DNA of 64,000 nt from Brachycybe producta. Lineage: Eukaryota > Arthropoda > Diplopoda > Playtdesmida > Andrognathidae. The translations under genes and the position numbers were made by a program. The notes beneath the pieces were generated by a model. The model was not told the DNA's origin and did not search any database. It worked only from the letters and a program-made list of their open reading frames with translations. The stretch spans positions 2,297,501 to 2,361,500 of the forward strand of contig JAUPFP010000014.1 in assembly GCA_036925085.1 (NCBI GenBank), written 5' to 3'. Positions 1-64,000 of the stretch are shown here, in pieces (position 1 is the stretch's first letter; each line of letters begins with the position of its first letter).

Positions 1-100
1 GCATGTGACGTCAGACTACATAACCAACCAATTAGAAGTTGCCAGTCGTCATAACAAGGGCGGAGCCAACTGAAGTTCTTCCAGATTTCTAAATGTCTGT
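1..100. mobile_element. Family A MITE, right part cut by window edge
   Basis: The window opens inside a family A copy, at the CRE (GTGACGTCAG) followed by the CCAAT box, the GC box (GGGCGGAGCC) and a diverged end reading AAATGTCTGT. The arm is of the AACTGAAGTT type. The left half lies outside the window, so no target duplication can be tested. Confidence 0.85.
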
Positions 101-988
101 TCTTTTTTTTCTGTCTGCAATTAGCTTTTCACTGCGGCAATCTTTAAGCGGAATTTTTTTAATCCCAATTTCGTATTGCAAACAACGGCATTTTGACGCA
201 GCGTGTCGTCGTCAAAGTCAGCCATGACTATTTTATTTACCATTTTTTTTTGGGGGGGGGGGGGGGGGGGGATAAATCTGCGTTGTTAGTAAAAGTGCAA
301 TTGTATTGAATATTTGGCAGGTTTTTTCCTTCTTCTTCTGCAAAATATCACTTAGTGATTCGTCTTTTTTTTTCTAATTTAAATGGTTTTTTATGAAGTT
401 TCTTTTCTCGGGTCATCAACTCTTACTTAAAAACGTATTTCACGTTTTTTTAGCTTTAGTTTTCGTCTGTTCTTTTAAAAATATCTAAAAAAAAACATGC
501 TTAGTCATAAAGTGAATGTCGGCGGCCATTTTTCAAATGTTTCTATTAGGTTTGGTAGGAAAATAATTGCGGTTTTTGTTTTTTCTCAGCTAATAATGAA
601 ATTTATGAATTAATGATTAAATTTATTTAATCTAGAATTGAAACATTTTTGCCAATTAATTACAAGTTTATTTATTCCTGTGGTGTCAAATTTCAGGAGT
701 CCTGAAGTTGATAAAATATCGAAATGCATTTTTTTTTAGCAGCAGCTACTGTTGTTGAAGATATTTGTTTCTTGTTTCAAATTCAATAGCCTAAATTGAA
801 ACACAATTAACAATAAAATCAAAGTTAATATTACTCAAATACGGACCGCAAAATACACTTTTCAAATAATCTTAACACACTTAATATTGAATTTCAATTG
901 CAGTAAACAAAAACCGCAATTATTTTCCTACCAACTTAAGATTTTTTATGGAACAACTACTGATTTTTCGTTCTCTTGACTATTGTAG
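101..988. other. AT-rich intron-like stretch with a G20 tract
   Basis: No ORF or recognised repeat family is visible. A run of 20 G lies at 252-271 after a T-tract. The 3' end (about 940-988) is T-rich and runs into TATTGTAG, which serves as the acceptor site for the exon that follows. Confidence 0.5.
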
Positions 989-1186
989 TCTTTCATGAAA
1001 GCAAAATTAATAGAGAAACTAGAAAGGTTGTCTGAAACTAGAAGTGTAGCTCAATTTGAATTTGAAAAATTGACTCTGCAAGCAAGCAGCCAAGATGGGG
1101 ATGTGACAGAGGGACAAAAATCTAATTGCAGCATTAAAAAAGATGCATTATTAAAAAAACCCTCTAAAGATAATAAAACCCAATAA
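989..1186 (+). CDS. Candidate terminal coding exon of an unidentified host gene
   Basis: A T-rich tract ends in TATTGTAG at 981-988, a plausible 3' splice site. An open frame in phase 0 follows for 65 residues and a TAA at 1184-1186. The peptide is hydrophilic and mixed: KAKLIEKLERLSETRS near the start looks helical and possibly coiled-coil, then a glutamine/serine/aspartate stretch (LQASSQDGDVTEG), then a lysine-rich tail (IKKDALLKKPSKDNKTQ). No domain is recognised. An AATAAA lies 43 bases after the stop, so the exon would be the 3' end of a plus-strand gene entering from the left. The composition is not that of a repeat translation and no other copy occurs in the window. A chance ORF of this length is still possible; splice site, stop and poly(A) signal together argue against that. 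Confidence 0.5.
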   Translation, partial: SFMKAKLIEKLERLSETRSVAQFEFEKLTLQASSQDGDVTEGQKSNCSIKKDALLKKPSKDNKTQ

Positions 1187-1228
1187 ATTCATTTTTCATT
1201 TAGTTTTCGTGTTGATAATATTTTTCAA

Positions 1229-1234
1229 AATAAA
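1229..1234 (+). terminator. Poly(A) signal AATAAA after the candidate exon
   Basis: AATAAA sits 43 bases beyond the TAA at 1184-1186 in a short AT-rich 3' UTR-like stretch, just before a family C element. Such hexamers are common by chance in AT-rich DNA; the support is its position. Confidence 0.35.
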
Positions 1235-1265
1235 CTTTTTATAGGCAAAAATTACAGAAAGCTGC

Positions 1266-1716
1266 TTAAAGCCTCGTTTTCACGGTGGCGATAGTTCTTT
1301 TGTGAGAGAGAGTAAGCTGTCATGAAAGTTGTGATAGTTCACTCTCACGATAGCAACTGTCTTACACGTGTTGAAGTAACGTGATAGTTGTCTGTCACAT
1401 GACAGTGTGACGTCTAACTTCACAGGATATGATTGAGTCAACATCAGTGTTGCCTCTCTTTCTCCCTCCATCATAAGCCAAATTTCCCTATAATGTGGAT
1501 ATTTTTCCCTACAAGCGGCGGTCACACAACAACTATTACTATATTGCAACAGTTACTATCAACTATCTAGTCAAACGAGGTAGTTGTGATAGTGCTATCG
1601 CGACAATGTGATAGTGACTATCATGTGATTTTCACGATGATAGTTCTCGCGATAGTTGCTGCTCTCATGACAGCAACTATCGTGACAGCGACTATCATCG
1701 TGAAAACGAGGCTTAA
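1266..1716. mobile_element. Family C MITE, full length, TTAA at both ends
   Basis: The ends are TTAA-AGCCTCGTTTTCACG on the left and its inverse CGTGAAAACGAGGC-TTAA on the right. The interior is rich in CTATCA/TGATAG words and ACGTGT, partly palindromic. TTAA duplications are typical of piggyBac and Kolobok elements; the superfamily is inferred from that alone. No coding capacity is seen. Partial relatives lie at 8841 and 11292. Confidence 0.75.
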
Positions 1717-2406
1717 GAGAGAGATAGAGAGAGAGGGGGGGCTCGATAGATTAAGAAAAAAAAAGTAGGAACTTTTACGATAAAAAAGTGTTACAAGTGA
1801 ATTTGTATTTGTTTACTTTTCATTTGTAAATTCTGTTTTTTTTTTTTTTTGGTTTGAAAAAATGAAATTCAGTAACAGGGTCGTCGTTCCATTAAAGAAT
1901 ATTGAAATTTTTTAACAAAAAGAGAATTTTTGTTAAATGTAGGACATCTTATGAAACAAACAATTTAAATATTCTTTGAAATACCTTTTTTTTTATGTAA
2001 ACAAGAATGAAAATGAAAAAAAAAGAGACATAGTTGGAAATTATCTTAAAAGCTTCAGGGGGTTCTTTTTTTTGGTTGCTTTTGTTCAACGAAGCTTATG
2101 AATTAATGGCAATGTAATGAAAAAAGAAGAAGAATACATGATTAAAATAGATGAAAAAAATATGATTTTTGTACATATGTCTTAAAAATTAAGACCATAA
2201 AAAATTGAACAAAAATCTTCTGTCTAAAATTCATGTAATAGAAAAATAGAAAGATGTCGATTCTCTTTCTTTTGTCTTTTGATGCCCCCTCCCCCTCACT
2301 TAGTTTGATTGCAAGAAAATGCATCAAAATTGTTTTGTTTTTTTCAGTTTTAGATTTTTTTTTAGGTCTTTCTATTAATCAAAGTCAAATGAATAAGAAG
2401 AAACAA
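1717..2406. other. No gene; low-complexity AT-rich DNA
   Basis: A short GA-rich stretch (1716-1740) and several A and T homopolymers are present. Minus-strand ORFs of about 60 codons are T-rich and without a recognisable pattern. Confidence 0.5.
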
Positions 2407-2415
2407 GAAAATTAA

Positions 2416-2626
2416 ACAGGCAATTAGAAATCTGGACGAACAGAAGTTGGCTCCGCCCCTTTTTATGACGACCGGCAACTTCTAATTGGTTTGTTGTGTG
2501 GTTTGACGTTGAAAAGGGCGGAGAGCATGTGACGTCAGACTACATAACCAACCGAATAGAAGTTGCCGGTCGTCATAAAAAGGGTGCGGAGCCAACTTCT
2601 GTTCATCCCGTTTTCTAATTGCCTGT
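2416..2626. mobile_element. Family A MITE, full length
   Basis: The ends are ACAGGCAATTAGAAA and TTTTCTAATTGCCTGT. The flanking 9-mers gaaaattaa (2407-2415) and gaaaatcaa (2627-2635) match at 8 of 9 positions. The copy carries the CRE TGACGTCA (2530-2537), CCAAT-like boxes and three GC boxes. Both arms are of the ACAGAAGTTGG type. Confidence 0.92.
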
Positions 2627-2724
2627 GAAAATCAACTAAGCGCGCTTTCTATGGAGCATTTTGTGGAAAAACCGAATGTTGCCAATAGAGGGCGCAAACT
2701 GTACTTAGTGCTTCAGTTACTATA

Positions 2725-2810
2725 CGATTACAGGGCGTGCAAGATTCACCCTCTAATGTCGCCCCCTTGAAAATACAGCTTGCTATACCGTACAAGATTC
2801 ACCCGTTTGC
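2725..2810. repeat. Small repeat with GATTCACCC motifs
   Basis: GCAAGATTCACCC and CCGTACAAGATTCACCC occur about 50 bases apart in the same orientation. The inverse, GGGGTGAATCTCGTACGG, occurs at about 24719 inside a K-type element, so the motif is dispersed. Confidence 0.4.
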
Positions 2811-2936
2811 TGTCGTTCTCCTTGGCAAGATGGCGTCATTTTAGCTTCAAGAAGCAGACGATAGATGCTTCACTCACCTTCAGCGGTTTCTTGTTCTAAC
2901 ATGGAGTTGCTTTTCTTCTGTATCTTGGTTGAGAGG

Positions 2937-2937
<1 letters not shown>

Positions 2938-2992
<55 letters not shown>
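2938..2992. repeat. (GA)n microsatellite
   Basis: This is an almost pure GA tract of about 50 bases. The minus-strand ORF with a run of Ser-Leu is its translation. Confidence 0.9.
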
Positions 2993-2995
<3 letters not shown>

Positions 2996-3409
2996 TGGAT
3001 GAACTTTATTAGATTTTCGAAAATGGAAATTTTGATAATTTTTTACACTAGATGTCACTCAAGTCTGAAGGAGTGTGTGTGAAGAACTAAAAAAAAGTTT
3101 GGAAAAAAAGCGAAAATTATTAGAATAAAATATCAAAAAAATTAGTTTCTGTAATTAATTAATTAATTAATGCCAAACGTTTGCATAGAATGCATAATGA
3201 TGGTAAACTATAATAATCATATCTGCATTAATAATAATTCAGCTTAATCTATAATAAAATTGAATAAAATGCGCAATTTTGCTTAATTTTTATTTTAAAT
3301 TTGCATAAAATTGCATAATTTCACATATGCTTAAAAGAAGAAAAAATTCTATAAAGAGGGTTTCCTAAACCAAATCGTTTTGATTTTTGACATTCTGTTA
3401 TTGCTTATG

Positions 3410-4325
3410 ATTAGGGCACGAATTTTTATGCAAAATGTTTTTCAATTTGTGGCCCGTGTGCCAATTGTGAAGTAATCATCATCATCATCATCATTATCAT
3501 CATCATCATCAGAGCAAACTGCAATTATGTGTTTTTCTAATAAAAATAGCTTGTTAGAGGCTAGACGTCGAGTTACTGTCAGTTTTCAACTAAAGTTCTA
3601 GCCTCTAACTAGTGTTTTTGATTAAAAAAACAACGTAATTGTTGGTTGTTCTAAACGAGATTACTTCACAATAAATATGGCTCTTGGGCCACAGATTGAG
3701 AACCATTTGATGTTTATATTGCATAAAAATCCTACTGAAAATATAATAAACATTTTTTATTTGCTTGAAATGAACAATTTTTCTTGCATATTTTTTGGGT
3801 TTATAATTTGCATAAAACGGCATAATTTGTAAAAAGAATTTAGACATTTTTGAATTTTTATTTGCGTAAACGTTTTTTGACCGGAAATGATGTAATAATT
3901 ATAGTTAGGCCTCTTGAGTTTGTGTTCATCATTACTAAGACAATTAAAGAGGCTGGTGAAAGGCTACGACTGTAATTCTACTTTATTTTAAATTTAGAAC
4001 TATATATAGCCTCTAACCAGCCTCTTTGATTGTTTTAGTAATGATGAACACAAACTCAAGAAAACGACTAACTATAATTACTACGTCATTTCCGGTCAAA
4101 AAACGTTTACGCAAATAAAAATTCAAAAATGTCTAAATTGTTTTTGTAAATTATGCCGTTTTATGCAAATTATAAACCCAAAATATGCAAGAAAAATTGT
4201 TCATTTCAAGCAAATAAAATTTTTTTATTAGATTTTCAGTCTGATTTTGATGCAATATCCATCAAATGTTTCTCAATCTGTAGCCCAAGAGCCATATATA
4301 TTGTGAAGTAATCTCGTTTAGAGGC
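3410..4325. mobile_element. Family F foldback cluster with ~305-bp inverted arms
   Basis: A large inverted repeat has arms at about 3652-3956 and 4017-4320 around a loop of about 60 bases. The outer ends read ACGAGATTACTTCACAAT and its inverse. A second, smaller inverted repeat (about 3425-3730) shares the left arm; its ends contain TTTGTGGCCC and GGGCCACAGATTGAGAA, a motif style seen in hAT elements. An (ATC)n tract (3478-3512) has grown inside it. The related copy at 48870-49160 has only two ATC units there. Confidence 0.75.
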
Positions 4326-5233
4326 TATATATAGTTCTAATATTAAAATAGTATTACAGTCGTAGCCTCTAACCATCCTCATTAATTGCAAAAAAAAAGC
4401 CTAACACTTTCTGCTTTAATTTCTGCTATAAATTTAAATTTATTTAAAATTTAGTTATTGTTGTATTTCTGAAATATGGAGTCCGGGTTTTTTTTAGTTA
4501 AGTCTGAAATTGAGTCAGTATTGGGGGGAGGAGGGAGGTGGAGGTCTTAATCACATTGCCATTCGGATGTCGCCTAATCAATGGCGCCCGACGGCCATGA
4601 AAACGAATTCATTTCGGTTTGTTTCCAAGCTGAGTGCACATTTTATTGTTCGTTAAATTGTTTGTGAGAAACCTATGGAGCGTGTAACTTGCTTGATAAC
4701 GATGTTGTTGGTTGCCACCAGGCGGCACTTAATGTCTTCTTTTTTTAATGAAATTGTGGGTGGTTTACCTGAATTTCTATTTTTTTTCACAAGTATCCAA
4801 TGAAAAAGGCCACTTGGTCACTTCAAGTATGGAGGGGGGGGGGGGGGGGGGAGGAGGGTATTTTTTTTTCGGTATCAAACTGACCACATGATTTGATCAT
4901 TTCGATGACCAGTTGAGAATTTTCTTTTTTTCTACATCTTTTTTAGAAGAAGAAGAAAAAACTTTTCTATTCATTAGAAAAAAGTGCGTTAGGTTTTTTT
5001 GAACGCCACCTGGTGGGTTGTGTTAGTAGTACCAGGTGCCATTAATAACAATTCATTTGTTATACGAACATGTTATGTTCGGATAATTAATCTCGTGATT
5101 AATTTTGATCAGTGATTTGAGGTTCTCTCTCTCTCTCTTCCCACATGCTGAGGTATAGGCCTACTCCTGGTTGCCATCTTCTGGAATTGAATGTGGACCA
5201 TGGGTGTTGAGAGGGAAATTGGGTGGTTTGCAG
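4326..5233. other. No gene; AT-rich DNA with a G18 tract
   Basis: More TAGAGGCTA-type repeat debris lies at 4320-4380. A G18 tract lies at 4834-4851. A short TCTC run is at 5122-5138. No convincing ORF or splice context is seen. Confidence 0.5.
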
Positions 5234-5268
5234 ACAGGCAGTTAGAAATCGGGGAGAACTTCAGTCGG
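5234..5268. mobile_element. Family A left-end fragment
   Basis: Only the left terminus and arm (ACAGGCAGTTAGAAATCGG, then GAACTTCAGT) are present. At 5269 the sequence passes directly into a family B element. Confidence 0.75.
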
Positions 5269-5578
5269 TAGTGAACGCTTCTATTGGACGTCAATGGAGT
5301 TAAAACTCATTTTTACCAAAGTTTTTAACAAGTTTTTTTTTTAAGATTAGGATTCGAAAGACGAAAAAAGCTCCGAAGATTCGAGTTTTCGAATCTCGAA
5401 TATTTTTCAAAATTCGCGAGATTCGAGGATTCGAATGTCCCATCTCTAAATTTTACCAAAGTTTTTAGCAAGTTTTTTAAGGCTAGGATTCGAAAGACGA
5501 AAAAAAGTGCAAAGATTCGAGTTTTCGAATCTCGAATATTTTTCAAGATTCGCGGGATTCGAATGTCCCATCTCTAGA
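5269..5578. mobile_element. Family B hAT-like element, right part, partly duplicated
   Basis: Starts inside the family B consensus at AGTGAACGCTTCTATTGG and runs to the terminus GTCCCATCTCTA, met twice (about 5450 and 5575). The last ~130 bp is thus repeated in tandem. The TTCGAATCTCGAATATTT block is diagnostic. Confidence 0.75.
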
Positions 5579-5584
5579 CAAAAC

Positions 5585-5792
5585 ACAGGCGTTTAGAAAT
5601 CGGGACGAACTTCAGTTGGTTCCGCCCCTTTTTATGACGACTGGCAACTTCTAAATTGGTTTGTTGTGTGGTTCGACGTTGAAAAGGGGCGGAGCATGTG
5701 ACGTCAGACTACATAACCAACCAATTAGAAGTTGCCAGTCGTCATAACAAGGGCGGAGCCAACTGAAGTTCTCTCCGATTTCTAAATGCCTG
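5585..5792. mobile_element. Family A MITE, full length
   Basis: The ends are ACAGGCGTTTAGAAATCGG and TTTCTAAATGCCTG. Both arms share the TTTAGAAATCGG and AACTTCAGTTGG variants, unlike copies with AATTAG and CAGAAG. The right flank does not repeat the left flank GACAAAAC. The junction with the preceding family B end resembles that at 37955-37968. Confidence 0.88.
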
Positions 5793-6361
5793 CGGTTTGG
5801 GGTGCCACCCTCCTCCCTCTCTACACTCTTCCCCCTTTTATTCACCATATTAACTTGGGGTTATTGCCACCCACAATTCTCTCTCTCTCTCTCACTCACT
5901 CACTCACACACACAAACCACCATCACCTGTTCATCTTCATTTTTTATATTGTTGTTAAGCACAGAAGGTGGTGACAGAGATTAATACGAAATTCTTTCCG
6001 AAATCCAGAGAATGTTTCGCTAATCCTTTTTTTTACCTCTCTCTCTCTCTATCGAGAGAGAGAGAGAGAGACACCCCACTAAAGAAACACTTTTGCCCTG
6101 TCTTTGGGTGGTCATTTTTTTTCTCTAAATTTGTGTGTGTGTGCTTGTCCTCTGATGACCATACTTGTGTGTTATGGAACTTATAGTGTCATTCATTTTT
6201 GGAGGTTTTTTTGGGGAGGGGGGGGAGAGGAGCACATGTTAAATTATGCATTCTTATCTAGCAAATTAGCTTTGGTTTTCATAGGTCTTTTTTTACTGGG
6301 GAAATATGAAATCCTATTGTTAGTTGTATAAAGTTAAAATTTGTTATTCAATGGTTACTAC
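5793..6361. other. No gene; CT/GA microsatellites
   Basis: CT tracts lie at 5880-5910 and an inverted CT-GA tract at 6040-6071. The overlapping ORFs here encode Ser-Leu runs and are repeat translations. Confidence 0.5.
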
Positions 6362-6745
6362 TACGAATGGGACATTCACATTCCGATTCCTAAAAAGTTC
6401 TCGAATCTCTCGAATCCTTCATATAAGAATCGCATATAATTCATTAAGAAGATACAAATAAATGAAATAATATTAAATATTAAATTATTAATAATAAAAA
6501 ACAGTGTGGCTTCACTCAGGGTGATCTATTGGTGATCCGGATACAACACCGAAATTGCGCACAATCGCCGGTTTTTTTTTGTTAGTGAACGCTTCTATTG
6601 GACGTCAATGGAGTTAAAACTAATTTTTACCAACATTTTTAACAGTTTTTTTTTTTGAAAAAGACGAAAAAAGCGCAAAGATTCCAGTTTTCGAATCTCG
6701 AATATTTTTCAAGATTCGCGGGATTCGAATATGTCCCATCTCTAA
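6362..6745. mobile_element. Family B hAT-like element, near full length
   Basis: Runs from TACGAATGGGAC to GTCCCATCTCTA. It holds the internal landmarks AAGATACAAATAAATG, the AT-only block ATATTAAATATTAAATTATT, AGTGTGGCTTCACTCAGG and GTTAGTGAACGCTTC. No coding sequence. A clear 8-bp duplication is not seen for this copy. Confidence 0.78.
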
Positions 6746-6813
6746 AAAAAAACGGTGCTCAAAACTTTATTGTGTGAACACCTCTGAACTGCATCGGTTT
6801 ACACAATTTTACG

Positions 6814-7020
6814 ACAGGCAATTAAAAAACGGGCTGAACAGTAGTTAGCTCCGCCCTTTTTATGACGACCGGCAACTTCTAATTGGTTGGTTATGTAGTC
6901 TTGACGTCACATGCTCCGCCCTTTTCAACGTCGAACCACACAACAAACCAATTAGAAGTTGCCGGTCGTCATAAAAAGGGCGGAGCCAACTTCTGTTCAT
7001 CCCGTTTTCTAATTGCCTGT
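6814..7020. mobile_element. Family A MITE, full length
   Basis: The ends are ACAGGCAATTAAAAAACGGG and TTTTCTAATTGCCTGT. The CRE lies at 6902-6909. The flanking 9-mers aattttacg and acttttatc agree at 6 of 9 positions, so this copy is older or the junction is eroded. Arms are of the CAGAAGTTGG class (left arm CAGTAGTTAG). Confidence 0.9.
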
Positions 7021-7356
7021 ACTTTTATCTGCTCAGGCAAAACGTTACGTGTGGACTGGGCTTTAATGAATAAAATATCATTTCATTTAGCGCCATCTAG
7101 TAGCAAAGAGAAAATAAGCTGAAAATTTTATTTTTTTTTAGTAAAAAGTTCATTGTTACTTTAAGTTCTTAACTAATTTTATTCAATCCTTTTTTTTTTA
7201 AAAAAAAGTTGAAATTTAAGTAAAAAAAAATCTTTTTTCTTCGTAATGAACGCGTGGATTTTTTTTTCTGCATGTCACTCACTTAATTCCGCTTTTTTTT
7301 TTGGAGGATTAAGTTTGGACGTGTTTTGTTTGCGTGGGTGGCATGAAATTTTTTAC

Positions 7357-7565
7357 ACAGGCAGTTAAAAATAGGTGAAAACTTCAGTTGGTTCTGCCCT
7401 TGTGTTATGACGACCGGCAACTTCTAATTGGCTGGTTATGAAGTCTAACGTCACATGCTCCGCCCTTTTCAACGTCAGACTACATAACCAGCCAATTAGA
7501 ATGTTGCCAGTCGTCATAACAAGGGCGGAGCCAACTGAAGTTCTGACCGATTTCTAACTACCTGT
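7357..7565. mobile_element. Family A MITE, full length
   Basis: The ends are ACAGGCAGTTAAAAATAGG and GATTTCTAACTACCTGT. The flanks attttttac and cttttttac match at 8 of 9. Both arms are of the AACTTCAGTTGG type. The core CRE has drifted to AACGTCAC. Confidence 0.9.
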
Positions 7566-7811
7566 CTTTTTTACTTATATTTTTCTTGAACAACTATTTT
7601 TTTTTTAAATTTATGCGACCGAAAATCCTATTTTTTAGTTAAGTTGCCGAGGTTTTGTTAACATGAAATTCAATTTAAAACATGAATAGAAAATGTGAAC
7701 GGAGTGAATCTCTTATTTTTTAAAAAAATATTTGAAATATTAGAAAAGATACGTATTTTTTTTTGATTTAGGTATTTTTAACGTATAGCCTCCTCCGTGG
7801 GAAAACAAAAC

Positions 7812-8323
7812 TAGAGGTGCGACGAATCATAAATTTTCTCGAATCCGAATCCTAAAAGGTTCTCGAATCTCTCGAATCCTTCCTATAAGAATCGTATATT
7901 ATTCATTAAGAAGATACAAATAAATGAAATAATATTCGAAAGGTTAGGATTCGATAGATTCGAAAGACGAAAAAAAAAAGCGCGAAAAGATTCGAGTTTT
8001 CGAATCTCGAATATTTTGCGGGATTCGAATGTCCCACCCCTAATTAAAACTAATTTTACCAAAGTTTTTAACAGTTTTTTTTAACGTTAGGATTCGAAAG
8101 ATGAAAAGAAGCGCGAAGATTCGAGTTTTCGAATCTCGAATATTTTTCAAGATTCGCGGGATTCGAGGATTCGTATGTCCCATTCCTAATTAAAACTAAT
8201 TTTACCAAAGTTTTTAAAGGTTAGGCTTCGAAAGATTCGAAAGACGAAAAAAGCGTGAAGATTCGAGTTTTCGAATCTCGAATATTTTTCAAGATTCGCG
8301 GGATTCGAATGTCCCATCCTTGG
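7812..8323. mobile_element. Family B hAT-like element with three stacked right ends
   Basis: Begins TAGAGGTGCGACGAATC and ends near GTCCCATCCTTGG. Flanking 8-mers aacaaaac (7804-7811) and aaaaaaac (8324-8331) match at 7 of 8. The right-end module (AAAGTTTTTAA through TTCGAATCTCGAATA to GTCCCA) is present three times in tandem, and the middle of the element is missing. Confidence 0.75.
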
Positions 8324-8646
8324 AAAAAAACTAGTTCGTGTGTTTTCCTCCTCCTTCTCTTATGAATATTAACATTTCTTAAAACAAAAAGCCATTTTTG
8401 CGCTACGTTTTAAAAAAAATATATACAAAAAATGGTGTATCTAAATTGTATCACTGACTGGAACTAATTTTTAAATTATATTTTTCTTCTTTTTTCATTC
8501 TTCATTTTTTTGAGAGGACCAGGAGGAGGGTTATTGGGGGGGGGGGGTTGAAAGAAGAATGTTAGACAACCGGAAATTTTTTTACTTTCAAGACAAAAGA
8601 TCAGAAAGGAGCAAGGTCTGAATTAGGAATTAATAGTAGTTAAGAG

Positions 8647-8840
8647 ACAGGCAATTAGAAATCGGGACGAACAGAAGTTGACTCCGCCCTTTTTTATGAC
8701 TACTGGCAACTTTTAATTGGATGGTTTTGTAGTCTGACGTCACATGCTCCGCCCTTTTCAACGTCAGACTATACATAGTTAGCCGGAAGTTGCCGGTCGT
8801 CATAAAAAGGGCGGAGCCAACTCAAGTTCTGGCCTATTTT
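8647..8840. mobile_element. Family A MITE lacking its right terminus
   Basis: Begins ACAGGCAATTAGAAATCGGG. The core is intact, with CRE and GC boxes, but the right arm stops at CAACTCAAGTTCTGG and abuts a reversed family C fragment. Another insertion or deletion has removed the GCCTGT end. Confidence 0.85.
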
Positions 8841-9055
8841 ATAGGGAAATATCCCACTTTGTAGGGAAATTTGGCTTCTGGAGGGAGAGAGGCAACACTG
8901 TGTTGTTGACCCAATGATATCCTGTGAAGTTAGACGTCACACTGTCATGTGACAGACAACTATCACGTTACTTCAACACGTGTAAGACAGTTGCTATCGT
9001 GAGAGTTAAATATCGCAACTTTCATGACAGCTACTCTCATGAAAACGAAGCTTTA
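8841..9055. mobile_element. Family C partial copy, reversed
   Basis: Matches the inverse of 1266-1530: GGCAACACTGTGTTG, TGACAGACAACTATCACG, and the end CATGAAAACGAAGCTTTA. Only one terminus is present; the other is lost at the family A junction. Confidence 0.75.
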
Positions 9056-10047
9056 CCCATTCTACCACTATTATGGGTACAATCTTTCTCTTTTTTTAAC
9101 CTTAAAACGTTAATTTTGAAGATAATATTCAAAGACACACACACACACCATATCAAAAAGAAATAATAAAAAAAAAACACGAGAAACAGAATAAAATAAA
9201 GACAAAAGCTGTTTTTTTTTATATATAAAAAAGATACAAGTCCATCGTCACGAATTCAGAACAATTTTCAAGTATAAAAACACAACCAACAAAAAAACGC
9301 AAAATATGCAGTGTGTAGTCAATGTAGGTCGGATTAGAAATTGTGTTGTTGTGTTTTTTGTGTTATTTTGTGAACACACAAATGGAGCGAAACTACGAAA
9401 AATAAAATGTTTTCCAGTAAAACAGCAAACAAACAAAAAAACAAGACAAGTTGTGTCTGTCTGTCTGAATTTCAAATAAGAAACACAAAACAATGCGAAT
9501 TAAGAAAAACTAGAAGAAGAAAAAAAATTCCAAAACAAATTTTCGCATTTTAAATTAGGTTTTAATGGATGGAAAAAAAACCTCCCAGCTAAACTTAATT
9601 TGTACATAAAGTACATATGACTACTATAACTTTTGAATGTTTTATCTCATCAAAAAAACACTCCCCCCCCCCCCCCAAAAAAAGGGTTTAGTTTTTAGGA
9701 AAATCTTTCTCTCTCTGTATATATTTTATATTGTCTTAAGTTACGATTCACTGCATACAAAGACGTTTGCATTATAATAAAGTGAACCGGACTGGCTTTC
9801 AGATTGAATGTGTGCTACTTTCAGAACACCTAGGATTAAGGCCAGACTGCATATTTGCTTTTAAAGCTAAGCATTGCGTTGTGTATTATTGCGTATGTGA
9901 AAGTAATACATTTCAATGTGCGGCGGCGGCGGCGCCACACATGCGCAGAAAAATTCTGTCACAAGTTAATTGCTCAGTTTCTCTTCTGTTGTTCTCCTTA
10001 TTCTGTGCTACTAGCCGTTAGTTTCATAGCGGATATTTCGAGAACTG
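9056..10047. other. No gene recognised; simple repeats and a GGC run
   Basis: A C14 tract is at 9663-9676 and short ACAC tracts near 9136. At about 9919-9936 there is a short CpG-rich run (GGCGGCGGCGGCGCC) followed by CATGCGCAGA, an NRF1-like half site. The two overlapping ORFs here (9767-10067) show no family resemblance. Confidence 0.45.
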
Positions 10048-10482
10048 TAAAGCGGCAGTCACACTAGGCTGGTTTACAAGCCGCTGGTTGCTGCTGGCTA
10101 TTAGCAGCAACAGCAAGCAGCAGCTGCTTTGGGTTCACACTTGTCCAGTCACTGCTGGTATTAGCAGTGCAAGTCATCCAATCACCGTCTTGCAAAAACA
10201 CAAACTCTAACAACAACCAACCCAAGCAGTGGAGTTTCAACTACCACTAGTGCCACTACTAGCAACAAAAAGTTCACACTAGATGGCAGCAGCAGGAAGG
10301 GTGTCACATGACCAGCTGGTAGCTGCTAAAGTTGGACATGTCCAACTTCACCAGCCGCTGTTAAAATCACTAGCCCGCTGAGAAAGCAGCTGCTAGTAGC
10401 AGTTCAGACTATGCTGCTAGAGTGCTATAACCAGCCAGCAGCAACCAGCAGCTGGGAAACCAGCCTAGTGTGATTGCGGCAT
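10048..10482. mobile_element. K-type MITE with long GC-rich inverted ends
   Basis: The left end reads TAAAGCGGCAGTCACACTAG then GCTGGTTTACAAGCCGCTGG; the right end is its inverse (CCAGCCTAGTGTGATTGCGGC). AGCAGCA/TGCTGCT words fill the interior, with the palindrome TTGGACATGTCCAA near the middle. The outermost letters resemble families C and I (TAAAGC, then TCACACTA). No coding capacity. Confidence 0.75.
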
Positions 10483-11291
10483 AACTGACAAAACTAATTG
10501 CAACTTTAAAAGTACAGAAAGCAAAGCTTAGCTTTAAAGCTACATGAAGCAAAATAAGCAAGTAACATCAAAAAGTAATGCAAAGATTAGCTTTATTTGG
10601 TGGCAAGCGTTTCCACAAGGAAACAAAAGTTGATTTTTCAACGCACATAATCTCACAGATATTTTTAGTTTTGATACAATTTCAATAGAGAAACATAGAG
10701 AAGGGATTAACAAAAAAAAATGACGAAAAATAAGCGTTTATTTTTGAAATTATTTTCCAAAGAAAAGATTTTTTCGAAAACGTGTTCGTTTAGTGTGACA
10801 TGCAACAACATCTTTTTTTCTCTCCTTATTCTCAGTATACATATATCTTTTTGTATGTGACATGATGATTGCATTTTTGCATTTTCTCTTGTCTGTTTGT
10901 CCGTGACCCCAATTTATAGTGTTGTTCATAATTCGCCCTTCTTCTGATGATATCATGACGATGATGATGGGCGAATCTAACGTATGAGATGATGTTTAAG
11001 ATGACATCTTGCATTTAAATTACTATATACATATGTAATCCATGGACAACATTGTCTTTGTTACAATAATAATAATAATAATAATAATAATGCACACACA
11101 CACAAGTTCGTGATCTGAGTATTAAAATGTAGTTTTTTTTAATAGACTCTCTTCTTTTCTTAAGTGCCATTTTTTTTTTGTTAAAAAAAGAACTTGTTGA
11201 ATGGAGGTTTTACTGTTGGTAATCTTGGAACCGAGTACAAAATACAACAATTTATGGGGGAGTTTTGTTCTTCTTCTGAAAGGTTTGGTTT
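10483..11291. other. No gene; AT-rich with (AAT)n tract
   Basis: An (AAT)n tract lies at about 11065-11091, followed by a short (AC)n. Minus-strand ORFs at 10750-11014 show no recognisable motif and no splice context was found. Confidence 0.45.
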
Positions 11292-11644
11292 TTAAAGCCT
11301 CGTTTTCACGATGATAGTTTTCACGATAGTTGCTGTCATGAGAGCAGCAACTATCGCGAGAACTATCTTGGTGAAGACCAACATGATAGTCACTATCACA
11401 CTGTTGCGATAGTGACTAGCACAACTATCTCGTTTGACTAGATAGTTGATAGTACTGCAGTCGCAATGGTAATAGTTGTTGTGTGACCGCTTTGTAGGGA
11501 AAAATATCCACTTTCTAGGGAAATTTGGCTTCTGAAGAGAGAAAGAGAGGCAACACTGTGTTATTGACTCAATGATATCCAGTGTAAGTAGTAAGTAGAC
11601 GTCACACTAATGTGACAGACATCACGTTACTTCAAGACGTGTAA
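11292..11644. mobile_element. Family C MITE, left end and most of the body
   Basis: Begins TTAA-AGCCTCGTTTTCACG. It follows the family order: CATGAGAGCAGCAAC, GTTTGACTAGATAGTTG, TAGGGAAATTTGGCTTCTG, GGCAACACTGTG, then TGACAGACATCACG. It breaks off near 11644 before a right terminus. Deletions make it shorter than the copy at 1266. Confidence 0.75.
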
Positions 11645-11755
11645 AGCTGGAACTTCATACCTGCTACCTTGAGCGTAGCGTCTGCGACTAGCGACTAGCA
11701 TAGCGACTTGAAGTAGCAAGTCGCTAGTCGCTGGCACACACTACATATATTTTTT
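11645..11755. mobile_element. Fragment of another AAGC/CACAC-ended repeat
   Basis: Starts GTAAAGCTGGAACTTCATAC and contains a self-complementary run of GCGACTAGCGACTAGC and GCAAGTCGCTAGTCGCTGG, then GCACACACTACAT. It looks like part of an inverted-repeat element of the C/K/I group; the boundaries are unclear. Confidence 0.4.
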
Positions 11756-11770
11756 CTCTCCGATTTCTTG

Positions 11771-11975
11771 ACAGGCAATTAGAAATCGGGACGAACAGAA
11801 GGTGGCTCCGCCCTTTTTATGACGACCGGCAACCTCTAATTAGTTTGTTGTGTGGTTCGACGTTGAAAAGGGCGGAGCATGTGACGTCAGACTACATAAC
11901 CAACCAATTAGATGTTGCGTTCGTCATCAAATGGGGGGAGCCAACTTCTGTTTATCCCGATTTCTAATTCCCTGT
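11771..11975. mobile_element. Family A MITE, full length, perfect 9-bp duplication
   Basis: The ends are ACAGGCAATTAGAAATCGGG and GATTTCTAATTCCCTGT, flanked by gatttcttg on both sides (11762-11770 and 11976-11984). It carries one CRE and a right GC box decayed to GGGGGGAGCC. Confidence 0.94.
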
Positions 11976-12615
11976 GATTTCTTGCAAAAATCGTTTAGTA
12001 TCCATTTTTTGATTGGAAATCATATGAGAAATTTATCTTCTGTCATAGGGGGGGGACACTCAAAGGGAGATAAGAATATTATTCATCATAGGCTAAGGGT
12101 GTGGTTTTTATTAAAGTTAACCAAAATTGAAGGAAGCTGAGAAAGGTGTTCTTATTTTCTTAAGAAAAAAATCCATTTAATCATAGATGACATTTTAATT
12201 ACATTTTGAGGTGAGAAATGAAAAGAAGATAAACTGAATACATTGAGAAAAATAAAATGGATGACATATGGGTGGCCTCCAAGAAGCAGTTGAGGTTTTC
12301 GTTAAGGTGTGAGGAAGGGGGAGGAGGAGGAGGTTAGAATTTTGCCATTTCCGTTTTTTTGGTTAATGAAAATTAATCGTTGCCGTTTGTTGCCAAATGG
12401 AAACTTGATTCAATTTTCCTAACGCTTTTGACATCAAAAGTTAATCCTCTGACGTTTCTCTCGAAATGGGAAATTAAGGTTTTAATTGACAATCCGAGAG
12501 CCAATCGCACTCTCTGGAGCCACTGGTTGGACAACAATGTTGAATTATCTTTCGTTAAAGGTGCTGGAAATTAATTTGAAGACTTTAAAAAAAAAAAAAC
12601 GAAAAGTGGGATTCT

Positions 12616-12919
12616 TATGGAGCCCTGCAGAGGACTTTCAAATTTTTTTTTTTACAATCTGGACATTTTTCCTGAATTTCGACTTTAATCTCGACATGTC
12701 AACTTTTTCCAGAATTTCGACATTTCGACTTTATTCTCGATATTTTGACTTTAATGTCGATATTTCGACTTTATCTGGAAAAAGTCGACGTGTCGAGATT
12801 CTGGAAAAAAAGTCGACATGTCGAGATTCTTAAAAAAAAGTCGACATGTCGAGATTAAAGTGGACATGGCGAGATTTAAAAAAATATATATCTCGCGTGT
12901 CCTTTACAGGGCTCTGTAG
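12616..12919. mobile_element. Family E palindromic element
   Basis: Starts TATGGAGCCCTGCAGAGGAC and ends CCTTTACAGGGCTCTGTA. The interior consists of repeated CTCGACATGTCGAC and TTTCGACTTTAATCTCG words in both orientations. No coding potential. This copy lacks the GCCATGTT-ATGCCATG core seen in 27126 and 41008. Confidence 0.7.
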
Positions 12920-13700
12920 ATTGTAGTTCAGAAGGAAGAATAAAAATTTTGGAGGTTCTCAGAGCTCTTTTGGAGGTTCTTGTTGCGGTTTCTTGTCAGG
13001 CATTTTTTTTTGTTAACAAAAAAAAATTAGTTGGTAGCTTGTTCTTTATGAATTGAGAGGGGATTTTACAGAAAAGTAGGAGAGAGTGTGGGGGGGGGGG
13101 TTCAGAGTGATGTTGAAACCTTTTAAAAAGTGTCAGCTGAAAATGAATCTACTTCATCATGATCAAAGGCAAAAAAAAAGGATTAAGAAATTTCGATAGT
13201 TTATCATTGAGAGAGGAGTATATTACAGAAGAAGAAGTACTTACTGAGTAGAAAAATGCGTAAATGTACTTCAGCTTAAGAACGAAGCTTTTCTGCTAAG
13301 ACTTCTTATGCTGTTTAATTAATTAATTGAAATATATATATATTTTTTTAAAAAAGTAATCTCTCTCTCGCTCTTTTCTTGTCTCTCTTGCTTTTGTCTC
13401 TGTGAATTTGAAAATACATTATTAATATTTTCTGATCTTTTGAGTTTGAGGTTAAAGGTTTTTTTTCTTCCGTTGATGAATCTTACTTCAAAATGCAAAA
13501 GTTGAAACATTTTCAGTTTTTGGTTTGTGTGTTGTGTGAATGGGAACCAAATTTTAACTGAAATATTAAAGATGATCTCATCAGAGATTGAAATATAAGG
13601 AGGGAGGGGGGAAAGTGAAAAACTAAATTAAAATTTAAAATGAATCTGGGGAGAAGATGGTTGGTGGTGGGATAACAGGACACACTGGTACTAACCCCAC
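12920..13700. other. No gene recognised
   Basis: AT-rich DNA with a G11 tract at 13090-13100, an ATATAT run near 13331 and a TCTC run near 13360. Nothing with splice or coding character was found. Confidence 0.45.
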
Positions 13701-13889
13701 TAGTCTGAAAATAATGAGTTAATATTTAAATATAAAATATTGACATTAAAATATTGATTTAGTATTTCAATTTAAAATATTAATAATAGTCAATTTTTAT
13801 TTGGTTCTTGTCCTTAACTGGATTCCGTATAATTCACACCTAAACACATTTAATTTGAATTCATTTAACTCACGTGTGTACAAGGTATA
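13701..13889. mobile_element. Family D MITE, reversed, inner part lost
   Basis: Carries the family D right part: GATTTAGTATTTCAATTTAA, CCTTAACTGGATTCCGTATA and the end GTGTGTACAAGGTATAA. The half with the CAGGGCTCTGTAGAAC motif is missing. Confidence 0.7.
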
Positions 13890-14166
13890 ACACTGAATGG
13901 TAAGGTGAATAATACGAAAACTGACTGATAAAGTGAATAATACCAAAACTTGTAAAAAGTTTAAAATTAAGAACCATACAATACCCCAAAAAATGATGAT
14001 ACAATTGTATAATATCGAAGTTAATTACGTAAAATGAGGTAAAAGTAACTGTGAATTAACAGGAAAAATATGCATGAAGTCATTGCAAAATGAAATGGTT
14101 TTCCAAGTCTCATAATGTCTAGTATGTTATTGTGTGGTTACATATGGTTGGTTACATGTTTACAAA

Positions 14167-14319
14167 ATGGCGTCGGAAAATACTTTCGCGAAATCAGATG
14201 ATTTATCATTTGAAGCCCATTTAATAACATTAATGTCAGTTGGTTGGACAATATTTGCTTCATTTTCGGGTCTACTTTTTCTTCATCCAATTTTTGAGGG
14301 AAGAAGAAGTGACTTGAAG
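14167..14319 (+). CDS. Candidate first coding exon of an unidentified membrane protein gene
   Basis: The start is ACAAAATGG, a good initiation context. Fifty-one codons follow: MASENTFAKSDDLSFEAH is a soluble, slightly acidic N-terminus, then LITLMSVGWTIFASFSGLLF is a hydrophobic stretch long enough for one membrane span, then LHPIFEGRRSDLK. The exon ends AAG and is followed by GTATAT (14320-14325), a 5' splice site in phase 0; translation beyond it becomes Ser-Leu from a TCTC microsatellite. The frame is also open upstream to 14134, but that ATG has a poorer context. The stretch has more CpG (GCGTCGG, TTCGCG) than surrounding DNA and has no second copy in the window. No family was recognised. 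Alternative: a chance ORF. Confidence 0.5.
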
Positions 14320-14843
14320 GTATATCTCTCTCTCTCTCTCTCTCTCTCTGTCTGTCTACTGTTGTTTCGAGGCTTTACTTTCTCATCATTTCAGACTTAA
14401 TATTGTTCTTTCTCTCTTTTTCGCTGTCTGATCCTGATTTATGAACATTTTGTCATACTGGACCCACGAAAAAAAAAAATAGACGCCAATATAAACTAAG
14501 CTTAAAACACTTGAACGAAAAATAAAGAGGGGGAGAAAGGGGGGGGGGTCTTTGCCAAAAAAAAAATCATAATCTGCTCGAAATAAGTGGTCGAAAAATT
14601 TTCCCACCTAATGACCTAATCATATACCAATGAAAATGACCACTATTTAGTTTTTCTTCTCGGATGGACAAGTGGTCAATTTTTACGAGAGTTGGACACT
14701 GGTAATAGTTGGGAGGAGGTGGAGAAGAGGGATTTTCTCTCCTTTTATTTAGTTTGACTTAATTTCTTCTGATACGTTAATGATTTGGAAAAGAAGAGAG
14801 CTAAGGTCCGCTTATTTGGACGCCATCTTTTATTTCTCAACCC
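14320..14843. other. Intron-like DNA after the candidate exon
   Basis: A TCTC microsatellite lies at 14325-14350, immediately after the splice donor. The rest is AT-rich with a short G tract near 14540 and no coding signal. Confidence 0.45.
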
Positions 14844-14852
14844 CCATTTTGG

Positions 14853-15052
14853 ACAGGCGTTTGGAACCAGCACAAGAAATTCGTTTGGCTTTTTATGAGC
14901 GTCAGACCAAATGTCAACCAATTAGAAACTGCCGTCCCTCATAAAAGGACTGAGCTTGTGACGTCAGCCCAAGTAACAAACCAATTAGAAAATGCCATTC
15001 TTCATAAAAGGGCGGTGCAAACGAATTCCTTGTGCTGAATCCAACTGCCTAT
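14853..15052. mobile_element. Family A variant MITE, GTGCTGAG-type arms
   Basis: The ends are ACAGGCGTTTGG and AACTGCCTAT. The paired arms read CAGCACAAGAAATTCGTTTG and its near-inverse, unlike the standard arms, while the core keeps CCAATTAG, TGACGTCA and CATAAAAGG. The 9-mer ccattttgg flanks it on both sides (14844-14852, 15053-15061). Confidence 0.9.
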
Positions 15053-15061
15053 CCATTTTGG

Positions 15062-15181
15062 ACAGGCAAATTGCCTAGCCCTTTTATGAGGAACGGCAAC
15101 TTCTAATTGGTTTGATATTTGGTCTGATGCTCATAAAAGGGCGGAGCAAACGATGGATTTGTGCTGAGCACACTTGCCTGT
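15062..15181. mobile_element. Family A variant MITE, left arm deleted
   Basis: Begins ACAGGCAAATTGCCTAG immediately after the ccattttgg duplicate of the preceding copy and ends GAGCACACTTGCCTGT. The following 9-mer, ccttttgcc, matches that duplicate only partly. It retains CTAATTGGTTTG and CATAAAAGGGCGGAGC. Confidence 0.8.
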
Positions 15182-15346
15182 CCTTTTGCCAGTCGTTGGC
15201 TATATAGCTTTGGTCAAATTGATTTTGGCCAATAGGAATGCAGTATTTTATTCTTGAAGCATATAAAACCCGCTCTTCAGAATCAATAGTACACTAAACA
15301 GAATACTAAAGGAAATGGAAAAAATACTGTTCACAGCTACTTTTAT

Positions 15347-15539
15347 ACAGGCATGTAAAGACAGGGAGATACAGTCGTTTGCCCCGCCCCTTTTATGAGC
15401 GTCAGACCAAATATCAACCAATTGGAAAGTGAAAAGGGCGGAGCATGTGACGTCCGACCACATAAACCAATTATATGTTGCCGGCACCTATAAAAGGGGA
15501 GGAGCAAACGACTGTTTCTTGCTGTCTTTACTTGCCTGT
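15347..15539. mobile_element. Family A variant MITE with private arm sequence
   Basis: The ends are ACAGGCATGTAAAGACAGG and GCTGTCTTTACTTGCCTGT. The arms (GTAAAGACAGN... and CAGTCGTTTGC) pair with each other but match no other copy. The core has CCAATTGG, GTGACGTCCG and a TATAAAAG box next to GGGGAGGAGC. The flank acttttat is repeated on both sides (15339-15346, 15540-15547). Confidence 0.9.
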
Positions 15540-15547
15540 ACTTTTAT

Positions 15548-16231
15548 TTTTTTTGGGGGGGGGGAATACTGCGTTCCTATTGGTCAAAATCAAATCCAGC
15601 AAAGCTATCGCCAACGACCTTCAGAAAAGTTGCTTATTTTGGACGCCAACTTTTACTCCTCAACCCCCATTTTTTTTCTCTATGTTTATCAAAGCGCCAT
15701 CTGGCAACTTACAGGAGTTAAATTAGTGTTCACACTAACTTGACCGTATATAGAGTGACACTAGTCAATAATCGATTTCGAAAATAAAACATACTATATA
15801 TCTATTTATATATACGAAAGTTACTTTGATATTGATCCGCATTGTATTATTATAGAATAAACTGGATCAATAATAAGTAGAAGGGAGCGAGAGAGAGAGA
15901 GAGAAAAATGGTGACATTTACAGAATGCGAACCCGATTGACACACCGACACGTAATTGGTAATCGAGGAACTGAAATGTTGCGACCGTGCAATTTTTTTT
16001 TTGCAGAACGTAATTATAAAATAAGTGATGATTCAGTTGTTTTTCTTTTTGCCTTCTTCTTGGCCCATCTTATTTGAAGTTTGAGAACCGGAATACCGAA
16101 CTGTTTAAGAGCCTAGACACCCCCCCCCCCCCACATAAGAGTTACACGGGCTATGGAACGTGGTCAATTTTACAGTTTTAGAATTGCTCAAATTGTGCTA
16201 GCAACAAAAAACGGCAATTGGGAATGTCACG
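15548..16231. other. No gene recognised
   Basis: A G10 tract at about 15555 and a C12 tract at 16121-16132 are present, with a GA run at 15888-15903. ORFs here are partly translations of the family A copy to the left. Confidence 0.45.
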
Positions 16232-16240
16232 AAAAGTACC

Positions 16241-16445
16241 ACAGGCAGTTAGAAAACGGGACGAACAGGAGTTGGCTCCGCCCGTTTTATGACGAACGCA
16301 ACTTCTAATTGGTTGGTTATGTAGTCTGACGTAACTTGTTCCGCCCTTTTCAACGTCGAACCACACAACAAACCAATCAGAAGTTGCTGTTCGTCATAAC
16401 AAGGGCGGAGCCAACTTCTGTTCATCCCGTTTTCTAATTGCCTGT
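16241..16445. mobile_element. Family A MITE, full length, perfect 9-bp duplication
   Basis: ACAGGCAGTTAGAAAACGGG to TTTTCTAATTGCCTGT, flanked by aaaagtacc at 16232-16240 and 16446-16454. Both arms carry the AGAAAACGGG variant. The CRE is degraded (TGACGTAA) and the right CCAAT box reads CCAATCAG. Confidence 0.95.
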
Positions 16446-16454
16446 AAAAGTACC

Positions 16455-17107
16455 ACCTTCAGATGGGTTATTGCCTCTCGAACTCTCTTGATTATTTCTG
16501 TCTTTCAGGTGCAAAATGAAGAGAAAACTCGAATATGTTTTTAGAAACTGGAAGGGTAATAAGCTCTCAATGATGGTCAAACAAAATTACAATAAGAAAT
16601 TAGGTTAATATTATTCTTTTGTCATTTTTTTTGCTTCGAAAAGACAGAAGAAGTAATGTTTTAAGTAGTCAAGACATTTAGGAGGAAAAAAATCTTTGCT
16701 GCTCGTTAAAAGGGTCAAACAAATTAACCCTTTCCGACAGGTTTTTATTTAATGTTGTTATGAGTTTATGACAATGGAGTTAATTTCTTTGGTTGTTGTG
16801 TGAAATTTTTCAGCTGTTTTTTTAAGGTTTTAGAAAAGGTTTTTACTTTTCTTCTGAGAGGTGTCTTGAAAAGTTGACAGTTGGCTCCAAACAGGTCTTT
16901 GAAAAGTTCTGATTTGAACTTTTTGGTTTGTGTTCTTGAGTTTTGTCTTCTCATATCAGACAGTTAGCTTAATACAGAATAGTGTCTTGCGAGTATTTCT
17001 AGGGGAGAGTTTGTCAGGAAAAGAAGGTATTAAGACGATAGGCTTTTAACTGATAGTTTATTATATGATAAGAGGTTGCCGACAATAAAGTATTTACAAA
17101 AGGTTTT
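16455..17107. other. No gene recognised; shared TCTTTCAGGT motif
   Basis: TCTCGAACTCTCTTGATTAT, TCTGTCTTTCAGGT and AGAAACTGGAAGGGTA (16476-16550) recur in inverted form near 19800-19880. What looks like a splice acceptor plus exon at 16509 is therefore part of a dispersed repeat. Confidence 0.4.
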
Positions 17108-17885
17108 GCTTGTGAGTTTGCAATCACAGAAGGTCTTGTTTGTGAGTTTGCAATCTCGGAAGGTCTTGTGAGTTTGCAATCTCGGAAGGTCTCGTGAGTT
17201 TGCAATCTCGGAAGGTCTCGTGAGTTTGCAATCTCGGAAGGTCTCGTGAGTTTCCATCCTCGGAAGGTCTCGTGAGTTTGCAATCTCGGAAGGTCTCGTG
17301 AGTTTCCATCCTCGGAAGGTCTCGTGAGTTTCCATCCTCGGAAGGTCTCGCGAGTTTGCAATCTCGGAAGGTCTCGCGAGTTTGCAATCTCGGAATGTCT
17401 CGTGAGTTTGCAATCTCGGAAAGTCTCGTGAGTTTGCAGTCTCGGAAAGCGTTGTGAGTTTGCAATCTCGGAAAGTCTCGTGAGTTTGCAATCTCGGAAA
17501 GCCTCGTGAGTTTGCAATCTCGGAAAGTCTCGTGAGTTTGCAATCTCGGAAAGCCTCGTGAGTTTGCAATCTCGGAAAGCCTCGTGAGTTTGCAATCTCG
17601 GAAAGTCTCGTGAGTTTGCAATCTCGGAATGTCTCGTGAGTTTGCAATCTCGGAAAGTCTCGTGAGTTTGCAATCTCGGAAAGTCTCGTGAGTTTGCAAT
17701 CTCGGAAAGTCTCGTGAGTTTGCAGTCTCGAAAAGCCTCATGAGTTTGCAATCTCGGAATGTCTCGTGAGTTTGCAATCTCGGAAAGTCTTGTGAGTTTG
17801 CAATCTCGGAATGTCTTCACAGTTTGCAATAGCATAATGTCTTGCGAGTTTGCAATCTCGGAAAGCCTTGTGAGTTGCCATCTCA
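17108..17885. repeat. 26-bp tandem array, about 30 units
   Basis: The unit is GAGTTTGCAATCTCGGAAAG plus TCTCGT (26 bp), seen for example at 17221 and 17247. Variants cluster: TCGGAAGG units to the left with interspersed TTTCCATCCTCGG, and TCGGAAAG units to the right. Since 26 is not a multiple of 3 and the unit lacks stops, all three minus frames stay open (up to 315 codons, with a 26-residue superperiod). Those ORFs are best read as by-products. Confidence 0.93.
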
Positions 17886-18757
17886 GAATGCCATTGGTAA
17901 GTTTTGGTTGAGAGTGTACTATTATTCTATAGAATGTTTTCTGCTTAAAAGAAAACTGCAAAAAAAAAAATCTACACAGACAATAATGAAACTTTCTTAA
18001 GATTTAATTCTTACCTGAAAAAAGAAAGAAAAAATATATAACAGTATGAAAGAAATTGCTTTTATTAAAAATAATATATTAAAATTTGTAACGTTTAGAA
18101 ATGCATGGAGAGAAAGAGAGAGAGAGAGAGAGAGAGGGGTTGAGAGAGGAGGCTTTTTTATTATTATTATTATTATCAATATCTCTTCTTTTTGTGTTGT
18201 TGAATGTGAATAACAAATCCATGTTGTCACTTTCAGAAACTCACTTTTAATTTAAAACGTCATCTGGGAATTAATTTAGAAGATCTTTTTTTTTAGTTGA
18301 GAGGAAATTGTAATAGAATTTTTTTGTATTATTAAATGATAATAATAAGAAAAAAAGGTGGAGGATGAAGTTGCGATAGAAAGAAGAAAAATGAATGAAA
18401 TCCTTTTAATTTTTCGCGTCACAAAATCATGTTAAACATTTTCTTATCGATTAGTTGCTTTATTTTATTTTTTTCATTAGTCTGGGATCTTTTTTTTTTT
18501 TTGGATGAAAGGGTAACCGGGGGAGGGGGCCTGAGGTGGTGTTAAGGGAAAATTGAGAAGGATGGGGGAGGGGAGAGTCTTCTTTTATTTTTTTTTCTCG
18601 CTAAATTAAACCTGATTATTGCGATAGAGAAACACGTTAGGTGTATTTAACATTGTCACATTAATATTGTTTCAAATTGAAGCAAAAAAAAATTAAGCTT
18701 ATGTTTCTTTTTTTGTTTCTGCTTGTTGTCACTTTTAAAAAAATGTCAAGCCCCCAT

Positions 18758-18818
18758 AAGTTCACGAAATTAAAAGTTCGGTTCTACTAAAAAGTAGAAC
18801 CGCGAACTTCGTGAACTT
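18758..18818. repeat. Short perfect hairpin
   Basis: AAGTTCACGAA and its inverse TTCGTGAACTT bracket AAGTTCGGTTCTACT / AGTAGAACCGCGAACTT. The stem is about 27 bp with one bulge and a tiny A-rich loop. No T-run follows to suggest a terminator. Confidence 0.6.
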
Positions 18819-18869
18819 TGAAATTTGTATTTAAGTAAATATACAAAAAAAATTCTATATAAAACCTGG

Positions 18870-19165
18870 TAATACCTTGTAGACACACACATGAGTTAAA
18901 TGAATTCAAATTAAATGTGTTTATAGGTGAATTATACGGAATCCAGTTAAGGACATGAACACCAAATAAAAATTGACTTTATTGTTAAATATTTTAAATT
19001 GAAACACCTAATCAATATTTTTGTCAATAGTTTATGTAATTATACTCAATATTTTGATATTATTAACTGAATAAATTGAATTCGACGACATAATGTTTGT
19101 TTGTCCTTCACAGGGCTCTGTAGAACACGTTTATTATTTAAATGCATTTAAATTATCAGGTGTAG
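18870..19165. mobile_element. Family D MITE
   Basis: Begins TA-ATACCTTGTAGACACACA and passes through GTGAATTATACGGAATCC, AATAAATTGAATTCGACG and CACAGGGCTCTGTAGAAC. The right end is diverged (TTATCAGGTGTAG). A second, partial D fragment in reverse orientation follows at about 19170-19275. Confidence 0.75.
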
Positions 19166-19275
19166 ATAAAATATTAGTATTTCAATTTGTTGAAATAAAA
19201 AATCAATTTTATTTTATTCATGTTCTTAACTGAAATCCATATAATTTAACTAAACACATTTAACTTGAATGTATT

Positions 19276-19586
19276 TAATACCTTGTACACACGTACACAG
19301 TTAAATGCATTTAAATATTAAACACGTTCTACAGAGCCTTGTGAAGGACAAACAAACAATATGTCGTAGAATTCAATTTATTCAGTTAATTAGTCTGAAA
19401 ATATTGAATTAATACTTAAATATATAAACGATTGACATTAAAATATTGATTTAGTATTTCAATTTAAAATATTAATAATAAAGTCAATTTTTATTTGGTG
19501 TTCATGTCCTTAACTGGATTCCGTATAATTCACCTAAACACATTTAGTTTGAATTCATTTAACTCATGTGTTGTGTACAAGGTATA
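19276..19586. mobile_element. Family D MITE, reversed, full length
   Basis: ATACCTTGTACACACGTACAC at the left and GTTGTGTACAAGGTAT at the right. It holds GTTCTACAGAGCCTTGTG and CCTTAACTGGATTCCG in reversed order relative to the copy at 18870, so the two lie head to head. Confidence 0.8.
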
Positions 19587-19589
19587 ACA

Positions 19590-21278
19590 CGTTGCGAACA
19601 TACTTTGTTCAAATTTGGACAATTTGGCCACAACGTGTTCGCTGTTTTTTTTTTTGGAAATGGTCACGAACATGGTCGTTTCGGCGTTCTTTTCTAGTCT
19701 GGACCCATTCTTAGAGGCTAGAGCTAAATTCATCATAAATCTGAACTGACAACTTAGCTAAACTGAACAAATTAAAAAAAAAAAGTTTACATGCTACCCT
19801 TCTAGTTTCTAAAACACATTCGAATTTCTCGTCATTTTTTTACCTGAAAGACAGGAATAACCAGAGTTCGAGAAGCCCCGTTTACACTTTAAAACAAACC
19901 TGAACTGTAAGAGCTAAGGTTCGTATTTTTAATTATTGCTAAGTTGCTAAAGTCATCAACTTTTTGCATGAAACTTCCTATGAGTTTTAACGCTACTTTT
20001 GACTTAGCAATCATTAAGTATACGACTCTGAATTTTACGTTACAGTAATCACTCTAGACGAGTGCTAATTTGCTAAAACAATTAATAACGAGATCCAATT
20101 GGAAAATGGGATTTTTGACGTCCATTTTTTTGAGGGGTAAATTGAGAAACCCCCAACTGTAATGTTAACGACACACCTGACACTTAAGGTTGGTTTACTG
20201 CCGATCATTAATTTGTAACAGAATTAAGGGGGGGGGGGGGGGGGTAGAATAAATAGGAACAACAAAAAAAGTGTTCCTTCTTTTCCTCCTCATTGAGTCC
20301 TGACTTTTTGTGACCTGAAAACAGCTGCTAGCAACGTTTGCCTGCTGACGAGGGGTTGCATCTTTGTTATATCATTATTTCTTTCAACCACATAATACTT
20401 CAACTTCTGGCGGCGGAGGGGGGGGGGGGCGGGTTTTGGGGGCATGAAAATATAATTGTCGTTTTATTTAAGAAGACAACGAAAAAGAAGAAGAAGAAGC
20501 TGCAAGAATGCTTTTATTGTTCGTTATTCTTCATACAAAAAGCTCAGAGATCTCTCTTCCTTTACACCGAAAATTCATTGTTGAATTTGACTTTTCAATG
20601 TGGTGATGGTGGTGTTTCTTTTTTGGGGGGGATTTGCTGAACTTGAAACGAAATTTCAAGCTCACAAATGAGGGTTTCGCGTTTTGTTTCCGTTTTTTTT
20701 TTTTCTTCTTTACTGTAGTTTTCTAAATGAGTCATACCGACAATGAGAAGAAGAAGAAGATTTTTATTTCTGAAGTAGAAATCGAATTTTTCTTTAAGCA
20801 ATGAACAAAAAAAAAAGAGGGTGTCGAGTACTTTAACTCGTATTTGGAATCAATGAAAGGAAAGAACAATTTGAATTCAAGTTGCACGGTTCATTAAATG
20901 TAAAGTTCCAAGGGAAGGAGAGAGAGAGAGAGAGCGCGAATTGGGGGAAACTTTTGTGCCGTCTAATTAGGGCTTGCGGGCAGGCAAAGGTTTTCATTGA
21001 CTTTGTTGGTGTTGCTCGGATGAGAGGCTATAACAGTAATAATGTCATCGTGTATCGATCTTATTGAATCTTATTTTTAAAAGTTGTACATCTTTTAAGA
21101 TAGATGTCGTTTCAATACCAAATCTAATACACAACATTTGAGTGTAAAAAAAAACAAGACACAGATGCTGAAACTCACAGGGAAAACAAATATGTTTTAT
21201 GAATTTACTTGAATACAGAAAGAGAAAAAGAGAGATATGCGCAGCTTATAAACAAAATCATACAAACAAACATAACTG
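19590..21278. other. No gene recognised; G17 tract and AAG microsatellites
   Basis: The inverted copy of the 16476 repeat motif lies near 19800-19880. G tracts lie at 20228-20244 and 20418-20429 and AAG/TTC runs near 20480 and 20747. The GA run at 20919-20933 feeds an ORF of no evident identity. Confidence 0.4.
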
Positions 21279-22376
21279 TTAAGAGGGTTACAAAGTAGAT
21301 TAATTCCTAAACATATTCATAGATGGTGCTCGCATCGTTGGTTATTATGTATATAGGACATATGGTAATTTTTTTGCTATGTATTAGAGGCTACAACGGA
21401 CAAATTTTTTCCGCCATCTTGGATGTCCGTTAGCGTGATTTAAGTCACCAACGTATTTTATTTGCTTTTTTCTAGCAAATTTTTTTAAATTTTGAAAAAA
21501 ATAAATATAAAAATAAAAGATTTAGCGAAATTTCGTAATAAAATAACAATTTTAGTTAGGGAAGACACTATAAAACAAAAACGTAAACGAAATCATTCAC
21601 CTTATATACGGCGATTTGTGTGGCAATTTTTGACTGAAAAATCGCTACTAAAGGTAGATTTTTTTATATTTTATTGTTCTTTGCACTTAAAATTCTTACC
21701 TTAATCGGAAATCTTCTATGTAGGGTTGGTTATTCTTTTTAAAACGACGTCGTTTTCGATCGAAGCGGTGGAAAAATGGCGTCGTTTTCAACTTTCTCAA
21801 ACGGCGTTAAACCGCTTCTGCGCATGCGCGCTCATTTCGATTCAAACGAAATTCAAATACGTACTCTCTAACCAGGCCTTGACTGAATCAGATTCTTATT
21901 GATTGAGTTTTACTTCAATATAAAAATAAACGTAAGCAATTAGGTAATAAAATTTGATTGTTCTTATAGAAAACAAATAAATCTACCACCACATTTTTTT
22001 ATTTTACTATTATCTCCTTTGCAAAAATAAGATAATGGATACCAAATATGTAGCTTTTTTTCTTCTATGAGATTTTGCATAGGGAAAAAAAACACCTTTT
22101 TAAATACTTAATTAAAAATATTTAAAGGGAGATTTAAAGTCTGAAAAATCATTAATCTGTTCCATTAAACAATCTAATATTTATTACAGTTTTAATCACA
22201 TTTTAAAAATTTATATGTCTCCAGATAATGGCTACCAAACCTAACTGTATGTTTGAAATTTAAATTAGCATTATGTCTATGCTAATTCAATACAAGTGGC
22301 GCCTCTGATGTCAGACACTGCAATCAATGTCGTCTGTCAAAAGAAAACGTCCGTGACGCTTCTGTAACCCTCTTAA
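21279..22376. mobile_element. Family G-type 1.1-kb element with TTAA ends
   Basis: TTAAGAGGGTTACA at the left and its inverse TGTAACCCTCTTAA at the right; the TIR is about 14 bp. The interior includes AAAACGACGTCGTTTT and CTGCGCATGCGCG (an NRF1-like palindrome) near 21740-21830. The terminal letters match the foldback at 22492, whose ends are TTAAGAGGTTACATC, so both belong to one terminal type. No transposase was recognised. Confidence 0.6.
21556..21653 (+). CDS. Weak exon-like stretch inside the TTAA element
   Basis: ATTTTAG precedes and AAAG/GTAGAT follows a 98-base open stretch that encodes REDTIKQKRKRNHSPYIRR followed by FVWQFLTEKSLLK. It is basic and not obviously low-complexity, so it could be a remnant of a transposase exon or a host exon. 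No family is recognised, and splice-like AG and GT pairs are frequent by chance. Confidence 0.2.
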
Positions 22377-22491
22377 GAAACATGGCAGCAAAACAGAGAA
22401 ATTGACACACATATGGGATGATTTGCAGTAGAAAGAAGAAAATAACCCCAGCAATCATAGCCATGTGAACCGAAATATATATTAAGAGGTT

Positions 22492-23316
22492 ACATCACTA
22501 AATGACTTCGAAATATCTCAGCAAAGAGCGCTATAGCATTGTTTTTCTATTGAACCCATTGACCCCAATGTTAAAGAAAAAATGTTATTTTTTAAAATAC
22601 ACCACAGTCGCGGCGGCAATATGTTTATTTGTCATGTTTAAACTTGTCCAATTTTGATGGTTCAAAGTGCAATGTGCACCTTAAATATATGCTGATCGAG
22701 TGATAGAATGACAAAAAATTGGTAAGTGCGGTTCTATTTTTTAAAAAGTAATTCAAAATCGCGAATTTCTAACTCGTATGTTAAACTCCATTGAATAACC
22801 CCAAATAAGAAAAGAAAAACCATTAAAATGCTCGTAAAAATACGTAAAAATAATTTTTAAAAATCAGGAAAAAAAAAGTCAGCACGTGCGCCAATGTGTT
22901 GGCTTCACTGTGGTTTAATTGTGGTTTTTTAAAAATTATTTCTACGTATTTTACGAGCATTTTAATGGATGTTTTTTTTTCATATTTGGGCGTACTCAAT
23001 GGAGTATAACATAAGAGTTAGACAGTCGCGATTTTGAAATAGTTTTTAAAAATAGAACCACACTTACCATTTTTTTGTCATTCTATCACTCGATCAGCAT
23101 ATATTTAAGGTGCACATTGCACTTTGAACCATCAAAATTTGACAAGTTTAAATATGAAAAAATAAACATATTGCCGCCACGACTGTGGTGTATTTTAAAA
23201 ATTAACATTTCTTCTTTAACATTGGGTCTATGGCAGACTATGGGGCTCAATAGAAAAACGATGCTAGCGCTCTATGTGGAGATTTTTCGAAGTCATTTTA
23301 CGATGTAGATTCTTAA
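22492..23316. mobile_element. Family G foldback, ~370-bp arms, TTAA ends
   Basis: Arms at about 22492-22865 and 22922-23316 are inverted copies. Landmarks in both: ACTTCGAAAT near the end, GGTGCACATTGCACTTTGAA / its inverse, AATATATGCTGATCGAGTG, and TTTTACGAGCATTTTAATGG at the inner end. The ends read TTAAGAGGTTACATC and GATGTAGATTCTTAA. A half copy lies at 44340-44747. Confidence 0.82.
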
Positions 23317-23820
23317 CGTAAAAAAAGTAAATATGTGATATGGTGAAACATTGCAATCCATACCGAGAGAACCATGGGCATGTGTAAGAAACAAGAGAAA
23401 CAAGCATTGTAAACAGGGCTAACATAGCAAAATGTTAGAGAAGAAAGAAAAAAACACATGCATTGCACACCCACCCATAACATAACATTCTCAAGCAATA
23501 CCACTCTTATTGAAAACATCAATAGAGATGCGAAAATGTAATGGAACTTGTTGTTGTTTGGTGCTGGGTATGTTTTTTTTCTTTTCTTTCTTCTTTCGTG
23601 GTGGAAAGACATAGCAAAGCTAGCAAAGCAAGTAACAAACACATAAGCAATTCAATGCCCAATGTAATCTTTTGGCATTCTGACTTTTCAATTTTATTGC
23701 TACACATTGAGTGAGTGAAATCTGCAGCCGTTGGGGTTTTTTTCTCTCTCTCTTTCTCTCTTCTTTTCTCATTGTTTGGGCAACAGTTAAACTTGTGATA
23801 AACTCAATTTCCCTACACAC

Positions 23821-23912
<92 letters not shown>

Positions 23913-24147
23913 TGGGTTCACTTTTTCTTCAATTTCGATGAGAATTACATGAAGGGGTTGAGGATGGAAGTTGGGAGGTTTGTTGTCAGGCCCATTTTTC
24001 TACGATCTGTTGTTGTTTGTCAGTTTGTTCTTTCGAAACAGACAAAAAACACAATACGAGTTTTGAAACAAGTCATCTTATTTTTCTTTACTCAATTTCA
24101 TTTCGTTCGTTTTTTTTTTTTCGTTCTTATATTGGTATGGAAAACGG
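23317..24147. other. No gene recognised; includes (TA)n
   Basis: Overlapping ORFs at 23313-23910 are Tyr-Ile runs from the TA tract or lack recognisable character. A CT-rich stretch is at 23742-23766. Confidence 0.45.
23826..23907. repeat. (TA)n microsatellite, about 82 bp
   Basis: Uninterrupted alternating TA, flanked by ACACACAAA on the left and TACACATTGG on the right. It can extrude as a hairpin and is probably variable in length. Confidence 0.95.
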
Positions 24148-24156
24148 AGGTAAAAC

Positions 24157-24363
24157 ACAGGCAGTTAGAAATAGAAGAGAACCTTCAGTTGGCTCCGCCC
24201 TTGTTATGACGACCGGTAACTTCTAATTGGTTTGTTGTGTGGTTCGACGTTGAAAATGGCGGAGCATGTGACGTCAAACTACAGAACCAACCAATTAGAA
24301 GTTGCCGGTCATCATAAAAAGGGCGGAGCCAACTGAAGTTCTCTCCTATTTCTAACTGCCTGT
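24157..24363. mobile_element. Family A MITE, full length, perfect 9-bp duplication
   Basis: ACAGGCAGTTAGAAATAG to CTATTTCTAACTGCCTGT, flanked by aggtaaaac at 24148-24156 and 24364-24372. Both arms share the private GTTAGAAATAG variant and the CTTCAGTTGGC class. The CRE TGACGTCA is intact; the second GC box is decayed to ATGGCGGAGC. Confidence 0.95.
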
Positions 24364-24547
24364 AGGTAAAACTGAACTGCTTTCATAAGTAACTCATTTA
24401 CAGTTGCTAGAGATTGTTGCTCGTTGCAAGCTTACATTGTTGCCTAAAGAAACATTCGGTAACAACCGGTAACTTTTTTCAAGAAACATGGGAACATCAA
24501 GGCCTACACCTCGTTGTTGCTTCAGTGAGAACGCAGCTTTTACATTC

Positions 24548-25224
24548 TTAAGCCCCGCTATTACACTAGCAAATCTCCAATGCAATTCAACTTGCAATGC
24601 AACCTGTGATGTGACTTGCAACTAGAACTTTGTAATAAACTTCTATATCACACTATGCAACCTATAGTTCCAATCAAGTTTTCAAAACTTCGTTTATGTC
24701 AAGGGGCCGACACATTCAGGGGTGAATCTCGTACGGTATTCAGGAAGCCATTTTACTTTTAATCCGCGTTTTACTGAATTTTAAAATTTCAATTCTATTC
24801 TGGATTATGCAAGTAAAATGCAGCTAAAAAGTCAAATGACTTTCCATCCACACGATGATCTGCTGTGAATCTTAGTGAAAATCGTACATGATTTCTGTTC
24901 AATGTCTGCCCCTCTTGGTTTGTGTCCATATTGTGATCAACTAACAGGAAGTTCATAAACCAGGAAGTCATGAAATCGGGAATTCGTTCACTGTTACCAT
25001 ATGTAATTTCCGGCAAACGGCCTGATTGGTTGTTTGTCAGAAAGTTTACTTGAAAAGTCTCTCAAAGTTGAACCAGTGCAACTCAATGAGACTGAGTTTG
25101 ACACTAGTTGAAAGGAAAGTTTTATCAAGTTGCATGACGTCATATCACACCATAAACATTGAAGTTGCATGTCACACTGCACATTTTATTGCATCAAAAG
25201 TTGCTAGTGTGATAGGGGCTTTAG
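24548..25224. mobile_element. K-type MITE, CACACTAGC ends
   Basis: Begins TTAAGCCCCGCTATTACAC then TAGCAAAT; ends TTGCTAGTGTGATAGGGGC then TTTAG, the inverse. GCAATGCAACCTG / AAGTTGCATG words pair within it. The inner part contains the GGGTGAATCTCGTACGG motif. No coding sequence recognised. Confidence 0.65.
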
Positions 25225-26419
25225 CTATATTTGTTTCGAGTCATATTCACTGTTTTAGTGAATTTTCTCGCTGGCTTTCATTCCAAGTAAATGGACAGCC
25301 ATGCAATATAATGAGTGTCAATGGCTGAACTTCCTTAACAACAACAAAAAAAACGGGGTTCATGGAGCTGTAGATTGTGATAATTGAGCTTTAGGAATGT
25401 ATTTATGGAGGGGGGGGGGGGGACAATATGTGTGTGTTGTACACATATTTCACGGAAGATGGACTTAGCATTTCTGGACGAAAATTGTCTCTTGGATGAT
25501 GATCATGATGATGATGATGATGATCATCATCATCATTATTATTATTATATAGAGGTTTACCATTATTGTTCCCAACTTCCAATGGTTTCCAAGATAGAAA
25601 GAGAGACAACACAACATAAGTAAAAATAAATGGTGATATTCCGGGAAGAAAAAAAAGAGAAGACATTCTGAGCCTCAAATGTATATGATGATGACCATTT
25701 TTTTGTTATCTTGGTATCTTTTTTGACGGAAAATATAGTTGAGTCTACCATAATAATAATAATAATGGTCAAGAAAATAAGGTGCAATATGATACACAAC
25801 TGCAGTGTTTTTCTCAATCCATTTCTTGTTATTCGTTTTGCTTCAGTAAAGGATTTTTTAAAAGCTTTTTCCCTTGTGGCTTATTATTCGAAGGAAAATG
25901 ATTGTTGAGGAGGAGGAAGAGGACGGGTTTTTGTTGACTTTTCTTGCGACTCTTGGGTTCATTTTGAGTCGTCGTCGTCGTCGTCGTCTCTCGATGTTAT
26001 TATTAAACCGAGGGTTTTTTTCTTCTTCTTTTGTCGTACGGCGTGGTGTGTGTGTGGAGGGGGATGTCACTTAGTTCTGCTGTTGCTCGTTATTGTTGTT
26101 GTTGTGTTTTTTTTCATTGATGAGACACCGAAAAAAATAAAAGGTGTTCTCTTAAAAGGTAGGCAAGCGTGAAAACGACTTTAGTTGAGAGAGAGATCAT
26201 CAGACACACGACACTTCTTCTTATTCTTCAAAGAGTCTTTTTTTTTCATCATCATCATCATCATCATCTTCTTCTTTATCTAATCTTCACAAATTCTCGC
26301 AATCTTATCTTTTAATTTTCACGTTAAGGTCGTTTCTAATAACTTAATAAAGTTGTAACGAGGTTTTTCTTCTTCTTCTACTTCTTTTTTTCCAATCAAA
26401 GAGATTTTTTGGTCAAGAA
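25225..26419. other. No gene; many triplet microsatellites
   Basis: G13 tract at 25410-25422, (GAT)n/(ATC)n at 25495-25545, (AAT)n at 25751-25766, GAGGAGGAAGAGG near 25910, (GTC)n at 25968-25988, (ATC)n at 26248-26270. The ORFs are His/Asp, Arg or Ser runs derived from them. Confidence 0.5.
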
Positions 26420-26428
26420 CATATGAAG

Positions 26429-26825
26429 ACAAGCCTATCTGTAGACAGCTTCAGAATTTCTTTGGCTCCGCCTTTTTATGAGCGTCAGAACGAATATCAA
26501 CCGATTAGAAATAAAAAAAAGGGCGGAGCATGTGACATCTATTAAGAAACCAATTAGAAATTGATGACGCTCTTAAAAGGGCGGAGCCAAAGAAATTCTG
26601 AAACTGTTTACAGAACAGGCAATTAGAAAACGGGACATACAGAAGTTGGCTCCGCCCTTTTTATGACAACGGGTAAATTCTAATTAGTTGGTTATGTAGT
26701 CTGACGTCACATGCTCCGCCCTTTTCAACAACAAACCAATTAGAAGTTGCCGGTCGTCATAAAAAGGGCGGAGCCAACTTCTGTTCATCCCGATTTCTAA
26801 TTGCCTGTGTTTACAGATGGCCTGT
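26429..26825. mobile_element. Family A variant MITE hosting a second family A copy
   Basis: The ends ACAAGCCTATCTGTAGACAG and the inverse CTGTTTACAGATGGCCTGT pair, as do the arms CTTCAGAATTTCTTTGGC and their inverse. Flanking 9-mers catatgaag (26420-26428) and catttgaag (26826-26834) match at 8 of 9. The interior is interrupted near the right end by 26615-26808. Confidence 0.88.
26615..26808. mobile_element. Family A MITE nested in another family A MITE
   Basis: ACAGGCAATTAGAAAACGGG to TTTCTAATTGCCTGT with the perfect duplication gtttacaga at 26606-26614 and 26809-26817. The core has TGACGTCA and the GC boxes; the stretch around the second CCAAT box is shortened (CAACAACAAACCAATTAG). Confidence 0.95.
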
Positions 26826-26887
26826 CATTTGAAGTGTGTTGGCTACTTAAGAATTGCAAGTAGATTATTTATTTTGTTGATGTAGTA

Positions 26888-27125
26888 TTAGATGGCGCCA
26901 CTAGCCCTCTCTCATAGGGATGTACTGACAATCTTCAGCGCTTGACTCTTCCTTTTTTATCACGTGGCAAACTTTTAATTGCGTCATCGCTATTTCTACA
27001 CGTGTTGTCTTAACTTATATTATTTTCTGGGTATACGTTTGTCCACGTGCTCATAATTAAAGTTGTTTTGGACGCTTTTAGAGCTAAAAGGCTGCATTCG
27101 ATTTCATCTAATTAGCGAGTGTAGT
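26888..27125. repeat. Family H repeat, left two-thirds
   Basis: Begins TTAGATGGCGCCACTAGCCC and passes through CACGTGGCAAACTTTTAATT, GCGTCATCGCTATTTCT, TTTGTCCACGTGCTC and TTTTGGACGCTTTTAGAGC, to GAGTGTAGTTGG, where a family E element begins. Same unit as 28690 (reversed), 35229 and 50588. Confidence 0.7.
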
Positions 27126-27530
27126 TGGAGCCCTGCTGCAGAGGATTTTTGCAAAATTTTTTTAATCTCGACATGCCAACTTTAATCTCGACATGTCGAC
27201 TTTTAATCACTTATTCAGCCATGTTAATTATGCCATGTTGCGCGCACCATACTCTAATAATTTAAATTATTGCAAGCGCCCTCTTGTAGCAGCAATAATT
27301 TAATTATTAAGAGTATGGTGCGCACAACATGGCATAATTAATATGTGGCCGAATAAAAGAGATTAAAAGTCGACATGTTGAGTTTTATAAAAAAAAAATT
27401 ATTCTGGAAAAAGTCGACATGTCGATATTCTGGAAAAAAAGTCGACATGTCGATATTCTGGGGGAAAAAAAGTCGACATGTCGATATTATGGGGGAAAAA
27501 AAGTCGACATGTCGATATTCTATTTTTTCT
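27126..27530. mobile_element. Family E palindromic element, right end lost
   Basis: Begins GGAGCCCTGCTGCAGAGGA. A central hairpin has arms CCATGTTAATTATGCCATG and CATGGCATAATTAA around GCGCCCTCTTGTAGC. The right side repeats AAAGTCGACATGTCGATATT four times. The closing GGGCTCCGTA is absent. Confidence 0.7.
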
Positions 27531-28179
27531 GTTGAATTCAAATGAGGTGAAGGCAATCTGGTTATTCTGAATGGAGGTGAGGTTTTTCTTTTGTTATATT
27601 ATATTTTGAAAAGAAAAAAAAAAAAAGAGAAATCATTTTCGGTACAATACAAAAAGGAACTTCATGTTTTGTGATTGACCCGTTCGTTGGTTGACTATTT
27701 GGGAGGAAAAACCTTTTTTTTTTTTGGATTTAGAAACGATAAAACTTCGAAGGACGACAACTTTTATTGATGTCTTTTAGGCATTTTGGAATAAGAAGAA
27801 GAAAAAAGCGAATTGCAATGTATGGTGGTGGTTGGTGGTGGTTGAGGGTCGATCGACAACCTCCACTTTTACGTTTTCAGTTTGATCTCTTCCTGTGTCT
27901 ACCGTGGGCCTAATGGAGTTCATGACCTTCTCACTCACTCACTCTCTCTCTCTCTCTTGGTTACTTGCCTTACAATTTAAATATGCGTACAAGGTGTGCT
28001 TCAAAAATGGTTTGAATCCCATTTTAGAAACTTGAAAACCGTCTCTAAAACTTGGCTAATTACAAAGTTAGAAAGGATATTTGAAAGTGTTTTAAAAACT
28101 AGATGAAAATACTTTTTTTTAAAAAGTGGTTCATTTTCTCGTCTAGTTTCTAAAGCACTTCAAATTTCTTTTTTAAGCT
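27531..28179. other. No gene recognised
   Basis: Poly-A tract near 27608, GGTGGTGGTTGG near 27822, TCTC near 27938. The 28080-28165 part has short inverted TCTAGTTTCTAAA motifs seen elsewhere (16540, 19808, 40970). Confidence 0.4.
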
Positions 28180-28580
28180 TGTAGCACACTACATCGGATC
28201 GGATCGGAACGTAACCGAATCGGAATATTTTTATAATAGGCATTTCAATGGAGTCCCGGCTGATGTGGCGTTTCAGATCTAATCCAAGCACAAGCAATTA
28301 GAAATCGGGACGAACAGAAGTTGGCTCCGCTCTTTTTATGACGAACGGCAACTTCTAATTGGTTGGTTATGTAGTCTGACGTCAAATGCTCCGCCCTTTT
28401 CAACGTCGAACCACAGCAACAAACCAATTAGAAGTTGCCGGTCGTCATAAAAAGGGCGGAGCCAACTTCTGTTCGTCCCGATTTCTAATTGCCTGTAATC
28501 CAAGCTAATGTGCGCTACGCCATTGAAATGCTTCTTATCGAAATAATCCGATTCGTTCCGATCCGATATAGTGTGCTACA
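28180..28580. mobile_element. Family I MITE interrupted by family A
   Basis: Left end TGTAGCACACTACATCGG then ATCGGATCGGAAC; right end the inverse, CCGATCCGATATAGTGTGC then TACA. Internal arms GGCATTTCAATGGAG / CCATTGAAATGC also pair. The element is split by the family A copy at 28290-28496. A second copy lies at 51242. Confidence 0.78.
28290..28496. mobile_element. Family A MITE inside family I, perfect 9-bp duplication
   Basis: ACAAGCAATTAGAAATCGGG to GATTTCTAATTGCCTGT, with aatccaagc at 28281-28289 and 28497-28505. The CRE reads TGACGTCA (followed by AATGCTCC). One left terminal base differs from ACAGGC. Confidence 0.95.
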
Positions 28581-28689
28581 ACTGGTTTAATGTTGCTTCT
28601 TGAAATGCAAAATAACGCAATTTCTGTTTTGTTTGTTCAAAAATAAACTTTCTTTGTTTAAAAAGGCGACGTTTAACTGCAAATTTAAG

Positions 28690-29011
28690 AGGGCTTCATA
28701 GAAAAAATACTTGTGTAAATTGCCAGGTAGATGGCGCTTGCAACCCCTCCATAGGTGGCCAAACTACACTCGTCCCCAATAAGTTTAAATCGAATGCTCT
28801 AAAAGCGCCTCCAAAACAACCTTAATTATCAGAGCACGTGGACAAACTTATACCCAGAACATAATATAAGTGAAGAGAGAGAGCACGTGTAGAGAAATAG
28901 CGATGACGCAATTAAAAGTTTGCCACGTTGAAACAAAAAGGAAGTTGAGTCAGAGTTGAAAAGTGTCTGTACTTTTCTATGGGAGGAGGGCTAGTGGCGC
29001 CCTCTAACGCT
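28690..29011. repeat. Family H repeat, reversed, full length
   Basis: TACTTGTGTAAATTGCCAGG, TAGATGGCGC, GCACGTGGACAAACTT, GTGTAGAGAAATAGCGATG and GTTTGCCACG appear in the reverse order of 50588, ending GGGCTAGTGGCGCCCTCTAA. Both ends contain a form of TAGATGGCGCC. No coding frame spans it. Confidence 0.75.
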
Positions 29012-29270
29012 ACATACATGAAATAAATGAAGAACTCGCATTATTAACCCAACTTAAAGCGTTAAAACGTAATCGGTATTTTTGAAAACTGCGGTAATTG
29101 TTTAAAATTTCAAAGATATTGTCATGAAAATATGATTACGAACTTTTACTCTTCTAGTTTCAAATAAAAGTTCGAACTTGTTTCTAGTAAACTAGATAAC
29201 ATTGAAACCCCTTGCATCTGTGTATCAAATTTCTCAAATGTTTCCGTGTTTCAAGTGGAGACAGGCAAGT

Positions 29271-29380
29271 GTGCTCAGCACTAAAATTTCGTTTGACCCG
29301 CGGGCCCTTTTATGACATCAAACCAATTATAAATTGATGGCGCTCATAATAGGGCGGGGCAAACAAAATTTTGCTGCTGT
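29271..29380. mobile_element. Family A variant MITE, short and right end eroded
   Basis: Begins ACAGGCAAGTGTGCTCAGC; the arms CACTAAAATTTCGTTTG and CAAACAAAATTTTG pair. The centre keeps only one CCAATTATAAATTGATG block and the right end stops at GCTGCTGT without GCCTGT. Confidence 0.75.
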
Positions 29381-30361
29381 CAATTAGAGAGATCTGGATA
29401 GGAAAAAAAAAATGTGGAAAATTTGGACGAAGTTATGAATGACCCCCGTTTGTGCCCGTTTTTAATGGACGATGTTTCATAAAGTCTTGAAATGCTTGTG
29501 AACATTAAAAACATTCCTTTCGTGACTGCGCCTTTTGTCTACTAGTTTTCAGTTCACGACTGAAATGACCCTAGTGTCGAGCTCATTTGCATATTGGACT
29601 TTTTGATAAATAACGTCGTTGAATTCGTTCCACGCCCGTTTTTCACTTTTAATATGCAATTTTTTGCAACTACCATAAAAAGACCAATCTTTTGGTGAAA
29701 GTACCACAAATGGCGATGGATTTTTGGTCCTTCTTGTTTTGCATTTTTTTTTTTTTTTTGCTTCTAAGAGCTGCTTAAATTTGTTAAATACATAATTTCA
29801 ATGTCAAGACCTTTTTTGACTCTTTCGTTTATTTATTTCCTCACTTTTGTTCGGTTGAAGATTTTGGTCAAATCATTTCAGATTCCTTACCTAAAGGCCA
29901 TGTTTCCACTTGATGAAAATGATTAAAGAACCTATAGAAACTTGAGCATGTGTACCGCCATCTGCTGCCATAAAGCCATACATGCAATGTTTAATTAAAT
30001 TTGATATTTTCATAAAACATGTGGTCATGAATTACTCCGCAAGCAGCTCAGAGGGCCTGTAACAGAGGGATTGTTTAGTCCTTCCAAATGCAGCTTAGAA
30101 ATGCATTGTCAAAATAAACTTCTATCGCCCGATATCACAATTCCCGATACAAATATAATATTGAAGTTGAATGGCTTCATTAGTATACGAGCCTTGTTCG
30201 ATAACACCTCCTATAAATTCTCTAAATCAGAATGTTCTCCATGCACAACCTCCTGGAAGTAAATTTCGTTGTTGAATTACCCTAGGTACAAATGACCAAA
30301 AATACGAGACCTGTACGTGCGAAATTCTCTTATTTTCTTAGTGTGGTCACCCCCTTAGTGT
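29381..30361. other. No gene recognised
   Basis: Unassigned AT-rich DNA. GGGCCTGTAACAGAGGGA (about 30054) recurs in diverged form near 31591 and 42943, so a low-copy repeat is probably present. The 63-codon ORF at 30071 has no recognisable feature. Confidence 0.4.
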
Positions 30362-30850
30362 GTGACATTTGCCCTAAAGACACTTGCCATACAGACAGTT
30401 ACCTGAAAGCCATTTTTCCCCTAGAGACATTTGCCCTAAAGACACTTGCCCTAAAATCATTTGCTCTAAAGGGACATTTGCCTTGAAATCATTTGCCCTA
30501 AAGGGACATTTGCCTTGAAACCATTTGCCCTAAAGGGACATTTGCCTTGAAACCATTTGCCCTAAAGGGACATTTGCCTTGAAACCGTTTGCCCTAAAGG
30601 GACATTTGCCTTGAAACCGTTTGCCCTAAAGGGACGTTTGCCCTAAAGCGACGTTTGCCCTAAAGCGACGTTTGCCCTAAAGCGACGTTTGCCCTAAAGC
30701 GACGTTTGCCCTAAAGGGACGTTTGCCCTAAAGGGACGTTTGCCCTAAAGGGACGTTTGCCCTAAAGCGACGTTTGTTCTAAAGGGACGTTTGCCCTAAA
30801 GCGACGTTTGTTCTAAAGCGACGTTTGCCCTAAAGCGAGTTTGCCCTAAT
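30362..30850. repeat. Tandem array of TTTGCCCTAAAG units (17 and 32 bp)
   Basis: The left part has a composite 32-bp unit (TTTGCCTTGAAACC plus TTTGCCCTAAAGGGACA); the right part has a 17-bp unit, GTTTGCCCTAAAGCGAC, more than a dozen times. An inverted fragment, TTTTAGGGCAAATGTC, is at about 30954, and a three-unit relative is at 63456. Confidence 0.9.
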
Positions 30851-31830
30851 CAGCAGTCAAAATATGTCATTTGGTGCCTGCAGCGCGTAGAACCTTTTTA
30901 ACATTCTCCACCGAAAGACACTAATCTGCATGAAAAGAGGGAAAAAAAGCGATTTTAGGGCAAATGTCTTTTAGGGAAAATAATTCTAACAATAAAACTG
31001 TCTCCAAACTGAGTATTGAACAATAATTAAAGTTGCAATCACTTCTTGATTGTTGTTGCCAGGTAAATAAGGTCTCTTGGTTGCAATATTCTGCGCAGCT
31101 TGAACGATATTTTTCGACTGCAATAAACAAAATCATGTTGCTTTTGAGCACAACACATCCCCAATGGGGTTTTACCTTAAAGAACCTGATGGAGGGCCAT
31201 GAACCCTTTTTATTTGTCTTTAGTACATAAAAGAATTTTGCCAATCATTCCTACTGTTAACAAACACAAACATCCTTTCTGTGTTTTTGTTGTATACACC
31301 GAGGTTGTACGTGGTACAATATGGGATTCACACATCCAACCCTTTTTTGATGATTATACTTGTGTGGCTTTTTAGCCAAACTATGTTATGGACCCTTTTT
31401 TTTTTCTTTTCTGTTTAACTCTCGGCTCGTGACTTTTGTAACCGCATTCAATGATGGCTTTTGTGGCAAATGAGAAGAACACATTTTTCCATTGCGTCAC
31501 ATTTTTCTTGTGGTTAACTTCGGAATGGACTTTTCGACTTTTCTTGATGTATTTGAATTTTGACAAATTACTCTTTAAAGCAGGCTAAGAAGGGCCTGTG
31601 ACAGATGGACAAAATTAAAAGTACAGCATGTGGAAGTGCATTGTCAAAATATCGAGACATAAAACTCATTAGCAATAGCAATGTGCAGTTGAAATAATAA
31701 TGCATTGTCCTCTGGTAAATCTTAGGAACCATGAATCGGTTCGTACAGAATAAATCTCTCCAATTTTGTTAGTGGGTCCACCTTTCCCTAAGAGAAACCT
31801 GGTTTCACCTTTTTTTAAACTTACGTTGGG
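30851..31830. other. No gene recognised; diverged low-copy repeat
   Basis: GAACAATAATTAAAGTTGC and CCAGGTAAATAAGGTCT (31019-31070) recur near 36950-37010, so the 107-codon minus ORF at 30921-31244 lies in repeat DNA and is not proposed as a gene. Confidence 0.4.
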
Positions 31831-32150
31831 ACTTATACCTTGTAGACACACATGAGTTAAATGAATTCAAATTAAACGTGTTTAGGTGAATTATACGGAA
31901 TCCAGTTAAGGACATGAACACCAAATAAAAATTGACTTTATTATTAATATTTTAAATTAAAATACTAAATCAATATTTTAATGTCAATAGTTTATCTGAT
32001 TATATTTAAGTATTAACTCAGTATTTTCAAGAATATTAACTGAATAAATTGAATTCGACGACATATTGTTTGTTTGTCCTTCACAGGGCTCTGTAGAACT
32101 CATTTATTATTTAAATGCATTTAAATTATCACGTGTGTGTACTCGGTATT
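31831..32150. mobile_element. Family D MITE, full length
   Basis: ATACCTTGTAGACACACATG to ATCACGTGTGTGTACTCGG then TAT. It has all landmarks: TTATACGGAATCCAGTTAAG, AATTGAATTCGACGACATA, CACAGGGCTCTGTAGAAC and TTAAATGCATTTAAATTA. Confidence 0.85.
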
Positions 32151-32810
32151 AGGTTGTCGTAGTTCTTATTTTGAAGCATTTAAAGTCTTTTTTGAAATTG
32201 TAATAACAATTTTGTTAGGTGTTTTTTTTCTTTTTCAAAGAAGAAAACCGTTTGGTCTCTCGGAAAAAAAAAACATTTAAAAGGAGCTAGTGAAGAGCGA
32301 AATCGAAAGAGAATCCCTTTTGTGATACATTGAATCTCTCTCTCGATTGTGCTTTTTTTTTAGGTTTTTTCTTCTTCTGTCAACGATAACTGAGAGAGAG
32401 AGAGTTTTGCCTTTAGGACGTGACATAAAAGAGAGATTTCTGAAATGTGTTCTACACCAAAAACTACTGTACTAGAATACATAATAAAAACAGTTTTAAA
32501 TATGACGATACATTTGATACTAGAGAAGAATATAGTCTTTCGAAGAAGAAGTACAGAGAAAAAGTGATACATTTGTAGAAAATGTAACTCTGTAATGGAT
32601 CAGGATACGGAAATGAGGTCACATAAGAAGAAATCAATGAATTGTGACTGCAATGATGTTACATATACAGTATATATAAAAAGGAAATAATCTAAAAGAA
32701 ATATAACAGAAAAAGGATGGAAGAAGCTGAATCCGAGGACATTTTGCGTTGACAAGTGTTGCACGAATTGAGTCTTGTCGCATTTTGTAACCAACTTTTA
32801 GAAGAAATTC

Positions 32811-33099
32811 AAAGTTTAATTGTGGGGCCGCCAAAAAAAAACTTCCATTTTTATAGAAACGTAGGTTTATTTCGAAAAGTACAGTATTAAAAAGAACAAT
32901 GACAACGGTAAAATTAATGTTTTCTTCAGGACACTTGGCCTCTCTCTTCTCTGCTACAACCTTTCCTACTTCGAGGGTCAAATCTTGTTCGCAGTGATTA
33001 CTTTCAAAACTGACCCAAGTTGAATGTCAGTAATCCTGGATTTGACAGGAGCTGGGCCGCAAAGATATTCGTTGTGGGCCGCGAGTTTGACATGCTTGG
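32811..33099. mobile_element. Possible degraded hAT-type remnant
   Basis: The right end GGGCCGCGAGTTTGACATGC then TTGG closely resembles Charlie-type hAT termini (CCAAGCATGTCAAACTCGCG in reverse). AGTTTAATTGTGGGGCCGCC lies at about 32811. The 115-codon minus ORF at 32634-32981 overlaps it but is not recognised as transposase. Confidence 0.4.
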
Positions 33100-33580
33100 T
33101 TTAAGGTTTATCCGCACCTTAAAAAAAGATGCAAACTTCAACTTTTGTGAACCCTTTTCTGAACATGAGAAAACCGTGTTTCATTGAAGTATACCCCCTT
33201 GAACATGAGTTTTGAACCCTGTTCTTAAGGTTCAAGATGAAGTTCAAGTGCCAAAATTTTCCTTTTATTTGCACCAATGGACCTCTAAAATTCCTTTCTG
33301 AGCACATCGTGTGGTTTTTTTTTTGCATTTCTTCCAAAGATGGATTTTTTTATATAAAAAATTGGAAAATAGAGAGAAAAAAGCAGTTTTTTTCTTCATT
33401 TTTGATTGAATATCTTCTATCTTGGTCTGTCTTCAAAGAGATATAAGAAAAGAATAAATGTTAAAAAAGAAAACTTCTCTCGAGAGTCGACACCAAACAC
33501 AAGAAGTAACCAACAACACAAAGGTGCAAATTCTGTCTTCTTCAACTCAAAAAGATTTATAAATATACAGAGATATATAT

Positions 33581-33856
33581 GAGGCGCCGTTTGGGTCATA
33601 ATTAATATACTTTTTATATATATAAAAAGTGTAATTATATATGTTTTTCAATTAAATCCCAAACATATCGATTTATCCCAGGTAAAATGTATATCCCAAA
33701 AAATAGATTATATTTTTTGGGATATATAAAATATTTTTTGGGATTTACATTTTACCTGAGATAAATCGATATGTTTGGGATTTAATTGAAAAACATATAT
33801 AATTACACTTTTTATATATATAAAAAGTATATTAATTATGACCCAAACGGCGCCTC
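33581..33856. mobile_element. Near-perfect palindromic MITE, 276 bp
   Basis: GAGGCGCCGTTTGGGTCATA at the left and its exact inverse at the right; arms of about 130 bp differ at about two positions (CCCAGG/CCTGAG and GTATAT/GTAAAT) before diverging near the centre at about 33718. It is flanked by ATATATAT on both sides, compatible with a TA duplication. Arm identity far above that of the other foldbacks suggests a young insertion or recent arm conversion. No coding sequence. Confidence 0.85.
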
Positions 33857-33869
33857 ATATATATAGTTC

Positions 33870-35228
33870 TTTTATGATTACAATTGAGGTAAAAAAAAAT
33901 GGAAGTTTTTACCCGTCATGAAGGAAAAAAAATGTTTTGGAACATTTTAACATGACCACACAATATGTAAGGATGATAAAGAATTATACTTTTTTTTTTG
34001 AAGCTGGTTTTTATGAGAAAAGTCAAAAGAAGATGAAGAAGAACCCAAACTTGAAAGAAGAAAAAGTTTTAAGAGAAGAAGAGAACAGAAGAAAAAATGA
34101 ATAGATATTGAAAAATATATAAATCTCTTCTTGATAGTTCAAAAAAAAAAATTGAATAGAAAAGTGGTTTACGAAAAGCAGGTGAAAGGTAGGAAGAAGA
34201 TGATGATGGTGATGATGATTTTTCGGCAATAGTTGTTGTTGCTTCAAAAAGTCACTCAAGTCTCAGACAACAAGTGAGAGGATAAAATGAAAAGAGAGAA
34301 TACATAATGTAATATTAACAATCTTAAAGAGATATAGAAAAGAGAGCGATAACATCGTTGATGTTTTTTTCTAGTATGAAATTATGAATAGAAAGAAGAT
34401 TTTGAAGTTTTTAAGAAAAAGGGATAAAAGAGAGGAGAATGTGGTGGTAGGTTTTGATGGCTAGAGAGAGAGAGAGAGGGGCCATGGTGAGAGGAATTGG
34501 GCTACTTTCTACTCTCTTTACAAAATCTGCAACATTGTAACCTACAACATCTGTTTTCAATGGGGTTTGTGTGTGTGTGTGTGTGTGCAGCCATATACTG
34601 TCTTGTCTGTGCCTTTGTCTACCGAGTTCTATTCAATGGAAGAAAAAAAAAAATAGGCATGTTTAGCCGAGGTTTCTCTTATGTAGGTGTTTTCTCGTAG
34701 GGAGGGTAATCCGGGTAAAAACGTTCAAAAAAACATGTGTAACATAAAAGGGATGAGAGGGGTTCGTTAATATGGGGCGTGTATCATTGATACTATCTCT
34801 TTTTGGGTCTCTATCTGTCCTTAGTATCATTGTGTTATGAATGGAATTGGTTACCGAGGAATGGTATAGTAACCTACTAACCATGTGTCAGGTGGTGTGT
34901 GTGAGAGAGAGGGGGCAGTTGTTTAGAAGTCTTCGAGAGACATATTTCTGACTTGTCATTGATGCCCATATCGAGAAGGGATAGGGCACTGAAATAAGGG
35001 TAGCCATTGTTAACTAACAAAATGGGTTTATAGATATTAGATAAAAAGTACGGGTTGGTCCTAAAGTTTCTTTGAAGAAAAGAAATTCAAAAGCTTGTTT
35101 GAAAACAAGAAGAAGTAACTAAATTCAATAATGGTATTTTCGTTATAATATATCTTTGAAAAATAACCTGTTTTTGTGACAGTTTGACAAAACAGAATAC
35201 GTTATTTACGTTTTTTTGCGTAAAAAGG
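33870..35228. other. No gene recognised
   Basis: A (GATGAT) tract near 34200, a GA run near 34465 and (GT)n at 34567-34588. Minus ORFs at 34023 and 34663 lack domain-like pattern. Confidence 0.4.
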
Positions 35229-35320
35229 GGGCGCCATAGAAAAAAATACTTGTGTAATTGCAAGGTAGATGGCGCCTGCAACCTCCATAGATGGCCAACT
35301 ACACTCGTTGCCAATCTCAA
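35229..35320. repeat. Family H fragment, reversed
   Basis: GGCGCCATAGAAAAAAATAC, AGGTAGATGGCGCCTGC and AACTACACTCGTTGCCAAT correspond to the first third of the copy at 28690. The rest is absent. Confidence 0.65.
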
Positions 35321-35900
35321 CAAAATGGCTGCCGTGTATGTCAAGAACTTCGATTCTGGTTCCAAAGTGAAGTTTTGAGTTCATCATTGTTGAAAGGAAG
35401 ACAAAATAAAATGCAAATTAAATATTTGGCTCGAGTGCAACAATAACCAAAAAAAATATGAAAAGTTTGAAATTTTTTGTTGGTTGTGGATTTGAGGTTT
35501 TTTGTCTTCTTCTTTTGAGGTTTTTTTTTGTATTATTTACTACTGGAAAATGGATGTGTTTGTACAGAAGTACAGACAGACAAAGTCCTTTCTATGCTTT
35601 TATTTGTTTGGTTATCCATGGAACTTCTCTCTTACCTCAAGATTCAATTCCTTGGAGAAAAGAGAAAAAGAGATTTTCAAGTCTGCTTGCTCTATTTTCA
35701 CAATGAAATGGAATTTAATTGTGGCTTTTGACTGACTTCCATCATGAATGAGAATCGTATCCTATCTTTTCTTTTTATATGTGATAATATGATTCGTTTT
35801 TCTTATGCGGAATACAGTGTGTTCTAAAGGGGTTGCAACCAATAGAAATCACACTAACTTTTTTGCCGTTTCTGCTTGTTTCAAGTATATATCTTATACT

Positions 35901-36035
35901 GTCAATCTGCGGAATCAGTCAATCTGCGGATTACCTAGGAAATCTGCAAAATTCAACACCTAAAATGTATTGAATTTTGTAGATTCGCGAGCGGAGGTTG
36001 GTGGTTTAGCAGATTGACTGATTCCGTAGATTGAC
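35901..36035. mobile_element. Small inverted-repeat element (AATCTGC family)
   Basis: Ends GTCAATCTGCGGAATCAGTC and the inverse GACTGATTCCGTAGATTGAC, with inner arms AATCTGCAAAATTC / GAATTTTGTAGATT. A relative without the outer arms lies at 63271. Confidence 0.65.
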
Positions 36036-36234
36036 GCTAACACATATTACACTTATTCACAATATGTGTATGACGTCATATAGTTAAATGACATTCGACG
36101 TTTCCGTAAACGTTGTAGCCACTTGAATATTATAAAGTATTTGCTACAAAAAATAAAGAAATTCCGTTTATTCCTACAATTACAAAGCATTTAGTAATTT
36201 GCTGAAAGTAAATACAAACAAACTTATTAAAAGT

Positions 36235-36657
36235 AGAATAGAGTTCCTGATTATCCGAGCTAATGTGGACCAAGAACAGCTCGGATACGGTTCAACTCGG
36301 TTAACACGGAAAAGAGTAACCTATTGCTACCTATCCTCCTTTTCGTTGCACTCATACTTACGAACATAAACAACTCTTTAAACCATCCCCTTATACCTTC
36401 GACACACACATACACAACATCTACAGAGCCCTATGAAGGACAAACAGACAATATGTCGCATTCAATTTATTCAGTTAATAATCTGAAAATATTGAGTTAA
36501 CACTTAAATATAATTTAGAAACTATTAACAAAATATTGATTTAGTATTTCAATTTTAAAATATTAATAATAAAGTCAATTTTTATTTGATGTTGATGTGT
36601 CCTTAACTGGATTCCGTATAATTCACCTAAACACATTTAATTTGAATTCATTTAACT

Positions 36658-36696
<39 letters not shown>

Positions 36697-36806
36697 AAAT
36701 CAACCATAAACCCAAGTAGTTGAAAATTGACACACAATAACAAAGACTAGCTCGGTATATCATGGAATGTCGGATATTCGGGTTTCGAATAATCGAGACA
36801 CTACTG
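36235..36806. mobile_element. Family J pogo/Tigger-like element with family D inserted
   Basis: Left end GAGTTCCTGATTATCCGAGC, then GAACAGCTCGGATACGG; right end GAATAATCGAGACACTACTG followed by TA. This style (CAGTAGTGTCTCGATTATTC in reverse) is typical of pogo/Tigger members of Tc1/mariner. About 300 bp of family D sits inside. No transposase frame remains. Confidence 0.6.
36391..36695. mobile_element. Family D MITE, reversed, with (TG)18 at its end
   Basis: Begins ATACCTTCGACACACACATA and carries CTACAGAGCCCTATGAAGG, GATTTAGTATTTCAATTT and CCTTAACTGGATTCCG. Where other copies end GTGTGTACAAGGTAT, this one runs into (TG)n at about 36659-36695 and the terminal GGTAT is lost. Confidence 0.75.
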
Positions 36807-37623
36807 TATAAGTAAAAATAAAGTCTTTACTTCAATGATTTAACTTTTGCTTCATACAAAATGGTAGCATTTGCCTGATTTTTCACTTCATATGCTTAAT
36901 TTTCTGCATCTCGATCATAACCACAAATCCACTCTTCAAACTTTGTTTTGAACAATAACTGAAATTGCAATTGCTTCTTGAATGTTGTGGTCAGGTATTT
37001 TAAGGTCTTTTGATATTCAAAAGGGGGTTTTAGTTTAAAGGTACGACTTCAAAAAGGTCAATTTTTGCTTTCTATACCATTCTTCAGGAACAACTTGTGT
37101 GTGTATTCTTTAAGTATGTTCTCTTAGTATAACGTGGAATCTGCATGTCGTTTCGAATTGTCGTTCAGTTGCTATATATATTACCCTTATTTAAGAGCAA
37201 CTTTGGAACCGCATAATTATCCACGTCTCAACGGGACATGCAACTCTGGAGTACCACTAGGCTGTTAGTGATATTTGCATATTATTATAAGATTTATTCC
37301 ATAATGCATATACAACGAGCGTACAATTACGAAAAAGGTAGACCAAGGAGAACAAGCTCATCTTACAGATCCTCTAAATATATAAAAAATACCACAATAA
37401 AGCAAATACACAAAAATATCATAAAACAACAAAAACTAACGAATCTCCTAAATTACATATTAATTCATTAGCTAACGCTAGTTGCTGAGCATATTGAAAG
37501 ATCAACCACTTTGAACCTCAAGGAGAATGAATTTGGCCAAGAGGAAAGAACTACTCTTTCTGGGAGAGCATTCCATATTGGTATATAACCCTACAGAAGG
37601 ACAAAACCATTGGTTTTTGGTAA
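36807..37623. other. No gene recognised
   Basis: Contains the relative of the 31019 repeat near 36950-37010. The 77-codon ORF at 37238-37471 has a basic, AT-driven composition (Lys, Ile, Asn, Tyr) and is not supported by splice or homology signals. Confidence 0.35.
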
Positions 37624-37955
37624 ATGTGGGACGAATCCTACATTTCCTCGGATCCATCATATAAGAATCCTCTTATTATTCATTAAGAAGATACAAATAA
37701 ATGAAATAATATTAAATATTAAATTATTAATAATAAAAAACAAGTGTGACACTCAGGGTCAGGTCACAAGGGGGGGGGGGTTGTTAGTGAACGCTTCTAC
37801 TGTGGATGTCAATGGAGTTAAAACTAATTTTACCAAAGTTTTTAACAAGTTTTTTTAAGGTTAGGATTCGAAAGATGGAAAAAAGTGCGAAGATTCGATT
37901 TTTTGGATCTCGAATATTTTTTAAGATTCGCGGGATTAGAATGTCCCATCCCTAG
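37624..37955. mobile_element. Family B hAT-like element, internally deleted
   Basis: Begins ATGTGGGACGAATCCTAC and ends GAATGTCCCATCCCTA. It has AAGATACAAATAAATG and TGTTAGTGAACGCTTCTAC, but the stretch from the GATCCATTGG region to CGCCGGTT is missing. A G11 tract at 37770-37780 fills that place. Confidence 0.75.
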
Positions 37956-37967
37956 ACAAAAAAAAAC

Positions 37968-38167
37968 ACAGGCAATTAAAAATCGGGATGAACTTCAGTT
38001 GGCTCCTTTTATGACGACCGGCAACTTCTAATTGGTTTGTTGTGTGGTTCGACGTTGAAAAGGACGGAGCATGTGACGTCAGACTACATAACCAACCACT
38101 TAGAAGTTGCGTTCGTCATAAAAAGGGCGGAGCCAACTGAATTTCGTCCCGATTTCTAATTACCTGT
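37968..38167. mobile_element. Family A MITE, full length
   Basis: ACAGGCAATTAAAAATCGGG to GATTTCTAATTACCTGT. The right flank agacaaaac (38168-38176) corresponds to AGACAAAAAAAAAC on the left, the same 9-mer with an expanded A tract. It has TGACGTCA. The left GC box is lost (GGCTCCTTTTATG). Confidence 0.9.
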
Positions 38168-38176
38168 AGACAAAAC

Positions 38177-39114
38177 CATTTTTCCAATTGGTTTTTAGAC
38201 TTTTCAAGAGACATCCTGTAGAAATGGATGGTTGGTTGGTTACATAAGGATGAGAGTTGAGTCTACTATAAATACAGCTCTCTCCTATTTAGTTTCTTCT
38301 GTTCTTTTCCAATTTCATTTAGAGAATCTTTTTTTTATATACAATGGGGTTTCATCCGATCCTCTGATTGATGAGGACTTGATTTTTTTTTTCTCTTCTT
38401 CTTTATAGTGCTGCTTCTATTCTATTTTTTTCTTCTGATTTCATCAACTTCGATTAGTTTCACTTTTGGAGGTTTTTTTTCTTCTTCTTCTCGTATTCTG
38501 TTTACAACAAACAAGAGAACTTTATTTTTCTTCAAGTAAAATTAATCTTAAATTTCGCCGAAATAATAATGTTGAAATTTTTTTTTTGTTTTCAACTTTT
38601 TCATATTTGCATTCATAAAAAGTGATCAACAAAATTTGAGAAACAGAACTAGAATTGTGTTTTTTTTAGGCAATCAAATATTCAGAGTAAATTGCAACCC
38701 AAAAAAAAAGTATTAAAGTGAATTGAAATTGTAATAGAATTTTATATTTGAAAATAATATAAACTGGGGTAATCAATTTCAATTAGGAATTGAAATGATG
38801 GGCGAAAGAGAGAGAGAGAGAGAGAGAGAAAGTAAGAGAGTGAGTGAGAGAGAAAGACAGAGAGAGTGTTAAGGAAATTGAAAGGAACACATGGAAATAA
38901 CAACATGTGTTTGTCACAGTGACATTAAACAGTCACAAAAACACACATTGGAAAAAGATTTTTAAATAAAACATACCTGAGATATATAACAACGAGTTTA
39001 CATTGAAGTAAATACAAAAAAACATACAATAAACAAAGAAATAATACTAAAAGAAAACTTTTAAGCCGTGATCACACTGGCTGTATTAAGTCTCAAGATT
39101 CAATGCTTTCTTTG
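38177..39114. other. No gene; TTC and GA microsatellites
   Basis: Several TTCTTCTTC runs (38390-38490) and a GA run at 38809-38870. At 39061 TTTTAAGCCGTGATCACACT matches the terminal style of the C/K/I group and may be the end of another such element. Confidence 0.4.
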
Positions 39115-39433
39115 GGTCAGACTAAAACATGGAAACTGACGGAAACGCGCAGACAAATAAATATAGGCGATACAAGGCACGGAAAACACATACAAACATA
39201 GGGAAAAGCGCAGAAAACACAAACATTTCCCCGTGTGTTTATAAGTGTTTTCCGCGCTTTTGTGTTTGTTTGTGTTTTCCGAGCTTTTCCGTGTGTTTGT
39301 ATGTGTTTTTCCGTGTGTTTGTATGTGTTTTTCCGTGTGTTTGTATGTGTTTTTCCGTGCTTTCCCGTGCCTTGTATCGCCTATAGTAGCCTAATATTTA
39401 TTTTTCCATGCGTTTCCGTGTTTTAGTCTGACC
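39115..39433. mobile_element. Inverted-repeat element with GGTCAGACTAAAACA ends
   Basis: GGTCAGACTAAAACATGGAA and the inverse TTCCGTGTTTTAGTCTGACC frame it; AGGCGATACAAGGCACGG and its inverse pair inside. The loop side contains a short tandem of TCCGTGTGTTTGTATGTGTT. The two overlapping plus-strand ORFs rich in Phe-Val-Cys are its translations. Confidence 0.7.
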
Positions 39434-39458
39434 TTTTTTAAGTCAGCCCTTTGAATCC

Positions 39459-39830
39459 TCACTTGAAACACTCTGTATTTTGAATATATACAGTGTGTTT
39501 TCTACAAACGTAAAAAAAATAAGTCTCTTTTTTGGAAGAAGGGTGAAAAATCGATTTTTTTTTGTTCTTAGTCTCAGTTTTGTGCTTGAATTTTTTTTTT
39601 TTTTCGTCTTCATCTGCTTTTTCGTCTTTCACAAACTCATCTTCTTCTCTTTTTGCTGAATCGGTTACCAGTTGGGTTTTGAATTTATAGCACTGATGAT
39701 ATGAACAAATTTGGTTGTGATTGTGAAGTATACTTTCATCTGGGGGATTGGAGGTGGTGGATTTCGGGGAAGAGAAGGCTCCACTCCTCCTCCTCCTCCA
39801 ATAATCACACTTTTTTTTTTTGCTGAGCAA
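39459..39830 (-). CDS. Low-confidence 123-codon ORF, unidentified
   Basis: The longest frame that is not explained by an obvious repeat. After MLSKKKKCDYW it encodes a serine/proline stretch (SGAFSSPKSTTSNPPDES), a His/Cys-containing part (HNHNQICSYHQCYKF) and then an acidic and lysine-rich tract (REEDEFVKDEKADEDEKKKK). Composition partly reflects CTT/TTC-rich DNA on the plus strand. No domain, signal peptide or membrane span. Neither a clean splice pair nor a promoter was seen, so it may be chance. Confidence 0.18.
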   Translation of the reverse strand: MLSKKKKCDYWRRRRSGAFSSPKSTTSNPPDESILHNHNQICSYHQCYKFKTQLVTDSAKREEDEFVKDEKADEDEKKKKFKHKTETKNKKKSIFHPSSKKETYFFYVCRKHTVYIQNTECFK

Positions 39831-39867
39831 CTTTATAAAAATGTAGAAATGGTATAATAATCTACTG

Positions 39868-40530
39868 CTACTACTATTACTACTGCTGCTAATGCTACTG
39901 CTACTACTACTACTACTACTGCTATTGCTACTACTACTACTACTACTACATCTACTACTACTACTACTACATCTACTACTACTACATCTACTACTACTAC
40001 ATCTACTACTACATCTACTACTACTCCTGCTACTGCTACTACTACTACTCCTGCTACTACTACTACTACTCCTGCTACTACTACTACTCCCACTACTGCT
40101 ACTACTACTACTCGCACTACTCCTACTACTACTACTCGCACTACTCCTACTACTACTACTTCCACTACTACTACTGCTACTACTCCTATTACTACTACTA
40201 CTATTACTCCTACTGCTACTCCCACTACTCCTATTCCTACTACTACTACTCCCCCCACTACTCCTACTACTACTCCTATTACTACTACTGCTACTACTCC
40301 TATTACTACTACTACTATTACTCCTACTGCTACTCCCACTACTCCTATTCCTACTACTAATCCTACTACTACTACTACTCCTATTACTACTACTGCTACT
40401 ACTCCTATTACTACTACTGCTACTACTCCTATTACTACTACTGCTACTACTCCTACTGCTACTACTCCTATTACTACTACTGCTACTACTCCTACTACTA
40501 CCACTACTACTACTACGACTAATAATAATA
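39868..40530. repeat. Long interrupted (ACT)n / (CTA)n array, ~660 bp
   Basis: Runs of ACT or CTA are interrupted by CCT, GCT, ATT, CAT and CGC triplets that themselves recur, e.g. blocks containing CCTATTACTACTACTGCTAC three or more times. All interruptions keep triplet phase. The 217-codon poly-Leu and 223-codon poly-Val ORFs are its translations on the two strands. Confidence 0.95.
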
Positions 40531-41007
40531 ATACTCTCCGACTAGTACACTTTTCTGTTGCACACCAAATAGGATGAATATATTTTTCGTCCTTTTTTTT
40601 CGGTGGTCGTAACTTAGCACTGACTTTTCTAGGCTCTTAGAAACTAATAATTGGCATTTTTCTGTCAACTTTATATATGAAATATGATGGAAAAGTGACT
40701 GAAGAAGAAGAAGAAAAAACAGCATTCATTTAGCTCTTTTTTTTTCTTCTTGTCATAAAATCACAATTCATATAACATTCAGTGTTATGAATTATTGCTG
40801 AAGTCGTAACTTCTTTGGAGAAAAAAAAACAACAACCGGAAATTGCATAATTTAGAAATGATATTGAGATGTTTTATTGAAGGAAGATTATTTTAAACTC
40901 TTTTATTTGTTTATTATGGAATTTTAGAAGCAAGCAAGCAACACTTAAGAGGAAACTTTGGAATTATTAGAAACTAGAAGGGATAGTTGAATTACTTAAT
41001 AGTACGG
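40531..41007. other. No gene recognised
   Basis: AT-rich. The TAGAAACTAGAAGGGATAG motif at 40968-40990 belongs to the dispersed motif also seen at 16540 and 19808. Confidence 0.4.
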
Positions 41008-41435
41008 AGTCCTGTAAAGGCGAGATTTTTTTAAAAATTTCGACATTTCGACTTTTTACAGAATTGAGATTCTCGAAAAAGTCTCGACATTTTGATTTTA
41101 ATCTCGAAATTTCGACTTTTTTCCAGAATCTCGACATTTCGACTTTATTTTCAACATGTCGACTTTATTCGGCCATGTTAATTATGCTATGTTGCGCGCA
41201 CCATACTCTAATAATTAAATTTTTGCTGATACAAGAGGGCGCTTGAAATATTTTAATTGTTAGAGTATGTTGTGTACAACATGGCATAGATTAACATGGC
41301 CGAATAAAATAGATTAAACGTCGACATGTCGTGAATAAAGTCGATATTACAAGTCGACTTGTCAAGATTAAAAGTCGACATATCGAAGGTTTTTTTTAAA
41401 AAAAAAATCTTGCTTGTCCTTTACAGGGCTCCGTA
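41008..41435. mobile_element. Family E palindromic element, full length
   Basis: AGTACGGAGTCCTGTAAAGG at the left and CCTTTACAGGGCTCCGTACT at the right. The central hairpin CGGCCATGTTAATTATGC / CATAGATTAACATGGCCG encloses ACAAGAGGGCGC. CGACATTTCGAC-type words fill both flanks. This is the best copy of the family here. Confidence 0.82.
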
Positions 41436-41957
41436 CTTTGTAATTGCTGGCATCAACCATTTACTTAACGATTTTCAAACTGGCATAAAAAGTTTATTTT
41501 AAAAGATAATATCAGCAGGAAAATAACTTTCTCACACACGATTCGGTTATTGTAATTTGTAAAAAAAAAAAAAAGATTTTTAAAATTTGTTTCTTAAAAA
41601 TATTTTAATTTTTAAAAATTTTCTAACCTGAAAAAAAGTAAAGAGGACAAATTTGATGAGGCTTTTCAGTGAAAATAAAAAAATACCTCTTGTCAATTAC
41701 CATTATTTTGCATCATTTCCGCTTTAAACTTTTTATTGGTATCCATATATTTTTATATATATCCATATATATATATATATATATTGAAGTTTATTGTGAG
41801 TTTATATCAAAGGAATGGAGAGAGGTATTATTCAATTATTGAAAAGGCGTAGACCGAAATTGACGAACTGATATGTTTTCAGCAACGTGTAATTTAAGTT
41901 GGAGATTACGAACACACACACACAAATGAAGAAAGTGGATGAAAAATATATATGGAG

Positions 41958-41993
<36 letters not shown>

Positions 41994-42390
41994 TCTCGTC
42001 GTATATATATTTATTTCCTCGGAATTTGAGAAGCTTCTTTTTTTTCTCTCTATCTCGATATACAGTGTGTATATATAACTTAAATTTGTAATCTCATACC
42101 AAGTTGTTTCTCTCTTTCTTAACTGGCATCAAGAAAGAATGAAACACATTCATATTACACAGAAGGTAATATTCTCATCTTCAATTATTAATACTGAAAG
42201 TGCGATATGTTATTGCAAAGAGAGAGAGAGAGAAAGAAAGAAGGTATTTGTGTATTTTTTGTTGTGTCTGTTGTTTCTTAAAATAGTTTATTTAGTTTCT
42301 AGTAACTTGTTTTAAAGATGCAATGACAGTACAAATGAGGTGGAGTACATAATAAACACGTATAAACACGAGAAATTTGCACTGACATAT
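41436..42390. other. No gene; microsatellites
   Basis: ATAT runs at 41750-41785, (AC)n near 41912, (GA)n at 41963-41990 and 42220-42235. No splice or coding signal. Confidence 0.45.
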
Positions 42391-42399
42391 AACTATTTC

Positions 42400-42779
42400 A
42401 CAGGCAATTAGAAAACGGGATGAACAAAAGTTGGCTCCGCCCTTTTTTATGATTGGCAACTTCTACTTGGTTGGTCATGGGGTCTGACGTCACATGCCTC
42501 CACTCTTTTCAACGTCCAATCACACAATATACGGCCATACCATGTTGAACACACTGGTTCTCGTCCGATCACCAAAGTTAAGCAACATTGGGCCCAGTCA
42601 GTACTTGGATGGGTGACCGCCTGGGAATACTGGTTGTTGTTGGCATAAAAACCCTCTGCCATAGGCCTATTTGGCTGCTTGCGGAGTACTAATTGTAATA
42701 AAAAAACGAATTAGAAGTTGCTGTTCGTCATAAAAACGGGGGAGCCAACTTCTGTTCATCTTGTTTTCTAATTGCCTGT
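42400..42779. mobile_element. Family A MITE carrying a 5S rRNA sequence
   Basis: ACAGGCAATTAGAAAACGGG to TTTTCTAATTGCCTGT with the perfect duplication aactatttc at 42391-42399 and 42780-42788. Left arm, left CCAAT region, CRE TGACGTCA and right arm are all in place. About 170 bp of foreign DNA (5S plus a short tail) sits between ATCACACAA and AAACGAATTAGAAG, where other copies have CACACAACAAACCAATTAG. Confidence 0.95.
42528..42646 (+). rRNA. 5S rRNA-like sequence (pseudogene or SINE head)
   Basis: About 119 bases match metazoan 5S rRNA from TACGGCCATACCATGTTGAA through TTCTCGTCCGATCACCAAAG to the 3' end GGTTGTTGTTGGC. The Pol III internal control region is visible: box A AAGTTAAGCAACATTGGG (about 42576-42593), then GGCCCAGTCAGTACTTGGAT, then box C GATGGGTGACCGCCTGGGA (about 42608-42626). 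Several differences from typical 5S are C-to-T or G-to-A at former CpG sites, so the copy has aged. No T-run terminator follows. Instead a ~60-base tail (CCCTCTGCCATAGGCCTATT... ending TAATAAAAAAA) suggests a 5S-derived SINE or a retroposed 5S. It is unlikely to be a functional ribosomal gene. Confidence 0.9.
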
Positions 42780-43322
42780 AACTATTTCTAATCAGGCATT
42801 GCCTATAACCGCGGAAAATGAAGACATACCCCTACCTGTCTTGCAAATCACACTATTGAACGTGTACTGCAGGTAGATATTTGTTTGTAGTTATTCCGGT
42901 TTGAATTTGAATAATTATGCTGCGAGCAAGCTCAACAGTGCCTGTGGTAGAGGGACTATTTAGTCGACTGTAAGAAAAAAAAAGTCAAACCACGCCCATT
43001 TTACACAGACCTACAGGAAATGAAGACATTATTGTCTTGCAAACTTCACTGGGAACATATTGGAACAAAGTAATTCTTGACATTGTTTCGTGTGTTGTCT
43101 CTCAAACTCATGTTGCACTTTTGTCAGCTTGATGTGGACCCGGCCTAAGATTTTTTAAGTTGTATTGTCATAAGTTCATAACCGTGCTACAACGGCTTTG
43201 GCTGTGACGTCATTTTGACTGCAGTTGCAGTATGTATCGGATGTTAACATATTTAGACAATAAGGCCATCACTCAATGTAATGACTGCACATGTAATAAC
43301 TACTTTGTCTGCTGTTTGAAAA
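42780..43322. other. No gene; repeat debris
   Basis: CAACAGTGCCTGTGGTAGAG (42936) is a relative of the 30054 motif. GTCAGCTTGATGTGGACCCG then GCCTAAG (43124-43149) is the inverse of the end found at 60406. Confidence 0.4.
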
Positions 43323-43508
43323 ACAGGCAATTAGAAATCGGGACAAACAGAAGTTGGCTCCGCCCTTTTTATGACGACCGGCAACTTCTAATTGGTTTGT
43401 TGTGTGGTTCGACGTTGAAAGGGGCGGAGCATGTGACGTTAGACTACATAACCAACCAATTAGAAGTTGCGTTCGTTGATAAAAAGGGCGGAGCCAACTT
43501 CTGTTTGT
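43323..43508. mobile_element. Family A MITE lacking the right terminus
   Basis: Begins ACAGGCAATTAGAAATCGGG. CCAAT, GC and TATA-like boxes are retained; the CRE reads TGACGTTA. It ends at AACTTCTGTTTGTA, short of TTTCTAATTGCCTGT. Confidence 0.87.
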
Positions 43509-43901
43509 ACTTTCTTATCACATTATGGACGTTTAAATTCTTAGTTAACGTGGTTTTAAGTTTTTTTCTTTGGAATAAGAAAAATTCATTTCATTATTAA
43601 TTCTTTTGATAAGAAATCCTCATTTTTCAAACGTTCATTCGCCACCTGCTTTATTTTTCTTTGAATATTATTTTTTTTTGCAGATTCATAGAAGAAGAAG
43701 AAGAAGAAAAAGTATTCAAAAGTGAAAAATGTTTCCAAGTTATGTTTTGTCCCAAGATGAGTTGGCACATAAAAAAACGGGCTTACCCTTTATAAATAAA
43801 CTAAACACATAAAGAAAGGAATTATTTTGTTCTTAAATGGGCTTCATGATTGTCCGTGAGGTGGTGCATGTGTCGCTTTTAAGAATGTTGGTAAAAAAAA
43901 T
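43509..43901. other. No gene recognised
   Basis: AT-rich with an (AAG)n tract at 43690-43710. No structure beyond that. Confidence 0.4.
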
Positions 43902-44339
43902 TAGGAATGGGACAGTCGGATCCTGCGAGTCTTGAAAAATATTCGAGATTCGAAAACTCGAATCTTTGCTGCTTTTTTCGTCTTTCGAATCTTTCGAATC
44001 CTAACCTTAAAAAAAAACTTAAAAACTTTTGTAAAATTAGTTTTAACTTCATTGATGTCCAATAGAAGCCGTTCACTAACAAAAAAAAACCCCGGCGATT
44101 GTTGCAATTTCGGTGGTCGAACCCGGATCACCAATGGAATCACCTTGTGGCCTGACCCTGAGTGCCGCCACACTTGTGTTTTTTATTATTAATAATTTAA
44201 TATTTACTATTATTTCATTTATTTGTATCTTCTTAATGAATAATATAGGATTCTTATATGAAGAATTCGAGAGATTCGAAGGATTCGAGAACCTTTTACG
44301 ATTCGGATTCGAGAAAATTTAGGATTCGTTCCACCTCTA
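43902..44339. mobile_element. Family B hAT-like element, full length (438 bp)
   Basis: TAGGAATGGGACAGTCGGAT to GGATTCGTTCCACCTCTA. All landmarks occur in order: AGATTCGAAAACTCGAATC, TTTGTAAAATTAGTTTTAAC, GTTCACTAAC, CAATTTCGGTGG, GGCCTGACCCTGAGTGC, AATATTTACTATTATTTCAT and AAGGATTCGAGAACC. Flanking 8-mers aaaaaaat and ttaaaaat match at 6 of 8. Confidence 0.82.
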
Positions 44340-44747
44340 TTAAAAATACCTAAAAATAATTTTAAAAAACCAGAAAAAACTCAGCAGGTTCGCCAATATT
44401 ATGGCTTCACTGTGGTTTACTTGTGATTTTTTAAAATTATTTTTACGTATTTTTACGAGTTAGAAATTCGCGATTTTGAAATAGTTTTTAAAAATAGAAC
44501 TGCACTTAAAAAAATGTTGTCGTTCAATCACTAGATGAACATATATTTAAGGTGCACATTGCACTTTGAACCATCAAAATTGGACAAGTTTAAATATGAA
44601 AAATAAACATATTACCGCCGCGAGTGTGGTGTATTTTAAAAATTAACGTCTTTTTCTTTAACATTGGATCTATGGGCTCAATAGAAAAACGATGCTAGTG
44701 CTTTTTGTGGAGATTTTTCAAAGTAATTTTGTGATGTAGCTTCTTAA
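44340..44747. mobile_element. Family G foldback, right half
   Basis: Corresponds to about 22870-23316: GGCTTCACTGTGGTTTACTT, ATTTTTACGTATTTTTACGA, AGGTGCACATTGCACTTTGA, and the end GATGTAGCTTCTTAA. The left arm is missing and the copy abuts the family B element at 43902. Confidence 0.78.
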
Positions 44748-45308
44748 GAGATTTTTCAGTCAAGTTTTATGCCTCAATGAATATCAAAATGGGTTTTTTA
44801 TACAAGTAAAAAAAAATTAAAAAAGTTTTGAAATTTAAGCCAATCAGTTCCATAAAATTACAGCGTGAACAGTTCCGTCTTTTTTGTTCACTGTGTTTAT
44901 ATAGTTGCAGCAATTCAGCTTTCATGATAATGTATGTTATTAATTCAATGACCATCTTCAATTTCATCTTCTTCCATCATTAAAACTTATTACTGGAAAA
45001 GAATTGTTAGGGATTGAAGTTATGGTAACAGACAATACAATTTAAACGTCCAAATGTCTGTTTTATACGCGCATAATTTGCATGGTTGTTTTTTTGTATT
45101 TGGGAGTATATTCATTAAATGATCAAATGCAGTTGATTCAACACTAGACTGAGTTTGAATAACTAACAAATCTTTAAAAGAAAGTTAATTACAATTAAAT
45201 TGGACAGAAATTAATCTGCTTGTATAGCAGTTACATATTACAAGATTTTAATATGCAGGACGCTTAAACAGCCCTAGTGTAGTAGTGTTAAATCTGCGTA
45301 ATGCTTAA
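44748..45308. other. No gene recognised
   Basis: AT-rich. The 66-codon minus ORF at 44767 is Ile/Leu/Lys-rich and without recognisable pattern. Confidence 0.4.
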
Positions 45309-45492
45309 ATCTGTACAAGAGTTACGCTCGTAGATTTGCACAATACGTAAATCTGCGCAAGAGTTGGATCTGCGCAAGCGTTGGATCTGCGCAAGCGTTG
45401 GATCCGCGCAAGAGTTTGGATCCGCGCAAGAGTCTGGATCCGCGCAAGAGTCTGGATCCGCGCAAGAGTCTGGATCTGCGCAAGAGTCGGAT
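45309..45492. repeat. 18-bp tandem array GGATCCGCGCAAGAGTCT
   Basis: About seven to ten units, better conserved to the right. Because 18 is divisible by 3 the minus strand reads a six-residue repeat (LARIQT), which explains the 68-codon ORF. Confidence 0.85.
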
Positions 45493-46238
45493 CTTTATAA
45501 ACTTCAGACATAAAGTTTATGTCTAAAGTTTCATGTAAAAAAAAGTTGATGAGTTTTTAGCTCTTTGACTAAAACAGTCATTAAGAATACGACCCGATGG
45601 GCCTACGACTGTAGTAGGCCTACCGTTCTCTTGATTGTTTCCTCTGTTCACACTGACTTGTAACATGTGTGAAGCGGAGTGAATGTTATCATAATTACAC
45701 GCAAGATACGTGTATTCAACAAGAGAACAAAAAAAAAATTGGATGTGTGAAGCCATATGTTTAACGTCTTTGTTGCTGAAGTTGCTCAGTTAGTGATTAT
45801 TTTATTGTTGTGGTGCAATTTTTTTTTATATAAAAAATGAATATTGTTATTAAGTTAACAGGTTTTTTTTTTTGGAGAATTTTTCTCAGTCAATAAGGTG
45901 GACTTTTAAGGAGCAAAGAAAGGAGGGTAAACCTCACCCCCTGTTGTGTCTTTTGGCCACCACCATTGTTTTTTTGGGGTTCTTCATTGAAATTAGCTTT
46001 CTTTTATTTTGAAAGATGGTTCTTTTTTCTTTTGTTTATATCTGTGTGGTTCATTAACCAGCAGGAGGTTTATTAAAACATTTATAACAATAACGAAAGA
46101 GTTAAAGATCAGTTTTTATTAAGGCAAAAAGTAAAAATGAAAGAGAAACGATGTCTTAAAAGAGAGAGAGAGAGAGAGAGAAAAGAGAAATATATGAGAT
46201 AGGGAGAGATCTAAAAGAGAGAGAGAGTGAGAGAGATC

Positions 46239-46276
<38 letters not shown>

Positions 46277-46640
46277 AAGAGAGAGAGAGAGAGAGAGAGA
46301 GTGAAATCTTTCCGAACATTCTTAAGTTTTATGAGAAGATAAAAAGTTCTTTTTTTTTCTGGCATTGAATTAATATGATTTAGTTTTGTGCAAATTGATT
46401 CTGATTAATAAAGCTGCAGGGAGAAATTAATTACGAGAACTGGTTTTTAAAAACCTTCCAAGAAATTAAATTGTGTTAAGATTGCAACACACAACTGATG
46501 AAAATAATCGCAGACAGAAGAAGAAGAAAAAAGAGAGAAATTTAATTTGTGACAAACCATCTCTTCTTGTATTTTTAATTTAATTTCTTGCTCAAATTGG
46601 CATCTCGAGAAAACTTAATCAAAGTTTTTCGGGCGCACAT
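45493..46640. other. No gene; GA microsatellite cluster
   Basis: (GA)n interrupted by TCTAA occurs at 46159-46305; GAGATCTAAGAGAGAG is repeated about three times. The rest is AT-rich without a coding signal. Confidence 0.5.
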
Positions 46641-46669
46641 TTGTCCGTCCAGCTGCGGCTTCAATTAAC

Positions 46670-46671
<2 letters not shown>

Positions 46672-46723
<52 letters not shown>
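46672..46723. repeat. (TTA)n microsatellite
   Basis: About 17 perfect TTA units; the poly-Ile ORF across it is its translation. Confidence 0.95.
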
Positions 46724-46724
<1 letters not shown>

Positions 46725-46953
46725 TGTGATAGTTTTTTAAGTTGGAGAAAAATGCGACATTTTTACGAATTCAAGTTTTTAGTTGTTTTTTGGTTCTCAA
46801 CTTATTTTAACGTAAATTATAAAGACATTATTACTGTTGTGGCTTAAATGATGATAGAAAATTGTGTTGGTTTGAGTTGAAAAACTCCTAATTGAAAGAA
46901 ACCACCAACCAACCAACAAAAAAAAAGGATTTTTGTTAACTGGACACTGTCCA

Positions 46954-47085
46954 ACAGACACTCAATTAGAAATCGGGAAGAACAGAAGTTGGCTCCGCCC
47001 TTTTTATGACGACCGGCAACTTCTAATTGGTTTGTTGTGTGGTTCGACGTTGAAAAGGGCGGAGTATGTGACATCAGACTACATC
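46954..47085. mobile_element. Family A MITE, left half
   Basis: A diverged terminus ACAGACACTCAATTAG, then a standard arm and core (CTAATTGGTTTGTTG, GGGCGGAGTATG, GACATCAGACTACAT). It stops at 47085 where a family E half element begins. Confidence 0.8.
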
Positions 47086-47260
47086 ATCCATACTGTAATA
47101 ATTAAATTATTGCAAGCGTCCTCTTGTAGCATCAATAATTTAATTATTAAGAGTACGTTGTGCACAACATGGCATAATTAACATGGTCGAATAAAAGCGA
47201 TTAAAAGTCGACATACCGAGATTTTAAAAAAATCTTGCGTGTTCTTTACAGGGCTCCGTA
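47086..47260. mobile_element. Family E, right half
   Basis: Enters in the central hairpin (GCAAGCGTCCTCTTGTAGC), then CATGGCATAATTAACATGG, and ends TCTTTACAGGGCTCCGTA. The left half has been lost at the junction with family A. Confidence 0.72.
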
Positions 47261-47930
47261 AGTACGGAGCTCTGTTGAGGACATAAGATATTTTTTATCT
47301 CGTCTGGACGACTAAGTATCTCGTCCAGACGAGATACTCAGTCGTGTCTGGATAAAAGGATGGACATTGTAGGGTTACTTTAAAACCCGAAACAGAATGC
47401 ATATAGATTGAAGGAACACTATACTTTTTTGTACGAAGAAAATCACATAATTTAATTTTTAAAAAAATGGTTATGTTGTTCCGCACCCATGTTAGTCACC
47501 CTTGTTCAGCTAATTTTTCAGGTTTTAGAGTAATACCTTGTAGACACACATACGTTTAAAATGTGTTTAGGTGAATTATACGGAATCCAGTTAAGGACAT
47601 GAACACCAAATAAAAATTGACTTTATCATTAATATTTTAAATTGAAATACTAAATCAATATTTTGTCAGTAGTTTAATTAGTTATTTTTAAGTATTAGCC
47701 CGATAATTTGAGATTATTAACTGAATAAATTGAATTCGATATATTGTGTTTGTCCTTCACAGGGCTCTGTAGAACACGTTTATTATTTAATTGCATTTAA
47801 ATTATGAGGTGTGTACTAGGCATTACCCTACAATATTCATCTGTTCATCCTTCCATTCTGACCCGACTTATAGTATCTCGTTCGGACGAGATAAAAAAAA
47901 TATTTCATGTCCTCAACGGGGCTCCGTAAT
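47261..47930. mobile_element. Family E-like palindrome split by family D
   Basis: AGTACGGAGCTCTGTTGAGG then ATCTCGTCTGGACGA at the left; TATCTCGTTCGGACGAGAT, then CCTCAACGGGGCTCCGTA at the right. The outer ends pair, and the family D copy at 47530 interrupts the middle. The inner words (TCTCGTCCAGACGAGA) differ from the GTCGACATG words of other family E copies. Confidence 0.7.
47530..47825. mobile_element. Family D MITE nested in the family E-like element
   Basis: TA-ATACCTTGTAGACACACA to GTGTGTACTAGGCAT-TA, with TA on both sides. It has the shared landmarks TTATACGGAATCCAGTTAAG and CACAGGGCTCTGTAGAAC. Confidence 0.82.
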
Positions 47931-48089
47931 TTACATCCGAATGATCAAACGTTTTTTTTGGGGGGGGGGAGGGGGTAGAGGAAAGTTTGAATGAAATGAA
48001 AACTTATACTTGAAAAAATTCAGTAAAAAGGGAAATTTTTTTTGTTTTATGTAAATCGTGTAATAAAAAGAAATTATACAAAACACAGT

Positions 48090-48122
<33 letters not shown>

Positions 48123-48869
48123 GCGCTAAATATACACAAGAAAAATGCAAAAAAACACTGTTAAACAAGAACACATACATTGGGACATAGACTGTCATGT
48201 AGTAAAATACAATTCACATATGGTGAAATACAGAAAATAAAAACCGTTCATTGAAACCAATGTTTGGTTCATTGATTTTGAATTGTTTCACTATAAAGAG
48301 AGAGATGGGCCTATAGGCCTATATATAAAACTAAGATTTAGAAGAACTTTTTTTATTTGCCGCTTTTGCTATAAATGTTTTGCTTCCAATCAGAATCACT
48401 TTAAAATAGAAAAAACAAACAAAAGAAGATAAAGTTTTTCTGTGGTTTTCTTTATTGAATTTATTTTCTTGTGAGTATAAAAAAAAACAAAAGAAACAAC
48501 AACAAAAAATCCAAAATGGCGCCCAAAAAATTCTATCACCATCTGTTGTTGTAGTATTTTTTTTTTTTTTTCCTTTTTCTGTTTGAAGTTTGTGATAAAT
48601 TTAAGGTGAATTCTGTTAATTTATCGATTGAAATTCGTCGCGTCATTTTGCAATTAGTATAAATATGTTAGAAAAAGATAGCAAAAATGGGGAAGTCTAG
48701 TCGGAAATGGTGATTAATTTGCTTAGTATTTTTGCCATAGAGAGAGATAGTCTAGTCTAGTCTGATGCCTCTTAAATTATTGAATTCATGTTGAACTTTT
48801 TTTAATAAATTTTAACATTTATTTACATATAATTACATATATACAATAGAAATTACAATTGCTCGGATA
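47931..48869. other. No gene recognised
   Basis: G10 tract at 47960-47969, (AAT)n at 48093-48120, poly-T near 48558. Remaining sequence unassigned. Confidence 0.4.
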
Positions 48870-49160
48870 TGCATGCAAAATCAAGCATATATTTCGCAAT
48901 TTGTGGCCCCAAGCGCCAATTGTGAAGTAAACATCATCATTTGAACAGCTGCTTTTGTCTAATTAAGTTAGAGGCTACATGTCTGGTTACTATCATTTGT
49001 CGACTAGAAAGTTCTAGCCTCTAACCAGTGTTTTCGATTGAAAAAAAGCTAATTGCTGGTTGATCTTTAAACGTGGGATTGTTACTTCTCAAGTGGCTCT
49101 CGAGCCACAGATTGAGAAACATTTTGCTTGATAGTGCATGAAAATCCGAACCCTAGATAA
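48870..49160. mobile_element. Family F element, single copy form
   Basis: GCAATTTGTGGCCCCAAGCG then CAATTGTGAAGTAA at the left; TTACTTCTCAAGTGGCTCTC then GAGCCACAGATTGAGAAAC at the right. TTAGAGGCTACATG / TTCTAGCCTCTAACC forms the inner stem. It matches 3425-3745 and lacks the 305-bp arm duplication. Confidence 0.7.
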
Positions 49161-49163
49161 ATA

Positions 49164-49350
49164 CAGTCGAATCTTGATTTTTCCGGACTATATCGAACGA
49201 GCTCGGATAATCCGAAAAATCGTTATTTTTCTTTTACTTTTTTAAGTCTTTCCTTCATGATCTGGAAGTTAAAAGGCATTGTGATAAAAGCTTTTCCGGA
49301 TTATTCGGAAGTCAGGAATTACTGTGATCCGGATAATTGAGATTCTACTG
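49164..49350. mobile_element. Family J pogo/Tigger-like MITE, 187 bp
   Basis: TA-CAGTCGAATCTTGATTTTTC at the left and CCGGATAATTGAGATTCTACTG-TA at the right. CTCGGATAATCCGAAAAATC lies inside. TA duplication and CAGT ends fit Tc1/mariner pogo elements; it is non-coding. Confidence 0.75.
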
Positions 49351-49436
49351 TAATAGAATGCGGCAGGAACATCTGAAAAAATTTTCGGTTTATCATCACT
49401 GATGGATGATGACATTTTAATGAAGGATTCTAAATA

Positions 49437-49508
49437 ACAGGCATCTGTAGACATGATGAGCGTCAAACGAATTATCAACCAATTAGAAATTGAAAAGGGC
49501 GGGGCAAA
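49437..49508. mobile_element. Family A variant fragment
   Basis: ACAGGCATCTGTAGACATGA followed by GAGCGTCAAACGAATTATC, CAACCAATTAGAAATTG and AAAAGGGCGGGGC. It has the ATCTGTAGAC start of the 26429 variant, without its arms or right end. Confidence 0.7.
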
Positions 49509-49579
49509 GTCTTAAAAGTTGACTAAAATTTGGGCCTAGTGAGCTACAAATGGTACTTGACTATGAAGAGTATCGAACC

Positions 49580-49789
49580 ACAGGCAGTTAGAAATCGGGG
49601 AGAACTTCAGTTGGCTCCGCCCCTTTTTATGATGACCGGCAACTTCTAATTGGTTGGTTATGTAGTCTGACGTCACATGCTCCGCCCTTTTCAACGTCGA
49701 ACCACACAACAAACCAAATTAGAAGTTGCCGGTCGTCATAAAAAAAGGGTGGAGCCAACTGAAGTTCTCCCCGATTTCTAACTGCCTGT
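49580..49789. mobile_element. Family A MITE, full length, identical arms
   Basis: ACAGGCAGTTAGAAATCGGG to CCCGATTTCTAACTGCCTGT with the perfect duplication tatcgaacc at 49571-49579 and 49790-49798. The first 35 bases of the two arms are exact inverses. Motifs: inverted GC box about 49614-49623, inverted CCAAT about 49648, CRE TGACGTCA 49668-49675, second GC box about 49679. Confidence 0.96.
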
Positions 49790-49798
49790 TATCGAACC

Positions 49799-50287
49799 AG
49801 GTTTAGTTTACAAAGAACTGCAGGTCTCGAAACCGTTCCCTCGGAACATCAACATTTTCACGAATGGTTCTTTTACAAACGGATAATGTGATGATCTTCA
49901 TAACTGAACAAAATTTGATGATAATTAACTTTTTTTTTCTTCTTCTGTGCTTTCTTCAGCACACTGTGACGGAAAAGGGAGGTGGGATGAAGGGGACTGA
50001 AAAATCAAGGGGTCCTTAATGAAGTTTTTGAATAATTTTCTCAACAACTTAAATTTTTGCCTCATCTTCTTTCTGCAATTTTCAAATGTTGGTTCACAGT
50101 TAGCCTTGGTTTTTACATTAACGTTGATGAAGCCACCACCACCACCACCACCAGTTATGCCAAACGTGTGTCTAATTATCCAATTTTGTTTTGCATGTTA
50201 ATTAGCCCTTCTTTAATTGGGTTTTACCTTTTTTTTTTTCATTTTACTTTTTCTCTGTTTCTCTCCTTTCTCTGTTTCAAATTACAG
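49799..50287. other. Intron-like DNA ahead of a candidate terminal exon
   Basis: A short ACC triplet run at 50133-50152, then a long pyrimidine-rich stretch (about 50220-50275) ending in AAATTACAG. No coding signal before the splice site. Confidence 0.45.
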
Positions 50288-50422
50288 ATTGTTCTTATGA
50301 GATATAACAAGTGTCTAATGAATGTAATGGGGGAAAATGTGCAAAGAGAAATTAGTAACCTATATTATGAGAGACGACGAGATACAAAAAAATTAGGGAT
50401 TTTTCAGTTCATTTTTACTTGA
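50288..50422 (+). CDS. Candidate terminal coding exon of an unidentified host gene
   Basis: A strong polypyrimidine tract (TTTCTCTGTTTCTCTCCTTT and more) ends in TTACAG, followed by 44 codons in phase 0 and TGA. The peptide begins IVLMRYNKCLMNVMGENVQR, continues EISNLYYERRRDTKKLG and ends IFQFIFT; it is charged and helical-looking, unlike repeat translations. AATAAA follows 111 bases after the stop. The frame is open upstream, but that part is Phe/Ser/Leu-rich as expected of an intron. It is on the same strand and in the same phase as the exon at 14167, so the two could belong to one gene with long introns; nothing in the sequence proves that. No family recognised. Confidence 0.5.
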   Translation: MVLMRYNKCLMNVMGENVQREISNLYYERRRDTKKLGIFQFIFT

Positions 50423-50532
50423 AAAATTACAAACTTTTTAATTTGAATAATCTTAAAGGTGATCCCCCACTAAAACACAAAATATTACTTTGAAGGTTTT
50501 GACTTCTTTACAGAATTAATAAGAAAATTTTC

Positions 50533-50538
50533 AATAAA
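50533..50538 (+). terminator. Poly(A) signal AATAAA after the candidate exon
   Basis: TCAATAAAATGG lies 111 bases beyond the TGA of the exon at 50288 and about 50 bases before a family H repeat. A chance match is possible in AT-rich DNA. Confidence 0.35.
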
Positions 50539-50587
50539 ATGGTTTTAAAATGCAAGTAGATCAATTTATTTTTTGGTGCGTGTAAGC

Positions 50588-51110
50588 GTTAGATGGCGCC
50601 ACTAGCCCTCCTCCCATAGAAATGTACTGCTGACAGTCACTTTCTTCCTTTTTTTTCTGCACGTGGCAAACTTTTAATTACGTCATCGCTATTTCTCTAC
50701 ACGTGCTCACTCTCTTCACTTATATTGTGTTTCTGGGTTTAAGTTTGTCCACGTGCTCTGATAATTAAGGTTGTTTTGGACGCTTTTAGACAGGCAAGTG
50801 TAGCCAGCACTAGCTTTTCGTTTGCTTCGCCCTTTTATGAGCGTCATCATTTTCTAATTGGTTTGTTATTTGGTATGATGTCACATGCCCCACCTTTATC
50901 AATCTCTAATTGGTTGATATTTGGTCTGACGCTCATAAAAGGGGCGGAGCAAACGAAAAGCTAGTGCTGGCTACTCTTGCCATGTTGCTTTTAGAGCTAA
51001 AGGGCTGCATTCGATTTCAACTAATTGGTGACGAGTGTAGTTTGGCCACCTATAGAAGTTGCATGGCGCCATCTACCTTGCAATTTACACAAGTATTTTT
51101 CTTATTATAC
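50588..51110. repeat. Family H repeat, full length, split by family A
   Basis: TTAGATGGCGCCACTAGCCC to GCGCCATCTACCTTGCAATT then ACACAAGTATTTT. Interior CACGTGGCAAACTTTTAATT, ACGTCATCGCTATTTCT, TTTGTCCACGTGCTCTG and CGATTTCAACTAATTGGTG. The family A variant at 50790 sits inside GGACGCTTTTAG. Confidence 0.78.
50790..50985. mobile_element. Family A variant MITE, AGCCAGCACTAGC arms
   Basis: ACAGGCAAGTGTAGCCAGC to GCTGGCTACTCTTGCCATGT. The arms CACTAGCTTTTCGTTTGC pair exactly and are private to this copy. Flanks cgcttttag and tgcttttag match at 8 of 9. The CRE is lost (TGATGTCA); GC boxes are partly decayed. Confidence 0.9.
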
Positions 51111-51241
51111 TATCTTAATTCAGTTACTTAATTCTGTTTAAAAGAGGAAATTAAAAGTTAGAAACTAAAATAGTACATTTAAATAAAGGTAGCTTCACAA
51201 TATCTTTCAAAATAAACGTTTTATGAAAGTTTCAAACACTG

Positions 51242-51412
51242 CTGCACACTAGATCGGATTGGAACGAATCAGAATATATTGATAACAAGAATTCCAATTG
51301 GAGCCCCGCAAACTGGCTTAGATCTTATCGGAAACGCCACGTCGGCGGTGTTCCATTGAAATGCTTGTTATCGAAATATTCCCATATGTTCCCATCCGAT
51401 ATAGAGTGCAGT
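51242..51412. mobile_element. Family I MITE, short form
   Basis: CTGCACACTAGATCGGATTG to CCATCCGATATAGAGTGCAG, with inner arms TTGATAACAAGAATTCC / CATTGAAATGCTTGTTATCG. It is uninterrupted, unlike the copy at 28180. Confidence 0.72.
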
Positions 51413-52034
51413 AAGCTTTTACTCTGCTGAAAATTCATTCAAATTTTGTGGAAAAAATGTTGCCACTCAGTCAGTGCCTTTTGCAAAACATAAAAAATTA
51501 GCGTTTTTCTAGTCTGCAAGAAACTAATGCAAATCTTGCGTATTTTATAATACTCAATTTAAAGAATGAAGATCGAGAAACAAACAAATGATTGACATTT
51601 TTATATGAAATGATATTTTTTACGTAATTTGCTAATAATTATTGTCTCTTCTTGTTTCGTTTTAGGTAGGAAATGGTTTTTTGTGTGCTTATTTTGGAGG
51701 TTTTTTGAGAAATTTTCTGGATGTTGGTTGTTGTTTGTTCGAAACTTTTGTGTTTGAGGAAGGTATTTATGTTTTGTTGACACTTGGTGTAAAAGTGGAG
51801 CAAACTAAAAGCTAAGCAAGCTTTACAGCTCATTTTGCAAAGCGACTTTAAGGTTCTGCCTGTTGCATTCCTATGTATTAAGAGAGATTTTGAAAATCTT
51901 AAATTTGTTGCGCAACAACTTTAATTCTAGAACAACTACATATGCGTAAGAAAAGTAAACGTTTTTTTTTTCTGCATAAACAGCAACTAAAACGAAAACT
52001 TTGCGAGGAGATAACGATTCTTCGCTTTGGAATC
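51413..52034. other. No gene recognised
   Basis: AT-rich, unassigned. Two minus ORFs of about 60 codons at 51601-51833 are Lys/Thr/Asn-rich in overlapping frames and lack support. Confidence 0.4.
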
Positions 52035-52043
52035 GTATAAAGT

Positions 52044-52452
52044 TGAGGTGAGACGAATCCTAAATTTTCTCGAATCCGAATCCTAAAGGGTTCTCGAATC
52101 CTTCATATAAGAATCCTATATTATTCATTAAGAAGATACAAATATATGAAATAATATTAAATATTAAATTATTAATAATAAAAAAACACAGTGTGGCTTC
52201 ACTCAGGGTCAGGCCACAAGGTGATCCATTGGTAATCCGAATAACCATCGAAATTGCAACAATCGCCGGTTTTTTTTTGTTAGTGAACGCTTCTATTGGA
52301 CGTCAATTGGAGTTAAAACTAATTTTACCAAAGTTTTTAACAAGTTTTTTTTTTTAAGGTTAGGATTCGAAAGACGAAAAAAGCGCCAAGATTCGAGTTT
52401 ACGAATCTCGAATATTTTTCAAGATTCGCGGGATTCGAATGGACCATCCCTA
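52044..52452. mobile_element. Family B hAT-like element with clear target duplication
   Basis: TGAGGTGAGACGAATCCTAA to GGATTCGAATGGACCATCCC then TA. The flank gtataaag (plus t) occurs at 52035-52043 and 52453-52461, the best duplication in this family and, at 8-9 bp, consistent with hAT. Central landmarks as in 43902, in the opposite orientation. No coding capacity. Confidence 0.87.
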
Positions 52453-52461
52453 GTATAAAGT

Positions 52462-53042
52462 AACCTTTTGCATTGATTGCTTGGGAAAAAAAAAGCTTGC
52501 TGCAATTCGCAACTGATGATGAATTGTTTAATTAATTGGCTCGCGAGCCCAACTTTTGAGATGATAAACTTTTTTTTTGCAAGTAAGTTTGGTAATTACT
52601 TATGAAAACATCGGTTTATTTGTGGAACACGTTAAGAATTCTCGAACAATCGACACCTATTTTGATCGATTGAATTTTTTTTCTTCTTCTTCTTCTCCTT
52701 CTTCTGATCAATGCTACAAAGTTTTTGTTTCCAATCGTCACTTTTAAGGTGATACAGAATTGTTTTCATAGCAAAAAGGTGTTGCCAGATAATTATTGGA
52801 AGAGATCTTTAGAAAAAGAGAAGGTGGTTTCAGGTCCGAATTAAGGTTTTTCTCGTACTACTGCTGCTGCTGCTACTTCTAGTGTTGTCGTCTCCTTTTT
52901 CTGTCTGTTTTCATTGATTCTACTGATTGCTTCAGTCCGTTGTCAAACAATTAAGACCTTCGAAAGATTTTCATTGTACGAAACCTTGTTGGTTTTTCCT
53001 TTTCTCTCTCATAAACACTGATTTTCTTCATCACTTTCATCT

Positions 53043-53073
<31 letters not shown>

Positions 53074-54236
53074 TATATATACAGACAATTTCTTGATTCT
53101 CGGTTGGTGTTTATTGGAAGTCAATTCCTTCCTTGATAATTACACTGTGTAAGAAAGAAAAGTGTTGATGTTTCTCGATGAAACTCTTCAACAATTTCCT
53201 TTCTTACAAACACGGAGGGGGGGGGGTTTCTTTTTTTTCCTACTAAGTTACGAACATGTAAGTAAGTACTGAGGAAATCAATGCCTTTTTCTCGCTCCAT
53301 ATACCAAATTCTATTGGAAACCATTTAGTGTTAACCGTTCTTAACGGTTTCTTGGAGGTTGTACTCTTTAACAGCTAGAGGTTTTTTTTTTCCTGCTTCT
53401 TCTTACCAATTTGGGTTTGCCACTGATACCATGTTATCTAATTTATGTTGTTGTAGTGCCGAAAAGTGGAACCGGAACTTTTTCTTCGTTTTTCAACGAT
53501 AGGCATTAACACGAGACATTAGTTATCGAAACCGGACATCATTTTTTTTAGAAACAAGGCAGGCAATTGATGAAGAAACACACGAGAAACTTAAAAGACT
53601 ATTGCTCTGGTTAACTGCAATTAGGGAAACAATATGCTAGCACTAACTCAGCTCACAGAAAGCAAAAAGTTACTTTTGTGCATCTTGATGCAAATTCTAG
53701 CAACAGTAGCTAAATGTCGTTTTGTTCCTAGAATATCAACACTTTAGCAATTTTTACAAAGCAAAAAACCATTGCTTGTTTGCTACCAGAATCAAGTCCT
53801 GTTTCTAAAAATTCAAGAATCAATGTATGCTAGCAAATGTGGTTGTTTTCTCATTGAAGGCAGTTTAGGCAACAAACAATTGCTTTATGATATTGATAGT
53901 TTTAGATATTGGCCTCCATACTCTTGTTTGGTCAGGCTTCGAACTGGTTTCGAGAATGGTTGCTCTACGAAGCAAAACATTGCTTGGGTACATCTGGAAT
54001 CAACTTTACGTTTCTAGAATTGAAAGATGAATAGAGACAAGCAACTTTTATTGCTTTTCCACTTTGAATTCAAGTTAGGAAAGCAAAAAAACAATTGTTT
54101 TGTGATAGTTCCCTATTAGTTTGGTTACTCGGTAAGTAAAAAACTAGCTTCGAACTGGTTTCGAAGTTGTTTTTTAAGGTAATTTTGGTTGTTTCTCTTC
54201 CACGTTCGAGCAAGAAGACATCAGTGGAGTAGACCC
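52462..54236. other. No gene recognised
   Basis: TTC and CTG triplet runs near 52680 and 52858, CT run at 53043-53065, G10 tract near 53217. In 53620-54190 the words AAGCAAAAA, TTGCTTG and TTCGAACTGGTTTCGA recur in both orientations, suggesting an old inverted-repeat element; the 81-codon ORF at 53772 lies in it. Confidence 0.35.
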
Positions 54237-54416
54237 TACAGTGAAACCTTGCTTTACAATATGGATTCATTCTTGAATTTGTATCGTTATCTGAATCATC
54301 TTTTTCGATGTAAAGCAACACAAGTGAAAACGATTCTGTATAGAGTTGTAGAGTTTGAGCAACCACGTAATGGTGAAGTATCTTTCTCAGTGGTAACGTT
54401 AAGCGAGGTATTACTA
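54237..54416. mobile_element. Possible family J (pogo-like) MITE
   Basis: CTACAGTGAAACCTTGCTTT at the left and AACGTTAAGCGAGGTATTAC at the right are imperfect inverses in Tigger style. The interior is unassigned; the ORFs across it on both strands are incidental. Confidence 0.45.
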
Positions 54417-54430
54417 CGGCAACCAAATTA

Positions 54431-54548
54431 AGCGCCAAACTGAATAAGCGCCAAATTCAACAAACGCCAAACTGAATAACCTACGAAATGTTTTATGTTT
54501 ATTCAGTTTGGCATTTGTTTCATTTGGAGATTATTCAGTTTGGCGCTT
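54431..54548. repeat. Hairpin with GCGCCAAACTGAATAA arms
   Basis: AAGCGCCAAACTGAATAA and its inverse TTATTCAGTTTGGCGCTT bracket about 80 bases that hold two more partial units (GCCAAATTCAAC, CGCCAAACTGAATAA). Confidence 0.65.
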
Positions 54549-54585
54549 GATTAGCGCCCTCCTATGACTCTACAGAGGTGCATAT

Positions 54586-54775
54586 ACAGGCATTTAGAAA
54601 TCGGGACGAACTTCAGTTGGCTCCGCCCCTTTTTATGACGACCGGTAACTTCTAACTGGTTGGTTATGTAGTCTGACGTCACATGCTCTGCCTTTTTCAA
54701 CTTCGAACCACACAACAAGCCAATTAGAAGTTGCCGTTCGTCAACTGAAGTTCGTCCCGATTTCTAAATGCCTGT
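54586..54775. mobile_element. Family A MITE, slightly shortened
   Basis: ACAGGCATTTAGAAATCGGG to CCCGATTTCTAAATGCCTGT; the arms are exact inverses over the first 34 bases. Flanks ggtgcatat and ggtgcaata match at 7 of 9. It has TGACGTCA; the right TATA-like and GC boxes are deleted (CGTTCGTCAACTGAAG). Confidence 0.93.
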
Positions 54776-54784
54776 GGTGCAATA

Positions 54785-55507
54785 TGGCCCCATTCAGAGG
54801 GATATACTTTGTTCACCCAAGCATTGATTTTCATTAAAGACAAAAGAATGTTAGGAAGAGATCTCAATTGTTGATCGCTCTAATTTTTTCGAACCCGAGC
54901 GTCCATTATAATAGTTGGTTCCTTTGTCTCGATGTACACACATTATATGTGTGGACATTCTGAGGATGCTTTTTGAATGCAATAATCTACATACATCAAT
55001 CCTCCTCCATTATATTTAGGTGTAAATTTATATTAATAACACGGATTCTTTTGTGTTCTCTCTGTTCTCTTGTTCTTTTTTTATCATAAAGCACGTAATC
55101 AGGTCATTTTAGACTAGAATTTATATTAGAGATTTTTTTTTTCATCATCTTCTTCTTCTTCAATGTAATATATCTCGGCCGTGGGAAGTTTGTATTAATT
55201 TTCAGCACCTTTTTTTATTTATTCTTTTCATCTTTTCTAAGCTTTTGTTGGTTTTTTTTTCCTTCTTTTTCTTCTGTTTCTAGTAAAAACATCTTTGTTC
55301 TTTAATTTTTTTTATACGATTGCAAACTGATAGACAAACGTCGAGTTTTTTTTTTAGAATTTTTGATAAAATTCAAAATAAGAGGCGGTTTTTTTTCTTC
55401 TTCCTGTTTGAAATTTTCATTATCTTTCAATAGGCCTATATTCGATATTCTTTTATATTAGCATTTCAGATTCAAAATATAGGCTATATCAAAGATTATA
55501 TACAATT
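54785..55507. other. No gene recognised
   Basis: T-rich DNA with TTCTTCTTC runs. No ORF with protein-like character. Confidence 0.4.
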
Positions 55508-55790
55508 AGTAGGGATGGGACATTCGAATCCTCGAATCCCGTAAGTCTTGAAAAATATTCGACAATTCCAAAACTCGAAACTTCGCGCTTTTTTTCGAAT
55601 CTTTCGAATCCTAACCTTAAAAAAAAAACTTATTAAAAACTTTGGTAAAATTAGTTTTAACTCCATTGACGTCCAATAGAAGCGTTGACTAACCAAAAAA
55701 AAAACCGGCGATTGTCGCAATTTCGGTGGTATCCGGATCACCATTGGATCACATCGGATTCAAGAAAATTTAGGATTCGTCCCACATCTA
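55508..55790. mobile_element. Family B hAT-like element, internally deleted
   Basis: TAGTAGGGATGGGACATTCG to AGGATTCGTCCCACATCTA. The block from the CACCTTGTGGCC region to the AAGATACAAAT region is missing; the rest is in family order. Confidence 0.78.
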
Positions 55791-55919
55791 ATTATAATAA
55801 ATTAATACCAATAAAATTATTATTAAATTTTAATACAACATACTCAATTTCATTATATATTATATTTTAATATATTTTAATACTAGTGGGGTAACCCGTC
55901 ATAAATGACGGGAGCAAAA

Positions 55920-56032
55920 TCCAACGTTCCGATAACCGTCGATTCCGATAATCGTCGGTTCCGATAACCGTCGGTTCCGATAACCGTCGGTTCCGATAGT
56001 CGATGGTTCCGATAATCGACGCTCTACTGTAA
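55920..56032. repeat. Pogo-like end with 16-bp subterminal repeats
   Basis: The unit CCGATAACCGTCGGTT (16 bp) is repeated about six times with drift, closing at GATAATCGACGCTCTACTGT then AA. Read in reverse, TACAGTAGAGCGTCGATTAT is a Tigger-style terminus. The other terminus is not present. Confidence 0.55.
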
Positions 56033-56039
56033 TGCTTTT

Positions 56040-56799
56040 AGTATGGGTCTAATTTGGAATGTGTTACTTTGAGGTTTATGAAAACTTATATCTTTTTCTT
56101 TAATAATAATACAAAGAAAAGTTTTTTGTTCTTTGTTTATTATAAAAAAAGGTAACACTTTGTGTTGTATATTTATTATAATAATACTTCAGCTGTTGTA
56201 TGTTCAGAAGGAACACTCAATAGAGACACCAATAACAATGTAATTCAATAAGAGAAAGAGGTTTTTATTTTCCATTTAGAATTTAGAAACAAAAAAAAAA
56301 GCGTTACACATAGGATTTCGCACCGTCATTACTGAATTGAAATCGATGAGACACAAACGGAGGTTACAATTTGGATTTTTATATTTGACCTTCATTGTAA
56401 CCCTTTGACAGACTATTGATCAAAATTGCACATTGTGAAAAATTTGCAGCAAATTACATTTACTTCGTTAATATTTTTCGATAGAAAATGAGGAGGGATG
56501 GAAATTCATGATGAATTTTGCTTGCCAAAAGGTTTTCCGAATTGAATTTAGTGAATGTAAAACGAAATTAATAACTTAATTTAAAACACTTAACTTTTGA
56601 GAGAAAGAGAGAGAAAAAAATAATGAATGATAACCAATCAAAGGGTTTTTAGTTAACGTAGGTAGCCTCACAATAAGATGGAAAGTTATATATTTCTCAG
56701 GACAATTTCACTGAAAACAATGTGATGAAAAATTTAAAGAGAGATGGGTTGCATTTGCTGAGGTACAATGGCAAATGAGGCTATTCCAGATAGGCCATT
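56040..56799. other. No gene recognised
   Basis: AT-rich filler within the 1.6-kb element. No ORF above about 60 codons. Confidence 0.4.
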
Positions 56800-57048
56800 T
56801 TCGGCTGTCATTTTCGCCCAAAAATGTCTCCTGAATTTAAGAAACAGACTCGTATTTCGGGTTATTTGTATCTAAGGGACATTTGTCAATGGAATTTGCT
56901 TCCAGAGGAGATATGCTGTGCATCATGGGGAATGTTATAATTTGGGGAAGTCTTTAAGGGAGACTACTTCTTTCTTTGAGTAACGCTGTACAAACAAGAG
57001 ACAAAAACCTTGAAGCACGTCGGAATTTATATAAATTTAAATAAATAA
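56800..57048 (+). mobile_element. Possible 3' tail of a CR1/L2-like LINE
   Basis: One frame near 56860-56930 reads RDICQWNLLPEEICCAS, resembling the conserved C-terminal motif of many LINE ORF2 proteins (R-x-I-x-x-WN-x-LP-x-x-V). After a stop, the sequence ends in AAATTTAAATAAATAAAT, like the short tandem tails of CR1/L2 elements. The frame is not maintained upstream, so this would be a short, 5'-truncated and decayed copy. Confidence 0.35.
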
Positions 57049-57319
57049 ATGAACCGCTTTTTTTCTCAAGGTCAAGATTACGTTGTGCTCTCCCCAGCCA
57101 AGAACCCCATGATATTAAATTGGAGAGAAGAAAAGGTTGGAAAGGGTAGAAGGGAAGGGAGAGAAACGTGGAGGGGGAAGAGAAAATTGAAATTAAAAGA
57201 GTAAAAAAAGAAACAAACGACGCGCATGCGCACACCAGAGAAAATGAAAAACTCATTTTCTCTTTCAAATATAAAAAGGGGGAGGGGATAATAGTAGCAA
57301 AATTAAACTACAGTTTATC

Positions 57320-57460
57320 ACAGGCAATTGTGCCCAGCATTAGAATTTCTTTTGCTCCGCCTTTTATGAACGCCATCAATTTCTAATTGGTTTGTTATTT
57401 GGTCTGACGTCATAAAAGGGCGGAAGAAAAGAAATTCTAATGCTGGGCACAATTGCCTGT
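57320..57460. mobile_element. Family A variant MITE, short form, near the L element TIR
   Basis: ACAGGCAATTGTGCCCAGC to GCTGGGCACAATTGCCTGT; arms CATTAGAATTTCTTTTGC and inverse pair almost exactly. At 141 bp it keeps one CTAATTGGTTTG, TGACGTCA and CATAAAAGGGCGG block. Flanks cagtttatc and gaattttgc do not match, so the junction is eroded or replaced. Confidence 0.88.
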
Positions 57461-57502
57461 GAATTTTGCTCCCGTCATTTATGACGGCTTACCCCACTAG
57501 TA

Positions 57503-58267
57503 TGTTAATAATGATGATTCAGATTCGTTATTTCAAGAAATTGGATCATCGAAATCGAAAGTTATTCATGTTTAAAAATGTGTTTCTATGAAAAAAAGAA
57601 AGTAACAAGAAGAAGAGTGTCTAAGTTCATGAATTTCTTCTCTTTTTTTTTTGTCAAGAAAAAGTGACAAAAAAAATAAGACATTTCGACAATAATAATA
57701 ATAATTTGTCACAATTTGTACAAAGATTTATTTATATCTTTAAAAAAAAGTGACTTTAATCATATATAGAATAAATAATATTACAAAAAGTTGACAGTAA
57801 CAAGGTTTTTTCTTCTTCTTTTTCTTTCGTTTCTTGTTATATTGTTTGTTTGTTTGGTTTCTTTTGTGGGGTAATCTATAATACTGCAGATGATGATCAA
57901 ATGGCAACAATTTGTATAAATAAAATTGGCCCGGCCACCAATTTAGATAGAACGAAAATAAAATGAAACACGAATATCGAAATTATGATTAATGTTACAC
58001 ACACACAAAAGAAAATATTGTGTTTCGTAAAATTAGCTGCAATATTTTCTCGTTTCGTAAACTCTTATGTTTAGATTTTGCTGGCAAAATAAACAAAAAA
58101 AAAATCAGTTACTTTATAGATTCACTAGTCAAAATAAAGAACAATTTTAACAGTAACCGCTCTACATTCTCTGTTTAGACAATATCCGTATGCGAAATGC
58201 TTAAAATTAGGAAGCTGAAACTACAAAAACGAAGCTTTTTTTTTTTAAACAAATATTTGAAAGATTA
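57503..58267. other. No gene recognised
   Basis: AT-rich with (AAT)n near 57691. Unassigned. Confidence 0.4.
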
Positions 58268-58362
58268 TCAGCCAATCTCTAGTCTTTTGAGCTTCTTGAT
58301 GTAGTTAGTTTCAGCTTTACGAATTTGGTCACTTTAATAAGCTTTCAAGCGTTCAAATTGAC
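58268..58362 (-). pseudogene. Exon-like coiled-coil stretch with one stop, unidentified
   Basis: On the minus strand, CTTTCAG precedes a frame reading GQFERLKAY, a TAA, then SDQIRKAETNYIKKLKRLEIG and TGA. The heptad-like pattern of Leu/Ile among charged residues is protein-like. One internal stop argues against a working exon; a relic of a host exon or chance are both open. AAGCTTTTTTTTT and its inverse flank the stretch, so it may lie in a small inverted repeat. Confidence 0.2.
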
Positions 58363-58673
58363 CTGAAAGCTCTTGTAAAAAAAAAAGCTTCGTATGTATT
58401 TTCAGTTAAGGTGCGTTCAGTTACCTCAGTTTTTTCTTCTTCTGAAAGTGAACAGTTCTAGAGCTGTTCGCGAATCGGTACAAAGTTGGCTCTTGAAGCG
58501 GTACATCAATGTGAAAGCGTTCATTGGTGGTAGGTCTGGCAAAATTAACGATATATCAATATTTCGATATTTTTTTTTTTGAAATATCGTACTCGATATA
58601 TCGAAAAATCGAAAAAAAAAAATCGAAAAATCGAAAAAAAAAATCAAAAATAAAAAAAAAAATCGAAAAACCC
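58363..58673. other. No gene; TCGATATATCGA and poly-A rich
   Basis: AACGATATATCAATATTTCG and TCGATATATCGAAAAATCG are followed by AAAATCGAAAAATCG low-complexity DNA that runs directly into a family A end. Confidence 0.45.
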
Positions 58674-58722
58674 AAAAAAGGGCGGAGCCAACTTCTGTTT
58701 GTCCCGATTTCTAATTGCCTGT
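58674..58722. mobile_element. Family A right-end fragment
   Basis: AAAAAAGGGCGGAGCCAACT then TCTGTTTGTCCCGATTTC and TAATTGCCTGT. Only the last ~49 bp of a standard copy remains. Confidence 0.85.
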
Positions 58723-59680
58723 GTATGACAGTTGCAATGTGTTCTGGTGCAGAACGTTAAGTATGTTTTGCAGCCGAAAGATGATAGGGGTTTTTTTTTT
58801 GTCAGATTTTCTAGTTGTTGTGCGGAATAACTGATTTTTCTACAATGACTGCACGGTTATATATTTGAGCTTGTTTTTATCATCATTATCAAATGTTATC
58901 ATCATCATCATCATCATCATTTTTTTTTGAATGATGAACTTCATTCATTTTATATGAATCTGAGTTTTCTAAAAAAGGCCAATTTACCTTTTGTTTGTTT
59001 TGTTGATGTTACTTTTGATGATGATGATTAGGATTTGTAAATGTGGTGGGCGTGTGATGTGCTGTCAACAACGATTTGCGCTTAATTTCCGACACAGCCC
59101 TTTCGGTTACCTCTTTTTTTATATATTTTATTTTTCATTTAGGTTGTGATTTATTGAGGGCGTGGTTCCTTTTTTTATTCTTCTTTTTTTTCTGTGATAT
59201 ATCTTGTATGAAATACTACAGTATATAAAGGAGTAAGTTCCTTTACTGATTTCTAAAAGCCAATTCAATCAATTTGTATTACTAAACCTGGAGTCTCTCT
59301 ATCTCTCTTTAAAAGATCTAATTTGATCTAAAAATATATAAAGCTTTTTGTTAAAGCTTTGCAAATGAATTCGAATCAGTTCATTATCATCATCATCATC
59401 ATTATTATCATCACGAAACATTTGCATATAGCTGTAATTTGGCATAATATATATTTGAGAGGTGAAAGTTAATGGGTTTTTATTTATGTTTGACTAAATT
59501 TGAACACTCGGAGCACAAAAATGGCCATCAAAAAAAGTCATTTTCTTTTTCAATTAAAAGCTTTCAAAAAAAATTGAGAAGTTTTTAAGTGCCCTGAAAA
59601 TGCCTCAGGAAGGCTTGTCCACAAAAATCTGTAAATTCAAGAATGTTTAAAAGTGTCAAAAATGGTAAGATGAAATCGTC
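58723..59680. other. No gene; ATC microsatellites
   Basis: (ATC)n at 58897-58920 and 59383-59412, (GAT)n near 59016. Remaining sequence unassigned. Confidence 0.4.
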
Positions 59681-60040
59681 ACAGGCAATTGTGCTCAGTG
59701 TTATTTCTTTTGTCCCGCCCTTTTATGACATCAGACCAAGTAACAAACCAATTAGAAATTGAAAAGGGCGGAGCATGTGACATCAGACCAAGTAACAAAC
59801 CAATTAGAAATTGAAAAGGGGCGGAGCATGTGTGACATCAGACCAAGTAACAAACCAATTAGAAATTGAAAAGGGGCGGAGCATGTGTGACATCAGACCA
59901 AGTAACAAACCAATTAGAAATTGAAAAGGGGCGGAGCATGTGTGACATCAGACCAAGTAACAAACCAATTAGAAATTGATGACGCTCATAAAAGGGTGGA
60001 GCCAACAAAATGTTACTGCTGGGCACCCTTGCCTGCCTGT
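59681..60040. mobile_element. Family A variant MITE with five tandem core units
   Basis: ACAGGCAATTGTGCTCAGTG to GGGCACCCTTGCCTGCCTGT. The core segment from GACATCAGACCAAGTAACAA to GGGCGGAGCATGTG recurs with starts at 59727, 59779, 59834, 59889 and 59944 (52 bp, then 55 bp). The later units are nearly identical. Each keeps a CCAAT box and a GC box; the CRE reads TGACATCA. No flanking duplication was seen. Confidence 0.9.
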
Positions 60041-60405
60041 ATTAAAAAAAAATGACCACCTGAAACAACTGTCAAGACAAACTCACAGCACATCTGTGAC
60101 ATAAAACACAAACAAATTTAGTTTTTTTTGTTTCCATAGCTGTTTCCTACGTAAACTACACAACTGTTCTATTTTTGTTTTAATACTAACTGTCCACACA
60201 ACTGCACAGAGGAGAGTTGAAAGAATGTTGCATAACACCATGACAAAACACAAATATATTGATATTTACCGACTTGCGGTGGAACATGGAATAGTTTGCG
60301 TAATTGCAGACAAAACACAAAAGTTGCAGAAATGTTTTAGAATTGTCGCCGAATTGTCTCGAAACACTTGAGTTTCTGTTTTGTCAGCTTTATGTGGACG
60401 GGAAA
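60041..60405. repeat. Repeat debris related to the next element
   Basis: ACACAAAAGTTGCAGAAATG, TTTTAGAATTGTCGCCGAAT and TGTCTCGAAACACTTG then GTCAGCTTTATGTGGACGG (60310-60402) are repeated about 257 bases downstream. Confidence 0.5.
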
Positions 60406-60673
60406 TAAAGCCAGGTCCACATCAAGCTGACAAGAGTGCAATCTTGAGTTTGAGATACAAAAACGCCAGAAAAAGAGCAGATTTCGAAAACATAACAAAC
60501 CTGTAACAACTGTCAGCAAGTACTCAAGACAAAAACCACGAGAAGTTTGTGAAATTGCAGACAAAACAAAACACAAAAGTAGCATAAATGTTTTAGAATT
60601 GTTGCCAATTTGTCTCGAAACACTTGTTTCCGTTTTGTTTTTGTTTTGTCAGCTTTGATGTGACTCGGGCGTA
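60406..60673. mobile_element. MITE with GGTCCACATCAAGCTGAC ends
   Basis: TAAAGCCAGGTCCACATCAA then GCTGACAA at the left; TTGTCAGCTTTGATGTGACT then CGGGCGTAA at the right. The same end occurs alone at 43124-43149. The outermost AAGCC fits the C/K/I terminal style. Confidence 0.6.
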
Positions 60674-62029
60674 ACAACTACAGAAACCACGCACAAAATA
60701 AATAAATGTAGGCACCGCGAGCCCCTTGTCCTTTTTTATTTTACACTATATTTTAAGTAGGTTATTTTGGTTTTCATTTCGTTTTGTGTGAAACGTGGTT
60801 TTTTTTGAATTGATGCCACTGAATTTTCAATTCCCTTGGCTTTGAGTTGAAATCAAAAGTATATTTTTTTTTTTTTTCGGAATCTCTACCATTTTCTTTT
60901 CTTTTGAGAGGCGTTTTTGCATTATGCATTACCGTATTCCTTTTCCCCTTAGCTGTTTCTTGAGCCATGATGGTTTTTTTTGGGTATGTTTTTCTTGCAC
61001 TTGCTGGACATGAATGGACATTCCGGTTGTTTTTTTTTTCTCTATCTTGTTCTTTTTATTTAAAAAAGAACATCTTTTGGTATGGAGTTCCAGCTCAAAC
61101 GATTCCATTTTAAACGATGATGAGGCTTGGAAGTGGAGGCTAGCAGTGTTTCTGGAGTACTGTTGTAAGACACTCAGAAAAATGCATTTTTATCATTAAT
61201 GAAAACCCTCTTTCGAGGCTTGAATTCTCAATGGATAGAGATCAAACTAGCATGTATAACAAGTCTTGTGTAGAGTATAACTAGTCTCTAACCAGGTTCT
61301 TTGACTGAAAACAGTGAAAAAACGTATTTTTCTGGTTGATATTGGTTTTCAGTATGTTGAGTATGGTGGAGGATGTTAATTTGAAGCTTTATTGCAAAGC
61401 AGACAGGTAGACACTCGAGTATTTTTTGGCATAACGAACTTGGCTTTAGAGGCTACTTATTAAGCTAGTCTCTATATCCAAGTTCGAATATTAGTCGTCG
61501 TTTCAGATGTTGTGGGTGTACTGCAAAGGCCTAGCTTTTTCTGAAATTTACCTTGTTTGAAATTTGGAAACATAGTAAGTAGTAGTTTCTCATGGATGAT
61601 TTTTCTGCTTGATGTAACTGCATATAGAAGAAGATTTTTTGTTACCCAACAATGAAAAGTTTCTCCTTTTTGAGATTTTATCCAGGGATTCTACCTTCCT
61701 CCTCTCCAAGACATGTTTCTATCTCTTTTTGCCTTGAATAATAATGTTAGAACTTTGGATTTTGTTTGCGGTTCTTGTTTTTTTTTTGCGTCAAATTTGA
61801 TTGTTGCCTTTTAAAAGCAATAGTTCGCGCGCGAACAAGTGTACTGGTAATAATAACAAACTCTCTAAACTGGACACTTGGAGAAATTCGAGCTACAATG
61901 AGCAAAAATCAAACTTCTTTTTTTGTTTATTTTAGATGTTGTCCGCGTTTTAGCTCTACTGTTGTTTTAACGCTTGTTTGGTTTAGGTTAGTGTACGTTT
62001 TGTGTGGTTCTTGTGGCAGTTTGTTCAAA
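60674..62029. other. No gene recognised
   Basis: Contains TAGAGGCTAC / CTAGTCTCTAACC repeat debris (61260-61480) like family F inner stems. ORFs of 60-89 codons at 60774, 61014 and 61766 lack recognisable motifs. Confidence 0.4.
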
Positions 62030-62590
62030 AGATAAATTCGACAAGAACTAAACTGGATAAGAGCTGAACGGGAATAAAGTTGATATGAACAAGAATTTAA
62101 CTGAACAGAAGTTGAATTGGGCAAAAGATAAATTGGACAAAAGCTAAATTGGTCAGATGCTAAATTGGACAAAAGCTGAATTGGTCAGATGCTAAATTTG
62201 AACAGAAGTTGAATTGTTCAGATGCTAAATTGTTCAGATGCTAAATTGGACAAAAGCTAAATTGAACAAAAGCTGAATTGAACAAAAGCTGAATTGAACA
62301 AAAGCTGAATTGTTCAGATGCTAAATTGAATAAAAGTTAAATTGGTTAGATGCTAAATTGAATAAAAGCTTAATTGGTCTGGTCAGATTATAAATTGGAC
62401 AAAAGCTAAATTGAACAAAAGCTGAATTGGTCAGGTGCTAAATTGGAAAAAAAACTCAAAACAGCTAAATTATACAAAAGCAGAAGTGGACAAAAGATAA
62501 ATTGGAAACGCGCTGAAGTAGAGATAAAAGCAAAATTGAACAAGAGCTAAACTGAACAAAAGCTAAATTAGAAAAGATTGAAACTGAAAA
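62030..62590. repeat. Degenerate 16-bp tandem array
   Basis: Alternating units GAACAAAAGCTGAATT and GGTCAGATGCTAAATT (16 bp), more than 25 in all, drifting toward the edges. The left edge begins GACAAGAACTAAACTGG, which also occurs in the 41-bp unit at 63540. Confidence 0.85.
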
Positions 62591-63270
62591 AAGCACCAAT
62601 AAGTCTCTTCATGTTACATTCAGCGCTTATTCAGCGTTCTTTTTTCTTCCAACATCCCCAACGAGTTATTATTGATCAGTAGTTGTTGTTGTTTTTTCCT
62701 TCTTCTGTTATTCTCAGTATGTTTTCATAAGAAGTAGCCTTTGGTCATTTGACATACATTATTGATGATCAAGTTTCTACTAGGTTTTTTTTTTTTACAT
62801 ATCAGCTTACATTTTTTTTTCGTTGCTTTATCTGTCCATGTAAATGGATTTTTTTCTTTGTAAAGTCTTTTTGAAAGCAAACTTAGTTACCATTTGGATC
62901 AATGTCCAGTTCAATACGGATCACAACTGAGATTTTCTCTCAGCACCTTATAAACATGCATAAGATTCTCTCTGACTTATATGTTTGAATGCACACAAGA
63001 AAGTTCGTTTTTCAGCATTTGGATTCTTCGTCTTCTTCTGTAATCTTTGCTTGGTGTTCTTTTCATTTCTTCTACTTTTGACTCTTGTACCTTTTTTTTT
63101 TCTGTGCTTTTTAACATTCGATGTCGTATCCAAAAATCGATGAATTGTAATGAGATGGTCAATATTTGTTGAGGTGACTCTGGAGAACTTTAGTTCTCTG
63201 AGAGATTTTTTTTGACAAAACGATTCGTATATATAATACAAAATGATACATGTTTCATCCTCTAAAACAT
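62591..63270. other. No gene recognised
   Basis: Minus ORFs at 62948-63241 are basic (KKHRKKKG, RRNEKNTKQR) and reflect CTT/TTC-rich plus-strand DNA. No splice or homology support. Confidence 0.4.
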
Positions 63271-63385
63271 CGTCCCAGATTGCCTAGGCAATCTGCAAAA
63301 CCACCAAACTGCTAGTGAATCTGCAAAATTCAAAGCATTTTAGGTGTTGAATTTTGCAGATTTACTAACAGGTTGGTTGTTGGTT
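63271..63385. mobile_element. AATCTGC-family inverted repeat
   Basis: AATCTGCAAAATTCAAAGC and GAATTTTGCAGATTTAC form the stem; AACCACCAAACTGCTAG and AACAGGTTGGTTGTTGG pair outside it. Same family as 35901. Confidence 0.55.
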
Positions 63386-63455
63386 TGTTTGTCATGTACG
63401 CTCTGGTTGCTTCTTTTGGTGACGATGCCTTGGTTGCCTGACAATGCCTTGGTTG

Positions 63456-63510
63456 GACATTTGCCCTAAAGGGACGTTTTGCCCTAAAGGAACGTTTGCC
63501 CTAATTGTAT
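63456..63510. repeat. Three-unit relative of the 30362 array
   Basis: ACATTTGCCCTAAAGGGACG, then TTTTGCCCTAAAGGAACG, then TTTGCCCTAATTG. The array sequence therefore exists at two loci 33 kb apart. Confidence 0.8.
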
Positions 63511-63539
63511 AAGTAATTGTATAATAATTGTATAAGTTC

Positions 63540-64000
63540 AGAACAAAACTAAAAAGCTAAATTGCAAAAGAATACAAAAAAGACTAAAATTAGCTAGAAC
63601 TACAGAACTAAACTGAAGAACAGCTAAAACTGGACAAGAACTACAGAACTAAAATAAAGAACAGCTAAAACTGGACAAGAACTACAGAACTAAACTGCAG
63701 AACAGCTACAACTGAACACGAACTACAGAACTAAACTGAAGAACAGCTAAAACTGGACAAGAACTACAGAACTAAAATAAAGAACAGCTAAAACTGGACA
63801 AGAACTACAGAACTAAACTGCAGAACAGCTAAAACTGGACAAGAACTACAGAACTAAACTGCAGAACAGCTACAACTGAACAAGAACTACAGAACTAAAC
63901 TGCAGAACAGCTACAACTGAACAAGAACTACAGAACTAAACTGCAGAACAGCTACAACTGAACAAGAACTACAGAACTAAACTGAAGAACAGCTACAACT
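63540..64000. repeat. 41-bp tandem array reaching the window edge
   Basis: The unit is GAACTACAGAACTAAACTGA then AGAACAGCTAAAACTGGACAA (41 bp, e.g. starts 63601 and 63642), at least 10 copies. Two sub-variants (AAACTGCAG with ACAACTGAACAA, and AAAATAAAG with AAAACTGGACAA) alternate in blocks, which suggests amplification of pairs. It continues past the window. Confidence 0.93.

Follow-up and report, generated by a model that had tools for sequence, protein, structure and literature searches.

LINE-1 chimeras have been reported with U1-U6, U3 and 5S, and either template switching or RNA ligation has been proposed for their formation (PMC13174262). The U6/LINE-1 cases are described there as independent events, usually without further spread. 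Vertebrates and certain insects have SINEs derived from 5S rRNA, one of which, HaSE3, has been suggested to originate by template switching to 5S rRNA (PMC3272025, PMC7245038). LINEs with stringent recognition of their 3' ends commonly carry a stem-loop there, and terminal repeats other than poly(A) occur in some LINEs (PMC3747384).

The birth of SINEs is mostly inferred from old families, and fusions of the kind considered here are accidents thought able to found new repeat families. The single-copy fusion described below, from the genome of the millipede Brachycybe producta, illustrates, on a small scale and in a fresh state, the step proposed to come first. The LINE involved terminates in a hairpin with repeats other than poly(A), and the fusion lies at the exact hairpin base. 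It is probably a chimeric 5S-LINE retrocopy, made in one event and nested in an old resident MITE.

The Resident MITE

The window analysed is a stretch of 64,000 nt (G000:C14:2297501-2361500) within a genome of 295 Mb and 442 contigs, and positions refer to this window. The MITE ends at 42400 and 42779 and has terminal inverted repeats (TIRs) of 48 nt with 90% complementarity, followed by inner arm pairing. Its 5' arm occupies 42400-42529 (the inner edge is ambiguous, 42526-42530) and its 3' arm 42704-42779, both on the forward strand. On either side is a perfect 9-bp target site duplication, AACTATTTC, the left copy at 42391-42399 being identical to the right copy at 42780-42788. A first-pass annotation of this DNA had described both the intact ends and the perfect duplication, and both were borne out. 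The 5' arm matches MITE copies of about 207 bp throughout the genome at 86-91%, with full-length matches to other copies at 86-90%. The element is short, with TIRs, 9-bp duplications and many copies (2265 first-look candidates genome-wide), the features by which a MITE is recognised; at about 205 bp without the insert, it is too short to have coding capacity. A 9-bp duplication and long TIRs may point to a superfamily such as the Mutator-like elements.

This family, family A, is very dense in the window (positions 1-64000), where blastn finds well over 12 copies or fragments. A tandem array at 59726-59979, with 4.7 copies of a 55-bp unit and 98% matches, has a unit that resembles internal sequence of family A (73-78%, blastn) and is probably a minisatellite derived from it. 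On another contig (locus L065, G000:C9:1680961-1681432) three head-to-tail MITE matches with a spacing of about 217 bp make up a MITE tandem array, and TATAAAAACGG was found at the borders read in it.

The perfect duplication had been taken as a sign of a recent or well-kept insertion. It is ordinary for this family: of 29 further copies examined, 8 have duplications matching at 9/9 positions when the ends are called strictly. Compared with the MITE consensus, the arms have changes at 18 of 203 positions. Eleven of these 18 changes are near-private, present in at most one of 28 other copies. The insert between the arms departs from its sources at only 2 of 165 positions (1/117 in the 5S part and 1/48 in the tail). 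This contrast between arms and insert is significant by Fisher's test (p 0.0009), also when only the near-private arm changes are counted (11/203, p 0.044). The consensus was built from copies similar to the 5' arm of this locus, so that bias, if any, is toward small differences. The TIRs have diverged as well, matching at 63 of 77 aligned positions here versus 72 of 75 in the consensus. We conclude that an old, already diverged MITE carries a young insert.

The 5S Part of the Insert

A 5S rRNA sequence inside the MITE had been recognised by the first-pass annotation, and Rfam confirms it. The gathering score of RF00001 is 38, and its match at 42527-42645 reaches 96.7 bits (E 8.7e-20); this is the only Rfam match at gathering score within the 64-kb window. 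BLAST homology to genomic 5S copies spans 42531 to about 42647, and the 5S copy is placed at 42531-42647 on the forward strand. Tandem 5S copies from C66:582546 on share 116 of 117 positions with it, and those closest to it in the large 5S arrays differ at 3 of 118. Numbered by analogy, the insert would cover the 5S transcript from about nucleotide 5 to about nucleotide 120, close to the mature 3' end. The internal promoter region is retained, as seen in the 116/117 identity to 5S copies. The upstream gene flank and the T-run terminator of the genomic copies are both absent, which indicates that the 5S part was copied from RNA.

The 5S part had also been thought to show decay of the CpG type, since it has TpG or CpA where other 5S copies read (the C67 pair, one in C46 and one at C66:691k) have CpG. 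This does not stand up. Every decay-like base of the insert is also present in the C66:582k copies, and the one difference from these lies outside CpG. The decay-like bases were therefore inherited from the source and did not arise after insertion. To judge from the copies compared, the TpG/CpA versus CpG contrast separates 5S gene types.

GACTGCC is found in the C33 and C75 arrays among the matches listed, the C208 arrays mostly have GACTGCC with CTCATCC upstream, and GACCGCC occurs in the C66, C67 and C46 copies. At least two 5S gene types coexist in the genome. Apart from the tandem arrays, five inverted (divergent) 5S pairs occur in C67:410069-681625 and at locus L148, with 373-392 bp between pattern starts. 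The pair at L148, the sole inverted pair read, has the more CpG-rich sequence type.

A 33-base pattern from box C has 943 exact matches in the genome. Among those listed, in contig order, the window copy stands alone in contigs C1-C32. Exact matching of this pattern lets diverged 5S copies escape detection, and it is exact 5S retrocopies that appear to be rare in C1-C32.

The Tail Is the 3' End of a LINE

The A-ended tail that had been noted between the arms is present at 42647-42706 and has three parts: an A-run (42647-42651), a 48-nt unit (42652-42699) and a second A-run (42700-42706), all on the forward strand. The first A-run joins the 5S sequence to the unit. In both sources it amounts to only 1-2 bases; at this place GGCATATTTT or GGCATAATTTT stands in the 5S copies that match best, and most LINE copies have TTTTATGT ahead of the hairpin. 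The 48-nt unit is the 3'-terminal hairpin of a LINE with the start of its (TGTAAT)n end, and differs at one of its 48 bases from the form common in the genome. Its predicted fold has an energy of -16.5 kcal/mol versus a mean of -9.8 for shuffled sequences (z -2.7), and TGTAAT repeats come after the hairpin in many copies of the LINE. The second A-run, at the 3' junction, is part LINE tail and part MITE; the consensus MITE has three A.

Searched by itself, the tail matches many contigs. A 38-nt core has 935 copies in the genome at up to two mismatches, with none for the reversed pattern used as control. In 91 of 107 tail loci read, the upstream sequence is a single contiguous LINE; they are not a random sample, as 30 (with the window locus among them) came from the tail search and 77 from the first part of the list of 935. 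Two of the LINE copies, L033 and L030, have sequence in common over about 1.4 kb. Part of a reverse-transcriptase domain (RVT_1) was detected in two of four reading frames tested from a third, L024. This copy, the first LINE reference, is internally deleted relative to L033, which gives the length list an artificial mode near 200. The LINE upstream in 91 of 107 loci and the reverse-transcriptase domain rule out the tail as an independent SINE. A search outside family A had been advised with that idea in mind; the tail is indeed genome-wide, but as the end of a LINE, and the composite with 5S was found once.

In seven of the 107 tail loci, the window locus among them, LINE similarity stops 0-2 nt from the hairpin base. 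In 16 other loci the stops are spread over 3-22 nt from the base, some of these being internal deletions, and a truncation peak at the hairpin base is only suggestive. Sixteen loci were not classed as LINE. Apart from the 5S locus itself, the other 15 have no Rfam match, so that no further small-RNA chimera on this LINE tail was found among them. By eye, four of the 16 (L073, L091, L093 and L116) have short or internally deleted LINE sequence. One of the 15, the hairpin-only L124, has 240 bp of upstream flank, from 22 nt off the tail, that is single-copy in the genome.

Uniqueness of the Composite

Each of the three junctions of the insert occurs at one place in the 295-Mb genome, the window locus, when up to three mismatches are allowed: MITE/5S (21 nt), 5S/tail (38 nt) and tail/MITE (29 nt). 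The 5S/hairpin junction with a free spacer of 0-12 nt is likewise found there only. Junction searches had been proposed as a means of finding several loci with different 9-bp flanks; run genome-wide, they returned this one locus and no second composite with another flank. With a cut-off of E <= 0.01, 5S sequence was detected at none of the other 106 tail loci read, out of 935 genome-wide. There is so far no sign in these searches of the composite having spread, and it looks like a one-off chimera rather than a member of a family.

These results bear on both of the histories first offered for the locus. One was that the MITE had moved with the 5S aboard, that is, it acquired the composite elsewhere and carried a Pol III promoter to its present site. 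Intact MITE ends and a perfect 9-bp duplication are what such a transposition would leave, but this duplication is as common in the family as noted above, the locus is single, the arms are more diverged than the cargo they would have carried, and the TIRs have decayed. We regard this history as very improbable, with a small chance left for a recent move of one diverged MITE that had just taken up its cargo; a MITE with a Pol III promoter is here best read as a nesting accident, not as spreading cargo. The other history was a 5S-derived SINE that had jumped into a resident MITE. The insertion into a resident MITE is supported by the unique junctions and by the more diverged arms; the SINE is not, since the tail is the 3' end of a LINE.

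A SINE may nevertheless be sought in another form, as an old or rare family like SINE3 whose remaining copies have diverged beyond detection. The SINE3 plan is a 5S head with a LINE tail, and the insert has both: a 5S-derived head with a predicted internal Pol III promoter and a LINE-derived 3' tail. A dispersed family of uniform composites, which SINE3 is, was not found, the searches as set having turned up one copy, and the locus is for this reason not classed as SINE3. An old family is hard to reconcile with a 5S part identical at 116 of 117 positions to genomic copies. The junction also occurs once, whether with up to three mismatches in 38 or with the 0-12 nt spacer, and at E <= 0.01 no 5S sequence is seen at the 106 other tail loci read. 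There is only a slim chance that such a family exists.

Origin of the Insert

Two unrelated RNA copies are fused in the insert on the same strand and both in sense, first 5S and then the LINE 3' end, with the 5-base A-run between them. The 3' part is a 5'-truncated 3' end of a LINE, as in a chimeric retrogene. The LINE part starts exactly at the hairpin base and the 5S part ends at about its mature 3' end. As these are natural boundaries of the two RNAs, the copying of both by a LINE in one event is favoured. In this course of events, the LINE reverse transcriptase would begin with the RNA of its own element, copying from the 3' end through the (TGTAAT)-type terminus and then the 48-nt hairpin. 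At the hairpin base the enzyme would move to 5S rRNA and copy it nearly to its 5' end, and the cDNA would be placed in an A-rich spot of the resident, diverged MITE. Alternatively, the LINE and 5S RNAs could have been ligated before copying. Arrival of both halves together, and the LINE's own enzyme as the agent, are what the structure points to; template switching would be preferred to ligation. The A-run between the halves is not explained by a plain template switch and counts against a single event.

At most AATA, by eye, is repeated around the whole insert. This is consistent with the LINE itself, since its 23 copies with clean 5' ends have no duplications beyond those of shuffles (3.22 versus 3.08, with 271 of 1000 shuffles as high); that set omits seven loci with the tail end off the pattern, as well as those in which LINE words recurred further upstream or the LINE match exceeded 40 nt. 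In an earlier test 49 of 200 shuffles were as high as observed. A cruder test favoured duplications (6 of 500 shuffles as high), weakly, as chaining had over-extended the LINE boundaries. It is replaced by the 23-copy test, and truncation lengths from the over-extended chaining were not used.

The directly repeated ATAAAAA (7 bp) that flanks the hairpin part on both sides has a different bearing. In cross-pairings of the window locus with other LINE copies, 7 bp was reached in 1 of 46. This repeat is the expected trace of a separate LINE insertion, and the insert could be the product of two: an A-tailed 5S retrocopy in the MITE, and later a LINE truncated to its hairpin that entered the A-tail and duplicated ATAAAAA. 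LINE endonucleases generally favour A-rich sites, and an A-tail would suit one. Hairpin-only insertions of this LINE do exist, and the single-copy flank of L124 looks like plain target DNA. Against this, the 23 clean copies have no detectable duplications, the hint from the cruder test aside. Two rare events would also have to fall in a stretch of some 170 bp, with the later one hitting the 3' end of the 5S precisely, and no other exact 33-base 5S match lies in C1-C32 among the matches listed. We consider two insertions unlikely, but a more serious contender than cargo or a hidden family, and prefer the single chimeric retrocopy.

Function and Other Features of the Window

The 5S part is probably functionless now, because the upstream gene flank and the T-run are missing. 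The first TTTT after it on the same strand is at 42764. A Pol III transcript from the retained promoter would therefore end in the MITE arm, with the LINE hairpin internal. Such a transcript would not end like the LINE's template and would thus be poorly suited to another round of copying.

Tandem repeats are also found at 17142-17888 (26-bp unit, 29 copies) and at 39862-40535 (CTACTA-type, 110 copies). They contain long reading frames that are probably spurious; three frames tested from these two repeats have no Pfam match.

Comparison with Known Systems

In its layout the insert corresponds to a progenitor of SINE3 type, with progeny not found. A bolder view is that the locus captures a SINE at conception, in which 5S and a minimal hairpin tail recognised by the LINE reverse transcriptase are joined at the hairpin base, a preferred point of template exchange, to give a SINE3-type unit in one step. 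We hold this only tentatively and think it rather doubtful. Zebrafish SINE3 and Helicoverpa HaSE3 resemble the insert in having a 5S head and a tail in common with a LINE (PMC3272025, PMC7245038). Both are described there as families of several copies, HaSE3 with a body as well, whereas here there is a single composite and no body.

MER6 offers a parallel for the nesting, as it has retroposon-derived sequence, a V-SINE domain, within a MITE (PMC6887750). The V-like sequences are there described as part of the family and as spread with the MITE; the cargo here is at one locus. In the literature searched, from which subscription papers were mostly absent, no report was found in which 5S is fused, as a single copy, to the tail of a LINE of the hairpin type.

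The U6/LINE-1 and 5S/LINE-1 chimeras are bipartite, with the small RNA joined 5' of LINE 3' sequence, as in the present insert (PMC13174262). The 5S in 27 cases of 5S/LINE-1 is typically antisense and truncated; here it is sense and near full length. Duplications of 7-17 bp accompany 20 of those 27, whereas in this MITE the insert as a whole has no clear duplication on its flanks. The LINE-1 chimeras end in poly(A), whereas the LINE part here is the hairpin alone, of a LINE with a hairpin and TGTAAT repeats at its end. With these differences, the locus appears by its sequence to belong to a known kind, the LINE-mediated chimeric retrocopy, in this case nested in a MITE.
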